A stretch of 57,896 nt of DNA from an uncultured Desulfuromonadales bacterium (GTDB lineage Bacteria; Desulfobacterota; Desulfuromonadia; Geobacterales; CAIOGM01). Position numbers and translations under genes: made by a program. The stretch's first letter is position 1. Every line of letters starts with the position of its first letter. The stretch is from positions 1-57,896 of the forward strand of contig CAIYUY010000230.1 of assembly GCA_903929485.1 (NCBI GenBank), in the 5' to 3' direction. A model generated the notes under the pieces. It searched no databases. It saw nothing but the letters and a program-made list of their open reading frames with translations, and had not been told where the DNA came from. This document shows, piece after piece, positions 1 to 57,896 of this stretch.

Positions 1-140
1 AAAGGAACCCCAAAGTAAAAGCCTTTTTTGGGGTATACCGAAAAAGAATCCAGGTTCGTTGTTTTTCTCTATTTTCTTTGCGTACTTTGCGTCTTTGCGG
101 TTCAAGGTATCACGAAACTTTAAGCCGGACGGGGTACTAG
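1..140. other. Non-coding left edge with short repeats
   Basis: No credible gene is seen. An imperfect hairpin with arms ACCCCAAA/TTTGGGGT lies at 7-34. At 76-103 there is a run of 8-9-base units on a CTTTGCGT theme. Similar short-period tracts occur in other gaps of this window, for example 56400-56426. Confidence 0.5.
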
Positions 141-257
141 CTTCACAACCAATTCGACGAGAAGTTCCGTCCGGCCATCGACGCCCCCTACCGCCGCCAA
201 CTGGACGCAATGCTGCCGTCGATTCCGGATAAGGCGTTTCGGGGCGATTTCTTCTGA
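141..257 (+). pseudogene. C-terminal remnant of an unrecognised protein
   Basis: The frame reads 38 residues (LHNQFDEKFRPAIDAP at its start, ending FRGDFF) and stops with TGA at 255-257. An in-frame TAG lies directly upstream at 138-140, so no start is available. The composition (charged, Arg/Asp/Pro-rich) and GC-rich wobble look like real coding sequence. I do not recognise the family. It is most simply the surviving tail of a gene decayed or deleted at the left. It could instead be chance. Confidence 0.4.
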
Positions 258-266
258 AGGTTGGCG

Positions 267-295
267 TTGACTATTTCTGTAGCATGAGCTAGCAT
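267..295 (+). promoter_or_regulatory. Candidate promoter of the toxin-antitoxin pair
   Basis: TTGACT (267-272) and TAGCAT (290-295) are 17 bp apart, 20 bp before the antitoxin start. AGCAT occurs twice with a 10-bp period across the -10 region (281-285 and 291-295). Such a direct repeat could be the operator for antitoxin autorepression; that part is inference. Confidence 0.4.
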
Positions 296-314
296 ATTAC
301 AGTTGGAGGCGCTT

Positions 315-587
315 ATGAGCAGACAATTAAACCTGAGAGTGAGCGATGAGTTTGTTGAACGCCTTGATCGGGTATCCCGAAATCTTGGCCAACCAATGGC
401 TGCGGTACTGGAAAGGGTAAGTACCCCGGCGCTTGAACTTGTCGAGGCCGACGCCTTGTTTGAGAACGAAGCGCTTGCCGCTTGGGAAGAGTATCAACTT
501 ACCGGTAAACAGGTCACTGCCGCGGGTATCGAGGAGATTTTTGCCGAATCCCTCCTAAAGGCAAAGAGGGTTGCAGGTGATGCGTAA
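315..587 (+). CDS. Antitoxin of a type II toxin-antitoxin pair (ribbon-helix-helix type)
   Basis: This 90-residue protein opens with a ribbon-helix-helix-like pattern: a short strand (QLNLRVSD) followed by two helices. The acidic C-terminal half would wrap the toxin. Start ATG 315 is preferred over TTG 303 because GGAGG at 305-309 is correctly spaced for it. It overlaps the next gene by 8 bp, the usual arrangement of antitoxin followed by toxin. The likely role is to neutralise the toxin and repress the shared promoter. The exact family (ParD-like or RelB-like) cannot be settled by eye. Confidence 0.75.
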   Translation: MSRQLNLRVSDEFVERLDRVSRNLGQPMAAVLERVSTPALELVEADALFENEALAAWEEYQLTGKQVTAAGIEEIFAESLLKAKRVAGDA

Positions 588-906
588 CGTCGTGGCGACT
601 CCTCTGTTTGCCCGCCATCTGCAAGATTTTCTTGCTGAATACGCGGAGAAAGGGGCCGTCCGTTTTGTCGAAAGGTTGCAGACGAGTTATCAGGCCATGG
701 TGAAGAACATCGGCAGTTTTGATGAGATCGGCCTGGTTCGTCGCCGGACTATCAACGGTAAAAAGCTGACAATTCGAGAATATGTTCTTGATGCCGGGGC
801 CAGGGATTTTCTGGTGCTCTATTTTCAGCCGCCTGACCCATCAGAACCGGTACTGCTGCTCAATATCAGGATAGGCGGGCAGAATCGGTTTCGATGGAAA
901 TGTTAA
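580..906 (+). CDS. Toxin of the RelE/ParE superfamily
   Basis: The 108-residue protein has the compact RelE/ParE build: a helical N-terminal half (FARHLQDFLAEYAEKG), then strands rich in Arg/Lys (LVRRRTINGKKLTIREYVL), a hydrophobic FLVLYFQ strand and a basic C-terminus. ATG 580 lies inside the end of the antitoxin gene, so the two are translationally coupled. RelE members cleave mRNA on the ribosome and ParE members poison gyrase; which applies here is not visible. The length is slightly above the family's usual ~95 residues. Confidence 0.7.
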   Translation: MRNVVATPLFARHLQDFLAEYAEKGAVRFVERLQTSYQAMVKNIGSFDEIGLVRRRTINGKKLTIREYVLDAGARDFLVLYFQPPDPSEPVLLLNIRIGGQNRFRWKC

Positions 907-1014
907 CTCCGCGTGTCGGTGTTTTCCCTTGATTCCCAACAATCCCGTCAGGATTCCAAGTCAACCATCCTGGCGATATTCCACGTTTGGTGACAGGTCC
1001 TTAGTGCAATTACC

Positions 1015-1044
1015 TTGACAAATGACGAAGTCAAAGGGAATAAT
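1015..1044 (+). promoter_or_regulatory. Candidate sigma-70 promoter of nadB
   Basis: TTGACA (1015-1020) is followed after 18 bp by AATAAT (1039-1044), about 30 bp before the chosen ATG. The -35 is consensus. A GTG-type codon at 1015 falls inside this element, which argues against a longer nadB. Confidence 0.5.
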
Positions 1045-1074
1045 TCCGGGCAAGCAGTCCACCACGGAGGAGTC

Positions 1075-2670
1075 ATGAAGATCACCAGCGACTTTCTTGT
1101 TATCGGCAGCGGTATCGCCGGACTTTCCTTTGCCCTTAAAGCGGCCCAGGATGGCAGCGTGGCCATCGTCACCAAACGGGAGATCTCCGAGACGGCCACC
1201 AACTACGCCCAGGGGGGGATCGCCTCGGTCTTTTCCTCCGAGGACAGTTTCTCCGCTCACGTGGATGACACCATGGTGGCCGGCGCGGGAATCTGTCATG
1301 AAGATGTAGTCCGGATGGTGGTGGAGGAGGGGCCGGAGACCATCCGACGCCTCATTGAAGTAGGGGTCAAGTTTACCACCAGTGGCGATTCCTATGACCT
1401 CACCCGCGAGGGAGGGCACAGTCAGCGCCGTATTCTCCATGCCGACGATGTCACCGGCCGGGAGATCCAGCGGGCGTTGGTGGCTGCCGTTCATGAGAAT
1501 CCAAATATTCGTATTTACGAAAATCACGCGGCCATCGATCTGCTCACCGAGGCCAAGGTGCTCCGTAAGAGACTGAAACAAAACCGCTGCCTGGGGGCCC
1601 ATGTCCTGGATGTGGCCACCGGGGTTGTGAAGACCTTTTGCGCCAAGGTGACATTGTTGGCCACCGGAGGCGCCGGGAAGGTCTATCTCTACACCTGCAA
1701 CCCGGACGTGGCCAGCGGCGACGGGGTCGCCATGGCCTATCGCGCCGGCGCCACCATCGCCAACATGGAGTTCATGCAGTTTCATCCCACCACCCTCTAT
1801 CATCCCTTGGCCAAGTCGTTTCTCATCTCCGAAGCGGTGCGGGGGGAAGGGGCGATTCTTCGCCGCCGCGACGGCACTGCTTTCATGGAAAAATACCACA
1901 AGTTGAAGGATCTGGCTCCCCGGGATATCGTGGCCAGAGCCATTGACAATGAGATGAAGACCTCCGGTGATGATTGCGTCTACCTTGACATCACCCATAA
2001 AGAGCCGGAGTACGTCCGGAGCCGTTTCCCCAACATTTATCAGACCTGTCTTGGCTTCGGCCTGGATATGACCCGTGAACCGCTTCCCGTGGTGCCGGCG
2101 GCTCACTATCTTTGCGGCGGCGTGGCGGTGGACGCCAATGCCGAGACTGATATCCGGCACCTGTACGCCATCGGCGAGACCTCCTTTACCGGGCTCCATG
2201 GCGCCAATCGTTTGGCCAGCAACTCACTCCTGGAAGCGGCTGTGTATGCCGGTCGCGCCTACCGGCACGCCGTGGAAGAGGTGAAGAGGGGAGAATTCAT
2301 CTCCCCCGATATCCCCGTGTGGGACGCGGGGACCGCCACCAACAGCGACGAAATGGTGGTGGTTTCCCAAAACTGGGATGAGATCCGACGCTTCATGTGG
2401 AACTACGTGGGGATCGTCCGGTCCGATAAGCGGCTGGAACGGGCCTTGCGGCGGATTCGGTTGATCCAGGAAGAGATCGAGGATTACTACTGGGACTTCA
2501 TTATCGACTCGGACCTCATTGAACTCAGGAACATCGCCACCGTGGCCGAACTCATTGTCCTCTGCGCCCAGAGCCGGAAGGAGTCTCGGGGGCTTCATTA
2601 TACCATCGATTACCCGGAACGGGACGACATTCACTGGCTGAAAGACACGTTTATCAAGAAGCAGTTTTAA
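1075..2670 (+). CDS. nadB: L-aspartate oxidase
   Basis: This flavoprotein oxidises L-aspartate to iminoaspartate, the first step of NAD synthesis; in anaerobes fumarate can be the electron acceptor. The 531-residue protein carries an N-terminal FAD-binding motif GSGIAG (residues 11-16) and the family's substrate-binding segments FMQFHPTTLY and VVPAAHYLCGG. It ends with the helical capping C-terminal domain shared with succinate dehydrogenase flavoproteins. ATG 1075 follows GGAGGA at a good distance; a start at 1015 would add 20 residues lying over the promoter. nadA and nadC are not nearby, so it seems to be transcribed alone. Confidence 0.95.
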   Translation: MKITSDFLVIGSGIAGLSFALKAAQDGSVAIVTKREISETATNYAQGGIASVFSSEDSFSAHVDDTMVAGAGICHEDVVRMVVEEGPETIRRLIEVGVKFTTSGDSYDLTREGGHSQRRILHADDVTGREIQRALVAAVHENPNIRIYENHAAIDLLTEAKVLRKRLKQNRCLGAHVLDVATGVVKTFCAKVTLLATGGAGKVYLYTCNPDVASGDGVAMAYRAGATIANMEFMQFHPTTLYHPLAKSFLISEAVRGEGAILRRRDGTAFMEKYHKLKDLAPRDIVARAIDNEMKTSGDDCVYLDITHKEPEYVRSRFPNIYQTCLGFGLDMTREPLPVVPAAHYLCGGVAVDANAETDIRHLYAIGETSFTGLHGANRLASNSLLEAAVYAGRAYRHAVEEVKRGEFISPDIPVWDAGTATNSDEMVVVSQNWDEIRRFMWNYVGIVRSDKRLERALRRIRLIQEEIEDYYWDFIIDSDLIELRNIATVAELIVLCAQSRKESRGLHYTIDYPERDDIHWLKDTFIKKQF

Positions 2671-2720
2671 GTTCTACGTTCAAGGTTTGAACTGCTACGT
2701 ACCGCGCACGGGAGAGGCCC

Positions 2721-3008
2721 ATGACCATCGACGACCTGCGGCAGGATATTGACCGCCTTGACAGCGCGCTTCTTCATATTTTCAATGTTCGCGCCTCGTT
2801 GGCGCTTCGCATCGGCGAGGTTAAGAAGACGCTGACCCTGCCGGTCTACGATCCGGCGCGGGAGAAAAGGATATTTGCCCGGATGAAGGAGCTGAATACC
2901 GGTCCGCTGGACGATCAGGCAATTCAGCGGCTCTTCGAACGGGTCATCGATGAGTCCAGGCGGTTGGAGCGGATCATGACCCACGGTGACAGCGAGAAGG
3001 AGGAATAA
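2721..3008 (+). CDS. Chorismate mutase (AroQ class)
   Basis: It converts chorismate to prephenate, the entry to phenylalanine and tyrosine. The 95-residue, all-helical protein shows the AroQ pattern: LRQDIDRLDSALLHIFNVR in helix 1, then IGEVKK, then the PAREKRI segment that carries active-site charged residues. It is a monofunctional mutase with no prephenate dehydratase or DAHP synthase domain attached. The next gene, 5 bp downstream, encodes a small domain normally fused to DAHP synthase, so the pair probably acts at the aromatic pathway branch point. Confidence 0.85.
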   Translation: MTIDDLRQDIDRLDSALLHIFNVRASLALRIGEVKKTLTLPVYDPAREKRIFARMKELNTGPLDDQAIQRLFERVIDESRRLERIMTHGDSEKEE

Positions 3009-3013
3009 ATAGC

Positions 3014-3223
3014 ATGCTCATTATCATGAAAAAGACTGCGGACGAGACGGCCCTGGATTCCGTCAAGGAGTACCTTATTACCAGGGATTTCGATATCCAC
3101 CAGTCCACCGGGGCCAACCGGATCATCATCGGCGTTATCGGTAACACCGACACCCTGGACAACGGCACCATCAGCGCCATGCCGGGAGTGTTGCAGGTGG
3201 TGAGAATCACCAAGGAAGAGTAG
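3014..3223 (+). CDS. Free-standing ferredoxin-like domain of DAHP synthase type
   Basis: This 69-residue protein resembles the N-terminal regulatory (ferredoxin-like) domain of Thermotoga-type DAHP synthases. It begins MLIIMKKTADETALDSVKEYL, continues through a GANRIIIGVIGNT turn and ends with a PGVLQVVRITK strand. In those enzymes the domain precedes a (beta/alpha)8 catalytic barrel and mediates feedback inhibition by aromatic amino acids. No barrel follows here; the frame stops at 3223. It sits 5 bp after a chorismate mutase, so a regulatory role in trans on the mutase or a separate DAHP synthase is plausible but inferred. Confidence 0.65.
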   Translation: MLIIMKKTADETALDSVKEYLITRDFDIHQSTGANRIIIGVIGNTDTLDNGTISAMPGVLQVVRITKEE

Positions 3224-3235
3224 GGCGGAGAGGTC

Positions 3236-4666
3236 ATGTCGTATAAAATGCTTTTGGTGCTCTTCGGTCTTTTTACCCTGGGGATGATCATTGTTTTAGG
3301 CAATGGCATGTTCTTGTCACGCCGCCGTTATATTATCCTTTTTCAGGTGAGACCCCGGACGAGGAAGCGATCCAAGTCAGCTCCTTCGGTAACGAGCCCC
3401 GCACTTCCACCCCCTTCTTTCTTCTCCTGGTGGCTGAAGGAGCGTGTTCTCATGCCGGCGCTGCTCTGCGGACTTTATCTGCTGACTGCCGTTGGAGTCT
3501 ATCTGGTGCTCCCCCTGCTGCATCCCGGCGCAAAAACCAACAAGACGACATCCGGGATTCCTGACGTGTCGCAACGACAGAAGGAGCTCTGGAAGAGTTA
3601 TGTGGAGCTAAGCGTTGCAGCCGAGAAAAATCCCCAAGACCCCTCCCTTCACCTGGAACTGGCCAGGGCTCAGCGTGATCTGGGGCTGGGGCAGAAAGCG
3701 CTGGACTCCTACCGCAAGGTGCTCTACCTGGATCCGCTCTCCCTGGACGCCCGGTACGAAATGGGGTGTATGGCAGTCATAGCCGGTGATACGACTCTGG
3801 CTGCCACCCAGGTAGCGGAATTGGCCGTCCGGTGGCCCCGCCGACCAGAATCCCACCTCCTGCAGGCGCGGATGGACCTCCGGGCGGGGAAACGAGCGGC
3901 GGCCCTGGCCCAGTTGCGAAACGCCCTGACTGTCGAGCCGGGCAACCGGGAGATCCGGATACTGCTTGTCGATGCGCTCCTGCAGCAGAGCGCCTATGCC
4001 GAGGCCGCCCGCTTGGCGCAGGAGGGGCTGAAGCTGGCGTCCATCCCTGCTCCGATCAATCAGCGGGTGAACGGGATGGGCAAACCGCAGTCGTCTCGCG
4101 CGTCAACCATCACCCTCTCTCTCCTGCTGGCCCGGAGTCAGATCGGCCTGGGGGATCGCGCCAAGGCCGAAACGATACTGCAGGGGGTTGCCGTGGCCGA
4201 TTTATCCACGCCGACCCCGTTCATTCTTCTGGGGGATCTCCGAATAAACCGCAAGGAGTACCGCGCCGCGCTTACTGCGTATGAAGAGGCGCTGAAACGG
4301 GATCCGGGCAATAATCTGCTGATGAACAACATCGCCAGCCTCTCGGCGGATCACGGTTTCGATCTGGGGCGGGCCGCAAACCTGGCGGCCCGGATGTACG
4401 CCAAATACCCCAGTGACCCGGCGGTGGCTGATACCTTGGGGTGGGTTCTTTGTGCTCAGGGGAAAAAGGATCAGGCGCTTCCCTTGCTACGGTTCGCCGC
4501 TGCCGGGGCGCCCGCTAATCCGAACCACCGCTACCATTTCGGCGTGACGCTGCTAAAGTCCGGTCAAACGGCGCAAGGGCGCAAGGAGTTGGCAGCGGCG
4601 CTGAAGATATCCAAGGAGTTCGACGGGGCGGAAAAGGCGCGGGCGTTGCTGGGAGGGAAGGAGTAA
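3236..4666 (+). CDS. Membrane-anchored TPR protein with CcmI-like layout
   Basis: The 476-residue protein has a first membrane segment at about residues 5-27 and a basic, proline-rich loop. A second membrane segment follows at about 71-95. The rest is a long TPR solenoid with several canonical repeats, such as LHLELARAQRDLGLGQKALD and YRAALTAYEEALKRDPGNN. Two N-terminal membrane spans followed by a periplasmic TPR domain is the layout of the cytochrome c maturation factor CcmI. No other ccm gene is near, so the function is open. It follows the DAHP-synthase-like domain by 12 bp and may be cotranscribed with it. Confidence 0.7.
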   Translation: MSYKMLLVLFGLFTLGMIIVLGNGMFLSRRRYIILFQVRPRTRKRSKSAPSVTSPALPPPSFFSWWLKERVLMPALLCGLYLLTAVGVYLVLPLLHPGAKTNKTTSGIPDVSQRQKELWKSYVELSVAAEKNPQDPSLHLELARAQRDLGLGQKALDSYRKVLYLDPLSLDARYEMGCMAVIAGDTTLAATQVAELAVRWPRRPESHLLQARMDLRAGKRAAALAQLRNALTVEPGNREIRILLVDALLQQSAYAEAARLAQEGLKLASIPAPINQRVNGMGKPQSSRASTITLSLLLARSQIGLGDRAKAETILQGVAVADLSTPTPFILLGDLRINRKEYRAALTAYEEALKRDPGNNLLMNNIASLSADHGFDLGRAANLAARMYAKYPSDPAVADTLGWVLCAQGKKDQALPLLRFAAAGAPANPNHRYHFGVTLLKSGQTAQGRKELAAALKISKEFDGAEKARALLGGKE

Positions 4667-4692
4667 CCACGGCGTCACCGTTAACTCTTGCA

Positions 4693-4720
4693 CTTTTCAC
4701 CCTTTACTCTTCACTTTTTT
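4693..4720 (-). repeat. Heptamer tract overlapping the end of the FadR-type gene
   Basis: Four phased 7-base units (CTTTTCA, CCCTTTA, CTCTTCA, CTTTTTT on the + strand; TGAARRG class on the other) span the stop codon of the adjacent minus-strand gene. They encode its last residues (KKSEE). Related tracts are at 11738, 42657 and 44758, with a weaker one at 2671. Confidence 0.6.
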
Positions 4721-5429
4721 TAAGCTGCACATAGTCGTTGCTCCGCTTCTCGGCGAAGGTGAGGTGATTCAGCATCGCCTCCCGGGCCCGTTCCGGTTCC
4801 TTGTCCAGGATTGCCTGGAAGATGGCCAGATGGTGGCCATAGAGCATCCTGTGGTCCGCATCGGTGAGATAGACTGCCCGCCAGACGTTTTTTTGGAACT
4901 CCTTCATGGCGTCGAAGATGCTCTGCATGAGATGGAGCCAGACCACATTCCGGGTGGCCCGGGCAATGACGGTGTGAAAGTTGGCGTCCAGATTCTCTGA
5001 AGGTTTCAAACCATCCAGATTCTTCTCCATCTCGCATACGATCGCCTCGAGTTTGGCGATATCCTCAGGCAAGGCCCGCTGGGCCGCATACCAAGCGGTC
5101 CACGCTTCCAGTCCCTTGCGGACTTCGATGACGTCCAGCGCCCGCTCCCCTTCCATCCGGATCATCTCCATGAGCGGATTTCCCGCAGCCGACTCCACCA
5201 GGGATTTGACGATGGTTCCCCCTCCCTGGTACGACTCCACCAGTCCCGATGACGCTAACACGTTGAGCGCCTCCCTGACGGAGGGGCGGGAGACGCCGAA
5301 CATCTCGGCCAGTTCCCGTTCCGGTGGGAGTTTGTCACCGGGGGTAAAATCGCCATTAAGGATAGAGGAACGGATTTGATCCGCGATTTGGGTAGAAACT
5401 TTCTTGGGCTTGATCGGCTGGAATTTCAT
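4704..5429 (-). CDS. GntR/FadR-family transcriptional regulator (FCD domain)
   Basis: A 241-residue repressor-type protein. Residues ~10-75 form a winged helix with the GntR signature (PPERELAEMFGVSRPSVREA). The helical FCD domain that follows contains the Asp and His residues (NLDANFHTVIA, LYGHHLAIF, AMLNHL) that bind a metal and a small carboxylate ligand in this family. Relatives control uptake and oxidation of lactate, fatty acids or other organic acids. No obvious target lies beside it; it is divergent from polA. Its last codons fall within a heptamer repeat tract. Confidence 0.85.
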   Translation of the reverse strand: MKFQPIKPKKVSTQIADQIRSSILNGDFTPGDKLPPERELAEMFGVSRPSVREALNVLASSGLVESYQGGGTIVKSLVESAAGNPLMEMIRMEGERALDVIEVRKGLEAWTAWYAAQRALPEDIAKLEAIVCEMEKNLDGLKPSENLDANFHTVIARATRNVVWLHLMQSIFDAMKEFQKNVWRAVYLTDADHRMLYGHHLAIFQAILDKEPERAREAMLNHLTFAEKRSNDYVQLKKSEE

Positions 5430-5512
5430 AGGGATCCCTGGGTCTGGCGAAATGGTCTTACAACATACTGCATGATCCCGCTTATGGCAACATAATTGCC
5501 GCCGCTTCTTTC

Positions 5513-5541
5513 TTGCTTCCCCCGCATGCTTGCACTACAAT
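5513..5541 (+). promoter_or_regulatory. Candidate promoter of polA
   Basis: TTGCTT (5513-5518) and TACAAT (5536-5541) are exactly 17 bp apart, 28 bp before the polA ATG. Confidence 0.5.
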
Positions 5542-5569
5542 CTCCTGATTCAAAACCAGGAGAACGAAG

Positions 5570-8251
5570 ATGCCGCCGTCCAAGAAACAGAGACTTTATC
5601 TCATCGATGGTTCATCGTATATCTACCGCGCCTACTTTGCCGTTCGTAACCTTACCTCCCCCGCCGGTATTCCCGTTAATGCCCTGTTCGGCTTCATAAA
5701 GATGCTTCTCAAGCTGGTGCGGGAGGAGCAACCGGATCATCTGGCGGTGGTCTTCGACGCCGGCCGGGTGACTTTCCGTAACGATCTCTACCCTCAGTAC
5801 AAGGCCAACCGTCAGGCCATGCCTGACGACCTCCGGGCGCAGATTCGCCCCATCAAGGAGACGGTGGCGGCCTTTAATATCCCCTGTTTGGAGCTGGAAG
5901 GATACGAGGCGGACGATCTCATCGGCACCATTGCCCGTGACTGCGAGGCGCGGGGGGTGGCGGTGGTGGTGGTGACCGGTGACAAGGATCTCATGCAGAT
6001 CGTTACGGAAAATATCACCCTTCTGGATACCATGAAGGATAAGAAGAGCGGTCCGGATCAGGTGATAGAACGATTCGGCGTCGGTCCCGATGGGGTGGTG
6101 GATATCCTGGGACTGGCGGGAGACAGCTCGGACAATATTCCCGGTGTGCCGGGGATCGGTGAAAAGACCGCCATCAAGTTGTTGCAGGAGTTCGGCTCCC
6201 TGGACAATCTGCTGGCCAAGAGTGACGAGGTGAAGGGGAAAAATGGTGAAAAGCTCCGAGAGTTCGGAGACCAGGCGCGGCTTTCCCGCACCCTGGCCAC
6301 CATCGATTGCAGTGTGCCGGTCGCCTACTCCTTTGAGGATTTCGCCCTTACCCCCCCCGATCATGGCCGATTGGCGGCACTCTTCAAGGAGTACGGCTTT
6401 ACTACCATGCTCAAGGAACTGCCGGGAAGCGCCACCCTTTCCACGGAGCAGTACCGGACGGTTTTGACGGAGGAAGAGCTGATCCGGTTGGTGACGGATC
6501 TGCGGGACGCGCCCTCCTTTGCCCTGGATCTGGAGACCACGAGCCTCAATCCGCGAGGAGCGGAGATCGTGGGGATATCCCTCTCCTTTCGCCAGCATGA
6601 GGCGTACTATATTCCCGTGGGGCACCGGTACGACGGCGCACCGGTGCAGCTTGGACTCCACCGGGTACTGGAACTCCTCCAGCAGCTCCTCACCGATCCC
6701 AGCCGCCGGATCATCGGCCAGAACCTCAAGTATGATTATCAGATCTTTCGGCAGTACGGTATAACTCTGGCGGGGATCTGGTGCGATACCATGCTTGCCT
6801 CATACCTTCTTCATCCCGGCCGCTCCAGTCATGGTCTGGACTCCCTGGCGTCTCAGTTTCTGGATCACAAGATGATCTCCTATCATGATGTCACGGGGAG
6901 CGGCAGGGAGCAGCTGAACTTCGCCCAGGTTCCGGTTGAGAGCGCATCGCTGTATGCCTGCGAGGATGCGGACGCCACCTTCCTTCTTCATCGGCTTTTC
7001 CTGCCGCGGGTGGAAGAGGCGGGAATGGCGCCGCTCCTGGATCAGGTGGAGACGCCGCTGGTCCCGGTCATCGCCGAGATGGAGCTTGCCGGGGTTCTGT
7101 TGGATCTCCCCCTTCTGGCGGAGTTGTCGGCCGGATTGGGGAGTCAGCTGGTGGATCTGGAAGGACGAATTTACACCCTGGCGCCGGAGCCGTTCAATAT
7201 CAACTCTCCCAAACAGTTGGGGGAGATGCTTTTTGAGCGAATGAAGCTCCCCACGGGGAAGAAGACCAAGACCAAGAGCGGCTGGTCAACCAACGTGGAG
7301 GAGTTGGAGCGGTTGGCGGAGGAGCATGAGATCGCCCGGGTCATCGTGCAGTACCGGAGCCTTGCCAAGCTCAAGTCTACCTACACCGACGCACTCCCCA
7401 AGCTGGTGGATCCCCGATCAGGCCGGGTTCATACCTCCTACAATCAGGCGGTTACCACCACGGGTCGGCTCTCCTCATCTGAGCCCAATCTCCAGAATAT
7501 CCCCATCAGGAGCGAGGAGGGGCGAAAGATCCGCCGGGCCTTTATCGCCGATGAGGGGTGTGTCATCATCTCCGCTGACTACTCCCAGATCGAACTCCGG
7601 GTGCTGGCTCACCTCTCCGGGGACCGGGTCTTTTGCGACGCCTTTGCCGGAGACGAAGACATTCATACCCGAACCGCCTCCGAAGTCTTCGGGCTTTTCC
7701 CGGAGATGGTGACTCCGGAGATGCGTCGTCAGGCCAAGACCATCAATTTTGGGGTCATCTACGGCCAGGGAGCCTTCAGCCTTGCCAAACAGCTGGGGGT
7801 GGCGACGAAGGTGGCCAAGGAGTTCATCGATAACTATTTCCAGCGACACCGGGGAGCACGGGATTTCCTGGATAGGTGCGTCAGCCAGGCCGAAGAGCAG
7901 GGATTCGTCACCACCATCCTGGGACGACGGCTCCCTATCCCGGACATAGGGAGCGGCAACGCCAATGTCAAGGCCTTTGCCCAGCGCAACGCCGTAAATT
8001 ACCCCATTCAGGGGTCGGCTGCGGACCTTATCAAGCTGGCCATGCTCCGGGTGACGGAGAGGATGCGAAGAGAGGGATTGAAGGGGCGACTCCTCATGCA
8101 GGTGCATGATGAACTGGTCTTCGAGGCGCCGGAAGAAGAGCGGGTAACCATGGAGCAGCTGGTAGCCCATGAGATGGAGCACGCCGCTGATCTCAGGGTG
8201 CCGCTGAAAGTTGATATTAATTCCGGAAAGAACTGGAGCGAGGCGCACTAA
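5570..8251 (+). CDS. polA: DNA polymerase I
   Basis: At 893 residues it has all three activities. Residues ~1-300 form the 5'-3' (flap) nuclease, with TGDKDLMQIV and the GDSSDNIPGVPGIGEKTA helix-hairpin-helix. The middle holds a 3'-5' exonuclease with intact Exo I (LDLETTSL), Exo II (NLKYDYQ) and Exo III (YACEDAD) acidic residues, so proofreading is probably active. The C-terminal polymerase has motif A (DYSQIELRVLAHLSGD), motif B (RRQAKTINFGVIYG) and motif C (VHDELVFEAPE). It works in gap repair, primer removal and excision repair. Confidence 0.97.
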   Translation: MPPSKKQRLYLIDGSSYIYRAYFAVRNLTSPAGIPVNALFGFIKMLLKLVREEQPDHLAVVFDAGRVTFRNDLYPQYKANRQAMPDDLRAQIRPIKETVAAFNIPCLELEGYEADDLIGTIARDCEARGVAVVVVTGDKDLMQIVTENITLLDTMKDKKSGPDQVIERFGVGPDGVVDILGLAGDSSDNIPGVPGIGEKTAIKLLQEFGSLDNLLAKSDEVKGKNGEKLREFGDQARLSRTLATIDCSVPVAYSFEDFALTPPDHGRLAALFKEYGFTTMLKELPGSATLSTEQYRTVLTEEELIRLVTDLRDAPSFALDLETTSLNPRGAEIVGISLSFRQHEAYYIPVGHRYDGAPVQLGLHRVLELLQQLLTDPSRRIIGQNLKYDYQIFRQYGITLAGIWCDTMLASYLLHPGRSSHGLDSLASQFLDHKMISYHDVTGSGREQLNFAQVPVESASLYACEDADATFLLHRLFLPRVEEAGMAPLLDQVETPLVPVIAEMELAGVLLDLPLLAELSAGLGSQLVDLEGRIYTLAPEPFNINSPKQLGEMLFERMKLPTGKKTKTKSGWSTNVEELERLAEEHEIARVIVQYRSLAKLKSTYTDALPKLVDPRSGRVHTSYNQAVTTTGRLSSSEPNLQNIPIRSEEGRKIRRAFIADEGCVIISADYSQIELRVLAHLSGDRVFCDAFAGDEDIHTRTASEVFGLFPEMVTPEMRRQAKTINFGVIYGQGAFSLAKQLGVATKVAKEFIDNYFQRHRGARDFLDRCVSQAEEQGFVTTILGRRLPIPDIGSGNANVKAFAQRNAVNYPIQGSAADLIKLAMLRVTERMRREGLKGRLLMQVHDELVFEAPEEERVTMEQLVAHEMEHAADLRVPLKVDINSGKNWSEAH

Positions 8252-8270
8252 AACGTAACGGAACTCTCCT

Positions 8271-8657
8271 CTACATCCTTCTTCTGGCGGTAAATAGCGC
8301 GGTGGCAAGGTAGATATTGAGAGCAAGACTGATGCCGAAGGCAATGACCAGCGCTATCATCTTCCCCCTGTCCTGTTCCGTTTCCGTATCATAGACCACT
8401 TTGATTCGGTCTTTATGCTCTTCAGGCGCGGCGTTGGTCGAATTTCCCGTTGTTTCCTGGGGGGCGCCCGCATCGTGGAATTTGATATCCGGTACCTGGG
8501 GGAGCACCTGAATTGGGCCGGAGACGGTATCGTTTACCGATTGATCCTGCTGGGGAGGGGGAGTATCAGTTCCAACGCCACCGGCAATCCCCGCGGGTGG
8601 AGCCAATAGTAAAGCCAGGAGCATGACGAGCAGGATGCGGCGCTCAGGTCGTTTCAT
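8271..8657 (-). CDS. Small envelope protein, signal peptide and C-terminal TM
   Basis: A 128-residue protein of unknown function, convergent with polA (20 bp gap). A basic start (MKRPERR) leads into a hydrophobic stretch ending near Ala/Gly, consistent with a signal peptide. A Pro/Gln-rich linker follows, then a charged section (PEEHKDRIKVVYD), and one membrane helix near the C-terminus (IALVIAFGISLALNIYLA) before a basic tail. ATG 8657 has AGGAG at good spacing; an earlier in-frame start at 8684 would sit over that site. I do not recognise the family. Confidence 0.7.
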   Translation of the reverse strand: MKRPERRILLVMLLALLLAPPAGIAGGVGTDTPPPQQDQSVNDTVSGPIQVLPQVPDIKFHDAGAPQETTGNSTNAAPEEHKDRIKVVYDTETEQDRGKMIALVIAFGISLALNIYLATALFTARRRM

Positions 8658-8958
8658 TTCAGTATCTCCTTTTAGTGGTGACAAGCGTCGGTTGCCGGGT
8701 TAACCGGATATTTTTGTCTCAAATCACGGGGGGTTATTCGTTTAATGGCGACAAATGTAGTCTGTTTCCCGGTGGATGTAAAGTTACAAAATTATTTCAC
8801 AGATAAAGTTTCGCCGGCGACAGTTGTTTGCAGTTCGGATCTGCCTGCTGAACGATGCATACTTTGGGGAATATCAATGAACCATCTGCCGGTATTTGAG
8901 TTGAAAAAAGCGGACTTTCTGGTATAATGACTTTCAACGCACCAGTGAAGGAGGCCAC
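8658..8958. other. Intergenic region before sucC
   Basis: About 300 bp separate the small membrane protein from sucC. The sucC promoter lies at 8901-8928 and its Shine-Dalgarno (AAGGAGG) at 8947-8953. An open frame of 60 codons on the + strand runs through the promoter and is not credible. I see no riboswitch or RNA gene. Confidence 0.5.
8901..8928 (+). promoter_or_regulatory. Promoter of sucCD
   Basis: TTGAAA (8901-8906) is followed after 16 bp by a perfect TATAAT (8923-8928), 30 bp before the sucC ATG. Confidence 0.65.
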
Positions 8959-10116
8959 ATGAATATTCATGAATATCAGGCTAAGGAGATTCTCGACGCC
9001 TATGGCATACCGGTTCCGCGGGGGCGGGTCGCCCTGACCTCTGATCAGGTGGAGCGCGCCTCCAAAGAGATGGGGGGGCGTTGTGTCATCAAGGCCCAGA
9101 TTTATGCAGGCGGTCGCGGCAAAGCCGGCGGGGTGAAGCTGGTGCACGTCCCGGAGCAGGCTCAGGAATTCGGTAAGGAGCTCTTTGGTAAACGGCTCGT
9201 TACTCCTCAGACCGGTCCCGATGGACTTAAGGTCCGGAGAATTCTAGTGGAAGAGGCGGTGGAGATCGCCCGTGAATTTTATCTTTCCATCACCCTTGAT
9301 CGGGAAACGTCCAGATACTGTCTGATCGCCTCCGCCGAAGGTGGAGTGGATATTGAGGAGGTGGCGCGCAAATCACCTGAAAAGATTCACCTCTTCGCCA
9401 TCGATCCCTACACGGGCCTCCGCCCGTACCAAGCGCGCAAGATTGCCCTGGCCTTGGGGTTGACCGGCTCTGTTTGCGAGGACTGCGTGGAACTGATTCT
9501 TAACCTTTACCGCTGCTGTCTTGAAAAAGACTGCCAACTGGTGGAGATCAACCCCTTGGTGGTGACCAAAGCCGGCTGGCTATTGGCCATGGACGCCAAA
9601 TTTACCTTTGACGATAACGCTGTTTTCCGTCATCGTGAATATCCCGACATGGTGGATTATTCTCAACTTGACCCGTTGGAAATAAACGCCGGTAAATATG
9701 ATCTGGCCTACATAAAGCTTAAGGGAAACATCGGCTGCATGGTTAACGGCGCCGGTTTGGCCATGGCGACCCTGGATGTACTCAAGGAGTTTGGCGGTGA
9801 ACCTGCCAACTTTCTCGATGTGGGGGGGGGGGCCACCAGGGAAAAAGTGGCCGAGGCTTTCAAAATAATCCTGGAGGATAGTGACGCCAAAGGGGTCTTT
9901 GTCAATATCTTCGGAGGGATCATGCGTTGCGACATCATCGCCCAGGGGATCATTGAGGCTGCCGGCGAAGTTAAATGCATTCTTCCCATCGTGGTTCGCA
10001 TGGACGGCAGCAAGGTGGAAGAGGGGAAAAAGCTCCTCCTGGATTCGGGTCTCAACGTCCAATGCGCCGATAATTTGGGTGACGGGGCGGCGCGAATTGT
10101 CAGGATGCTTGGGTAA
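8959..10116 (+). CDS. sucC: Succinyl-CoA synthetase, beta subunit (ADP-forming type)
   Basis: The subunit makes succinate and ATP from succinyl-CoA with SucD in the TCA cycle. The 385-residue protein has the ATP-grasp N-terminal part (MNIHEYQAKEILDAYGIPVP, then CVIKAQIYAGGRGKAGGVKL). The C-terminal CoA-ligase domain has FLDVGGGATREKVAEAFKII and VNIFGGIMRCDIIAQGI. Length is as expected. AAGGAGG precedes ATG 8959. It is 11 bp from sucD and shares its promoter. Confidence 0.96.
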   Translation: MNIHEYQAKEILDAYGIPVPRGRVALTSDQVERASKEMGGRCVIKAQIYAGGRGKAGGVKLVHVPEQAQEFGKELFGKRLVTPQTGPDGLKVRRILVEEAVEIAREFYLSITLDRETSRYCLIASAEGGVDIEEVARKSPEKIHLFAIDPYTGLRPYQARKIALALGLTGSVCEDCVELILNLYRCCLEKDCQLVEINPLVVTKAGWLLAMDAKFTFDDNAVFRHREYPDMVDYSQLDPLEINAGKYDLAYIKLKGNIGCMVNGAGLAMATLDVLKEFGGEPANFLDVGGGATREKVAEAFKIILEDSDAKGVFVNIFGGIMRCDIIAQGIIEAAGEVKCILPIVVRMDGSKVEEGKKLLLDSGLNVQCADNLGDGAARIVRMLG

Positions 10117-10127
10117 GAGGATAAGCC

Positions 10128-11006
10128 ATGTCCATATTGATACATAAAGAGTCCAAGATTCTCGTCCAGGGGATCACCGGTCGGAGCGGTCTGTTCCATA
10201 CCCAGCAGTGTCGTGATTACGGCAGCAAGATTGTGGCCGGAGTCACGCCAGGTCGCGGCGGCATCCATATCGAGGGGATTCCTGTGTTCAATACCGTAGC
10301 CGAGGCGGTACACTACACAAAGGCTACTGTTTCCATGATTTTCGTCCCCCCTCCCGCCGCCGCCGACGCCATACTGGAGGCCTGCGACGCCGGTCTGGAA
10401 CTGGCTGTTTGCATAACCGAGGGGATTCCTATCCGTGACATGGTCCTGGCTCGCCGTTATCAGGAGGAGAGCGGCACCCGATTGGTTGGCCCCAACTGTC
10501 CAGGCGTCATCACCCCTGGCGAATGTAAGGTGGGGATCATGCCGGGTTATATTCATCGCCAGGGGAAAATCGGCGTAGTCTCCCGGAGCGGCACCCTCAC
10601 CTATGAGGCGGTAAAGCAACTCACCGATTCGGGGCTTGGTCAGTCAACATGTGTCGGTATCGGCGGCGACCCTATCATCGGGATGAAGTTCATCGACGTG
10701 CTGCATCTGTTCAATGAAGACCCGGAGACGGAAGGGGTCTTCATGATCGGTGAGATAGGTGGTGGAGCGGAGGAAGATGCGGCGTTCTGGATCAGGGATA
10801 ACATGAAGAAGCCGGTGGCGGCTTTTATTGCCGGAGTGACCGCGCCGCCGGGGAAGCGGATGGGGCACGCCGGCGCCATCATCACCGGCGGGAAGGGAAG
10901 AGCTGAGGATAAGATTCGTACGCTGGAAGAGTGCGGGGTGACGGTGGCCACAAGTCCGACCCGGATGGGTGAGGCGATGTCGGCGGCCTTGGGAAGCAAG
11001 GGGTGA
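10128..11006 (+). CDS. sucD: Succinyl-CoA synthetase, alpha subunit
   Basis: The 292-residue alpha subunit binds CoA and carries the phosphohistidine relay. The N-terminal Rossmann part has [16 protein letters not shown] and [10 protein letters not shown]. The catalytic His is in RMGHAGAI (about H247), followed by [11 protein letters not shown]. Length and order after sucC match the enzyme in other bacteria. Downstream come small membrane proteins with no metabolic link, possibly reached by read-through. Confidence 0.96.
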
Positions 11007-11041
11007 TCCGGACGAGGGAGTGTCGCGGGAGGCGGTGTTAG

Positions 11042-11368
11042 ATGACGATGCTACTGCTGATTTTGAGCTCGCTGCTTCTCCTTGGAGCTCTGGGATTCTT
11101 GGCTTCCGCCGTCAGGTCGTTGGTCGCGCAAGTCGGGATAGCCACCCGTATGGGGGTGGAGAGCGTGGCGCGGATCAAGGGTGACGTTGCTTGTCTCCGG
11201 GGAGAAGGGAGGCGACTCCGCGACAGCATATCGCTCGTGTCCGAATCCGCGTCCGGGTGGCCACAAGGGTTGCTTCTTTTCCGTGAGGCTCTGTTGTTGC
11301 TGCGCAGTATCAGGGCAATGATGACGGTAACCGCGCTGTTGTCAACGCTGCGCAGAGCACCGTGGTAG
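11042..11368 (+). CDS. Small membrane-anchored protein of unknown family
   Basis: The 108-residue frame starts with one strongly hydrophobic helix (MLLLILSSLLLLGALGFLAS). A helical region with alternating charge follows (IATRMGVESVARIKGDVACL), then a basic end. It lies 36 bp after sucD and 59 bp before a YtxH gene. Its shape (N-terminal TM plus helix) resembles the DUF948 protein two genes downstream, so a related envelope role is possible. No clear ribosome site was seen, so confidence is moderate. Confidence 0.5.
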   Translation: MTMLLLILSSLLLLGALGFLASAVRSLVAQVGIATRMGVESVARIKGDVACLRGEGRRLRDSISLVSESASGWPQGLLLFREALLLLRSIRAMMTVTALLSTLRRAPW

Positions 11369-11426
11369 TTTTTTTTGCAGAGTCGGCGGATGGAATAATG
11401 ATCATACTCGTAAAAGGAGGCTTATT

Positions 11427-11741
11427 ATGGCCGAACAGGGAAGTGGTTCACAGGTTGGCGCGGTATTTCTGGCTTTTGCGGCAGGCGCCGCGTTGGGGGC
11501 CGGGCTCACCCTTTTGGTTGCACCCAAGTCGGGAGAGCAGATGCGGCTATCCATCAAGGAGTTGACGGGCGACACCGTTGACAAGATCAAGGAGTATGCC
11601 CAGGATGCTCAAGAAAAGATAATGGAAACTTTCGAGCAGGGTAAGGAGATAGTTCTTGATCGAAAAGCCATCCTCGCATCGGCATTGGATGCCGGGAGGG
11701 AGGCCATGGCTCTTGAGCGGGATCGGCTGAAAAAAGGGTGA
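11427..11741 (+). CDS. YtxH-domain protein, copy 1
   Basis: A 104-residue single-span protein. Residues ~10-30 are a Gly/Ala-rich membrane helix (VFLAFAAGAALGAGLTLLVA) followed by the YtxH signature APKSGEQMR and a long amphipathic helix. A good AAAGGAGG site precedes ATG 11427. It is clearly homologous to the protein at 12224, with the same MAEQ start, helix and KEYA segment, so the two arose by local duplication. Its stop lies in the first unit of a heptamer repeat. YtxH proteins are linked to envelope and stress functions, but their mechanism is unknown. Confidence 0.8.
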   Translation: MAEQGSGSQVGAVFLAFAAGAALGAGLTLLVAPKSGEQMRLSIKELTGDTVDKIKEYAQDAQEKIMETFEQGKEIVLDRKAILASALDAGREAMALERDRLKKG

Positions 11742-11804
11742 AAGGTGAAAAGTGAAAGGTGAAAGGTGAAAAGAACCTTGAACCCTGAACCTGGAACCTT
11801 GAAC
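11738..11804 (+). repeat. Heptamer tract (9 units in phase) at the YtxH stop codon
   Basis: Nine 7-base units lie in perfect register: five of the GTGAAAR class, then four of the GAACCNN class, with a final partial unit. The YtxH stop codon TGA (11739-11741) lies in the first unit. The same two classes occur in the same order at 44758-44851 before accC. Confidence 0.75.
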
Positions 11805-11828
11805 GAGTTTTTATGGGGGGAAGAGAGT

Positions 11829-12221
11829 ATGATGCTGGTATCGCTGGCCGCACTGGTGGCGGCGCTGGGTGTTGTTGTCCTGGTAGTCGTACTGGTGCCG
11901 GCAATTAACGAAATGAAGAAGACGATTGTTGCCCTACGGGAATTCATCGTTAACACTGAAAGCTCCTTGAATCCTCTGCTGGGGGAGCTGGGTAAAACCT
12001 TGGCCGATATCAGGGAGATGGCTGATACGGCGGCGGCGCGTCGTGACGATATCACATCCCTCATGTCCGCTCTTGGTGACACCGGCGAGAGCGTTCAGCG
12101 GATCAACGCCATTCTCGGAGGAGCCGTAAAGGCCGTCGAGAAGCCGGTCATGTACTGGGCGGGAGTCAAGGCTGTCGGCCGGAATATTTTAAGAAATTTC
12201 ACACACAAAGGGGGTAATTGA
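11829..12221 (+). CDS. DUF948-domain membrane protein
   Basis: The 130-residue protein has an N-terminal hydrophobic helix (MMLVSLAALVAALGVVVLVV). A long coiled region follows with regularly spaced Leu/Ile (MKKTIVALREFIVNTESSLN), typical of DUF948. The end is basic. ATG 11829 follows a purine-rich site; an upstream in-frame ATG at 11766 would translate heptamer repeat DNA and is rejected. It is sandwiched between two YtxH paralogues, which suggests a small envelope complex. Function unknown. Confidence 0.75.
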   Translation: MMLVSLAALVAALGVVVLVVVLVPAINEMKKTIVALREFIVNTESSLNPLLGELGKTLADIREMADTAAARRDDITSLMSALGDTGESVQRINAILGGAVKAVEKPVMYWAGVKAVGRNILRNFTHKGGN

Positions 12222-12223
12222 TC

Positions 12224-12505
12224 ATGGCGGAACAGGAAAACGGCGCAAGCGTATCATCGGTCTTTTTGGCATTCATCGCGGGGGCTGCGGCAGGAGCGGG
12301 GCTGGCTCTCCTCCTGGCCCCCAAGGCAGGGGATGAGGTTCGGCAGCAGATCAAGGAGCTTGCCGAGGATGCTCTCGATAGAACGAAGGAGTATGCCCGG
12401 ACCATGCAGGACAAGGCCAGGGAAGTACTGGAAAAAGGGAAAGAAGCGATTTCCTGCTGCAAGGATTCCGGTTCCATTCCGGACGGTGATAAGCCGGCGG
12501 TATGA
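12224..12505 (+). CDS. YtxH-domain protein, copy 2
   Basis: A 93-residue paralogue of the protein at 11427. It starts MAEQENGASVSSVF, then has a Gly/Ala-rich membrane helix, the LLAPKAGDEVRQ YtxH signature and an amphipathic helix with KEYARTMQDKAREVLEKGKE. ATG 12224 begins 2 bp after the DUF948 stop, so the genes are coupled. The C-terminus is shorter than in copy 1. Confidence 0.8.
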   Translation: MAEQENGASVSSVFLAFIAGAAAGAGLALLLAPKAGDEVRQQIKELAEDALDRTKEYARTMQDKAREVLEKGKEAISCCKDSGSIPDGDKPAV

Positions 12506-12554
12506 TCACCACTTTGGTCAGGCGCACTTGGTATGATCCGGAGTAGTTCACCAG

Positions 12555-12587
12555 CGGCCCCACCGGTTTTTTTGTCCGGCGGGGTCG
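12555..12587. terminator. Hairpin after the YtxH/DUF948 genes
   Basis: Arms CGGCCCCACCGG and CCGGCGGGGTCG pair with two imperfect positions around a T-rich loop. It lies 50 bp after the last YtxH gene and ahead of the next promoter, so it could end that transcript. There is no T-tract after the stem. Confidence 0.35.
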
Positions 12588-12656
12588 TCTCCCCAAAGGC
12601 ACTGTTGTTCCTCCCTTTTGCCACGGAATTATTTTTAGCCATACAGTCTTGTCGCG

Positions 12657-12686
12657 TTGACATCACCGGACGTTGTGCCGTATAGT
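12657..12686 (+). promoter_or_regulatory. Candidate promoter of the transpeptidase gene
   Basis: Consensus TTGACA (12657-12662) and TATAGT (12681-12686) with an 18-bp spacer, 47 bp before ATG 12734. Confidence 0.55.
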
Positions 12687-12733
12687 GATCAACCAGTCAC
12701 TTTAGCCAACAAGACGTGCCCACCAGGTAATAC

Positions 12734-14101
12734 ATGCAGGATTTTAAAAATCTGAAATTAAAAAAAGGTGTTATTCTCCCTTTCGCGGCGAAGCAGAGTG
12801 GTTCCTCATCCAACTCCTTCAGGGTTCCGACGAATATTCCCGCCCTTGAGGAACCGGAACAGAAACGGCGCTGGCTTAGGGTGCTCCTTCCCCTCATGGC
12901 TGTCATCCTTGCCGCGTATCCGGTCTTCTCTCTCGTGACCTCTCCCGGTTTGGAACATAAAGCACCGGCAGCAAAGCCGCTGGTGGTTCACGATCCCCCT
13001 GGGAGTTTACCGCTCAATCCGTACCAGGCTTTTCTTCTTTCGGCTCAGTCTCTGAAGAATATCGCAGCCACGGGCACCGGGTCAATGGTTGCCCCGCTCC
13101 CCGATGGCGGCTCGATCCAGTTTTCCTTGGATCGGGAACTTCAAGGGCGTGTGCTGGAGGTAATGGCGGAGAATCATCTCCCCTACGGAGCCTTTGTGGC
13201 GCTGGAACCGAAGACCGGGAGAGTCCTGGCTCTGGCAGGCTACTCCGAACGGGACAGGAACTGGCCGGAGCGCTCCTGTTACGACCTTTATCCCATGGCG
13301 TCGCTTTTCAAGATTATCATCGCCGCGGCGGCTCTGGAGCAGAAGAAAGTCGGCCCCGATACGGTGGTCCTCTTCAATGGCCGTTCCTGCTCGGAAAATC
13401 CCAAGGCGTGGTTCGTCCGACCCGGCAAACGGAACCAGCAGGTGGATCTTACCACGGCCATGAGTAAATCCATGAATCCGGTCTTTGGTCGTCTGGCCAG
13501 CGAGATCGTGGGGCGGGATGACATGATGAGCATGGCTGCCCGGTTCGGTTTCAATCAGCAGCTCTTTCCCGGGACGCCGGTGCAGCCCAGTCGGGCAGCG
13601 GAGCCGCAAAACGATTCACAGCTCAAGCTGATGGGGGCGGGTCTTGGTCGCGAGACCAAGGTGTCGCCACTCCATGCCGCGGCCATGATGGCTGCCATCG
13701 CCAACGACGGTGTCATGATGCTCCCGATTCTGGCTGATCGAATCACCAATGGCGGCGGTGATGTCCTCTTCTGTGAGAATTCGCTCCCCGTACGGCGACT
13801 GCTGGATCAGGAAACCTCACGAAAACTGGCTCGGACTCTCTCCCTCACCGTCTCCAGCGGCACCTCGCGTAAAGCTTTTCACGACAAGAAGGGGCGACCC
13901 AAGCTAGCTGAAATCAACGTGGCGGCCAAGACCGGCTCCATCAACGGCACCAGCCCTGACGGATTCTACACCTGGTTCGCAGCCTATGCTCCGGTGGAGA
14001 ATCCGCAGATCGCCGTGGTGGCCTTGGTTGTCAATCAGGGGAAGTGGAAGATCAAGGCCTCGCAGTTGGGCGAACAGGCTTTGGAGACTTTTTTCCGCTG
14101 A
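12734..14101 (+). CDS. Penicillin-binding transpeptidase without glycosyltransferase domain
   Basis: This 455-residue protein cross-links peptidoglycan or acts as a related D,D-peptidase. A short cytoplasmic start precedes one membrane helix (~48-68), so the enzyme faces the periplasm. All three active-site motifs are present: SLFK (S190-K193), SMN (246-248) and KTG (399-401). The region before the catalytic domain is short, with no glycosyltransferase and no full dimerisation domain as in FtsI or MrdA. It is therefore a small class-B-like enzyme. Its stop overlaps the next gene's ATG. Confidence 0.85.
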   Translation: MQDFKNLKLKKGVILPFAAKQSGSSSNSFRVPTNIPALEEPEQKRRWLRVLLPLMAVILAAYPVFSLVTSPGLEHKAPAAKPLVVHDPPGSLPLNPYQAFLLSAQSLKNIAATGTGSMVAPLPDGGSIQFSLDRELQGRVLEVMAENHLPYGAFVALEPKTGRVLALAGYSERDRNWPERSCYDLYPMASLFKIIIAAAALEQKKVGPDTVVLFNGRSCSENPKAWFVRPGKRNQQVDLTTAMSKSMNPVFGRLASEIVGRDDMMSMAARFGFNQQLFPGTPVQPSRAAEPQNDSQLKLMGAGLGRETKVSPLHAAAMMAAIANDGVMMLPILADRITNGGGDVLFCENSLPVRRLLDQETSRKLARTLSLTVSSGTSRKAFHDKKGRPKLAEINVAAKTGSINGTSPDGFYTWFAAYAPVENPQIAVVALVVNQGKWKIKASQLGEQALETFFR

Positions 14102-14361
14102 TGCCGGACAGAGAGTCTACCTGTCGTCATTGCGGAACCTGCTGTGTGGCGCCGGACATCAGCACTCTGAACAAGCCCGCGGGGGTTCGCTGCCTCCATC
14201 TGGATGGGGAACTTCGCTGCCGGATCTATGAGGAGCGCCCTGGAGTCTGTCGCGGCTATCGCCCTGATGAACTCTGCCAAATGGTCGCCGCGCCGGAGTT
14301 GGAGCAGCGGGTGGGCCGTTATCTGGGGCTGTTCGGGATAGAATCGGCAGGGGGTGTGTAG
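14101..14361 (+). CDS. YkgJ-family cysteine cluster protein
   Basis: The 86-residue protein has the cysteine pattern of the YkgJ/UPF0153 family: CRHCGTCC near the N-terminus, then CLHLDGELRCRIYEERPGVC, then a last Cys in ELCQM. The family is proposed to bind zinc or an Fe-S centre. ATG 14101 overlaps the transpeptidase stop (ATGA). Its 3' end overlaps the convergent LpxH-like gene by 43 bp. Confidence 0.8.
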   Translation: MPDRESTCRHCGTCCVAPDISTLNKPAGVRCLHLDGELRCRIYEERPGVCRGYRPDELCQMVAAPELEQRVGRYLGLFGIESAGGV

Positions 14362-15074
14362 CTTTTCAGTGAAAATCTCCCGTCCAGGTATTCCGCGTAG
14401 GAAAAATGGGTGATCCACTCCCCCATGGAGATCAGTGTGTGCGAATCGTTTTCCCCCCGTTCCAGGAAGGGGAGATGGAAATGACCGGTTATTACGGCAC
14501 TGCACCCCTTGCCGAACCAATGCGAGGCGTACTCCCTTATCAGCATTGCGCGGGTATCCACGTGGCGCTTTTTTTTTGTCCGCGACTTGCTGCTTCGATG
14601 ACCCAGGCGCTCGGCTATAAGACAGGCAAACCGGACAGGAACGACGGGAATCAGCGCTTTGACGATGGGGCCGTGAAACAGGGCGCGGAGTAGACGGTGT
14701 GAGAGTTCGCCCCTGTTGATCTGGTCTCCGTGGCAAATGAGGGTCCGATTACCGTCAAGATCGATGACGGTCGGACCGGGATGGAGTTCCGCCCCCAGGG
14801 TCTTTGTGAAAAATGTCCCCAGGTGAAAATCATGGTTTCCCTCGCAGTAGATAATTCGCGTCCCCCCCTTTTTCAGCTGCAGGAGGGCGTCCAGGACGGG
14901 GAGGTAGTGAGGAAAGTCACTGGCGGGATAGCCGATGAGAAACTCGAAGAGATCCCCAAGGATAACGAGAAGCTCTGCCCTACCTCCCTGTTCGGCTAGA
15001 AAGGCGAGCAATGCCCGGTAATTTCGGTCTTCGGGCCGGCGGAGGTGGGCATCTGCTAGGAATATGGCGCGCAT
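14319..15074 (-). CDS. UDP-2,3-diacylglucosamine diphosphatase-like metallophosphoesterase (LpxH family)
   Basis: LpxH removes UMP from UDP-diacylglucosamine in lipid A synthesis at the inner membrane. The 251-residue protein has the calcineurin-like metal motifs in order: FLADAHL, VILGDLFEFLIG, CEGNHDFHLG, LICHGDQIN and ITGHFHLPF. A basic hydrophobic middle (RALFHGPIVKALIPVVPVRF) fits a lipid-binding lid. CAT at 15072-15074 gives the start MRAIFLADAH, which matches where the fold begins. Assignment to LpxH rather than a related phosphoesterase is likely but by eye. Confidence 0.8.
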   Translation of the reverse strand: MRAIFLADAHLRRPEDRNYRALLAFLAEQGGRAELLVILGDLFEFLIGYPASDFPHYLPVLDALLQLKKGGTRIIYCEGNHDFHLGTFFTKTLGAELHPGPTVIDLDGNRTLICHGDQINRGELSHRLLRALFHGPIVKALIPVVPVRFACLIAERLGHRSSKSRTKKKRHVDTRAMLIREYASHWFGKGCSAVITGHFHLPFLERGENDSHTLISMGEWITHFSYAEYLDGRFSLKSYTPPADSIPNSPR

Positions 15075-15136
15075 TGTGGTACTATAACCACCGGTTCGTC
15101 GTAAAGTCAAGGCGCCTGCCAGAGAGGATGTAACTG

Positions 15137-15577
15137 ATGGGAAGTTTGCGGAGCATGCAGATTGTCTGGGATGACCTGCTTGACGCTTTCAGCAGTGATG
15201 AAGAGAGCATCTATTTCCTGGACAGGGAAACAGGGGAAGTCTTTTTTGTCCCTACCGGCTATGAGGATGGTGAGTTCTGGTCGGAGGTCGGGATGCACCG
15301 GCAGCGCTATCTCCGGATACCGGCCTTCGACTACGAGGAGGAGCGGTACCTGGTGTACGAGTTCATCCGTCAACTGGATGATCCGGGGCTGAAAGAGCTC
15401 CTGAAACGTACCTTCTCCGGGAAAAGCACTTTCGGTAAACTGGATGAAATCCTTGCTTTCTACCCCGATGAGGAGGAGCGTCTGGTTCGGATGAAGGACG
15501 AGGTCATGAGCGGTCGGATCAAGTTCTGGCTGGAAGAGCATGATCTTTATCCGGAAACGGCGGGGGGGCTGTTCTGA
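15137..15577 (+). CDS. UPF0158-family protein
   Basis: A 146-residue acidic protein with the UPF0158 layout: an N-terminal helix (IVWDDLLDAF), a strand-turn IYFLDRETGEVFFV, and a C-terminal section with LVYEFIRQL and WLEEHDLYPE. The function of the family is not known. It starts 62 bp from the divergent LpxH-like gene. The methionine at 15155 (MQIVWDDL) is a possible alternative start. Confidence 0.8.
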   Translation: MGSLRSMQIVWDDLLDAFSSDEESIYFLDRETGEVFFVPTGYEDGEFWSEVGMHRQRYLRIPAFDYEEERYLVYEFIRQLDDPGLKELLKRTFSGKSTFGKLDEILAFYPDEEERLVRMKDEVMSGRIKFWLEEHDLYPETAGGLF

Positions 15578-15636
15578 CGGTACTTCGCGGACCGGACGTT
15601 CATACCGGGGGTGCTCTCGCGCCGAACAACCTGGCG

Positions 15637-16671
15637 GTGCGCACTGCGGCGGTGATGATAGCCGTGGTCATTGTGGGGGCTCTCATGTCCGAGCTCCGAC
15701 ATACGCTTTCTTGCTTTCTCCTCTCTTTTCTCTTGGCCTATCTCTTTGAGCCGCTGGTCGCCCTCATGGAGCGGAGGCTATCCCGCATGAAGGCCATTGC
15801 GGTTCTCTACGCAGGGCTTGTTTTCTTTGCCCTCTTCTGTCTCATCTATCTGATCCCGTTCCTTACCATTCGGTGGGAGGCGCTGTCTCAAACTTTCCCG
15901 CTTTATCTGCAGAAGATCAAGGCACTTATCGCCGGACTCCGTGAAAGCAACCGGACCTCCTACGCCGCCGAGGAGTGGCGCTGGGTTTTCGATCAGCTTT
16001 TGGATAACCTGGATGCGGTCTACAGCAAGCTGGGGGGAGGTGTCTATGCCACGGCTTCAACCATGGCCTTCAACCTGCTCAATCTTCTCCTCTCCCCCAT
16101 TCTCGTTTTTTTCATGCTCGTCTACAAGAAGGATGTGGCGGCGACTCTTATCGGTTTCCTTCCGGCTCGTTATCGTGACGGAATACTCCTCGTGGGAAGG
16201 GAGATCAACCGGAGCATGACCGGTTTCATTAGAGGACAGCTTTTCATCTCCGGGATTGTCGCCTTGCTGGTGACCCTGGCCCTGTTCCTGCTGGGGGTCG
16301 ATTATCCGCTGCTCAACGGAATTTTCGCGGGCGTTACCTCCATCATCCCCTTCATCGGGGTCATTCTGGCTGCGGTTCCGCCACTCTTCCTGGCTTATGT
16401 GAAATACCAGACCAGCCTGATCCTGGTCAAGGTTGCAGCAGCGTTCGGCGTCATCTACTTTGTTGAAGGGTATCTGGTGAAGCCGTTGGTTTTTCGTGAA
16501 TCCATGGATCTTAACCCGCTCCTGACCCTTCTCATGGTGATGGCCCTGGGAGAGCTCATGGGTTTCTGGGGGATACTCCTCGCCATCCCCATAGCCGCCA
16601 GCCTCAAGATCTTCTTCAGCCACGCGGTGAAGGGAACATTTTCTCTGATCCCTCCTCCCCCTGAACCATGA
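15637..16671 (+). CDS. AI-2E family transporter (TqsA/PerM type)
   Basis: A 344-residue inner-membrane protein with about eight hydrophobic segments, including a first hairpin ([20 protein letters not shown]), [20 protein letters not shown], and a C-terminal group around [24 protein letters not shown]. This is the AI-2E/PerM signature region. Family members export small molecules or act as Na+/H+ antiporters, and the substrate cannot be read from sequence. GTG 15637 is used; ATG 15655 is an alternative. Its stop overlaps the ATG of the copper ATPase. Confidence 0.88.
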
Positions 16672-18848
16672 CCGTTTCCCGTTTCACCATCACCGGCATG
16701 TCATGCGTCAACTGTGCCGTCCGGCTGGAAAAAGGGCTCTCGGCGACACCGGGGATCGTCCGGGCCGTCGTCAATTTTGCGGTGGAAGAGCTGACCGTGG
16801 AGTATGACCCGGGAGAACTCTCCACGGGAAGGATCGCGGAACTGGTGGCTCGACTGGGGTATGGCGCAGTTCCGGCCTTCTCCGGGGGGAAACCACGGGA
16901 CGACGGACAGGATCGTCTTGCTGCCCAGCGTAACTGGTTCATCTTCACCCTTGCCGCCTCTCTTCCCATCATGTTAACCATGTCTCTCCATAATCAACCT
17001 CTCATTGGCTGGATGAATCTCCTGTTGGCAACGTTGATCCAGTTCTCCGCCGGGGTGATTTTTTATCGCGGCGCCTGGCGCGCTCTCCGGAACTTGAGCG
17101 GCTCCATGGATCTTTTGGTGGCTCTGGGGACGTCGGCTGCTTACTTTTATTCCCTCTTTGCTTTTTTCGGAATCCTGGGAAAGGAGGGGGATGTCTTCTT
17201 CGAGACCTCTGCCATGCTCATCGCCTTCATCCGTCTGGGGAAATACCTTGAGGCACGGGCGCGGGGGAAGGCGGGGGAGGCGCTGCGCAAGCTCTTAAGG
17301 CTTCAGGCGGACAAGGCGCGACTCCTGGTGGATGGAGAAGAGCGTGAGGTTCCCGCGTCCCGGGTCCGGCGGGGGGATATTGTCGTGGTCCGTCCCGGTG
17401 AGACGGTGCCGGTGGACGGTGTGATCATTCAAGGGGTCTCGACCCTGGATGAGTCCATGGTTACCGGCGAATCGCTCCCCGTGGAGAAGTGTAGCGGTGA
17501 TCCGGTCACCGGGGCCACCATCAACGGTTCGGGACTCATCATGCTTCGCACCACGAGGGTAGGGGAAGAAACCCTCCTGTCTCAGATTGTCCGAATGGTT
17601 CAGAAAGCCCAGGGGGACAAGGCGCCCATCCAGCGTTTTGCCGATCGGGTGTCCGGACTCTTCGTCCCGGTGGTGGTGGCGCTTTCAGCGGGCACCTTTT
17701 TGCTTTGGTATCTGTTTCTTGGCGCCGAATTCATCTTCGCCTTCAAGCTGGCCATTGCGGTGGTGGTTATTGCCTGTCCCTGCGCCATGGGGTTGGCCAC
17801 CCCCACGGCCATAATGGTGGGGAGCGGTATCGGTCTCGATAGAGGCATTCTTATCAAGCGTGGATCAGCCCTGGAGCTCATCTCCCGCGTCACCGTGATC
17901 CTCCTGGACAAGACCGGCACCCTGACCCGGGGGAGACCGGAGCTGACGACTCTGTTCCCGGCGCCCGGCGTCAGCGAGGAGGGTCTGCTGGAAGTTCTTG
18001 CCGCGGCGGGACAGGGTTCTTCCCATCCTCTCTCCCAGGCGGCGGTGCGGGAGGCCGCCGCACGTGGGATCATCCCCGAGAGGGGGGAGGAGATCCGGGA
18101 ATTGGGGGGGGCCGGGATATCGTGCAGGTATCGTGGCGCGCAACTCCTGGTGGGGAGTTCCCGGTTCATGGCGGATAATGAGATTTCCCTGGATCTGTTT
18201 GAGCATGCCGCTGAGAGGGTTGCGCCGGGGAGCTCTCTGGTCTATGTGGCGACCGGCGGGAAAGTCATGGGGGGAGCGGCTTATGCCGACCTTCTCAAGG
18301 ATAACGCAGCCCAGGTTGTCGGATGCCTGCGGCAGATGGGGATTACCACCTGCATGATTACCGGAGACCGCCGGGATGTGGCCCGGGAGATCGCCCTCAC
18401 CGTGGGTGTGGACAGCTTCGAGGCCGAGGTGCTGCCGGAACGAAAACAGCAGGTGGTCAAGGAGTATCAGCAAAGGGGGGCGCTGGTGGCCATGGCGGGA
18501 GACGGCATTAATGATGCCCCGGCCCTGGCCCAGGCCGATGTGGGGATCGCCATGAGCGGCGGCGCGGACGTGGCCAAGGAGAGCGGTGACATCGTCCTGG
18601 TGAAGGATGATCTCATGGATCTGGTCCGGGCCATCCGGCTGGGACGGGCCACTCTGAACAAGGTCAAGCAGAATCTCTTCTGGGCTCTTCTCTACAACGT
18701 GGCAGGAATACCCATCGCGGCGGGGGTTCTCTACTACCCCTTTCACCTCACCCTCCGTCCCGAGTTTGCGGGACTCGCCATGGCGCTCTCCTCGGTTTCC
18801 GTGGTGGGGAATTCACTCCTGTTGCGAAGGATCGCCAAGAAGTTGTGA
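16668..18848 (+). CDS. copA: Copper-exporting P1B-type ATPase
   Basis: This pump moves Cu(I) out of the cytosol using ATP. The 726-residue protein has one N-terminal heavy-metal domain with GMSCVNC (Cys13, Cys16), then eight predicted membrane segments and the actuator TGES loop. The metal site is CPC (370-372), the phosphorylation site DKTGT (Asp414), and [18 protein letters not shown] forms the hinge. The CPC motif indicates monovalent copper or silver. ATG 16668 overlaps the preceding stop (ATGA), an unusual coupling to an AI-2E transporter. No CsoR/CueR regulator or chaperone is adjacent. Confidence 0.95.
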
Positions 18849-18907
18849 CGGCAAGGTCTCTGAACCACGGAGACCCGGAGAAAGGCATTTTAACAGTGAT
18901 GAACAAT

Positions 18908-19034
18908 CACGCGGAGGCGCGGAGATCGCGCAGAAATTCAAGACGTTATATTGCATGATGCCCGCACCAAACGGGTTAAAGCGATATCACCGTGATTTAC
19001 TTGTTTTGCTTGGTTTTCTCCGCGTTTCCGCGTG
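18908..19034. repeat. 127-bp inverted-repeat element
   Basis: Arms of 18 bp at 18908-18925 (CACGCGGAGGCGCGGAGA) and 19017-19034 are reverse complements with two mismatches, with about 90 bp between them. No frame inside is credible. A CGGAGA-type short repeat also lies at 18866-18882. It is a MITE- or REP-like unit filling the copA-SIMPL gap. Confidence 0.6.
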
Positions 19035-19070
19035 CAACTGCTTTTGTAGGTTTATTCCAGGAGATCTTTT

Positions 19071-19805
19071 ATGAAACGTACCGGAATTATTGTTGTTGCT
19101 CTTCTCTGTTCAGCTCTTTCCGCACGGGGCGCCGACCAGGCTCCACCCCAGGGGACCCAGCCGGGGAGTATCTCCGTCTCCGGCAGCGCGACGGAGGAGT
19201 TCTCTCCGGATACGGCTCTTCTGAACCTTGCCGTGGAGACGCAAAAGTCCACGGCCCAGGAGGCTGCCCAGGAGAATGCCGCCAAGAGCGAACAGGTGGT
19301 CTCCGCCATGAAGGGGCTCATCACGGTTTCAGCGGGGGACACCGTCTCCACCTCTTCCTACTCGGTGCAACCAGTTTATGAGTACGACGACAAGCTTCGG
19401 AAAAACCGGCTTACCGGTTACCGGACTTTCAATCAGGTGACGGTGAAGACATCGAAGATTGGAGGTGTGGGTGAGATGATCGACCGGGCGTTGAAGAGCG
19501 GCGCCAACAACGTCACCGATGTCCGTTTTGCCATCAAGGACAACCGGAAACAGTGTGAAGGGCTTATGGTGAAGGCGGCCCAGCGGGCAAAGAATGATGC
19601 GGAGACGGTAGCCAAGGCCTTGGGGGTCAGGGTCGACGGCATCAGACACGCATCTCCATCGTGCGGCGGCGATCAGCGTCCCGTACCTATTTACCGGGCC
19701 AAGGCGATGATGGCCATGGAGAGCGCCGAACCGACAACTCCCATTGAGGCCGGGGCGTTGTCCCTCACCGGTCAGGTTCAGGTGGAGTTCATCCTGACGA
19801 AGTAA
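19071..19805 (+). CDS. Periplasmic SIMPL-domain protein (DUF541)
   Basis: A 244-residue exported protein. The first ~20 residues (MKRTGIIVVALLCSALSARG) are a signal peptide. The rest matches the SIMPL fold: ISVSGSATEEFSPDTALLNL, a coiled section with SEQVVSAMKGL, YRTFNQVTVKT, and ALKSGANNVTDVRFAI. Such proteins form periplasmic or outer-membrane rings of unclear function. GGAGAT precedes ATG 19071. It appears to be a single-gene unit behind a repeat element. Confidence 0.85.
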   Translation: MKRTGIIVVALLCSALSARGADQAPPQGTQPGSISVSGSATEEFSPDTALLNLAVETQKSTAQEAAQENAAKSEQVVSAMKGLITVSAGDTVSTSSYSVQPVYEYDDKLRKNRLTGYRTFNQVTVKTSKIGGVGEMIDRALKSGANNVTDVRFAIKDNRKQCEGLMVKAAQRAKNDAETVAKALGVRVDGIRHASPSCGGDQRPVPIYRAKAMMAMESAEPTTPIEAGALSLTGQVQVEFILTK

Positions 19806-20222
19806 CTATGCAAGGCCACCGTTTTCGAACCGTAGCTATTGTAACTTCAGGAAGGCTTGGAGATTTCAGTCGCGCCCGGAGGCCTTGAAAGAGGGGCTAA
19901 TTGATGATTTATAATGCTGTCGCAATGTCATTTTTTTACATTATTAATACAAAGATTCGGGATAATTTTATTTTTTTCCGTAGGTGGCATGCATGGTATC
20001 AGGCTGCAAACTCTTGGCGATGAAATATATTATTTAACTTTTTCCTTGAAAACCGGTTATTTAAATTGATATTTTGCAAATAAAGAAATAGCTATGCGAA
20101 ATTACTTGAGGTATAAGTTTTTAGATGTTTTTTTCTTACACTCACTAATTCCCCAGGGAGCGGTGAGACTATGAATAAATGAAATCATGACTGTTTCCCA
20201 AAATGGAAAAAAGGAGAATCAA
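19806..20222. other. AT-rich intergenic region before the pilin
   Basis: Roughly 400 bp with marked T- and A-runs, unlike the GC-rich flanks. I see no gene. The cyclic-di-GMP (GEMM) aptamer landmarks were looked for and not found. No convincing GG-N10-GC sigma-54 promoter was found either. The ribosome site AAAGGAG of the pilin lies at 20211-20217. Confidence 0.45.
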
Positions 20223-20396
20223 ATGAAGACATTGAAAAAACTTACCTCTAGTAAACTTGGAAGCAGAAAAGGTGCTACGATGTTGGAGTATGCGCTCATC
20301 GTCAGTATGATTTCTATCGCCGCTATCGGATCGCTTCCGATTCTCAAGAATAAAATAAGTCAGTCATTCAGCCAAACGGCAAGTTCTTTTCAGTAA
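20223..20396 (+). CDS. Flp-family type IVb prepilin
   Basis: A 57-residue small pilin precursor. A basic leader (MKTLKKLTSSKLGSRKG) precedes the type IVb processing site: cleavage after Gly17 would leave a 40-residue mature pilin starting ATMLEYALIVSMIS, with Glu at +5 and Tyr at +6 as the family requires. The hydrophobic helix follows. ATG 20223 has AAAGGAG in place. No tad/cpa assembly genes, prepilin peptidase or second pilin lie in the window, so it is an orphan here and must use machinery encoded elsewhere. The surrounding DNA is AT-rich. Confidence 0.85.
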   Translation: MKTLKKLTSSKLGSRKGATMLEYALIVSMISIAAIGSLPILKNKISQSFSQTASSFQ

Positions 20397-20512
20397 AATG
20401 GAACCTTGGTGGACGTTATCCGCCATGGTTGAATATTCAATTCCGCCTCCGAAAACCCAGCCTGAAAAATCAGGGTTCAAAACAAGGATCAGTTGTTTAA
20501 TTCGGGTGTTGC

Positions 20513-20546
20513 CAACTCTCTTTTCTAAAAAAGGAAGGGAGAGTTG
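20513..20546 (+). terminator. Hairpin downstream of the pilin
   Basis: Arms CAACTCTC and GAGAGTTG (8 bp, perfect) flank an 18-nt loop. It lies 117 bp after the pilin stop, with no long T-run after it. The rest of 20397-20705 holds no credible gene. Confidence 0.35.
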
Positions 20547-20705
20547 CGCCCTCATGATAATTCATAATATTTCATTATTTTTGTCCTACTTTTTGTATTC
20601 TAACGCATAAAATCAAGGGCCTCTCCTCCCTCCCCCTCAATCCCGTGTATATTTTTTTCAAATAATTACCAGCTTCACCATCTGTCAACCTTCCCTCTGT
20701 TACCG

Positions 20706-20890
20706 CAAAGTACCCGTGACATTTTAAAGTCATGTTAAATGTGGCAGCTGCGCAAAGTACCCGTGACATTTTAAAGTCATGTTAAATGTGGCAGCTGCGC
20801 AAAGTACCCGTGACATTTGAAAGTCATGTTAAATGTGGCAGCTGCGCAAAGTACCCGTGACATTTGAAAGATATGTTAAATGTGGCAGCG
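20706..20890. repeat. Four tandem copies of a 47-bp unit
   Basis: Units begin with CAAAGTACCCGTGACATTT at 20706, 20753, 20800 and 20847, exactly 47 bp apart. The last is truncated. Each contains an inverted pair ACATTT...AAATGT and, at the junctions, the palindrome GCAGCTGC. The copies differ at few positions (TTTTAAA or TTTGAAA; GTCATG or ATATG). There are no spacers, so this is not a CRISPR array. The array lies between the pilin and the PRC-barrel gene. Confidence 0.85.
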
Positions 20891-21062
20891 GCAGTTGATT
20901 GATTCCACTTTATCCGGCACGTCCTTATTCGATTTAATACGTGTAATCAGCCTGTTGAGACATTTATTACAGTAACTCTTCTCTGGCATGTTAGTTGCTT
21001 TGTGACCCTTATGCATAATGAAGGAGTATTACTCCGAGGAACAGGTTACCGAGAGGATTGCC

Positions 21063-21833
21063 ATGCTAATTAAGGCTAAAACCCTGAAAGGTTACAAACT
21101 GGAAAGCATTGACGGAGGAATCGGAAAGGCGCGGGAATTTTATTTCGATGACCGGCACTGGACAATTCGATACCTGGTCGCCGATACGGGAAGCTGGCTT
21201 ACGGGCAGGCAGGTTTTGATCTCCCCTTTTGCCGTATTAGACGTGAATGAAGAAGAGCAACGGATCTCCATTAATTTGACCAGAAAGCAGATAGAGGATA
21301 GTCCGTCCCTGAATAGCGACAAGCCTGTCTCGCGACAGTTCGAGGATGCCTATTACGGGCATTATGGCTGGCCGATGTATAGCGATGGTTCCTACATGTG
21401 GGGGGCATATCCCGACATCGTGCGTGACTGCGAAAAGTGGAGAAAATCTGCCTCGGGTGAGAATGCTTGGGATCCCTATTTGCGTAGCACTCATGAAGTG
21501 ATTGGCTATCATATTCAAGCTGCGGACGGCGAGATCGGCCACATTGAGGATTACATCATAGATAACGAAACATGGGCGATTCGTTATCTGATTATCGATA
21601 CTCGGAACTGGTGGCCTGGAAAAAAAGTTCTGGTTTCACCCCAATGGATCAAGAGAATCAGCTGGAGCGACTGTAAAGTTTTCGTGGATATTTCCACTGA
21701 TTTAATCCAGGAATCACCGGAATATACGGAAGAATCGCTCCTGACCCGAGATTATGAGAACATCCTCCATGTACATTACAACAGCAAGGGATACTGGGAC
21801 GATGAATCGGCGACCAAGGAGCGTTCTCCTTGA
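21063..21833 (+). CDS. Protein with two PRC-barrel domains
   Basis: The 256-residue protein has two copies of the PRC-barrel fold. The first, starting at the N-terminus, has KAKTLKGYKLESIDGGIG and WTIRYLVADTGSWLTGRQVL. The second, at ~135-215, has IGYHIQAADGEIGHIEDYII and WAIRYLIIDTRNWWPGKKVL. Such barrels bind partner proteins or nucleic acids and occur in stress proteins. ATG 21063 is chosen because GAGAGG precedes it and the fold begins there; ATG 21018 would add 15 residues with a weaker site. It precedes cbpA by 45 bp. Confidence 0.8.
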   Translation: MLIKAKTLKGYKLESIDGGIGKAREFYFDDRHWTIRYLVADTGSWLTGRQVLISPFAVLDVNEEEQRISINLTRKQIEDSPSLNSDKPVSRQFEDAYYGHYGWPMYSDGSYMWGAYPDIVRDCEKWRKSASGENAWDPYLRSTHEVIGYHIQAADGEIGHIEDYIIDNETWAIRYLIIDTRNWWPGKKVLVSPQWIKRISWSDCKVFVDISTDLIQESPEYTEESLLTRDYENILHVHYNSKGYWDDESATKERSP

Positions 21834-21878
21834 GTGCATAAACTAAAAGCCGCACGACAAAAAGTACCGGAGTAATTC

Positions 21879-22838
21879 ATGTCCGTCGAATTCAAAAACT
21901 ACTACGACGTTCTGGGCGTGGCTTCAACTGCCGGTGACGCTGAAATCAAGAAGGCTTTTCGAAGTCTGGCTCGCAGATATCACCCTGACATCGCCAAAGA
22001 CAAAATTAGTTCTGAAATCAAGTTTAAGGAGATCAACGAGGCTAATGAGGTTCTCAGTGACCCGGATAAGCGGCGAAAATATGACGAACTGGGGACCGAC
22101 TGGAATCGTCCCGACCGGTGCGCGGGAGAGCGTGCCGGCGGCGCCGAGGGGGGCGCCGAATATCACTTCGATGGCACAGGCTTCAGCGATTTTTTCGCAC
22201 AATTCTTTGGCAGTCGCGGTGGCCCGGATAGCAGTTCCGCCCGAACAGGGGGGGGTGGCAACGGAAGCGAGACTTTCTCCCAACGTGGCCAGGATGTCGA
22301 AAGCGACCTTCTCGTGTCACTTGACGAAATACTGCACGGTTCGACGCGCACACTCAATCTGCAACGGATTGATTCGCATACCGGAAAATCGTCTCTGCAA
22401 ACATTGCGAGTTAACATTCCGTCCGGTGTTCGGGAAGCGCAGCTTATTCGTCTCATGGGCAAGGGACAGGAAGGTATTGGCGGGGGCGATTCGGGTAATC
22501 TCTACTTGCGTGTACAGTTCGCCAAGCATCCCGATTTCCGGGTACAGGGCGCCAATCTTTATTACGATCTGGAACTCTCCCCATGGGAAGCAGTGCTTGG
22601 CGCCACGGTTAAGATCCCTACACTAGATGGAGCGGTGGCATTGAAAGTCCCGCCGGGAACAACGGCGGAACGGGAATTCCGTCTGCGAGGTAAGGGGTTG
22701 CCCTCCGGGAACGCAACCCGGGGTGACCTGCATGCCATTGTCACTATCCAGGTTCCGGCGTATCTCTCCCCGGAAGAAAATGTTCTGTGGAAACAATTAG
22801 CCGCCATATCGATGTTTAATCCGCGGGGTACATCATGA
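21879..22838 (+). CDS. cbpA: DnaJ-type co-chaperone / curved DNA-binding protein CbpA
   Basis: A 319-residue class II Hsp40. The J-domain (residues ~7-72) has the RRYHPD motif that activates DnaK. A Gly-rich linker (around AGGAEGGAEYHFDGTGF) follows, then the two-part C-terminal substrate domain with VNIPSGVREAQLIRLMGKG and LRLRGKGLPSG-type sequence. There is no zinc-finger CxxCxGxG cluster, separating it from DnaJ. The next gene, overlapping by 4 bp, encodes its modulator, which supports CbpA. Confidence 0.92.
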   Translation: MSVEFKNYYDVLGVASTAGDAEIKKAFRSLARRYHPDIAKDKISSEIKFKEINEANEVLSDPDKRRKYDELGTDWNRPDRCAGERAGGAEGGAEYHFDGTGFSDFFAQFFGSRGGPDSSSARTGGGGNGSETFSQRGQDVESDLLVSLDEILHGSTRTLNLQRIDSHTGKSSLQTLRVNIPSGVREAQLIRLMGKGQEGIGGGDSGNLYLRVQFAKHPDFRVQGANLYYDLELSPWEAVLGATVKIPTLDGAVALKVPPGTTAEREFRLRGKGLPSGNATRGDLHAIVTIQVPAYLSPEENVLWKQLAAISMFNPRGTS

Positions 22839-23173
22839 GAGTACCGTTTGATACGGACAGTCGACAGCATTTCGCCTTGGAACAGTATGAGCCTAAGCCG
22901 AACGTCCTCTACACCCTGGATGCTGCCGCACATATCGCTGGTGTCCCTCGCCGCACCATCCTGATTTATTGTCGAGCCGGTCTGGTGCAATCGATCTTGC
23001 AGCCTCCGTATGGGGTCATGGCATTCACTGAAGAGTCGATCCTAACCGTACGGAGAATCGAGCATGTGCGAAACGTGCATGGCCCCAGTTTAACCCTCCT
23101 TAAAACTCTTTTTGAACTTTTCCATGAAGTGGAACGTCTGCGTTCTGAACTGCGCTTCTTGCGTCAGCATTGA
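22835..23173 (+). CDS. cbpM: Chaperone modulator CbpM-like (MerR-type helix-turn-helix)
   Basis: The 112-residue protein has a MerR-like N-terminal helix-turn-helix (YTLDAAAHIAGVPRRTILIY, then YGVMAFTEESI). A helical C-terminus follows (ELFHEVERLRSELRFLRQH), as in CbpM/YccV-type modulators that bind the J-domain of CbpA and block it. ATG 22835 overlaps the cbpA stop (ATGA). Position and length fit the conserved cbpA-cbpM pair. Confidence 0.85.
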   Translation: MRVPFDTDSRQHFALEQYEPKPNVLYTLDAAAHIAGVPRRTILIYCRAGLVQSILQPPYGVMAFTEESILTVRRIEHVRNVHGPSLTLLKTLFELFHEVERLRSELRFLRQH

Positions 23174-23255
23174 AGGAGGGAAGTTGGTGAGATCGATGCT
23201 CTGGTGATGGTTGATGCGGTGCGCCGGGTGCATCGACAATGATCCGTGATGCCTG

Positions 23256-23963
23256 TCACAAGGGATAGTTTTTCAGAGATGACGATTTCAAGAGGATTTG
23301 CTTGTTTTCCAATATTTCAATTTCGCCTTCTTTCAGGAATCTCCCGAGAATTCGGCTGGCTGTCTCGCGTGAGATAGCAGCATAACTCGCAATTTCCTGA
23401 TGAGTTAATTTAAGCGCGACAAGGACACCCCTTTTGTCTCGAACACCGTAAAGATGCCCAATATTTTTCAGGACTGCTCGGACTCTCTGTTCCGCGGTGT
23501 GAAAACTCATGATTTTCAGCATCATCCATGATTCCCTCAATCTCAGACAAAGCATGGCAATAAAGAGTTGTAGTACTTTTTTATTCTGAACAATAAATGA
23601 TTCAAAATCATCCTTAGCCAAGAGACCTATTTCCGATTCCTCCATTGCGATAATAGTGGCGGGAGACGTTTTTCCGTCAAAAAGAGACATCTCTCCGAAA
23701 TAATCGCCACGCTTGTGAATAGTAATGATATGTTCCTTCCCCTCCTCACTCAAAAGAACTACTCGTACCTTACCGGAGAAGATAATGTACATGAAATTTG
23801 GTGTATCCTCCTCGTAAAGTATGACCTCCCGTTTTGCATAGGTCTTTTTGTTTATGAGGCACTCCAACCCACTCAGTTCCGACGCTGAAAGATCCGAGAA
23901 GAAAGGAATCTTCTTGAGAAGATTCTGTTGATGTGATGTTTTGTAGGCCGGGCTGTTGAACAT
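23256..23963 (-). CDS. Crp/Fnr-family transcriptional regulator
   Basis: The 235-residue protein has a cyclic-nucleotide-binding-type barrel at ~20-130 (FMYIIFSGKVRVVLL, KRGDYFGEMSLFDG), a dimer helix, and a C-terminal winged helix with LTHQEIASYAAISRETASRI as recognition region. It lacks the N-terminal Cys cluster of Fnr, so it is not an oxygen-sensing Fe-S protein. The barrel's phosphate-binding Arg is not obvious after GEMSLFDGKTSP, so cAMP binding is uncertain. CAT 23961-23963 gives the start with AAAAGGG upstream. It converges on cbpM. Confidence 0.85.
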   Translation of the reverse strand: MFNSPAYKTSHQQNLLKKIPFFSDLSASELSGLECLINKKTYAKREVILYEEDTPNFMYIIFSGKVRVVLLSEEGKEHIITIHKRGDYFGEMSLFDGKTSPATIIAMEESEIGLLAKDDFESFIVQNKKVLQLFIAMLCLRLRESWMMLKIMSFHTAEQRVRAVLKNIGHLYGVRDKRGVLVALKLTHQEIASYAAISRETASRILGRFLKEGEIEILENKQILLKSSSLKNYPL

Positions 23964-24108
23964 TGCCGTACCCTTTTCAGCCTGTATTTTATCTAACCCT
24001 CCATAGTATATTAGCACATTTTTTAGAGAATGAATTTAGCGACGGCGTAATTTAAGAGTAACTAGTGACGCCGCTATGCGGGAGTTCACGAAAACCGTCG
24101 TCACCCGT

Positions 24109-25344
24109 TTATTTCACCGTAACGTTTCGTATTCCTTCCGGACGCCAAGCAGGCGAAATGACGAATGATCCCTTGGCTTCATCTTTCGCCAGCAAGCTGC
24201 CGAAGGTCACGCTGAATTCACCAAACCGGGTATTGGCTGCATCCATTGCTTCCGTGACCAATCTCTTCTGCTTATCCCGGGGGAAGAGCGGTAACTGCTC
24301 ATTTCCGTGCAGCAGGTTCGTGATGCGCACCCCCAGTAGTCGGATCGGTTGCGCCAACAGCTCTGTGTCGAGAATGGAGAGTGCTGTTCTGAAAATGTCA
24401 TCGGACAGGGAGATATGATCATGAAGCGTTCGCTGCCTGTTGAAGCTGGTGTCGAAGTCGGCGTACCTGACATGCAGTTCTACCGTCTTGCCGCTGACTC
24501 CGTATCGTCTCGCTCGCCGACCCACCATCTCCGAAAGTTGCAGCAGGTACCGGATAATCTCTTCCCGCGAATCCACGTCCCGGGGCAGGGTCATGCTGTG
24601 CCCAACTGATTTTACCGGGGCTGCCTTCTCATCAGGAACCACCGGAGAATTGTCGATCCCCCTGCCCATGTAATGTAGTTGCTCACCGACTACGCCAAAC
24701 TTCCTCTTGAGGACTGCCTCCGGGTAGCGCCCTAACTCTCCGCAGGTTCGGATTCCCAGTAGGTTTAGATTACGTTGCATTTTCCGGCCAACACCGCAGA
24801 GATCCTCAATGGCTGTTCGTTCCATGACGGCGGAGATTTCATCGGGGGGGATACTGGTCAGGCCATCCGGTTTTTTCATCTCGGAGGCCAGTTTGGCCAA
24901 CAGTTTGTTCGGGGCGATACCGATGGAACAGGTAAGGCCAAAGCGATGCCGGATGCGGGCTTTCAGTTGATAGGCGATGTTCTCGGCGCTGCCGAACAGC
25001 GCCAGGGAGCCGGTGATATCCAGGAACGCTTCATCTATGGAGAATACTTCCACCAGGGATGTGTACTCGCGCATTATGGCCACCACCTGGGTGGAGGTGT
25101 GAATGTATTTTGAGTTGTCGCCGGTGACGATGATCAGTTCCGGACAGCTCCGCTTCCCCTCCCAGATCGCCATGCCGGTCTTGACCCCTCGGGCCCGGGC
25201 TTCGTAGGAACAGGTGGTGATGACCGTGCGATGTCCGGCGCCAACCACGGCAATGGGCTTCCCCCTGAGTTCCGGATTGGCCTGCTGCTCCACTGAGGCA
25301 AAAAAGGCGTTCTGGTCAAGGTGCATGATGATACGGCGATTCAT
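24109..25344 (-). CDS. dinB: DNA polymerase IV (Y-family)
   Basis: A 411-residue translesion polymerase. The first metal-binding Asp is in MHLDQNAFFASVEQ, and the catalytic pair is in FSIDEAFLDIT. Fingers and thumb follow, with the HhH region (IEDLCGVGRKMQRNLNLLGI) and the little-finger domain after it. The start MNRRIIMHLD (CAT at 25342-25344) is preferred over one at 25383, which lies in the promoter. Upstream are a strong promoter and an 18-bp palindrome, pointing to repressor control. Confidence 0.93.
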   Translation of the reverse strand: MNRRIIMHLDQNAFFASVEQQANPELRGKPIAVVGAGHRTVITTCSYEARARGVKTGMAIWEGKRSCPELIIVTGDNSKYIHTSTQVVAIMREYTSLVEVFSIDEAFLDITGSLALFGSAENIAYQLKARIRHRFGLTCSIGIAPNKLLAKLASEMKKPDGLTSIPPDEISAVMERTAIEDLCGVGRKMQRNLNLLGIRTCGELGRYPEAVLKRKFGVVGEQLHYMGRGIDNSPVVPDEKAAPVKSVGHSMTLPRDVDSREEIIRYLLQLSEMVGRRARRYGVSGKTVELHVRYADFDTSFNRQRTLHDHISLSDDIFRTALSILDTELLAQPIRLLGVRITNLLHGNEQLPLFPRDKQKRLVTEAMDAANTRFGEFSVTFGSLLAKDEAKGSFVISPAWRPEGIRNVTVK

Positions 25345-25366
25345 TGGAGAGCCTCGTGTGTAGCCG

Positions 25367-25384
25367 TTTGACATAGTTGTCAAA
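25367..25384 (-). promoter_or_regulatory. Palindromic operator at the dinB transcription start
   Basis: TTTGACATAGTTGTCAAA is a perfect inverted repeat with a 4-bp centre. It extends to 28 bp (25362-25389) with one mismatch on each side of the AGCC/GGCT ends. It lies directly downstream of the dinB -10, over the expected start site. It does not match the published Geobacter LexA pattern as I recall it (GGTTN2CN4GN3ACC), so the repressor is open. Confidence 0.6.
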
Positions 25385-25389
25385 TGGCT

Positions 25390-25417
25390 ACTATACTGTT
25401 TTCCGTTGAGTTGTCAA
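25390..25417 (-). promoter_or_regulatory. Promoter of dinB
   Basis: On the minus strand, TTGACA (25417-25412) and TATAGT (25395-25390) are 16 bp apart, with the start expected near 25383. Confidence 0.6.
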
Positions 25418-25504
25418 GGGAGAATGAAATCGGTGAGGCGCATGAAGTGGGGATACATGAAGCAGAGCTTAAAAAACCGTGATGGCGGAGTTATTGAGCG
25501 AGGA

Positions 25505-25530
25505 AGGGTTGGTCCGCAGCGACCAACCCT
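25505..25530. terminator. Hairpin between the small minus-strand gene and dinB
   Basis: A perfect 10-bp stem, AGGGTTGGTC/GACCAACCCT, with loop CGCAGC. It lies 50 bp after the stop of the minus-strand gene at 25580. No clear T-tract follows in that direction. Confidence 0.45.
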
Positions 25531-25579
25531 TTAGTCTCCAAAACCGTGAACGGTAACTATTCACTACGTTTTTGGTAGG

Positions 25580-25765
25580 TTACAACTGTTTTCCTTTCGG
25601 GACAAGGTGCTTCAGTTTTTTCGAGCCATCATACAAATTCCGCTTTATGATGTTTCTTAGTTTTTTAAGATCTTTCCTGCACTCATCTTCCTCCAACAAA
25701 ATTTCACTTTTCCTGGCCAATTCCTCCACTGTTCCCAACATTTCTTCCTCGGTCAGAGTAGTCAT
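25580..25765 (-). CDS. Small hypothetical protein, 61 aa
   Basis: The product (MTTLTEEEMLGTVEELARKS at its start) is short, highly charged and predicted helical. An acidic N-terminal half is followed by a Lys/Arg-rich end (KNLYDGSKKLKHL-like). It has no membrane segment. A strong GGGAGG ribosome site precedes CAT 25763-25765, and a sigma-70-like promoter lies further up, which is why I believe it is a gene. I do not recognise it; the helix pair could be a DNA- or protein-binding adaptor. Confidence 0.6.
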   Translation of the reverse strand: MTTLTEEEMLGTVEELARKSEILLEEDECRKDLKKLRNIIKRNLYDGSKKLKHLVPKGKQL

Positions 25766-25819
25766 CGGAAATACCTCCCTGTGCGACTTTTTCCAAGCGT
25801 TCCGAACCACGTTTGGTTT

Positions 25820-25848
25820 ATTATTGCCCCTAATCATTCATCAGTCAA
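25820..25848 (-). promoter_or_regulatory. Candidate promoter of the 61-aa protein gene
   Basis: On the minus strand TTGACT (25848-25843) and AATAAT (25825-25820) are 17 bp apart, 55 bp before the ATG. Confidence 0.45.
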
Positions 25849-25944
25849 TAATATTAAACAAAGCAAAGCAATATTCAATTAAATAAACCATGTTTCCGGA
25901 TTTTTCAGTGGATTTACTCGAGTCGCAGGGAGGGGATTATCATC

Positions 25945-25980
25945 CGCGGAGGGGGCGCGGTGCGCCGCGCCCTCTCCGCG
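25945..25980. terminator. Strong GC hairpin after the pseudouridine synthase
   Basis: A 16-bp stem of almost pure G/C (CGCGGAGGGGGCGCGG against its complement with one wobble) with loop TGCG. It lies 10 bp after the stop of the minus-strand gene. Without a T-run it may stall polymerase or protect the 3' end rather than act as a classical terminator. Confidence 0.5.
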
Positions 25981-25989
25981 ACTGTCGCA

Positions 25990-26886
25990 TCAACGAAGGG
26001 AGTTCTCGGGTAATGAAGGGAAAATTTTGTCCCATGCTTCACGGTTGCAGCCGGAGCAGAGCTCCAGAAACTGGGAGGGAAGGGGGGCGCAGACTGTTTC
26101 GTAAACTTCCGTGGCTGGATGGGTGAAGGAGGTACGGAAGGAGTGCAAGGCGAAACCGGGAAAGCCGGCGGGAAGAGGATACCCCTTGTACCGCACGTCG
26201 CCCATGACCGGGTGGCCGATGAGGGTCAGGTGCTGGCGGATCTGATGCATCCGACCGGTCACCGGGGCCGCCTCCACCACCGACATGCCGTTGCCTGAGC
26301 AAAGTACTCGGTAGCTGGTGATTGACTCCTTACCGTCCAGCGGTTCGTCGATCGTCCCTTGGCCGGATAGTTCGCCGGCGACCACGGTGAGATACAACTT
26401 ATCCAGTCCCACCTCCTTGACGAACCGACCGAACATACCGGCTGCGCTGGGAGACTTGGCTAAAATAACCGCGCCGGAGGTTCCCCGGTCCAACCGGTTC
26501 ACCGGACGAAGTTTCACCTCCTCGCCTCGTCCCCGCATGAGTGCGGTTCCCACGTCCACCAGGTTCCGGTCGTCCACCTCCGCGGCCCGATGCATGGGCA
26601 TCCCCCCCGGCTTATTGAAGAGCATGATCCACTGATCCTCAAAGAGAATATCCAAACCGGACCGGCGCTCCGCCATGAGAGTCGTCAGCCGTCCGCTCTC
26701 CTTGAACGTCACACTGTCCCCTTGGCGAAGAAGGTCAGCCCCTTGGGGGAGAGAGCCATTGACCTGGAGATGCCCCGATGTCAAGAGTTTTCGTAGGTAG
26801 GAGAGAGGAGCGGCGGGAAGGATATTCCGCAGCAGGCTGTCAACCCGGCGGCAGTGGTCTTGCTCATGTATAAGGATGGTTATCAT
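25990..26886 (-). CDS. RluA-family pseudouridine synthase (RluC/RluD type)
   Basis: The 298-residue protein has an N-terminal S4-like RNA-binding part (SYLRKLLTSGHLQVNG) and the RluA catalytic domain. The catalytic Asp is in NRLDRGTSGAVI (D133). It also has GRMHQIRQHLTLIGHPVMGD, the RluA motif III. Relatives modify uridines in 23S rRNA; which sites are modified here cannot be told. GCGNRE-type cysteines near the C-terminus are unusual for the family. The following gene upstream (slt) is on the same strand, 39 bp away. Confidence 0.88.
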   Translation of the reverse strand: MITILIHEQDHCRRVDSLLRNILPAAPLSYLRKLLTSGHLQVNGSLPQGADLLRQGDSVTFKESGRLTTLMAERRSGLDILFEDQWIMLFNKPGGMPMHRAAEVDDRNLVDVGTALMRGRGEEVKLRPVNRLDRGTSGAVILAKSPSAAGMFGRFVKEVGLDKLYLTVVAGELSGQGTIDEPLDGKESITSYRVLCSGNGMSVVEAAPVTGRMHQIRQHLTLIGHPVMGDVRYKGYPLPAGFPGFALHSFRTSFTHPATEVYETVCAPLPSQFLELCSGCNREAWDKIFPSLPENSLR

Positions 26887-26925
26887 TCTTTTCGGTACCT
26901 CTGTGTGAACTGTTTCCGCAAAAGC

Positions 26926-29121
26926 TTACAGGCGTGACGTCGTGGTGGGGGTCGAGAGGTTAAAAAATCGTTCGTCCCTGCTTCCCTTGGTGAGTGACGC
27001 CGCAGGAATGGCGGGTTGCGGTGAGGTGAAAACGCCGGCTTCCAAATTATAGAGGCGATGATACAGTTCAGCGCCCGCCAGAACCCTCTTGACATACTCA
27101 CGGGTCTCCATGTAGGGGATATTCTCGATGAACTCGTCCTCCCGCAGGGTGCCGAACCTCTTCTTCCAGCGATTGACTGGGGTGGAGCCGGCATTGTAGG
27201 CCGCTATGACCAGAACCAGGCTGTTGTCGTGCTGCTTCAAGAGATCCTTCAAATAGCGGACGCCGCAGGAGATGTTGAACTCCGGCCGGGTCAGATCGGC
27301 GGCATTAAACGGCATCCCTTTCCCTGTGAGCTGCCGGGCCGTTGCCGGCATGAGTTGCATGAGACCCACGGCTCCCACGGGAGAAAGAACAGTGGGCGAG
27401 AAACCGCTTTCCGCTCGCATGACGGCGTACACGAGGCTCCGGGAAATGCCGGAGCGCTCCGCCTGTTCCGTTACCGGCTCCCTATAGGGTAGGGGGTAGG
27501 ATAGGTTCCAAAGACGAAGGTTTTCAGTCGTGACGGTGGTCAGGTTCTCCTGTCTGACGAGTCCCATGGGGGTCTTGTAGTCACCTAGTTCAAGATAAAG
27601 ACGGGCCAAGCCAATGACTGAGTGCTGCTTTGCCTGTTTCTTTCGTTCGGCTGCCAGTTCCGTACGGGCATCGTCAATCATTCCCAGGGAGGTGAGCGCC
27701 TTGATACGGTCATATCCTGCCGGAACAGGGATTGATTGAGTGAAGTCGGTGGGGCTGGTCACCCGGTCGCCGATGTCGGCTCTCAGGTATTTGACGGAGT
27801 AAAACCCCGCTGGATACTCCCGGTAAAGCGTGCTAAAGATCGTTTTTGCGCTCTCCCTATTGCCGGCGGCCTCATAGCTTCTCCCTAGCCAGTAGAGCGC
27901 CTTCTCCCGCATCTCCGTTGACTCAGTAAGAGATTTGAAGCGCTCCACGGCGGCGAGGTATCCCCCCGTCATGTACCGGGCCCAACCGCTCTCCCAGAGG
28001 GCGCGCTGTCTCAGTTCCGAATGGGGATAGGAGGTCAGCATCCGCTCCAGAAGGGCCAGTGTCTGCGTACCGTTTCTCTGATCCTTGCGGATCATGGCTG
28101 CCTGCATGAGGGCATCGTCGGCCAGCGACGATGTGGGAAAGGTGTCGGCAAGATACAAAAATTCTCGCCCGGCTTCATCCTCCTTGCCGCTTTTCTCCAG
28201 TGAGCGGGAGTGCCAGAAGAGAGCCTCTTGGCGCACCGCTGGAGAGCCGTTCTTCACCAGTCGGTTCAGCAGTTCCGCCGCCTCCGGATAGCGACGAACC
28301 TTGAAAAGAGTCTGACCCTTTTTCAACGTGATCCGGGAGGTGAGTTCATCGTTAACGGAGCCGACAAGGAGTGCGTCCAGAGCAGCCAGGGCGGCATCGT
28401 ACTGGCGGAGATCGGAGAGAGTGGATGCACGGTGAAACAGCTCTTCCCGGCTGTAGGGGGAGAGCTGTGCACCCGACGCCAGAAGGAGTCGTAGATGATT
28501 CTCTGCCGCGGTGGCCGGAGGAGAGGAAGGGTGGTTAAGCCAGATGGAGCGGTAGAGGCCGGCCGCTCCGTCTTTTTCACCAAGATTCTCCCTGCAGGCC
28601 GCCGCCCGGGAGAGAGCGATGACGGCATCGGTTCCCGAGGCGTATTTCTCGACAAAAGAGATGTAGGCGGCCAAAGCCTGGCGCCACTCTTTTGCGGCAA
28701 AGAGAGTGTCGGCTTCCAGGAGAAGAATCTGACGCCCCAGAAGGGTGACCGGGTATTCCCTGACTATTTTCCGGATTGCAGCCAGCGCTTCGGCATGGTC
28801 ACCTGCCCGAGACAGGGCGTCGGCGCGATAAAATTGGGCATAGTCGCCCAGGAGCGGGTATTCGGCTGCCGCCTGCCGGAGCAGTCCGGCCGCCTCTACG
28901 TAGTTTCCTCCGCGATACGCGGCATAGCCGGCCAGCATATCCCGCATCCCCCCCTCACGGGATTTTAGCGCCAAGTCGTGGGCGCCGCGATAATCGTGTT
29001 CCTTCAATCGTTGGGCGGCCTTTACCAGCGTATCGTCGGATAAGGGGGAGATAAGGAGACCCGAGGCGGGGACGGAAAGAAAAAGAAGAAGGACAATGGA
29101 CGCCGGGAAGCGGGAACGCAT
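26926..29121 (-). CDS. Soluble lytic transglycosylase (Slt70-like) with TPR-type superhelix
   Basis: This 731-residue periplasmic enzyme cleaves the glycan strand between MurNAc and GlcNAc. A signal peptide (FPASIVLLLFLSVPASG) is followed by a long helical-repeat region (~25-540). The SLT domain has the catalytic Glu in VMRAESGFSP (E571), followed by GAVGLMQLMPATA and VIAAYNAGSTPVNRW. The size and repeat-plus-SLT order match Slt70. A short Thr-rich tail ends the protein. It is divergent from RNase R. Confidence 0.92.
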   Translation of the reverse strand: MRSRFPASIVLLLFLSVPASGLLISPLSDDTLVKAAQRLKEHDYRGAHDLALKSREGGMRDMLAGYAAYRGGNYVEAAGLLRQAAAEYPLLGDYAQFYRADALSRAGDHAEALAAIRKIVREYPVTLLGRQILLLEADTLFAAKEWRQALAAYISFVEKYASGTDAVIALSRAAACRENLGEKDGAAGLYRSIWLNHPSSPPATAAENHLRLLLASGAQLSPYSREELFHRASTLSDLRQYDAALAALDALLVGSVNDELTSRITLKKGQTLFKVRRYPEAAELLNRLVKNGSPAVRQEALFWHSRSLEKSGKEDEAGREFLYLADTFPTSSLADDALMQAAMIRKDQRNGTQTLALLERMLTSYPHSELRQRALWESGWARYMTGGYLAAVERFKSLTESTEMREKALYWLGRSYEAAGNRESAKTIFSTLYREYPAGFYSVKYLRADIGDRVTSPTDFTQSIPVPAGYDRIKALTSLGMIDDARTELAAERKKQAKQHSVIGLARLYLELGDYKTPMGLVRQENLTTVTTENLRLWNLSYPLPYREPVTEQAERSGISRSLVYAVMRAESGFSPTVLSPVGAVGLMQLMPATARQLTGKGMPFNAADLTRPEFNISCGVRYLKDLLKQHDNSLVLVIAAYNAGSTPVNRWKKRFGTLREDEFIENIPYMETREYVKRVLAGAELYHRLYNLEAGVFTSPQPAIPAASLTKGSRDERFFNLSTPTTTSRL

Positions 29122-29291
29122 GTGGGTAAACTCCGGAGAAATCTATGAAGGTTAGACGGAACAGGTAAGGAGGAACTGACGGGATGAGTAGTCTGATTGA
29201 TTACGCAAAACAATAGCATGAGCGTTCGGCTTTATGCAACTCTCAAAGAATGGCGCGCACCGGAGAAAGGGGGGAGGGGACCCTTTTCTGT

Positions 29292-29321
29292 TTGACAATA
29301 ACAGGCTCAACCCGTCATAGT
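29292..29321 (+). promoter_or_regulatory. Candidate promoter of rnr, giving a near-leaderless message
   Basis: TTGACA (29292-29297) and CATAGT (29316-29321) are 18 bp apart. The start would fall at about 29327-29329, on the rnr ATG at 29329. Confidence 0.4.
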
Positions 29322-29328
29322 GACAGCG

Positions 29329-31596
29329 ATGAAAATACCACTGAAAAAAATTCTGGATATTGTCACCGCGGCTAAAGAGCCTCTTCCGTTCCGGGAGATC
29401 ATGGGAGCCTTCGGCGTCTCCAAGAGAGAACGCCGTCACCTTCTTCTCCTGGTGGATGAGCTGGTGGAGCGGGGCGAACTGGTGAAGCTGAAGGGAAACC
29501 GGTATGCGCCCGTTGGGCTGCTGGCTCTGGTCACCGGGCGGCTCTCCCTTCACCCCGACGGCTACGGATTCCTGGCGCCGGAAAAGGGGGGGGATGATCT
29601 CTATATCCCGGCTCGTTACCTGGCCGGCAGCATGCAGGGGGACCGGGTCGAGGCGGCGGCGCTCCCCCCCCGTCACGACGGCAAGAGGGAAGGACGAATC
29701 GTTTCGACCCTGGAGCGGGGAGTGCAAACCGTTGTGGGCATTTACCGGGAACTGCGGGGAAGTGGTATTGTCGTCGCCGCTGCCCATCGCCCCGGCAGTG
29801 ACGTCAGTATTCCCGTCAACGGCCGAGGCGCGGCCCGTAACGGCGACCTGGTGGTGGCCACTATTACCGCTTATCCCACAAAAGAGTGTGGCGCCGCGGG
29901 TAAGGTGGCGGAGGTGCTGGGACTCCCCGATGACCCCAAGGTCCAGCTCCTGGCCATTATCCGGAAACATGGCCTCTCCGATACGTTTCCTCCCCAGGTC
30001 CTGGAGGAGGCGCGCGATGTCAAAAAAGGTGTCAGCCAGGATGACTTGCAGGGGCGTACCGACCTTCGCGCTCTCAAAATGGTCACCATCGATGGTGAGA
30101 CGGCTCGCGATTTCGACGATGCCGTGGGAGTTGCGCAAGAGAGTGACGCCATGATCCGGCTCTGGGTCTCCATTGCCGACGTTGCCCACTATGTCAGACC
30201 AGGTTCACCTTTGGACCGTGAAGCATACCTCCGAGGGACCTCCGTCTATTTTCCTGATTGCTGTATCCCCATGCTCCCCGAAGAGCTCTCCAACGGCATC
30301 TGTTCCCTGCTTCCCGGCAGGGATCGCCTCACCCTGACGGCGGAACTCCTCTTCGGCAGGGACGGTGACCTTCTGGGCGCCTCTTTTTACCCCTCCGTCA
30401 TTCGAAGCGCCGCCCGGCTAACCTATACGACGGTGGAAAAAATCGTCGTTGCAAGAGATATGCAGGCTTCCGCGGATAATCGATTCCTGGTGCCGGAATT
30501 AATGCTCATGAAGGAACTGGCCCTTCGACTTATGGCCCTGCGCCGCCGCCGGGGGAGTATCGATTTCGACCTTCCCGAACCCGAAATCATCCTGGATCTC
30601 CAGGGAGAGATAAAGGATATCGTCCGTTCCAAACGGCTCCTGGCCCATCGGATTATCGAAGAATTCATGCTGGCGGCCAATGAGTCTGTGGCCAGGACCA
30701 TTGCCGACCGGAAAATTCCTTCACTCTATCGGATACATGAATCGCCCGACCCCGGTAAAATTCAGGAATTTCGGGAATTTGCGTACAATTTCGGCTATCG
30801 TCTGCCGGGAGGCGGCGATAAGGATCTGGCTCCCTCCCAAATCCAGCAACTCCTGGACGAGGCGTCAGGGAGGCCGGAGGAACGGATGATTAATGAAGTC
30901 CTGCTCCGTTGCATGAAGCAGGCCCGTTACAGTGCCGAACAGCTGGGTCATTTCGGTCTTGCTTCCCCTTGTTATACCCATTTCACCTCTCCCATCCGGC
31001 GTTATCCCGACCTGGTGGTTCACCGTATTCTCCGCGACGTGCTGTTGGGGGCTTTCACCGATGATCAGCGGCAGCGGTTGGAGAAGGAACTTCCCGAAAC
31101 GGCTGCTCATACCAGCAGGCGGGAACGGGTGGCCATGGATGCGGAACGCGAGAGTGTCAACCTGAGGAAGGCGCAGTTTATGTTGTCACGGCTGGGCGAG
31201 GAGTACGACGGCATCGTCACCGGCGTTGCGGCATTTGGTTTCTTTGTGGAGTTGGTGGAGTTCTTCGTGGAAGGGATGGTTCCCGTGGCGTTGTTGAAGA
31301 ATGATTATTACCAGTACCTGGAAAAGGAACACCTTCTCGTGGGAAGCCGCACCGGCCTCCGGTTTCGCATCGGCGATCCGGTCCGTGTCAAGGTAAGCCG
31401 CGTGGATCCGGAACGGCGTCGCATCGAATTTGCTCCGGAAGGTTTCTCCGGGGAATCCTCCCCCCGGGAGTCGTCAGGAAGGGGGGAGCAGCGCAAACGG
31501 CTGCTGTCCGGAATTAATTCGCGCCGTTTTGGCAATGGTCCCGCCTCGGGAGATAAAAAAGGTAAAGGTTCCCACGGCGGACGTCGCCGCCGGTGA
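29329..31596 (+). CDS. rnr: Ribonuclease R
   Basis: The 755-residue 3'-5' exoribonuclease degrades structured RNA. Order: an N-terminal winged-helix-like region (REIMGAFGVSKRERRHLLLL), cold-shock-type OB folds (GRLSLHPDGYGFL), the RNB domain with the metal-binding Asp cluster in TARDFDDAVGV, an S1 domain (LGEEYDGIVTGVAAFGFFVE), and a basic Gly/Lys/Arg tail. No Shine-Dalgarno is visible before ATG 29329 or GTG 29320. This agrees with the promoter that would start the RNA near the ATG. Confidence 0.95.
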   Translation: MKIPLKKILDIVTAAKEPLPFREIMGAFGVSKRERRHLLLLVDELVERGELVKLKGNRYAPVGLLALVTGRLSLHPDGYGFLAPEKGGDDLYIPARYLAGSMQGDRVEAAALPPRHDGKREGRIVSTLERGVQTVVGIYRELRGSGIVVAAAHRPGSDVSIPVNGRGAARNGDLVVATITAYPTKECGAAGKVAEVLGLPDDPKVQLLAIIRKHGLSDTFPPQVLEEARDVKKGVSQDDLQGRTDLRALKMVTIDGETARDFDDAVGVAQESDAMIRLWVSIADVAHYVRPGSPLDREAYLRGTSVYFPDCCIPMLPEELSNGICSLLPGRDRLTLTAELLFGRDGDLLGASFYPSVIRSAARLTYTTVEKIVVARDMQASADNRFLVPELMLMKELALRLMALRRRRGSIDFDLPEPEIILDLQGEIKDIVRSKRLLAHRIIEEFMLAANESVARTIADRKIPSLYRIHESPDPGKIQEFREFAYNFGYRLPGGGDKDLAPSQIQQLLDEASGRPEERMINEVLLRCMKQARYSAEQLGHFGLASPCYTHFTSPIRRYPDLVVHRILRDVLLGAFTDDQRQRLEKELPETAAHTSRRERVAMDAERESVNLRKAQFMLSRLGEEYDGIVTGVAAFGFFVELVEFFVEGMVPVALLKNDYYQYLEKEHLLVGSRTGLRFRIGDPVRVKVSRVDPERRRIEFAPEGFSGESSPRESSGRGEQRKRLLSGINSRRFGNGPASGDKKGKGSHGGRRRR

Positions 31597-31678
31597 AAAC
31601 AGTCGTCATCGGATACCAGGATCTTCCCAACATATGCGCGTTATTTCCGCGTCATAACGATACCCGGATCTTCTCTGC

Positions 31679-33718
31679 ATGCTTGCAACATTTCTTACCA
31701 TAACGGCGATTATTCTTGCCCTGGCCTGGCCCCTGGGGGCCCTCTTTCGCAAGGAGCGCTCCCTTGCCACCCACGTTCTGTTCGTGGTGTTGCTCTGTAC
31801 CGCCATCCTGGAAACGGCGGATTTCTGCGCTCACTACTTTCCGGAAAATATGTATCCCTGGAAACAGATTGCCGTCATCGCCGAATCCTGCCTGGCTCCA
31901 GCCTGGCTATTTTACACCCTGGTCTTCTCCCGTGAACGGGAACTTTCCGCTGTCCCCCTTGCTCAGAAAATCATCTTCCCGCTGTCCCTTACCCTCATCG
32001 TGGTTGCCATCTTCCTGCCGGTGCGGAGTTTTTTCTACTCTCCCGATTTTAACGTCGAGCAGATGCTGTTTCTCACGACGACGGGGTTCTATTTCTATCT
32101 GGGGATCATGGTGACCCTGGTTATCGCCTTGATCAATCTTGAGGCGACCCTCACCGGGGCCTCCTCGGTTTCCCGCTGGAAGATCAGACTGGAAGTTGTG
32201 GGTAGCGGCGGATTGCTTGCCATCCTGATTTTCTACTACAGTCAGGGGTTATTGTATCGGACCCTGGACATGCACCTGGTTCCGGTCAGGTCCCTGGCCA
32301 TCATCGTAGCGGTGGTGCTCATCGCGTACTCGCACATGCGCGGCGGCGCCGGCGTCAGGGTGGTTCTCTCCCGGCAGATGGCCTATCACTCCTTCGTTTT
32401 GTTGGCTATCGGGATTTATCTCATATTCATAGGTCTCATGGGTGAAGGACTACAGTATTTCGGGGAATCCTTCCCGCGCTCGGCGCTGGTCATGGTCTCC
32501 TTTCTGGCGGCCATCGGCCTGTTCCTCTTCATCCTTTCCGACAAAGCCAAGCGAAAACTGATTCTGTTCCTCACCCGGAACTTCTACAAGAACAAGCACG
32601 ATTACCGGAGCCAGTGGCTGGAATTCACCGAGCGGATCTCCTCGGCCCACAGCAATAAAGAAGTGCTCATGGCCATCCTCTCCGCATATTGCGACACGTT
32701 CGGCATGGGAAGCGCCGCGCTTTTCCTCTGCGATGGGGAGCGGCAGAGATACTTCCACGCCGCCTCCATGGAACTGGATGTGGCTGCCGTTTCCTTCTCC
32801 GCCGGCACCCCCCTGGTCGGGAAACTGATGGAACAGCGGAAGGTAATAAACCTGACTGACGGTAATGACGCTGTTTATCAGGAGGGGTGGTTTCAATCCC
32901 TGGGAATCTGTTTTCTTATCCCTCTGGTGAGCAACAATCTTCTGGACGGTTTCATCATGTTGGGGACGCGGATAAATCTCGATGAACGGTACAACTATGA
33001 AGATTATGATTTAATGCAGACTCTGGCGCAGCAGGCGTCTTCCGCTTTGCTCAACATGCGGCTTACCGATGAACTGGCCCTGGCCAAGGAGATGGAGGCC
33101 CTGGGAAGGATCGCGACGTTCATCATTCATGATCTGAAAAACCTCGTCTACACCATCAGTCTGACACTGGATAACGCCCGCACCTATATTTCCGACGCGG
33201 AATTTCAGCAGGACATGTTGGAGACACTGGGAAACACCGTCAGCAAGATGAATATGCTCATTTCCCGTTTGAATACCATTCCCGATAAAAAAGGACTTTC
33301 ACGGGAGAAGACCGATCTGATGTTGCTGGTGAAGGAGACCGCTCTGTTGGTGAAGCGGTGTGAAATCACGATTTTTGGGCTGTCGGTCATGGCGACTCTA
33401 GACCGGCAGGAGATCCAGAAAGTCTTCCTCAATCTGATCCTCAACGCCGTGGAGGCGACCGACGGGAAAGGACCGGTCTCGGTGGAGGTCGGATGCAAGG
33501 AACTCCCCTATGTGAAGGTTATCGACGGAGGATGCGGTATCCCCGAGGAGTTCATGCAAAGGCAACTCTTTACCCCTTTTCAGACAACAAAAAAAAGCGG
33601 TCTCGGTATCGGGCTCTACCAGTGCAAGCAGATCGTGGAGAGTCATCATGGACGGATCGAGGTAACCAGCAGGGCAGGGAAGGGAACAGCGTTTACCGTC
33701 TGGCTGCCGTTACCCTGA
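31679..33718 (+). CDS. prsK: Sensor histidine kinase PrsK (PEP-CTERM/XrtA system)
   Basis: The 679-residue kinase has an N-terminal block of about eight membrane helices, a GAF-like domain at ~320-470, a His box IIHDLKNLVYT (phospho-acceptor about H484), and a C-terminal ATPase domain with NLILNAVEAT, DGGCGIP and SGLGIGLYQC. This membrane block plus GAF plus divergent HDLKN box is typical of PrsK, which is named for PEP-CTERM sorting loci. The next gene is its response regulator. No exosortase XrtA or PEP-CTERM protein is seen in this window. Confidence 0.88.
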   Translation: MLATFLTITAIILALAWPLGALFRKERSLATHVLFVVLLCTAILETADFCAHYFPENMYPWKQIAVIAESCLAPAWLFYTLVFSRERELSAVPLAQKIIFPLSLTLIVVAIFLPVRSFFYSPDFNVEQMLFLTTTGFYFYLGIMVTLVIALINLEATLTGASSVSRWKIRLEVVGSGGLLAILIFYYSQGLLYRTLDMHLVPVRSLAIIVAVVLIAYSHMRGGAGVRVVLSRQMAYHSFVLLAIGIYLIFIGLMGEGLQYFGESFPRSALVMVSFLAAIGLFLFILSDKAKRKLILFLTRNFYKNKHDYRSQWLEFTERISSAHSNKEVLMAILSAYCDTFGMGSAALFLCDGERQRYFHAASMELDVAAVSFSAGTPLVGKLMEQRKVINLTDGNDAVYQEGWFQSLGICFLIPLVSNNLLDGFIMLGTRINLDERYNYEDYDLMQTLAQQASSALLNMRLTDELALAKEMEALGRIATFIIHDLKNLVYTISLTLDNARTYISDAEFQQDMLETLGNTVSKMNMLISRLNTIPDKKGLSREKTDLMLLVKETALLVKRCEITIFGLSVMATLDRQEIQKVFLNLILNAVEATDGKGPVSVEVGCKELPYVKVIDGGCGIPEEFMQRQLFTPFQTTKKSGLGIGLYQCKQIVESHHGRIEVTSRAGKGTAFTVWLPLP

Positions 33719-33747
33719 TGAACGTACTTACTACCGCCAGGAGAGAG

Positions 33748-35133
33748 ATGATGGACAAGGGTGAAACCCTCAATAAAATACTGATTGTCGATGACATCGA
33801 AGACATACGCAAGCAGCTCAAGTGGGGGCTGGGGAGGGAATACGCGGTCCTTTTGGCTGCGGACGGAACTGAAGCACTGACTCTCTTCCGTAGGCACCAG
33901 CCGCTGGTCGTGACCTTGGATCTCGGGCTTCCCCCCGATGAGGAAGGGACAGAGGAAGGGTTTCGCTGCCTGCATGAGATGCTTCAGATCGCGCCGGCGA
34001 CCAAGATCATCGTCATTACCGGCAATGACGGGCGGGAAAATGCCCTCAAGGCGGTACAGATGGGGGCTTATGATCACTACACGAAACCGGTGGATCTGGA
34101 TGAACTGAAAGTGATCATCAGCAGAGCCTTCCACCTGCAGACCATTGAGGCCGAAAATCGCCGTTTACAGAGTACCATCATCGAGCGGGCCGGAGAGAAC
34201 AATGGCATCATCGGCCAGTGCCAGGTCATGCAGCAGGTATTCACGACCATCCGGAAGGTGGCCCAATCCGAGGTGTCGGTCATGGTTTCGGGAGAGAGCG
34301 GCACGGGAAAAGAGTTGGTGGCCCGGGCAATTCATGACATGAGCCTCCGGAAGCACGCTCCGTTCATCGCCATTAACTGCGGCGCCATCCCCGATACCCT
34401 TCTGGAGTCGGAACTCTTCGGTCACGAAAAGGGCTCCTTTACCGGCGCCCATGTGCGGGTGTTGGGGAAGGTGGAATATGCTCATAAAGGGACGCTGTTT
34501 CTGGACGAAATCGGCGAGATTCCCGGGGTGCTTCAGGTTAAACTCCTCCGTTTTCTACAGGAAAAGAAGATCCAGCGGGTCGGCGGACGGGAGGATATAC
34601 CGGTGGACGTGAGGATTCTCGCCGCCACTAATATTGACATTACCAAGGCGATGGAAGACGGGCGGTTTCGGGAAGATCTCTACTACCGGATCGGGGTTGT
34701 TACCATCGATCTGCCGCCGCTCCGGAATCGCGGAGATGACGTTATGCTCCTGGCAAACCTTTTCCTCCGCAAGTTCGCCACTGATTTCAACAAAAAGATC
34801 AGGGGATACAGCCCGGAGGCCGAACAGTACATTATCGCCTATTCCTGGCCGGGTAACGTTCGGGAACTGGAAAACAAGGTGCAACGGGCCGTGCTCATGG
34901 TCACTGGACAGCTGATAGAAGCGGATGATCTTGGCTTCGCTGCTCTCCCCTCGTCGCCGGCGATCCCGGAGGTTCAGGAACTCGGCACTCTCAAGGACGC
35001 CCGTGAAGCTCTGGAGCGCGAGATGATCCTCTCCGCAATCCGTACTCAGGGGGGGAATATCGCCAAGGCCGCGGATATCCTTGGCGTCAGCCGTCCGACT
35101 TTGTATGACCTGATGAAAAAACACGGAATTTAA
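33748..35133 (+). CDS. prsR: Sigma-54-dependent response regulator PrsR
   Basis: The 461-residue activator has a receiver domain (phospho-Asp about D58 in VTLDLGLP). An AAA+ domain follows with Walker A GESGTGKE (182-189), the sigma-54-contacting loop GSFTGA (229-234, a variant of GAFTGA) and Walker B GTLFLDEIGE. A Fis-type helix-turn-helix (GGNIAKAADILGVSRPTLYD) ends the protein. ATG 33748 with AGGAGAG is preferred; ATG 33718 overlaps the prsK stop and adds ten residues. Likely targets are exopolysaccharide and PEP-CTERM genes, none visible here except possibly galE next door. Confidence 0.9.
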   Translation: MMDKGETLNKILIVDDIEDIRKQLKWGLGREYAVLLAADGTEALTLFRRHQPLVVTLDLGLPPDEEGTEEGFRCLHEMLQIAPATKIIVITGNDGRENALKAVQMGAYDHYTKPVDLDELKVIISRAFHLQTIEAENRRLQSTIIERAGENNGIIGQCQVMQQVFTTIRKVAQSEVSVMVSGESGTGKELVARAIHDMSLRKHAPFIAINCGAIPDTLLESELFGHEKGSFTGAHVRVLGKVEYAHKGTLFLDEIGEIPGVLQVKLLRFLQEKKIQRVGGREDIPVDVRILAATNIDITKAMEDGRFREDLYYRIGVVTIDLPPLRNRGDDVMLLANLFLRKFATDFNKKIRGYSPEAEQYIIAYSWPGNVRELENKVQRAVLMVTGQLIEADDLGFAALPSSPAIPEVQELGTLKDAREALEREMILSAIRTQGGNIAKAADILGVSRPTLYDLMKKHGI

Positions 35134-36126
<993 letters not shown>

Positions 36127-36181
36127 TCACCGTTCGTGATCATCCGCCGAAGCAAAAATAATAGGGTGACAAGGATCAATC

Positions 36182-37351
36182 ATGAAAAACATTACTCCCC
36201 TGTTGCTGTTCCTGTTATGCGGTTGTGTAATCCAACCGTACCGAAATTTCCCGACCCCACGGGAGTATCCGGCTTACGAAGCCCCCCCGCAATCCATGGG
36301 GGGGGGGTATTTCGATCCACCCATGGGGCAACCGGCTCCCATAGCCATAGGGTGGGCGCCGCCACCGCTGTTGGTGGAACAGCCACCCCCTCCCCCCTAC
36401 CCGGGGCTGATCTGGACCGGAGGTTACTGGAGCTGGGACGGAACCTGGCTTTGGGTTCATGGTCGCTGGATGGCCCCCCCGAGACCAGGCTACCGCTATG
36501 TCCAACCCTATTATGAACATCGTGGCGACATGGTTGTCTTCATCAACGCCCACTGGTCATCGCCCCAGGTCGCTTTCATTCCCCCTTCACCCATGGTTCA
36601 TATCCCCGTGGCGCAACCGGCGCGGGGGACTGTTCGTGGCCCGCTCCCTCTTGGTCCGCAGGGGATATTCGTCCCCCCGCCACCCGGTTCACGGCAAGGG
36701 ATTATCATCCCCGCACCCATGGGCACCCCCCCCGCTGTTGTTACCGGCGCGCCGCCGGTGGTGGAGGTGGGGATGCGGGTCGATCGCCACGGGAGCAATG
36801 ACAGAAACCTGACCATCGTCGCCCCGGCGGGGGTCACGACGACCGGCCGACCGTTGCAGACGGTGGTGCCTGCCCAGGCGCACCTTGCCGCGGGTCTCCC
36901 CCCCCTGGTCAGGGCCCCTCTCCCCGCGTCGCACGGAGACAAGCCAAGCTCCGCCATTCCACCAACTCCCCGGCAAGCGCCTCCGCGGTCGCCTTATGTC
37001 GCTCATCCAGAAGGTGGCAAACCGGAGGTGATTCTCCCGCCGGCAAGACGCCCGGGGATACCACCCGTCACCTTCGGCTCACCCGGGGAGAAGGAAAAGG
37101 CGACAACTGCTCCGTGGCAGACACCCAAAAGCATAAAACCCGAGATAACGGAAGGGAGGCGCCCTGAAAGAGATTCCAGGCCGGCGCATCCCGCCCCTCT
37201 CCCTGCACAACAACCTGCCTCTCCCGGAAGTGACGGGGCGAAAACCAGGGATCACTCCACTCCCGATGTCAAATTAGCACCCAAGGGTGACAGGGAGATT
37301 CCCCATCAAGGGGGTGAAAAGCCGAAGCATCCACCCGCGGTTGATATGTGA
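36182..37351 (+). CDS. Proline-rich YXWGXW-like lipoprotein
   Basis: The 389-residue protein starts with a lipoprotein signal (LLLFLLCGC lipobox, Cys at about residue 15). Residues ~75-125 have the Trp/Tyr-rich section GGYWSWDGTWLWVHGRWMAP, as in YXWGXW-repeat proteins. The remaining ~260 residues are very rich in Pro, Gly, Arg and Thr with low complexity and no predicted fold. It may be a cell-surface spacer or polymer-binding protein. Function unknown. It stands 55 bp after galE. Confidence 0.65.
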   Translation: MKNITPLLLFLLCGCVIQPYRNFPTPREYPAYEAPPQSMGGGYFDPPMGQPAPIAIGWAPPPLLVEQPPPPPYPGLIWTGGYWSWDGTWLWVHGRWMAPPRPGYRYVQPYYEHRGDMVVFINAHWSSPQVAFIPPSPMVHIPVAQPARGTVRGPLPLGPQGIFVPPPPGSRQGIIIPAPMGTPPAVVTGAPPVVEVGMRVDRHGSNDRNLTIVAPAGVTTTGRPLQTVVPAQAHLAAGLPPLVRAPLPASHGDKPSSAIPPTPRQAPPRSPYVAHPEGGKPEVILPPARRPGIPPVTFGSPGEKEKATTAPWQTPKSIKPEITEGRRPERDSRPAHPAPLPAQQPASPGSDGAKTRDHSTPDVKLAPKGDREIPHQGGEKPKHPPAVDM

Positions 37352-37369
37352 TCTGTTGAGCGTTTCATC

Positions 37370-38146
37370 TTACTCCCAGAGATACGCCGCCATGGAAAGG
37401 GCGCCGTACGTATAGGCGTCATGAATTCGGCGACCGGTCCCTCCGGCGCCAAGGGGAACAAACAACGGTAGAAAATGTTCCGGCGTGGGATGGTTGCGCA
37501 GCGCATCCGGAGCACGCTCCGCGTACTCCAGCAACTCATCCTGACGGCCATTGACCACCGCATCCGTAAGCCACCGGGTAAATGCCTGAGCATAGGGCAA
37601 GGGGGGCGAGTTCAGCTCTCTACCGAAAAAATCACGGATATTGTGGGTTGTTGAGCCGCTGGCCAGGATCAGCACCTCTTCCTCCAGTAGCGGTTGCAGC
37701 GCCCTCCCCAGAGCCAGATGATGTTTTGCGCCTCGGTGTGGTTGAACCGAGAGCTGAATGACCGGAATAGCGGCATCGGGATACATGAGCATGAGCGGCG
37801 CCCAGGCGCCATGATCAAAACCACGGGATATATCCCCGTCTCCGGCAATACCCTGGGCGCGGAGCAGGGAAAGCACCCGCTTTGCCAGGAGCGGATCACC
37901 GGGGGCCGGATACTTCAGTCCATACAGTTCGTCCGGGAACCCACCGAAGTCATGCATCGTCGATGGTTGGGGATGCATGGTCACTGTCGGTTCCTGTGTG
38001 GTCCAGTGGGCTGAAACAGAGACAATTCCCTTGGGAGTGCCGATCTCTTTTCCCAACCGGAGTAAAAAATCGCGGGTCGGGCACTCCTCAATAATCATGG
38101 ATGGGGCGCCGTGAGAGACAAACAGCGCCGGAAATACGGTGGTCAT
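37370..38146 (-). CDS. DODA-type extradiol dioxygenase (LigB family)
   Basis: The 258-residue protein is of the YgiD type, non-heme-metal enzymes that open catechol rings such as 4,5-DOPA. Metal/active-site His positions are in FVSHGAPSM, VSAHWTTQEPT, FDHGAWAPL and GSTTHNIRDF. Length matches the family. CAT at 38144-38146 is chosen because GAGGA precedes it. It converges on the lipoprotein gene (18 bp gap). In an anaerobe-type genome a dioxygenase is a little unexpected; the true substrate is unknown. Confidence 0.85.
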   Translation of the reverse strand: MTTVFPALFVSHGAPSMIIEECPTRDFLLRLGKEIGTPKGIVSVSAHWTTQEPTVTMHPQPSTMHDFGGFPDELYGLKYPAPGDPLLAKRVLSLLRAQGIAGDGDISRGFDHGAWAPLMLMYPDAAIPVIQLSVQPHRGAKHHLALGRALQPLLEEEVLILASGSTTHNIRDFFGRELNSPPLPYAQAFTRWLTDAVVNGRQDELLEYAERAPDALRNHPTPEHFLPLFVPLGAGGTGRRIHDAYTYGALSMAAYLWE

Positions 38147-38351
38147 GGTTATTCCTCGTTTATGGGTGAACTGTCTTTGTTTAAGAGACAACGGTTGTTT
38201 TACTTCAGAAGAGCGATTTCAGTAATGCGCTCCTCAGAATACGCCCATTCTCCCGCCGTTTGTCAAGGATTGAATGCCGGTTGCCCTTCGTGGTGAAAGA
38301 TGGTATTGATTGTTTTGACTGTTTCCACGCTCATCCGGTAAGGAGGTTTTC

Positions 38352-38933
38352 ATGTCCAAGGCGCTTCATCAGCTTGAAGAGCGGTTCACCTATGGTGATT
38401 ATCGCATCTGGCCCGATGCCGAGAGGTGGGAGCTGATCGAAGGTGTGGCTTACGACATGTCGCCGGCGCCGTCGCGATCTCACCAAGGACTCATTACAGA
38501 ATTTATTTTACAATTCGGCGTCCACCTGCAAGATAAACCGTGCCGTATTTACGCAGCCCCCTTCGATGTCCGTCTGCCGGATGGTAATGAGAACGATGAC
38601 GACATCTCTACCGTGGTTCAACCTGACCTTGTAGTGGTCTGTGACCGGAAGAAATTGGACGAGAAAGGGTGCAAAGGGGCTCCTGACCTGGTGATTGAAA
38701 TCCTCTCGCCATCCACCGCGTCCAAGGACTTGCACGAAAAGTTCAGACTCTACGAGCGCGCGGGGGTCAGGGAATATTGGATCGTCCATCCTCAGGATCG
38801 GACAGTCATGGTGTTCAGGCAGGAAGGAGAACTGTTCGGCCGGCCTGACATGTTCGATGAAGAAGGTAGAATTGAGGTTCCCCTACTGGGGGAACTGATT
38901 ATCGATCTGAAACGGATCTTTTCGCGCTTGTGA
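38352..38933 (+). CDS. Uma2-family nuclease-fold protein
   Basis: A 193-residue Uma2 (DUF820) protein with a PD-(D/E)XK-type fold: WPDAERWELIEGVAYDMSPA, then VVQPDLVVVCDRKKL, then GAPDLVIEILSPSTASKDL, and YERAGVREYWIVHP. The Asp, Glu and Lys/Arg of the nuclease site seem present. The family is very abundant in some genomes, and its biological role is unclear. AAGGAGG precedes ATG 38352. It seems to be a lone gene between unrelated units. Confidence 0.85.
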   Translation: MSKALHQLEERFTYGDYRIWPDAERWELIEGVAYDMSPAPSRSHQGLITEFILQFGVHLQDKPCRIYAAPFDVRLPDGNENDDDISTVVQPDLVVVCDRKKLDEKGCKGAPDLVIEILSPSTASKDLHEKFRLYERAGVREYWIVHPQDRTVMVFRQEGELFGRPDMFDEEGRIEVPLLGELIIDLKRIFSRL

Positions 38934-39029
38934 TTTAATTGGCATACTCTAAAATTCACCTTCCGATGGGGAGCATTCAGTACATCCTCTCTTTCTCTTT
39001 CCTCTGATTTCTTGTTGTAAGGAGTTACC

Positions 39030-40208
39030 ATGTTTCGCTATCTCACGGCCGGAGAATCCCACGGGCCGCAACTCACCGCCATCATCGAAGGACTCCCCTC
39101 CGGAGTCCCCCTTTCCGAGGAGCAGATCAATCTCGACCTGGCCCGCCGGATGGAAGGGTACGGCCGGGGTGACCGGATGAAGATCGAGAAGGATACCGTC
39201 CGGATACTCTCCGGAGTCCGCTGGGGGGAGAGCCTTGGCTCGCCGCTGACGCTGGTCGTGCAGAATCGCGACTGGCCAAACTGGGAAGAAAAAATGTCGG
39301 TTCGTCCCGAATTTCGGGACGACTCCATCGCGGTGACGCGACCCAGGCCCGGCCATGCCGACCTGTCCGGCGCAATGAAGTACCACCATCGGGATGTGCG
39401 CAATATCCTGGAGCGCTCCAGCGCCAGGGAGACGGCGGCGCGGGTGGCGGTGGGAGGGGTCGCCAAGGCGTTTCTGGCGGAGTTCGGAATAGAGGTGGCC
39501 GGCGTCGTGGGGGCTATAGGCTGGATCGAGTCGCGACGGGAAAATCTCCCTTTTGCCGAACTGCGGCGACGGGCTGCCGCCTCCGAGCTCTCCACTTGGG
39601 ATCCGGAAGCCGAGTTGGAGATGAAGCGGGCCATCGACGCTGCCCAGTCAGCCGGAGACACGCTGGGGGGGATTATCGAGGTCCATGTTTCCAATGTTCC
39701 CCCCGGTCTCGGGAGCTATGCCCAGTGGGACCGAAAACTGGACGGGCGCCTGGCGTGGGCGCTCATGAGTATTCAGGCCATCAAGGGGGTGGAATGCGGC
39801 ATCGGATTCGATGCGTCACGGCGCCCCGGTTCAAAGGTTCATGATGAAATCTTTTTTGATCATGAAAGAGCATCCGACGCTTTCAGCGGCTTCTACCGCC
39901 GGAGCAACAACGCCGGCGGTCTTGAGGGGGGGATGTCCAACGGTGAGGAGATCATCATTAGGGCGGCCATGAAGCCGATTCCGACTCTGTATACTCCGCT
40001 CAGGTCGGTGGATCTGGCAACGAAGGAGCCCTTCGAGGCGGCGGTGGAGCGTTCCGATACCTGTGCGGTCCCGGCGGCTGCGGTGGTGGCGGAAGCAGTG
40101 GTAGCCATCGAGATCACCTCCGCCTTTCTTGAAAAATTCGGAGGGGATTCCCTTGCTGAAATCCGGAGAAATTACGATGGCTATCGTGCCTGGCTGAAGG
40201 AGTTCTGA
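39030..40208 (+). CDS. aroC: Chorismate synthase
   Basis: The last shikimate-pathway enzyme, which makes chorismate from EPSP using reduced FMN. The 392-residue protein starts [21 protein letters not shown] and has [21 protein letters not shown] and [15 protein letters not shown]. These are the conserved His/Arg active-site segments; a later family marker is GCG-type [16 protein letters not shown]. It heads a long co-directional run of aromatic, fatty-acid and menaquinone genes. The stop is followed by aroK after 1 bp. Confidence 0.95.
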
Positions 40209-40209
40209 C

Positions 40210-40737
40210 GTGGGCAGCGTTATTCTCACCGGCTTCATGGGGACCGGTAAAAGTAGCGTGGGAAGATTACTGGCCCGGCTTACCGGGTGGGAGTTTTTGG
40301 ATGTTGACGCGCAGGTGGTGAAAAGCGCCGGACGCTCCATCAACGATCTTTTCGCCCAAGAGGGGGAGACATTTTTTCGGGCTCTGGAAACCGCCGAACT
40401 CCTTAACCTGGTTGGCCGCAGCGACCGTCTCATCATCGCCACGGGGGGGGGCGCCGTCCTTGACCCTGGAAACCGGATACTCTTTAAAAAGTTGGGTCTG
40501 GTCGTCAACTTGACTGCTTCACCTGATCTCATCCGATTCCGGTTGCGTCATAGCGATGACCGGCCGCTGTTGAACGACGGAGCGGCTCGGGAGAAGATTG
40601 GGCTAATGCTTCGGGATCGGGAACCATGCTACGCCGATGCCGATATTCGCATTGACACCGCCGGGAAAAAGATAGAAGATGTCGCCGCTGAAATCATGGC
40701 TTTTTTAAAAACCCGAGGTTCAATGTGGAACGATTAA
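40210..40737 (+). CDS. aroK: Shikimate kinase
   Basis: It phosphorylates shikimate at the 3-OH. The 175-residue P-loop kinase has GFMGTGKS (8-15), the shikimate-binding Asp/Arg region (FLDVDAQVVKSAGRSIND), GGGAVLDPGNR, and the lid RLRHSDDRPLL. Start GTG 40210 immediately follows the aroC stop, and the gene overlaps the next start by 13 bp. The compact spacing suggests one transcript. Confidence 0.94.
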   Translation: MGSVILTGFMGTGKSSVGRLLARLTGWEFLDVDAQVVKSAGRSINDLFAQEGETFFRALETAELLNLVGRSDRLIIATGGGAVLDPGNRILFKKLGLVVNLTASPDLIRFRLRHSDDRPLLNDGAAREKIGLMLRDREPCYADADIRIDTAGKKIEDVAAEIMAFLKTRGSMWND

Positions 40738-41822
40738 CGGTCTCTTTGGCTGACAGAAGTTACGACATCATCATCGGCGCCGGCTGTCTGACGGGTACCG
40801 GTCGACTCTGCCGGGAGGCCGGTCTCGGAGGTAAAGTGGCGGTGGTGACCAATCCCACCGTGGGAGCCCTTTACTACGAGCCGGTTTTCGTATCGCTCTC
40901 CGCCGCGGGGTATGATGTCCTGAAGGTCGAACTTCCCGACGGTGAAGAGTACAAGACTCCTGCATCAATTGCCGTCATTTACACGGAACTGATCCGGCAC
41001 GGCTTCGACCGGGGCTGTTTTCTCCTGGCACTGGGGGGCGGGGTCATCGGTGACATGACCGGTTTCGCCGCAGCCACTTTTCTTCGCGGTATCCCCTTTG
41101 TCCAGCTTCCCACGACCCTCCTGGCCCAGGTTGACAGCAGTGTGGGAGGCAAGACCGGCGTCAACCACGAATTGGGAAAGAATCTCATCGGCGCCTTTCA
41201 TCAACCACGCCTCGTCATCAGCGATGTGGAGACCCTGACGACCCTGCAGCCACGCGACTTCGTCTCGGGCATCGCCGAGGTGGTTAAATACGGCGTGATT
41301 CTCGATCCCCTCTTTTTTTCCTACTTGTGCGAACAGCGGGAGAACCTTCTCAAGGGGGTGCCTGACGTGGTGATCCACGTCATCCGCCGCTCATGTGAAC
41401 TCAAAGCCCAGGTAGTCTCCCAGGATGAGCATGAGTCCGGGGTGCGTGCCGTATTGAATTACGGACACACCCTGGGTCATGCCGTGGAGACCCTGGCAGG
41501 CTACCATCAATACCGTCACGGTGAAGCCGTGGCCATCGGCATGGTACAAGCGGCCGTTATTTCTCAAGCGTACGGCTACGCCGACCATGGGGAGACCGTT
41601 CGGATTGTTAATCTGATCCGCTCCCTGGGACTTCCCACGGATCTTCCCCCCTTCACGGTTGAGGAGTATGCAGCGGTGCTCCTCAGGGACAAAAAAGTTC
41701 GGGAAAAGGGGCTTACCTTTGTCTGCAACAAAGGCATTGGCGGCTTTGTCTTTGCGCGGGTATCGGATGTTTCCTCCCTTCTGACCGGCTCCGGTCATGG
41801 TGGCTCAAATGGCGGAGGTTGA
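40725..41822 (+). CDS. aroB: 3-dehydroquinate synthase
   Basis: It closes DAHP into 3-dehydroquinate with NAD and a divalent metal. The 365-residue protein has the family marks: LPDGEEYKT, ALGGGVIGDMTGFAAAT, RGIPFVQLPTTLLAQVDSSV-type nucleotide site, GKTGVNHELGKNLIGAF, and the metal-binding Glu and His in IAEVVKYGV, YGHTLGHAVE and HGEAVAIG. GTG 40725 overlaps aroK. aroK-aroB is a very common pair. Confidence 0.94.
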   Translation: MERLTVSLADRSYDIIIGAGCLTGTGRLCREAGLGGKVAVVTNPTVGALYYEPVFVSLSAAGYDVLKVELPDGEEYKTPASIAVIYTELIRHGFDRGCFLLALGGGVIGDMTGFAAATFLRGIPFVQLPTTLLAQVDSSVGGKTGVNHELGKNLIGAFHQPRLVISDVETLTTLQPRDFVSGIAEVVKYGVILDPLFFSYLCEQRENLLKGVPDVVIHVIRRSCELKAQVVSQDEHESGVRAVLNYGHTLGHAVETLAGYHQYRHGEAVAIGMVQAAVISQAYGYADHGETVRIVNLIRSLGLPTDLPPFTVEEYAAVLLRDKKVREKGLTFVCNKGIGGFVFARVSDVSSLLTGSGHGGSNGGG

Positions 41823-41826
41823 CGAC

Positions 41827-42318
41827 ATGGAACGAAATGGTCCCCCCCTGTTGCCCCGAGAGCTTACCCGCACCTGGAGTGAAGATGAGGATGACCTGGA
41901 AGAAGCGGAGGTCGTTGACGACGAGTTGCTGTTCGCCGATGAGCAGGAGCCGGAAGTGTCGGGCTCGGCTGCCGGGTCGGCGCCGCTTTCATCCCGTCCC
42001 CCTCTTTCCACCGTTACCCTGGCCGAGATTTATCTTGCCCAGGGATTTCACGACCAGGCATTAAGGATTTACGAGGATCTGTTCCTTGACGACCCCGACA
42101 ACGGAGATCTGCTCCGGCGGATCACCGAAATCGAGGCGCTCCGGAGCGAGCCGTTTTTCCCCCTGGCCGCCCCTGAATCCGCCGTTTCGGAGAACCGTGA
42201 GAGCCCGGCGCCACCCCTTTTACCGGCGGAAATTGCCCGGAAGAGCCATGGGGAACGGGTCGTCGCGGAACTTGAACAGTGGCTGGAATCTATCAGGAGG
42301 AGAACTGCATGTCATTGA
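41827..42318 (+). CDS. Acidic TPR-containing protein in the shikimate operon
   Basis: The 163-residue protein has an acidic first half (SEDEDDLEEAEVVDDELL) and a single clear TPR-like motif around residues 65-100 (TLAEIYLAQGFHDQALRIYE, then DDPDN). A Pro/Glu-rich linker and a C-terminal amphipathic helix follow. The start at 41827, 4 bp after the aroB stop, has GCGGAGG in place; ATG 41797 would overlap aroB. It overlaps the roadblock gene. TPR and roadblock proteins often act together as adaptors, but no enzyme role in the pathway is known to me. Confidence 0.65.
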   Translation: MERNGPPLLPRELTRTWSEDEDDLEEAEVVDDELLFADEQEPEVSGSAAGSAPLSSRPPLSTVTLAEIYLAQGFHDQALRIYEDLFLDDPDNGDLLRRITEIEALRSEPFFPLAAPESAVSENRESPAPPLLPAEIARKSHGERVVAELEQWLESIRRRTACH

Positions 42319-42674
42319 ATGAGCTGCTTCGTGACCTGGTGAACGGCTGCGGCGCTCTTGGCGCCCTGGTGATGACCTCCGACGGGTTTCCCCTTGACGA
42401 GTTTCGCCGTGACTCCCTGTTTGATCCGGAGGGATGCTCCCGGCAATTTTCCGGTATTCTCAGGGAAACGCTCCGTCTGACTCCTTGTCCGGGAAACGGC
42501 GGGGTGAAAGAGCTGTCGTTGCTGACGGAAGAGTTCCGTTTCGTCATCAGGATCATGGCCGATGATGTGGCTCTCCTGCTGGTGCTGCCAAGCGACGGCG
42601 AGTACGGCAAGGCTCGCTATCTTCTCGCGCGAGATCTGCGGAAGTTCTCGGAGGGAGTGAACAGTGAAGAGTGA
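42309..42674 (+). CDS. Roadblock/LC7-domain protein in the shikimate operon
   Basis: The 121-residue protein resembles a roadblock/LC7 domain: an N-terminal helix ([15 protein letters not shown]), a strand pair ([17 protein letters not shown]), a long middle helix and strands with [16 protein letters not shown]. In bacteria such domains bind and regulate small Ras-like GTPases such as MglA. No GTPase is in this window. AGGAGGAG precedes ATG 42309, which lies inside the preceding gene. Its last residues (VNSEE) are encoded by heptamer repeat DNA that also contains the next start codon. Confidence 0.7.
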
Positions 42675-42677
42675 AGG
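42657..42677 (+). repeat. Three phased heptamers at the roadblock/aroQ overlap
   Basis: GTGAACA, GTGAAGA and GTGAAGG lie in register. They encode the roadblock C-terminus in one frame and the aroQ start (GTG 42664) and first residues in another. The class is the same as at 11738 and 44758. Confidence 0.55.
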
Positions 42678-43152
42678 ATCTCCTCCCCCCCAGCTCCTCG
42701 TCCTCCATGGGCCCAATCTTAATCTGCTGGGCTTGCGTGAACCGGGGATCTATGGCTCCCAGACCCTGGACTTTATCAACCGTTCTCTTCATGAATTGGC
42801 CGGAGAGCTTGGCTGCATCCTCACCATTATTCAATCCAACCATGAAGGGGTGATGGTAGACGCCATCCACGCCGCGTTGGGAGCCGCCAAGGGTATCCTC
42901 ATCAACCCGGCGGCGTATACCCACACCAGCGTGGCCATCCGTGATGCCCTGGCGGCGGTAGCTCTCCCCACGGTGGAGGTTCATCTCTCCAATATCCATC
43001 GTCGGGAAGAGTTCAGGCAGAGGAGTTACATTGCTCCGGTAGCGGTGGGTCAGATCAGCGGCTTCGGAGCCGACGGTTACCTCCTCGGGTTGCGGGCTCT
43101 TTTTACTATCGCTATAAAAAGATTGTCAGAGGAGCCCGGTTGTGGTACCTAA
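42664..43152 (+). CDS. aroQ: 3-dehydroquinate dehydratase, type II
   Basis: It dehydrates 3-dehydroquinate to 3-dehydroshikimate. The 162-residue protein has [12 protein letters not shown] with the catalytic Tyr soon after (GIYG, about Y30), [16 protein letters not shown], and [15 protein letters not shown] carrying the active-site His/Arg, as in type II enzymes. GTG 42664 follows GGAGGGA and overlaps the roadblock stop. A start from repeat DNA makes its first ~8 residues dispensable-looking. It overlaps the next gene by 11 bp. Confidence 0.93.
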
Positions 43153-44209
43153 CAGAATTGCTGCCGCACGACAGTATCTGGAGCGGATGAACCTTGATGC
43201 GCTTCTGATTACATCTATGCATAATATAAGGTATTTATCGGGTTTTACCGGGAGCGACGGAGTCGTGGTCGTCAGCCGCAACTCCCTTTGGTTTCTCACC
43301 GATTCCCGGTACCGCACTCAGGCGGGGGAAGAGGTCAACGGTTTTACCTTGGGTGAATATCAGCGGAAGCTGGAAGAGTCCGCGGCTCTTCTCACCGGAC
43401 AGGGATTCCTGTCGGTGGGGTTCGAGGCATCTTCCCTCACCGTGGCGCAGCATACGCAGCTGGCCGAGCTCTTCACCTCGGGAATCCTGGCGGCGCTTCC
43501 CGGAGATTTCAGCGCCATCAGATCGGTGAAGGAACAGGAAGAGTTGACAGCTCTGGAGGGGATCGCGGCGCTGGCCTCGCAGGCTTTTCTGGATCTGATA
43601 CCCCGGATCAAGCCCGGCGCCACGGAACGGCAGTTGGCGCTCAGTCTGGAGTGGTTACTGCGCGAAGCGGGGGCCGATGCTACTTCTTTCTCCTTCATCG
43701 TCGCATCGGGACCGCGGGGTGGACTCCCCCATGCCGTTCCCACGGAGCGGGCTATCCGCTGGGGAGAGCTGGTGACCTTTGATTTCGGCGGTATGCTCAA
43801 CGGTTATTGCTCCGATGAAACGGTCACCGTCGCCGTGGGGTCCGCCGATGAGCGGCAGAAAGAGATTTACCGGATCGTCAAGGAGGCCCATGACCTGGCT
43901 TTGGAGCAGGTCAGGCCGGGTGTCACCTGTCGCCAGGTGGATAAGGCTGCCCGTGATCATATCACCGCCGGGGGTTTCGGAGAGTTTTTCGGCCATGGCA
44001 CCGGTCACGGTGTCGGTCTGGAAATTCACGAGAAACCGACCCTCTCCTGTCGAAGCGAGGAGATATTGGAAGAAGGGATGGTCATTACGGTGGAACCGGG
44101 GATCTATCTTCCTCGATGGGGAGGGGTCAGGATCGAAGATACGGTCTCTGTAACCAGGGACGGGTTCCGGCTGCTGACTAAGGTCCCCAAGGAATTGATG
44201 ATACTTTGA
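43142..44209 (+). CDS. Xaa-Pro aminopeptidase (M24 family)
   Basis: A 355-residue metallopeptidase that removes N-terminal residues before proline. The creatinase-like N-domain starts [20 protein letters not shown]. The M24 catalytic domain has the five metal ligands in [43 protein letters not shown] and [11 protein letters not shown] 43142 overlaps aroQ. The pepP/pepQ type is often followed by efp before accB; no efp is present here (91 bp gap to accB). Confidence 0.9.
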
Positions 44210-44299
44210 ACAACGATACCGGATGTCATGGATTTAAAATAAAATGAAGCGACTCTGAACAGAATGCGGGAGCGAAAACTCACCGTAAAGGAGATGTAC

Positions 44300-44752
44300 A
44301 TGGATATCAAGGATCTGAAGCTGATCGTCAAGATGATCACCGAAACCGACATCACGGAGTTTGAGCTGGAAAACGGCGAGGATAAAATCCGCCTCCGGCG
44401 TGGAACCGCAGTTTCGCAACAACTTTATGCTCCTCAGCCGGTTACGCAGATGGCTGCTCCTCTGGTGGTTGCGGTTCAGGCCGACGCCGCGCCGGTTGCA
44501 GCGGGAGAAGAGGGAACCGCCGTCACCTCTCCCATTGTGGGCACATTCTATCGCTCTCCGGCCCCTGAAGCCGCCCCCTACGCGGAAGTCGGGCAGGTGG
44601 TGGAGAAGGGGGAGGTTCTCTGTATTGTGGAGGCAATGAAGCTCATGAACGAGATAGAGGCTGAATTCCGCTGCAAGATCATAAAGATCTGCAAGGAGAA
44701 TGCTCAACCCGTGGAATTTGGCGATCCCCTGTTTATTGTGGAGACGTTATAA
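44300..44752 (+). CDS. accB: Biotin carboxyl carrier protein of acetyl-CoA carboxylase
   Basis: A 150-residue carrier with the biotinylation site EAMKLMNE (Lys114). The family's Ala/Pro-rich linker region spans ~40-75, and VTSPIVGTFYRSPAPEAAPY opens the biotinyl domain. It carries carboxyl groups from AccC to the carboxyltransferase (accA/accD not in the window) for malonyl-CoA. AAAGGAG precedes ATG 44300. The gap to accC is almost all heptamer repeat. Confidence 0.94.
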   Translation: MDIKDLKLIVKMITETDITEFELENGEDKIRLRRGTAVSQQLYAPQPVTQMAAPLVVAVQADAAPVAAGEEGTAVTSPIVGTFYRSPAPEAAPYAEVGQVVEKGEVLCIVEAMKLMNEIEAEFRCKIIKICKENAQPVEFGDPLFIVETL

Positions 44753-44757
44753 ATAAG

Positions 44758-44851
44758 GTGAAAGGTGAAGGGTGAAGGGTGAAAAGACGAACCATGAACC
44801 TAAAACCTGGAACCTTGAGCCTGGAACCTCGAAACTAGAACCTAGAACCTG
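44758..44851 (+). repeat. Heptamer tract (13 units) between accB and accC
   Basis: Four units of GTGAARR (44758-44785), a 3-bp break, then nine units of the GAACCNN class (44789-44851). It begins 6 bp after the accB stop and ends 15 bp before accC. Same order of classes as at 11738, so the two tracts look homologous in design. Confidence 0.75.
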
Positions 44852-44866
44852 CTTTTAGGAGCTTCA

Positions 44867-46207
44867 ATGTTTAATAAAGTATTAATCGCCAACCGGGGAG
44901 AGATAGCGCTCCGGATCATTCGGGCCTGCAAGGAACTGGGGATCAAGACCGTTGCGGTCTACTCCACGGCCGACGCCCATTCGCTCCATGTCAAACTGGC
45001 GGATGAAAGCGTCTGCATCGGTCCACCCCCCAGTATCAAGAGTTACCTCAATATCAACGCCATCATCAGCGCCGCGGAGATTACCGACGCCGAGGCGATC
45101 CACCCCGGCTACGGTTTCCTCTCCGAGAATGCCGCATTTGCTGAAATTTGCGAAAACTGCGGGATAACCTTCATCGGACCCACGGCGGCGAGCATGCGGA
45201 TCATGGGAGATAAGATCAGCGCCCGTCAGGCGGTGATCAAGGTCGGGGTGCCGATCCTCCCCGGCACCAAGGAGGGAGTTCACGATGTCCCGGAGGCGGT
45301 GCGTATCTCAAAGGAGATTGGTTTCCCGGTAATCATCAAGGCCACGGCGGGGGGGGGCGGTAGGGGAATGAAGATTGTTCACTCTCCCGCAACGCTTCCC
45401 AATGCATTCGCCACGGCGCGGGCCGAGGCTCAGGCAGGATTCGGCAATCCCGAGGTCTACATCGAGAAATACTGTGAAAGCCCCCGTCACGTTGAAATTC
45501 AGATCATGGCGGACAAGCACGGCAATGTCATTCATCTGGGTGAGCGGGACTGTTCCATCCAGCGCCGGCACCAGAAGATCATCGAAGAGGCCCCCTCCAC
45601 GGTGAGCACCCCTGAACTCCGGGCAGCCATGGGGGAGGCCGCCGTCAGGGCCGCCAAGGCGGTGGGGTACAACAGCGTGGGGACCATGGAATTCCTGGTG
45701 GACAAGGATAATAATTTCTACTTCATGGAAATGAACACCCGGGTTCAGGTGGAGCATCCGGTCACCGAGATGGTCACCGGCATCGACGTTGTCCGGGAAC
45801 AGATCCGCTCCGCAGCCGGAATACCATTGCGCTACACCCAGGATGATGTGAAAATCAATGGTCACTCCATTGAGTGCCGGATCAACGCCGAGGATCCGCA
45901 CAAATTCACCCCCTCTCCCGGCAAGATTACCGGCTATCATACTCCGGGGGGGCTGGGTGTCAGGGTCGATTCCTTCGTGTACGACCAGTACACCGTTCTC
46001 CCTCACTACGATTCGCTTATCGCCAAGCTTATTGTTCATGCCGAGACCCGGGAAGACGCCATCAAGAGAATGGCGCGGGCGCTGGACGAGTACATCATCG
46101 AAGGAATCAAGACGACCATCCCGTTTCACAAGCGGATTATGGCCAACAAGGATTTCATTGAAGGGAATATCGACACCCAGTTTATCGAGAAAATGGTCAT
46201 GGAGTAA
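44867..46207 (+). CDS. accC: Biotin carboxylase of acetyl-CoA carboxylase
   Basis: A 446-residue ATP-grasp enzyme that carboxylates biotin on AccB. Motifs: [17 protein letters not shown], the Gly-rich [33 protein letters not shown], and [19 protein letters not shown]. Length is normal. AGGAGC precedes ATG 44867. Its last codons are duplicated downstream (46219-46256). Confidence 0.95.
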
Positions 46208-46256
46208 CGTGGGAGCGTCGACAGCCGGTTTATCAAGAAAATGGTCATGGAGTAAC
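46171..46256 (+). repeat. 48-bp tandem duplication of the accC end
   Basis: The segment from CGACACCCAG at 46171 recurs with few changes from 46219 to 46256, including GTTTATC, GAGAAAATGG-type sequence and GGTCATGGAGTAAC with its stop. The second copy fills the accC-gcvH gap and ends where the gcvH ATG begins. Confidence 0.8.
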
Positions 46257-46257
46257 T

Positions 46258-46641
46258 ATGGATTTCCCCGAAGAGCTAAAATACAGCAAGGAGCACCTCT
46301 GGGTGAGAGTGGAAGGGCGAAAAGCGGTGATCGGCATCACCGACTACGCCCAGGAGGAGCTCGGTATCATTCGTTCCATCGAGCTCCCCGAACCGGGGGA
46401 CGAACTGGAGCAGGACGACTCCTTCGGCTCCATCGAGGCTCGCAAGACCGTGGCCGAGCTCTATGCTCCCTTCAGCGGAGAAGTGCTGGAGGTTAACGAA
46501 GAGTTGCTGGACACGCTTGACCTGCTCAATGACGATCCCTATGACAGCGGCTGGATCGCCGTTGTGGCCATAGCGGATCAGGACGAACTGACCTCTCTTC
46601 TCTCGGCCGATGATTACCGTGACTCCGTCATGGTCGGCTAA
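46258..46641 (+). CDS. gcvH: Glycine cleavage system H-like lipoyl protein
   Basis: The 127-residue lipoyl carrier has the H-protein fold and an attachment site SIEARKTVAELY, with Lys63 in the place of the lipoyl-lysine. EHLWVRVEGRKAVIGITDYAQ opens the fold. No gcvT, gcvP or lipoate gene is near, so it may serve a distant glycine cleavage complex or act in lipoate relay. Its upstream gap is a duplicated copy of the accC end. Confidence 0.88.
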   Translation: MDFPEELKYSKEHLWVRVEGRKAVIGITDYAQEELGIIRSIELPEPGDELEQDDSFGSIEARKTVAELYAPFSGEVLEVNEELLDTLDLLNDDPYDSGWIAVVAIADQDELTSLLSADDYRDSVMVG

Positions 46642-46654
46642 GGAGGGTCCTGTT

Positions 46655-47494
46655 GTGCCCGTGAACATCGGCAGGATAGCATTCGCCAACTGTACCCCTA
46701 TTTTTACTTCCTTTGAACGTGCAGCTTCATCCGTACCCTATCATCTCGTCCCCGGCGTCCCGTCCGCGCTGAATCGGCTGCTGGCCGCCGGGGGTATCGA
46801 TCTCTGTCCTTCCTCATCGGTGGAGTACGTCAAACAGGCGGGTAAGTACTTTATCCTGCCTGACCTTTCCATCAGCGCTATCGGTCCCGTGAAGAGCGTA
46901 CTCCTCTTCTCCCGGATACCCCTGGAACAGCTGGACGGCGCCGTCATCGGCGTTACCGGTGAGACCGACACCTCCGTGATCCTCCTCAAGGTTCTTCTTT
47001 CCCGTTTCTTCCGTTTCACCAATTCCTATGAACGGAACTGCTCCTCCGTTGACGAGTCATTGCTGCGGTATACGGCCCTCCTTCTCATCGGTGATACGGC
47101 CATGAAGAGGGCGCAAGCGGACGCTGCACCCTATGTTTATGATCTGGGTGAACTCTGGCACAGGCATACGGGGCTCCCCTTTGTCTTCGCTTTCTGGCTG
47201 GTCCGGAGGGATACGGCATTGCGTCGCGGGAATCAAATTGCACTCCTGCATCAATCCCTGGTGGCGGCGAAAACGGATGCCTATGTGAGCTATGGCGCCA
47301 TCGCAAAAAGTTGCATTGAGAGCAACTGGTACGGCGAAGAGGGGCTCATCGACTACTGGAACAGTATCTCCTATGATCTCTCCCCGCGGCACTGCCAGGG
47401 TGCGAAGCTTTTCTTCCGGTATGCGACGGAATTGGGGTTATTGCCGGATGCTCCGGAACTGGAATTTTTCAGGGGAGAAGAGGAGGGAATTTGA
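46655..47494 (+). CDS. mqnA: Chorismate dehydratase MqnA
   Basis: First enzyme of the futalosine route: it converts chorismate to 3-enolpyruvoyl-benzoate for menaquinone. The 279-residue protein has a periplasmic-binding-type fold with the family start NIGRIAFANCTPIFTSF, LAAGGIDLCPSSSVEYV, and the GDTAMKRAQ segment. GTG 46655 follows AGGAGG and is preferred over starts inside gcvH. It lies after aroCKBQ, so chorismate supply and use for quinone are linked. It overlaps the convergent Nudix gene by 26 bp. Confidence 0.9.
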   Translation: MPVNIGRIAFANCTPIFTSFERAASSVPYHLVPGVPSALNRLLAAGGIDLCPSSSVEYVKQAGKYFILPDLSISAIGPVKSVLLFSRIPLEQLDGAVIGVTGETDTSVILLKVLLSRFFRFTNSYERNCSSVDESLLRYTALLLIGDTAMKRAQADAAPYVYDLGELWHRHTGLPFVFAFWLVRRDTALRRGNQIALLHQSLVAAKTDAYVSYGAIAKSCIESNWYGEEGLIDYWNSISYDLSPRHCQGAKLFFRYATELGLLPDAPELEFFRGEEEGI

Positions 47495-47924
47495 ACCGGA
47501 GATAATCGTCCAGAATCCGGCGGTGATCGAAGCAGAGGGTGTCCGGAAGATCGGTCAGGGGAAAAAGTGTGAGTTGAGCAGCATCGTCACCGGCAAGAGG
47601 CGAACCTTCCCCCTGGGCAATGAAGACCGTGGAGATCGTATGGAGGCGGCTGTCCCGCGCCGGGTCGGAGTAGCATCCCAGGAGGACGAGGTCGGAAATT
47701 TCCAGGCCGGTCTCTTCCCTGGCCTCCCTGATTGCCGCCTGTTCCAGACTCTCGCCGTAATCCACGAAACCTCCAGGGAGGGCAAAGCCCAGCGGTTCAA
47801 ACTTTCTCCGGATGAGGATGATCCCGCCGTCCAGTTCAATGATGATGTCAACAGTTGGAACCGGGTTTCGGTAGAATTTCACCGGAGCGTTACAGACGGG
47901 GCAGGCCAGGGAATCGAAGGACAT
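47469..47924 (-). CDS. Nudix hydrolase
   Basis: A 151-residue protein with a complete Nudix box (GFVDYGESLEQAAIREAREE at ~52-71, then TGL), holding the metal-binding Glu residues. The N-terminus has a CPVC pair (residues 8-11) that could bind zinc, though only one pair is seen. Nudix enzymes hydrolyse nucleoside diphosphate derivatives, and the substrate here cannot be read. It is convergent with and overlaps mqnA. Confidence 0.85.
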   Translation of the reverse strand: MSFDSLACPVCNAPVKFYRNPVPTVDIIIELDGGIILIRRKFEPLGFALPGGFVDYGESLEQAAIREAREETGLEISDLVLLGCYSDPARDSRLHTISTVFIAQGEGSPLAGDDAAQLTLFPLTDLPDTLCFDHRRILDDYLRFKFPPLLP

Positions 47925-47955
47925 TTCTTCTCCAGGGGGGCCAACAAAAAATGAA

Positions 47956-48001
47956 CGTAGGGGCGAAAATTTTTTCGCCCCTACGTTTTTTCGCCCCTAC
48001 G
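47956..48001 (-). terminator. Terminator of the PxxKW gene with duplicated arm
   Basis: Arms CGTAGGGGCGAAAA and its complement (47956-47985) form a 14-16 bp stem. A second copy of one arm (TTTCGCCCCTACG) follows at 47986-48001. On the minus strand the stem is followed by TTCATTTTTTG, and it sits just past the stop at 48013. Confidence 0.65.
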
Positions 48002-48012
48002 GACGGGGGAGC

Positions 48013-48303
48013 TTATTTTTTCTTGGAGCCGGCAGCCTTCTTGGAAGCTTTCAGCGGGTTGGTCTTGAGCTCTTCGCTCTTGATCTCAACCTTGACGTGG
48101 GTGGCGAAATTGCATATCCCGCTCAGCCACTTACGAGCCGGAGCCGGATAAGCGGTGCAGACCTTGCCTATTGTGCCGACGGCGATCCGATCACATCCCT
48201 CACAATTATCATCGATCACCTGGCAAGAGCTGTCAACGAACGAACATCCCTGCTTCCCCCAGAACGTGCATTCGCTACCGGGTAGTACTGTCTGACACTG
48301 CAT
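48013..48303 (-). CDS. PxxKW-family cysteine-rich protein
   Basis: A 96-residue protein with nine Cys in pairs (SECTFWGKQGCSFVDSSCQV, NCEGCDRI, VGTIGKVCTAYPAP) and the name-giving PARKW motif, then a Lys-rich end (KASKKAAGSKKK). The Cys pattern suggests metal or Fe-S binding. The family is typical of Geobacter-like bacteria; its role is unknown. CAT 48301-48303 has AGGAGGA upstream. Confidence 0.82.
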   Translation of the reverse strand: MQCQTVLPGSECTFWGKQGCSFVDSSCQVIDDNCEGCDRIAVGTIGKVCTAYPAPARKWLSGICNFATHVKVEIKSEELKTNPLKASKKAAGSKKK

Positions 48304-48345
48304 CGTGCTTCCTCCTGAATCCTTTGAAAGTGTTGAATAAATCAA

Positions 48346-48374
48346 CTCTAGCAATTCCGGCGGAAAAATGTCAA
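48346..48374 (-). promoter_or_regulatory. Candidate promoter of the PxxKW gene
   Basis: On the minus strand TTGACA (48374-48369) and CTAGAG (48351-48346) are 17 bp apart. The -10 is weak. The start would lie ~35 bp before the ATG. Confidence 0.4.
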
Positions 48375-48460
48375 CAGTAAAAAACAGTAAAAAACATTAT
48401 CTGCCTGAGCTTTTTTCCAAGGAGCCACTTTCCGGCTCCTGATTCTTCCCGTATTAATCC

Positions 48461-48489
48461 TTGAAGAGCTCTTCTTTTTTCAGTATACT
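48461..48489 (+). promoter_or_regulatory. Promoter of aspS
   Basis: TTGAAG (48461-48466) and TATACT (48484-48489) are 17 bp apart, 43 bp before GTG 48533. Confidence 0.6.
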
Positions 48490-48532
48490 GAGCCGGTTTT
48501 GCCAGAGAGACCCCCAGAGGGAGGAGCAGCGC

Positions 48533-50311
48533 GTGATAGATTTTCTTGGCGACTGGAAACGGACCCACTACTGCGGGAGCCTGCGGGCGACCGATATCGG
48601 CAAAGAAGTACTTCTCATGGGGTGGGCTCTACGCCGCCGGGACCATGGCGGTCTGATCTTCATCGATCTGCGCGACCGTGAGGGGCTCGCTCAGATCGTT
48701 TTTGATCCGGACAACTGCCCTGACGCCCACGCCAAGGCGGAGACGATCAGAAACGAGTTCGTTGTCGCCGTCAAGGGAAAGGTCATTCCTCGTCCCGGCG
48801 GGACGGTGAACCCGAACCTTCCCACCGGTGAGGTGGAGATCGTCGTCACTGAGTGCCGGATTCTCAACCGCTCCAAACCGCTCCCCTTTACCCTGGACGA
48901 TTACGTGGATGTGGCTGAGACTCTTCGTCTCAAACACCGGTACCTGGATCTCCGGAGACCGACGCTCCAGTACAACATGATTCTCCGTTCCCGGGTGGCC
49001 CAGTATACCCGGCGTCATCTTACCGATAACGGCTTTTTGGAGATCGAGACCCCCTTTCTCACCAAGTCCACCCCTGAAGGGGCGCGTGACTTTCTCGTCC
49101 CCTCCCGGATCAGCAAAGGACAGTTTTACGCCCTTCCCCAGAGTCCCCAGATCTTCAAGCAGATCCTGATGGTTTCCGGTTTTGACCGTTACTTCCAGGT
49201 TGTCCGCTGTTTTCGCGATGAAGATCTTCGAGCCGACCGCCAGCCCGAATTTACCCAGATCGACTGCGAGATGTCCTTTATCGACCAGGATGATATCATC
49301 CGGGTCATGGAGGGGCTTATCGCCGGTATCTTCAAGGAGGCCAAGGGGGTGGAAGTGACGCTCCCCGTGGAGCGGATGACCCATGCCGAGGCAATCCGCC
49401 GCTTCGGCGTGGATAATCCGGATCTTCGCTTCGGCCTGGAACTGGTGGATCTCACCCATACGGTGAAAGGTTCCGGCTTCAAGGTCTTTGCCGATGTGGC
49501 GGCGGGAGGCGGAATCATCAAGGGGATCAACGCCAAGGGATGCGCCCGCTTCTCCCGCAAGGAGATTGACGAGCTGACACAGTTCGTGGCGATCTATGGG
49601 GCCAAAGGGCTCGCATATGTGAAGGTTACGGCGGAAGGGTGGCAATCACCCATTACCAAGTTCTTCACCGAGGCGGAGATTTCCGCCATGAGTGACGCCT
49701 TTAGCGCGCAGGAAGGGGACCTTCTCCTTTTCGTTGCGGACAAACCCAAGGTGGTCAACGACTCACTGGGAAGACTCCGGAATCATCTGGCTAATATCCT
49801 GAAGCTTACGGACAAGGAGACGTTCCGCTTTGTCTGGATTACCGACTTTCCGCTCCTGGAGTGGGATGACGAGGAGAAACGGTGGTCCGCTGTGCATCAT
49901 CCCTTTACCGCTCCCATGGACGAGGATCTGGAGTTTGTGGAGAGCGACCCGGGGCGTTGTCGGGCCAAGGCTTACGACTTGGTGCTCAATGGCAGCGAGA
50001 TCGGCGGCGGCTCCATCAGGATCCACCAGGAGAAGATCCAGTCCCTCATGTTCAAGATGCTGGGGCTTTCCACGGAGGAGACCAGGAGCAAGTTCGGCTT
50101 CCTCCTGGACGCCCTGGAGTACGGCACCCCCCCCCATGGCGGCATCGCCTTTGGCATGGACCGGCTGATCATGCTTCTCACGGGGAGTGACTCCATCCGC
50201 GACGTCATCGCCTTTCCCAAGACTCAAAAAGGGGCATGTAACATGTCCGAAGCCCCCTCGCCGGTGGACAGCAAGCAACTGCGGGATCTGGGGCTGAAGC
50301 TGAACGCGTAA
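48533..50311 (+). CDS. aspS: Aspartyl-tRNA synthetase
   Basis: A class II synthetase of 592 residues. The N-terminal OB domain binds the anticodon. Motif 2 is [20 protein letters not shown], a GAD-type insertion follows, and motif 3 is [15 protein letters not shown]. Its end ([11 protein letters not shown]) fits the bacterial type. GTG 48533 has GGGAGGAG and starts the conserved domain; the upstream reading would run through the promoter. Whether it is discriminating or also charges tRNA-Asn cannot be told; no gatCAB is in view. Confidence 0.95.
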
Positions 50312-50331
50312 TAACCAGGTTGAGGTGCTCC

Positions 50332-51840
50332 ATGCTTCTGGAATTACTCCTCACCGCAACGCTTCTGGCCGGGGGGGCGCATCATCCGGCACCCGGAACA
50401 TCCGCCGCCGTTGCCGATGCGCTGATCTCCTCCGTCAACGCCCCCCAGGAGCCACCCGTCGTCACCCGACATAGTGTTGTGGTGGGAGGACGGGAGCTGC
50501 CATACCTGGCGACGGCCGGCTTTCTCCCCGTCCTCAATGACGCCGGCGAGCCGGAGGCGCGGCTCTTTTATGTTTCCTACGCCGCAGGCAGGTCGGCGCC
50601 GGATAAAAAACGGCCACTTATCATCTTTCTCAACGGCGGTCCGGGCGCGGCCTCGGTCTGGCTGCACCTGGGAGCCGCCGGACCCCGGCGGGTTCGGATG
50701 CTGGCCGACGGCGCTCTTCCTCCTCCACCTTACAAACTTGTGGATAATCACTCCTCATGGTTGGAGCTGGGGGATCTCCTCTTCATCGATCCGGTGGGTA
50801 CCGGCTACAGTCGGGCGGTGAAGGGAGAGCTTGCGCCCAAGTTCTCCACCCAGCAGGGAGATCTTGACTCCCTCACCAGATTCATCCGGCTTTACCTGAC
50901 CCGCACCCAACGGTGGAGTTCGCCACTTTTTCTTGTGGGGGAGAGCTACGGAGGGTTCAGGAGCGCGGGCTTGAGCGAAGCTCTGCTGGAGCACGGCATC
51001 GCCCTCAACGGGGTTCTTCTCATCTCCCCGGTGCTGAACTTTCAGACGGTCTCCTTTGACAACGGCAATGATCTCCCCTATACCCTCTTCCTTCCCAGTT
51101 ACACGGCCACCGCCTGGTATCACGGCAAACTCGGCCCGGAGCTCCAGGGTGACTTGGTGAAGAGCCTGGCGGCGGCGGAGGAGTGGGCCGGGACGGAGTA
51201 CCTCACCGCACTGGCCAAAGGGGACCAGCTCACGGCTACCCAACGGAGCGGGGTGGCGGCAAAGCTTGCCGCTTTCACCGGACTGGATCAATCCTTTGTG
51301 GATAACAGAAACCTCCGGATCGACAGCAGGAGCTTCGTCCGGGAACTCCTTCGGGAGCGGCGACAGACCATTGGTTTCATGGACAGCCGTTTCACAGCCT
51401 CCAATCTGGAACCTTCGGCTCCCCATGGTTTCGACCCCACTGTCGCCACTATTCGCCCCCCCTATACCGCCACCTTCAACGATTACGTCCGGAGTGAATT
51501 GGGGTTTTTCTCTGATCTGGAATACTTCACCTTGGGAGGGGGGATCGGTCGCTGGGAGTATGAAGCCAGGAACAGTTACGCCGACACCAGCGACAACCTC
51601 CGGAACGCTTTATCTAAGAACCCACACATGAACGTCTTTATCGCCTCGGGACTCTTCGACCTGGCCACCCCCCACTTTGCCGTCGATTACAGCCGGAGCC
51701 ACCTGGGGCTGACCTCGCCGCTTTTGCGGAACATCACCACTCGGAGGTATCGCGCCGGGCATATGATGTACCTGGATGAAGGTTGCCTGGAAAAGCTGAA
51801 GAAGGATGTGGCCGAGTTCATTGAAACCAGTGTGAGGTGA
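50332..51840 (+). CDS. S10-family serine carboxypeptidase, exported
   Basis: The 502-residue protein has a short signal-like start (MLLELLLTATLLAGGA) and the S10 fold. The catalytic set is Ser205 in GESYGG, Asp443 in SGLFDLATP and His477 in AGHMMY. NGGPGAASVWLHLGAAGPRR and DPVGTGYSRA are family marks. It trims C-terminal residues outside the cytoplasm. ATG 50332 is used. S10 enzymes are common in fungi and plants and less so in bacteria. Confidence 0.88.
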   Translation: MLLELLLTATLLAGGAHHPAPGTSAAVADALISSVNAPQEPPVVTRHSVVVGGRELPYLATAGFLPVLNDAGEPEARLFYVSYAAGRSAPDKKRPLIIFLNGGPGAASVWLHLGAAGPRRVRMLADGALPPPPYKLVDNHSSWLELGDLLFIDPVGTGYSRAVKGELAPKFSTQQGDLDSLTRFIRLYLTRTQRWSSPLFLVGESYGGFRSAGLSEALLEHGIALNGVLLISPVLNFQTVSFDNGNDLPYTLFLPSYTATAWYHGKLGPELQGDLVKSLAAAEEWAGTEYLTALAKGDQLTATQRSGVAAKLAAFTGLDQSFVDNRNLRIDSRSFVRELLRERRQTIGFMDSRFTASNLEPSAPHGFDPTVATIRPPYTATFNDYVRSELGFFSDLEYFTLGGGIGRWEYEARNSYADTSDNLRNALSKNPHMNVFIASGLFDLATPHFAVDYSRSHLGLTSPLLRNITTRRYRAGHMMYLDEGCLEKLKKDVAEFIETSVR

Positions 51841-51843
51841 AAG

Positions 51844-52158
51844 ATGAAGAGAGTAATTCCGGCAATGGTCCTGGTCATGATGACGACATGCACGGCCGAT
51901 GCCGATTGGGTTAAATATTACAAATATAAATCCGACGGCGCCATCTACTATTACAACAAGAATAAGCTGAAGGATTCCGGTGGTGTCATAACCGTCTGGA
52001 TAAAAGCGGATGACGGGTATCCGGGAAAAATAGATCTGGACTGCAATAAATCAACCTATAAATCCATCACCAACGTGGTCAATGAAATAGCACCCGACTC
52101 CATGATGGATTCCTTGGTCAAGATCATCTGCCCGACTAAACCTGCTCCGGATAAGTAA
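51844..52158 (+). CDS. Small secreted protein, surface-adhesin-E-like
   Basis: A 104-residue protein with a signal peptide (MKRVIPAMVLVMMTTCTADA). The mature part has DWVKYYKYKSDGAIYYYN and VITVWIKADDGYP, as in surface-adhesin E-like domains that pair a strand WVKI-type start with a VWIK strand. Cys at ~68 and ~96 may form a disulfide. It starts 3 bp after the S10 peptidase and is probably cotranscribed. The assignment is by pattern only. Confidence 0.6.
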   Translation: MKRVIPAMVLVMMTTCTADADWVKYYKYKSDGAIYYYNKNKLKDSGGVITVWIKADDGYPGKIDLDCNKSTYKSITNVVNEIAPDSMMDSLVKIICPTKPAPDK

Positions 52159-52186
52159 CCTGAATGCGGTGAAAATTATTCCGTCC

Positions 52187-52215
52187 TTTACATTATGGAC
52201 GTCACTGCTTATAGT
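52187..52215 (+). promoter_or_regulatory. Promoter of the Bax-inhibitor-1 gene
   Basis: TTTACA (52187-52192) and TATAGT (52210-52215) are 17 bp apart, 33 bp before ATG 52249. Confidence 0.55.
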
Positions 52216-52248
52216 AACTAAACAAACCGACAAAAAAGGAGCGGCACC

Positions 52249-52947
52249 ATGAACCGGTACGAACTTAACTACCCCCGAACTGCCGATCAGGTCGTCATCG
52301 CCCAGAACAGCCTCATCCGCCAGGTCTACGCCTGGATGGGGCTCGGCTTGGCTCTCACTGCCTTCGTGGCCATGGTAACGGTCTCGACTCCGGAACTCTT
52401 CAAGGCCATCGTGACGAATAAGCCGCTCTTTTACGGCCTGATGATCGGCGAACTGGCGCTGGTATTCACCCTCTCCGGCGCCATCAATCGCCTGAGCGCA
52501 ACCGTGGCGACCTTGTTATTTCTCGGCTACTCGCTGCTGAACGGGGTGACTCTATCGGTCATTTTCCTCATGTACACCGCTGATTCCATCGCCTCCACCT
52601 TTGCCGTCACCGCCGCCACCTTCGGCGCCATGAGCGTTTACGGTTACGTGACCAAGAAGGATCTGACCTCCTGGGGTAGCTTTCTGTTCATGGGTCTGAT
52701 CGGGGTGGTCATCGCGTCGGTGGTGAATATTTTCCTGCAGAGCGCCGGCGTTTCCTGGATTCTCTCGGCGGTGGGGGTGATCGTCTTCACCGGTCTTACC
52801 GCCTACGACACCTGGAAGATCAAGGAGCTGGCCGCGGCCGGCACGACGGGGAGAAAACCGGCAATTTTGGGTGCTCTCACGCTCTACCTGGACTTCATCA
52901 ATCTCTTCCTGATGCTCCTTCGTTTCATGGGAGGGAGGAGGGACTGA
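52249..52947 (+). CDS. Bax inhibitor-1/YccA-family membrane protein
   Basis: A 232-residue inner-membrane protein with seven hydrophobic helices, starting with VYAWMGLGLALTAFVAM, and the BI-1 marks LSGAINRLS, GYSLLNGVTLSVIF and GLTAYDTWKIKEL, with DFINLFLMLLRFMGG at the end. Bacterial relatives are pH-sensitive calcium leak channels or bind FtsH. AAAGGAG precedes the ATG. It seems to be a single-gene unit. Confidence 0.92.
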   Translation: MNRYELNYPRTADQVVIAQNSLIRQVYAWMGLGLALTAFVAMVTVSTPELFKAIVTNKPLFYGLMIGELALVFTLSGAINRLSATVATLLFLGYSLLNGVTLSVIFLMYTADSIASTFAVTAATFGAMSVYGYVTKKDLTSWGSFLFMGLIGVVIASVVNIFLQSAGVSWILSAVGVIVFTGLTAYDTWKIKELAAAGTTGRKPAILGALTLYLDFINLFLMLLRFMGGRRD

Positions 52948-53005
52948 CCTTTTGTTCAAGAAGCTGAGTGTTAGCGGCATTTCGTCATTTTAAAGCGAGT
53001 TTCAC

Positions 53006-53051
53006 TTGTCCCCGTACCGCTCCCCTCCGGAGTAGTAACGGGGACAACTTT
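53006..53051 (+). terminator. Terminator after the Bax-inhibitor-1 gene
   Basis: Outer arms TTGTCCCCGT/ACGGGGACAA enclose a second small CTCC/GGAG hairpin; CTTTTC follows. It lies about 60 bp after the gene's stop. Confidence 0.6.
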
Positions 53052-53087
53052 TCACGGGGTATCAACCAACATCAAGGAGTAGGAAAA

Positions 53088-54449
53088 ATGCATCTGTTTC
53101 GCAAAGCTAATTCAATCATCGGTATTATAGCCATCGCTCTCTCCCTGACTGCATGTTCGGGGGTCAGGCCCCTTACCGCCCAGCGTCCCCAGGATGAATC
53201 CTTCCGGTCGGAGCCCAAGAAAGAATCGTCCAGCATGAACATCACCGTGGAGGCGTCGACCAAGGATCTTACCGCGACCCTGGACCGGTTGGTCCCCAAG
53301 GAGCTGTACAAGGGGGCAACCAAGACCAAGGGGCTCACCGCCACCGTTCTCAGGAATGGCCCCATCGTCGTAACCGCGGCGGATAACTTCATTTATCTCA
53401 ATATCCCCATCGCCATGTCTCTTGGTTACGGCATGTTCGAGACCCCAACCATAGCCCCCAAGCTAAAATTCAAGGTCACCGCCAAAGTCACCCCCGACTG
53501 GAAAGTTCAGGCAGAGGTTTACTACATGGGGTTAAGTGACCTCTTGTCCGATAAGGTGGGGGTTGGGCCGATCTCCATCAAACCACGAGACATCGTGGAG
53601 GGGATAACAAACCCTCTGCAGCGAACCCTGTCGGAGCTCCTCAGCAAGAAACTCAACGAACAATTTCCCCTGAAGAGCCAAGTGGCCAAGGTCTGGTCCG
53701 CTTCCCAGAAGCCGATCCTGGTGGATAAAAACTATAGCGCCTGGTTGAAGATTACCCCCGAGGAGCTCCTGCTTTATCCCCTCTCCGCCCAGAATAATCT
53801 GGTGAAGCTCAGCGTGGGGCTCAAATCCGTGGCCGAACTCAATGTGGGCCCCGAACCGCCGCCCCGGTCACCGGCGCCGCTTCCCAATCTGAAACTGGCA
53901 AACGGCGCGGATCGGACGTTTCGTGTCGCCCTTAATACCGACCTGTTCTACAAGGACCTTCTTGCCATTGCCGCGCCGCTGTTGCTGAACAAGGAGCTGG
54001 GAAGTGACGGCAAGAGCGTCATCCTGAAGGAGATGGAACTGTTCGGCAATGGCGATCATCTGGTCGTCAAGGTTGCGGTGATCGGCTCCATCGAGGGAAC
54101 CTTCTATCTTACCTGCCGGCCGCTGTTCGATGCCAAGAGCAACATTTTTTCCGTGGAGGATGTGGAATTCGACATGGAGACCAAGAGCCTCCTGCTCCGT
54201 TCGGCGGATTGGTTCCTGCACGGTGTCATCAGGAGCAAAATCCAGGAAAAACTCAACATGAATCTGACTCAAAAGTTGATTGATGCCCGGGAGATGGCGA
54301 GCAAGGCACTGACACAGGTGAAGCTGGCTGATAATGTGGTCCTCACCGGTACCGTGAAGACGGTGAAGCTCAACGATGTCATGGTCAGAAAAGATAAGAT
54401 CACCGTTCAACTGTACACGGAGGGTGAGACCTCCATTGTCTATCACTAA
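53088..54449 (+). CDS. DUF4403-family lipoprotein
   Basis: The 453-residue protein has a lipoprotein signal (IIGIIAIALSLTAC; Cys at ~23). A DUF4403 body follows: FIYLNIPIAMSLGYGMFETP, paired strands, amphipathic helix LTQKLIDAREMASKAL and a final TVKLNDVMVRKDKI strand. This suggests a tubular lipid-binding-type fold, though function is unknown. The ATG at 53088 (AAGGAGTAGG upstream) is chosen over 52968, which would translate the terminator. Confidence 0.82.
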   Translation: MHLFRKANSIIGIIAIALSLTACSGVRPLTAQRPQDESFRSEPKKESSSMNITVEASTKDLTATLDRLVPKELYKGATKTKGLTATVLRNGPIVVTAADNFIYLNIPIAMSLGYGMFETPTIAPKLKFKVTAKVTPDWKVQAEVYYMGLSDLLSDKVGVGPISIKPRDIVEGITNPLQRTLSELLSKKLNEQFPLKSQVAKVWSASQKPILVDKNYSAWLKITPEELLLYPLSAQNNLVKLSVGLKSVAELNVGPEPPPRSPAPLPNLKLANGADRTFRVALNTDLFYKDLLAIAAPLLLNKELGSDGKSVILKEMELFGNGDHLVVKVAVIGSIEGTFYLTCRPLFDAKSNIFSVEDVEFDMETKSLLLRSADWFLHGVIRSKIQEKLNMNLTQKLIDAREMASKALTQVKLADNVVLTGTVKTVKLNDVMVRKDKITVQLYTEGETSIVYH

Positions 54450-54465
54450 AAAGGAGTGAGGGACC

Positions 54466-54972
54466 ATGAGATTCCTGCTGTTTATCCTGGCAGCGATGAT
54501 CCTGACCGCTGCGCCCACTGCCGGCGCAGCGGAGGGGGATAGCGTCTTTGGCGTCTGGCTGACGGAAGGGGGGGCTTCCAAACTGGAGATAGCCCCTTGT
54601 GGGGAGAAGGCGTGCGCCCGGGTAGTCTGGATGAGAAATACCAACTATATGAACAGCAAGGATGGTCCGGTGGGAACGGAAAAGACTGACCGGCAGAACC
54701 CGGACCCTGCCCTACGCAGTCGTCCCATTCTGGGGCTACAGGTCATGGAAGGGTTGACGCCGGAAGGTGATTGGTGGAAAAACGGTTCCTGCTACGATCC
54801 CCAGATCGGCAAGAGTTATCAGTGCAAGATGAAGCTGGAATCACCCACGGAGTTGAAACTTCGCGGCTTCATCGGCTTTTCCCTCCTGGGTCGTTCCTAT
54901 ATGCTGACTCGGGAGCTCTCCACGCCGGGGAAGAGCGCCCAGAACCGGGAGACAAAGGGGAGTATCCCCTGA
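54466..54972 (+). CDS. DUF2147-domain secreted protein
   Basis: A 168-residue exported protein. The signal peptide is MRFLLFILAAMILTAAPTAG. DUF2147 marks are VFGVWLTEGGASKLEIAPCG, NPDPALRSRPILGLQVMEGL, WWKNGSCYDPQIGKSYQCKM and LRGFIGFSLLGRSY. It may bind a metabolite or metal; role unknown. It lies 16 bp after DUF4403 with AAAGGAG in place, so the two are likely cotranscribed. The C-terminus is unusually hydrophilic. Confidence 0.85.
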   Translation: MRFLLFILAAMILTAAPTAGAAEGDSVFGVWLTEGGASKLEIAPCGEKACARVVWMRNTNYMNSKDGPVGTEKTDRQNPDPALRSRPILGLQVMEGLTPEGDWWKNGSCYDPQIGKSYQCKMKLESPTELKLRGFIGFSLLGRSYMLTRELSTPGKSAQNRETKGSIP

Positions 54973-55028
54973 TCATGCATACCCTTTCCGACGACGGCGC
55001 CGTCATTACCCTCGACTGCTGATCGCTC

Positions 55029-55901
55029 ATGTCGCTGTTAGCCTTTTCTCTCATCGTCATCTCCGCGGTGATGCACGCCCTCTGGAACCTGCTGGTGAAG
55101 CGGAGCCGGCACAAGACGGCGTTCATCTGGTGGATGTTCGTTGCCTCCGGCTCCCTTTTCACCCTGTCGCTCCCCCTGGCGCCGGAGCCGTTCACCCGGC
55201 CTGAATCGGAAACCGTGGCGCTGTTGGCCATGGGGGCACTCTGCTTCGTCCTGTATCATCTTCTCAACGGCAGAGCCTATCGGGGGGGTGATCTCTCCAT
55301 CATCTATCCCCTTTCCCAGAGCTCCATGATCTGGGTCCCCCTCTGGGGGATTCTCTTCCTGGGGGAACGACTCTCCCTCACCGGCATCTGCGGCATCCTT
55401 CTGGTCATTCTGGGGGTCTACGCCATGCAGTTGCGGCGCCTCTCCCTGGGGGAACTGCTCCGCCCTTTTCGTGACCTGGGGAACCCGTCGGTGAGGGCGG
55501 CCCTTGCGGCCGGTTTTATCTACTCCATCGGTTCCGTGGCGGAAAAGAGCGGTGTGCGTAACTATTCCCCTTTTTATTTCACCTATCTTCTCGTCCTGGT
55601 CATGCTTCTGCTCATGACGGCAAATATCTGCCGACCGCGGTATCGCACGCAGATAGGTGAGGAGTTGCGGGGGAAATGGCGGCTTATCCTTCTCAGCGGT
55701 CCCATCATGATGGCCTCTTTTCTCACCTTCCGGTACGGCTTGAACCTTTCTCCGGTGAGCTACGCCGTGCCGGTACGGCAGGTCAGCGTCATGGTAGGGG
55801 TCCTTATCGGCATCCTGTTCTTGCGGGAATCTTTTGGGCGAATCCGTCTGGTTTCGGCGTTTCTGATTTTTCTCGGCGCCATCGTGATCCGTTTCGGGTA
55901 G
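55029..55901 (+). CDS. EamA/DMT-superfamily transporter
   Basis: A 290-residue inner-membrane protein with ten hydrophobic segments in two EamA halves. The first has ALWNLLVKRSRHKTAFIWWM and SIIYPLSQSSMIWVPLWGIL; the second has IYSIGSVAEKSG and YAVPVRQVSVMVGVLIGILF. Related carriers move amino acids, sugars or lipid precursors; the substrate is unknown. A short frame (54975-55022) between DUF2147 and this gene is not credible. Confidence 0.88.
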   Translation: MSLLAFSLIVISAVMHALWNLLVKRSRHKTAFIWWMFVASGSLFTLSLPLAPEPFTRPESETVALLAMGALCFVLYHLLNGRAYRGGDLSIIYPLSQSSMIWVPLWGILFLGERLSLTGICGILLVILGVYAMQLRRLSLGELLRPFRDLGNPSVRAALAAGFIYSIGSVAEKSGVRNYSPFYFTYLLVLVMLLLMTANICRPRYRTQIGEELRGKWRLILLSGPIMMASFLTFRYGLNLSPVSYAVPVRQVSVMVGVLIGILFLRESFGRIRLVSAFLIFLGAIVIRFG

Positions 55902-56173
55902 AAGCATAAAACGACATGGGCAGCAATGGAACGTGGATCAAATCGTAGCAAACGGATTAACGCGGATCATGGGGAGTTGCGGAACATTACGATGACTGGA
56001 ACGAGAGCAAGATTCAGTCTCGCCAGACCCGTCTCGCTGAAATTGCTTCCGGCATCTGGCGCATGGATTTTTGACCAGGAAACAGACGAAAAACACGAAA
56101 GAAAGCAGACATTTCAAAAATGCTAAGACCAATCAAGCCGGTCAAAAGTTGTTTGCATGTAATCCTTAATGAT
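55902..56173. other. Non-coding region with decayed sequence
   Basis: No gene is supported. Base use is less GC-rich than in the genes to the left. It holds several short repeats, e.g. GACGAAAAACACGAAAGA near 56087 on a CACGAAA theme. Together with 56174-56536 this is a gene-free gap of over 600 bp. Confidence 0.45.
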
Positions 56174-56302
56174 GCTCACGCGAATTCTCTCACAAGACGT
56201 CATTGCGAGGAGCGAAGCGACGAAGCAATCTTAGTGGTTTTAGTATGTTAGCAAGATACTGGATTGCTTCGCTTCGCTCGCAATGACAGAATTTGCGAGA
56301 GC
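56174..56302. repeat. Nested palindromic element
   Basis: Inner arms at 56199-56230 and 56262-56287 (GTCATTGCGAGGAGCGAAGC at the left end) pair after a 6-nt difference. Outer arms at 56174-56191 and 56285-56302 pair at 15 of 18 positions. The type GTCATTGCGAGGAGCGAAG is widespread among unrelated genomes as I know them. Confidence 0.65.
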
Positions 56303-56327
56303 CTCAAAAATGATGCCCATGCAAATT

Positions 56328-56361
56328 GTCATTCCCGCAGCGATTCTGAGCGGGAATCCAG
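56328..56361. repeat. Short palindrome, GTCATTCCCGC class
   Basis: Arms ATTCCCGC (56331-56338) and GCGGGAAT (56350-56357). It follows a partial direct copy (AATGATGCCCATGCAAATT) of the left edge of the previous element. Confidence 0.55.
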
Positions 56362-56399
56362 TTTGTAACTAGTTGAAAACCTTATCCGAGATAGAGGCA

Positions 56400-56426
56400 T
56401 TTCGTGTATTTCGTGATTTTCGTGGT
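56400..56426. repeat. Three 9-mers, TTTCGTGNN
   Basis: TTTCGTGTA, TTTCGTGAT and TTTCGTGGT are in exact phase. The design (short, phased, intergenic) is like the 7-mers elsewhere. Confidence 0.55.
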
Positions 56427-56536
56427 GGGTAAGACGGTGGCGTTGAGTGAGAGAGGAGTTGAACAAAGAGCGTGGCGGACGTAAAGAGATGATGGGGACT
56501 AATTGTCGCAGACTATAATTCTCTATCATCAACTGA

Positions 56537-57031
56537 CGGAGAATTACTGACAAGAGAGACACCAGAGAGCCTCAGTTCCTCTCCTCAACTAGGCAAAAGA
56601 GACGACTGGTTGGTGGCGGACTGAAACGGTATCTCACATATTCGGGTACCAACGATCACGAAGCCTATGATGAACGCGTACTCGGTGGCGGTGAATTCGT
56701 CGAACATATCTGGCACGAAACAAATTCTTTTAACGCTGTGGCTGCACCTCCACCTTTTCTTGATGAAATCATCAAACGAGTGGCTACTCTCTTTGGCATT
56801 GAGGCAATGACTCTTCCACATGGAAGCAAGCAAAAGACAATTTCGGATGCCAGAGCAGCTCTCTGTTATCTCGCCATTCGGATGTTCGGTTACCGGGGTG
56901 TTGACCTCTCAAAGAGACTCGGACTTTCCGAAGCTGGTGTTGTATTTGCTGCGAGACGAGGCGAGAAACTCAACGTCATTAGCAAATTAATGGAGATATG
57001 GTCGGATGATCCAGCGAATGTTGTTCGCTAA
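56537..57031 (+). pseudogene. Truncated REP-associated transposase (RAYT, IS200-like with DnaA-like end)
   Basis: A frame open from 56537 without a start codon reads KRRLVGGGLKRYL, then YDERVLGGGEFVEHIW, a phrase typical of the middle of RAYT/TnpA-REP proteins, and then a DnaA-like helix-turn-helix with FGYRGVDLSKRLGLSEAGV. The N-terminal HUH-nuclease part with catalytic His and Tyr is missing, so it is inactive. A short CDS could be called from GTG 56738. It lies between palindromes and a repeat family with core GTGCGTCCCC. Confidence 0.7.
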
Positions 57032-57078
57032 AGCTCCGATGATAATATTCATTGAATTCTTGAGTAAGTAAAGAACTT

Positions 57079-57120
57079 AAGTGCGTCCCCCTCGGCCCCA
57101 AGTGCGTCCCCCTCGGCCCC
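57079..57120. repeat. Two tandem 21-bp units with GTGCGTCCCC core
   Basis: AAGTGCGTCCCCCTCGGCCC plus C, repeated perfectly at 57079-57099 and 57100-57120, 47 bp after the transposase relic. Confidence 0.7.
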
Positions 57121-57203
57121 CCTTAGTTGATATGTCACCATGGTAACACACTTTTTATGTCCCTTCCGCTGCACGGATTATTCCAGTAACCTCGTCGGTA
57201 GTT

Positions 57204-57230
57204 GGACGCCCATAAGTATATAAGTTTCTT
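57204..57230. repeat. Repeat copy: GGACGCCCATAAGTATATAA
   Basis: A variant copy of the unit at 57578 (GGACGCACATAAGTATATAA). Between 57231 and 57480 I see no gene, only a 14-bp palindrome TTCGGCATGCCGAA near 57391. Confidence 0.55.
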
Positions 57231-57483
57231 AAAGGAGGCGGAGGTTCCAGGATCGCACCAATAGGAACAAACGAGGATCTGTATAGGAATCAGCCACAGG
57301 GATGAGAAGAGTCGGGAAAGGTGCCATGAAGAGTGGGGAGAGTCGCCGGGTTCGTTTTTGCACAGTTTTTACGGAATAAACCCAAAAGTTCGGCATGCCG
57401 AATAAAGTGATTCAACTACACAAACATATTCAGAAAAATGGCATAAAAACGCGCCTAAATAAGGTATTTTAGCTGACGTTTTT

Positions 57484-57593
57484 ACTGTATTCTAATAGTA
57501 ACTGGCGCCTTCAACAACGATATCAACTGCTGCATGATCAAGGGCTATCCGGAGGAGGAAGGGGATGAGCGAAATCCAAGGGGACGCACATAA
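57484..57593 (+). pseudogene. C-terminal gene remnant closed by a repeat
   Basis: A frame with coding-like composition reads GAFNNDINCCMIKGYPEEEG and then runs into the repeat, ending RGRT and TAA at 57591-57593. There is no start, and the family is not recognised. Its end (GGACGCACATAA) is the same as that of the integrase relic on the other strand. Confidence 0.35.
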
Positions 57594-57747
57594 GTATATA
57601 AGTTACTTGTCGCCTTCGTACAAAACACCTTTCTCTCAAATTAAATCTTTAGTGCACCAAAGAGGAAACTTATAAACTTATGTGCGTCCCCTTCTTTTTC
57701 TTTCCACCAAAGAGGAAACTTATAAACTTATGTGCGTCCCCTTCTTT
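57578..57747. repeat. Inverted and direct copies of the GTGCGTCCCC repeat
   Basis: One copy at 57578-57605 is inverted relative to two exact 43-bp copies at 57655-57697 and 57705-57747 (period 50 bp, unit CACCAAAGAGGAAACTTATA onward). The outer pair can fold into a long hairpin. Confidence 0.8.
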
Positions 57748-57896
57748 CCTGGGTTGTATCGAGTGAAGCGTGCCCCAACCAGGCACGGATTGTATTGATA
57801 TCAACACCGGAGCGTAACAGATGCACTGCCGTCGTGTGCCGGATGGTATGTGTGCTGACTGACTTGGTGGATAAACTAGGCAAATTGCGGCTTGCT
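57728..57896 (-). pseudogene. Tyrosine recombinase (integrase) C-terminus, truncated
   Basis: The minus-strand frame enters at the window edge and reads THTIRHTTAVHLLRSGVDIN, then TIRAWLGHASLDTTQ. This has the catalytic HxxR and the later GH of tyrosine recombinases. It ends at TAA 57730-57728, inside a copy of the repeat, before the catalytic Tyr expected just after TTQ. The protein is therefore inactive unless read otherwise. It continues beyond the window at its N-terminal side. Confidence 0.75.

Follow-up and report, generated by a model that had tools for sequence, protein, structure and literature searches.

A chorismate mutase paired with a free-standing DAHP synthase-type regulatory domain in Geobacter-like bacteria, most likely a tyrosine-responsive enzyme by prediction

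The window, that is, the whole analysed stretch of 57,896 nucleotides from an uncultured Desulfuromonadales bacterium of the Geobacterales, contains near its start two short adjacent genes on the same strand, one for a chorismate mutase (CM) and one for a ferredoxin-like domain (FXD) of the kind otherwise attached to 3-deoxy-D-arabino-heptulosonate 7-phosphate synthase (DAHPS). The features of the locus are as follows.

1015..2670, plus strand: NadB, an L-aspartate oxidase, which usually precedes the pair (NF006567, E 1e-236)
2721..3008, plus strand: monofunctional AroQ-class chorismate mutase, 95 aa (PF01817 CM_2, E 7.9e-24)
2997..3003, plus strand: Shine-Dalgarno-like AAGGAGG within the last CM codons, 10 nt before the FXD ATG (sequence reading)
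3014..3223, plus strand: free-standing DAHPS ferredoxin-like regulatory domain, 69 aa (PF18152, E 1.8e-19, full profile)
3098..3106, plus strand: H29-Q30-S31 codons, the putative tyrosine-contact motif (alignment to H29 and S31 of T. maritima DAHPS)
3236-4666, plus strand: TPR protein, the gene after the free FXD (open reading frame in the window)

The identity of the 69-aa product is clear. PF18152 (DAHP_snth_FXD) covers it over 67 of 67 profile positions with 69.8 bits against a cut-off of 27, and the Pfam profile search returned no other family for this protein. The catalytic (beta/alpha)8 barrel, which is fused C-terminally to this domain in type I-beta DAHP synthases, is absent, the frame ending at residue 69 with the TPR gene next in line. 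The AlphaFold2 model (mean pLDDT 91.2) has its best fold matches among the T. maritima-type DAHPS domains (4grs, 1rzm and 1vr6; TMq 0.82-0.86), so that the predicted fold is the ferredoxin-like one of that group. The likeness to T. maritima type I-beta DAHPS thus extends over domain family, predicted fold and the residues H29 and S31, and the difference is that here the domain is a separate polypeptide beside a CM. An earlier note, made from the sequence alone, had described a 69-residue, barrel-less product resembling the N-terminal domain of Thermotoga-type DAHP synthases and lying 5 bp after a monofunctional CM, and both the resemblance and the spacing hold; the profile search with the DAHPS N-domain that it proposed matched full length. 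Membership in an unrelated ACT-like family, the outcome that it had named as fatal, is ruled out, with PF18152 the sole Pfam match and true ACT proteins far weaker fold matches.

That the 69-aa frame is a real gene and not a chance one follows from three observations: base differences between the free FXD and 79 homologues concentrate at the third codon position (2946, versus 1130 at the first and 814 at the second), a ribosome-binding sequence precedes the frame, and a search with a free-domain profile finds the frame in 90 of the 97 genomes of the order (85 of 90 among the better assemblies), the profile having failed to find it in G002, G024, G033, G058, G090, G092 and G095. The adjacent CM, when aligned to the CM of E. 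coli PheA, keeps R11, R28, K39, D48, R51, E52 and S84, with Gln88 replaced by Glu; these positions are catalytic in the E. coli enzyme, and with these AroQ active-site residues in place the window CM probably has activity. The closest solved structures are the CM domains of CM-DAHPS proteins, 2d8d, 3nvt and 5j6f, from T. thermophilus, Listeria and Geobacillus, respectively; 2d8d, a CM, carries the same molecule name as the fusion structures. The window CM thus resembles the AroQ domains of the CM-DAHPS fusions (3nvt, 5j6f and 5gmu, the last B. subtilis AroA(G)), among which its nearest solved relatives are found, but it is free, whereas theirs is joined to the barrel.

The pair and the core idea of its function have been known since 2009. 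The genome paper on Geobacter metallireducens describes a CM next to a free domain resembling that of the Phe/Tyr-responsive T. maritima DAHPS, GSU1828/1829 in Geobacter and Gmet_1955 (CM)/Gmet_1956 (free domain) in G. metallireducens, and, in the passages on the pair, proposes that the free domain regulates the adjacent monofunctional CM, reports that in a tree it groups with one of two DAHPS types, and suggests that the Gmet_0024-type enzyme is inhibited by tyrosine via its own domain (PMC2700814). This part of that account comes to two sentences and a tree the data for which are not shown there (PMC2700814). The orthology of the window pair to GSU1828/1829 is likely from domain content and arrangement. 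The limited collection of literature that we searched contained no other paper on the pair, no mention of GSU1828, GSU1829, Gmet_1955 or Gmet_1956 elsewhere, and no experimental test of the CM-FXD pair. What we add to the 2009 account is the distribution of the free domain, its co-occurrence with CM, the residues of the putative site, and doubt about its kinship.

The rest of the genome speaks against one part of the earlier reading. Four proteins match PF00793, on contigs C21, C187, C159 and C279; the last is KdsA, judged from its neighbour genes, the C21 and C187 enzymes are Thermotoga-type DAHP synthases, each complete with its own FXD, and the C159 enzyme is of the E. coli AroF type, in which no FXD match was found. 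A fragment broken off a DAHP synthase is thereby ruled out, both Thermotoga-type enzymes being complete, and the genome carries the free FXD in addition to theirs, not as a half that one of them has lost, so that to call it "split off" from a DAHP synthase is misleading. The earlier note had held that possession of an own copy by all DAHP synthases would undo its proposal; this is the case for the C21 and C187 enzymes, with the AroF-type enzyme as the exception. What survives is its central suggestion, a free DAHPS-type regulatory domain beside CM acting as an aromatic sensor in trans, which is still the best reading, and what falls is the loss of that domain by a DAHP synthase. There are two CMs in this genome, the window CM and the P-protein (fused CM-prephenate dehydratase) on contig C233, and the set of three DAHPS types plus a P-protein is like that reported for Geobacter, as far as the published passages describe it (PMC2700814). 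The AroF-type enzyme (L001) keeps the proline equivalent to Pro148 of E. coli AroF, unlike the AroF-like enzyme of Geobacter metallireducens, for which a P148T change is noted (PMC2700814), and this isoenzyme may therefore still be tyrosine-sensitive. The C187 enzyme scores higher than the C21 enzyme against T. maritima, which hints that it, rather than C21, is the counterpart of Gmet_0024. Elsewhere in the order, a C187-type DAHPS lies in two adjacent pieces (G020:C9:1573-2545, query residues 1-163 and 184-332), possibly a broken or frameshifted gene.

Beyond the order, we ran the free-domain profile, which was built from the order, on a sample of 395 genomes from the phylum. Besides members of the order, 8 genomes belonging to the same class (families f5, f6 and f7) and 9 of family f33 gave strong matches (at least 88 bits); f33 lies outside the window's class, elsewhere in the phylum. 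The weaker matches, all but one, fall in open frames of at least 337 aa, long enough for an attached domain; the one in a shorter frame, G337:C100:30947-31147 (1.7e-10, 139 aa), is possibly another free domain or a cut or broken DAHPS. Judged by the same order-built profile, the free domains of f33 (124-135 bits) outscore the ones that belong to the window's class but not to its order (88-102 bits). This suggests that the free domain passed horizontally between the order and f33, in a direction that the tree leaves unsettled. A Geobacter-like free FXD with 79% identity also stands at a contig end in a record titled Nitrospirae bacterium GWC2_56_14 (L077), either a mis-binned contig or a transfer.

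The free domain keeps constant company. The gene immediately upstream encodes a CM in all 20 fetched relatives, in 79 of the 80 named loci (80 kept of 123) and at all 25 loci of the 395-genome search, three sets that overlap; the sole named locus without one begins at a contig end. In 64 of the 79 named pairs the two genes overlap or lie no more than 30 bp apart. No CM-FXD fusion was found among the survey loci, and in f33, where open frames of 165-602 aa could be mistaken for one, fusion is ruled out, the CM lying in another, overlapping frame. The same-strand nadB is a frequent upstream neighbour (19/20 fetched relatives, 69/80 named loci, 15/25 survey loci) and probably does not belong with the pair. 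The TPR gene turned up at no locus of the three sets, which makes it no conserved neighbour, with the proviso that it could lie beyond the fetched sequence or the sensitivity of tblastn.

Family f33 allows genomes with and without the free FXD to be compared. All nine genomes with the free FXD have an extra CM, and none of the six without it does, each of these showing a single CM match; an all-or-none split of this kind would arise by chance with p = 2e-4, kinship ignored. That single match is of the P-protein type by place and frame length, lying in a long frame about 1.1 kb from an FXD-bearing DAHP synthase. The complement of DAHP synthases barely changes meanwhile: two FXD-bearing enzymes are present in 6/6 f33 genomes without the free FXD and in 8/9 with it, the ninth, G470 (88% complete), showing one. 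Since the free FXD tracks CM and not DAHPS content, these patterns point to CM, and not DAHPS, as its partner. We also observed, at f33 loci such as L322-L324 and L326-L328 (G358:C273, G122:C14), a P-protein-like CM about 1.1 kb before a DAHPS with an FXD of the H.S type, an arrangement suggestive of a pheA-DAHPS gene pair.

The second line of evidence comes from the putative ligand site. In the alignment, the window FXD shares H29 and S31 with T. maritima DAHPS, where His29 and Ser31 reportedly contact tyrosine (Cross et al.). The residues D27, H29, Q30, S31, T32 and G33 are the same in every one of the 105 distinct free domains, and H29 together with S31 is present in 26/26 free domains from the order, 8/8 from the class and 9/9 from f33 (residue table of 245 distinct genome-domain rows kept from 296); all 80 named loci have them too, but these were found partly through a pattern containing the motif and are not an independent count. 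Among covalent domains of the same order and class, those of the order coming from the best-scoring loci and one further search rather than from all 97 genomes, Ser31 occurs in 0 of 64 and His29 in 39 of 64, the motif reading H.I in C21-like domains and A, E, R or L.I in C187-like ones. Covalent domains outside the class are mostly H.S (35/37; 13/21 in f33), counts that may be inflated because these domains (40 fetched, plus L165-L168) were picked by matches to the free-domain profile, which favours free-like ones. At positions 29 and 31, then, the free FXD has the residues expected of a tyrosine-responsive domain, and the absence of Ser31 from C187-like domains sits badly with the 2009 idea of self-inhibition of the Gmet_0024-type enzyme by tyrosine, if Gmet_0024 is indeed of the C187 type.

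The ancestry of the free domains is less clear. In a tree of 110 rows and 66 columns, they form one clade (95/89), and the free search gives them the B-type (C187-like) DAHPS domains as sister group (97/90). An alternative tree uniting the free domains with the H.S-type covalent ones is not rejected (AU p 0.62) and scores 5.5 log units higher, and both groups sit on long stems, so that the B-type kinship is not secure; trees of 66 columns with such stems neither confirm nor exclude the published grouping with one DAHPS type.

What the domain is, its predicted fold, the invariance of its site residues and the fixed pairing of the two genes are established directly, and as their best explanation we lean, with modest confidence, toward a regulatory subunit of the upstream CM, free-standing and with a tyrosine-type amino-acid-binding site. 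Two FXD subunits would pair and bind tyrosine where they meet, in the manner of the attached domains of T. maritima DAHPS, in which two FXD/ACT-like domains jointly form the tyrosine sites (PMC5493349); the tyrosine-bound FXD would then change the activity or assembly of CM. In such a scheme the CM-FXD pair would feed prephenate to the tyrosine branch, and the fused CM-prephenate dehydratase would serve phenylalanine. We infer tyrosine binding by the FXD and its binding to CM from likeness and pairing, and the effect would be expected to be inhibition. There is a precedent of sorts in the non-covalent CM-DAHPS complexes of M. tuberculosis and C. glutamicum, to which we liken the window's pair of genes: there, according to the cited accounts, CM relies for both its activity and its feedback control on a second polypeptide, one that belongs to the DAHPS side of the pathway, although that partner is a whole type II DAHPS and here it would be a lone regulatory domain (PMC6435475, PMC5493349). 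The constant association of the two genes could also arise without protein contact, given that co-transfer of an operon could suffice.

The same facts can be arranged differently. The free FXD might join up with the attached FXD of a Thermotoga-type DAHPS, restoring its lost tyrosine site as a feedback subunit in trans: it belongs to the same family (PF18152), it keeps the Ser31 that is missing from the covalent domains examined in the order and class, and both the sister placement next to B-type domains and the 2009 grouping (PMC2700814) would fit. We consider this unlikely, because the free FXD travels with CM and not with the DAHPS complement, a covalent H.S-motif domain coexists with it in 9/9 f33 genomes, and the higher-scoring tree joins it to H.S-type domains instead. 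An arrangement in which the FXD bridges CM and FXD-bearing DAHP synthases, giving tyrosine control over the first and the last step of the common pathway after the fashion of the mycobacterial and corynebacterial complexes, seems still less probable to us. CM-DAHPS complexes and fusions are established (PMC6435475, PMC5493349, PMC4281200), the window CM is closest to CM domains of just such proteins, and each of the 17 genomes of the class and of f33 that carry the free FXD has at least one FXD-bearing DAHPS, as has the genome of the window; in the known complexes, as described, the DAHPS is of type II and the CM of a different subclass (PMC6435475). Least plausible of all, and in our view quite improbable, is a tyrosine-binding protein that acts on a target outside the branch, such as a regulator of transcription or transport, and shares the operon only for co-expression: ACT-type domains do serve many targets, and there are weak fold matches to the TyrR N-terminal domain and phosphoglycerate dehydrogenase (E 0.016-0.05), but DAHPS-type domains match far better, and the strict pairing and all-or-none co-occurrence with CM speak for a target within the branch.

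Returning to the free FXD as a subunit of CM, we tentatively entertain a broader scenario, in which the tyrosine site was lost from the DAHPS domains of this lineage and survives only in the free copy serving CM, so that feedback would have shifted from the entry step of the pathway to its branch point in the form of a separable, horizontally mobile two-gene module.

Taken together, the observations indicate that the pair of CM and sensor domain is real and conserved, and that it most likely constitutes a predicted tyrosine-responsive chorismate mutase. If this is correct, a natural allosteric domain would be acting as a detachable subunit that has been swapped between enzymes of one pathway, and the pair would make a small two-protein system in which CM feedback could be added or removed in vitro. 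The control of tyrosine synthesis in Geobacter-like bacteria would likewise become easier to understand.
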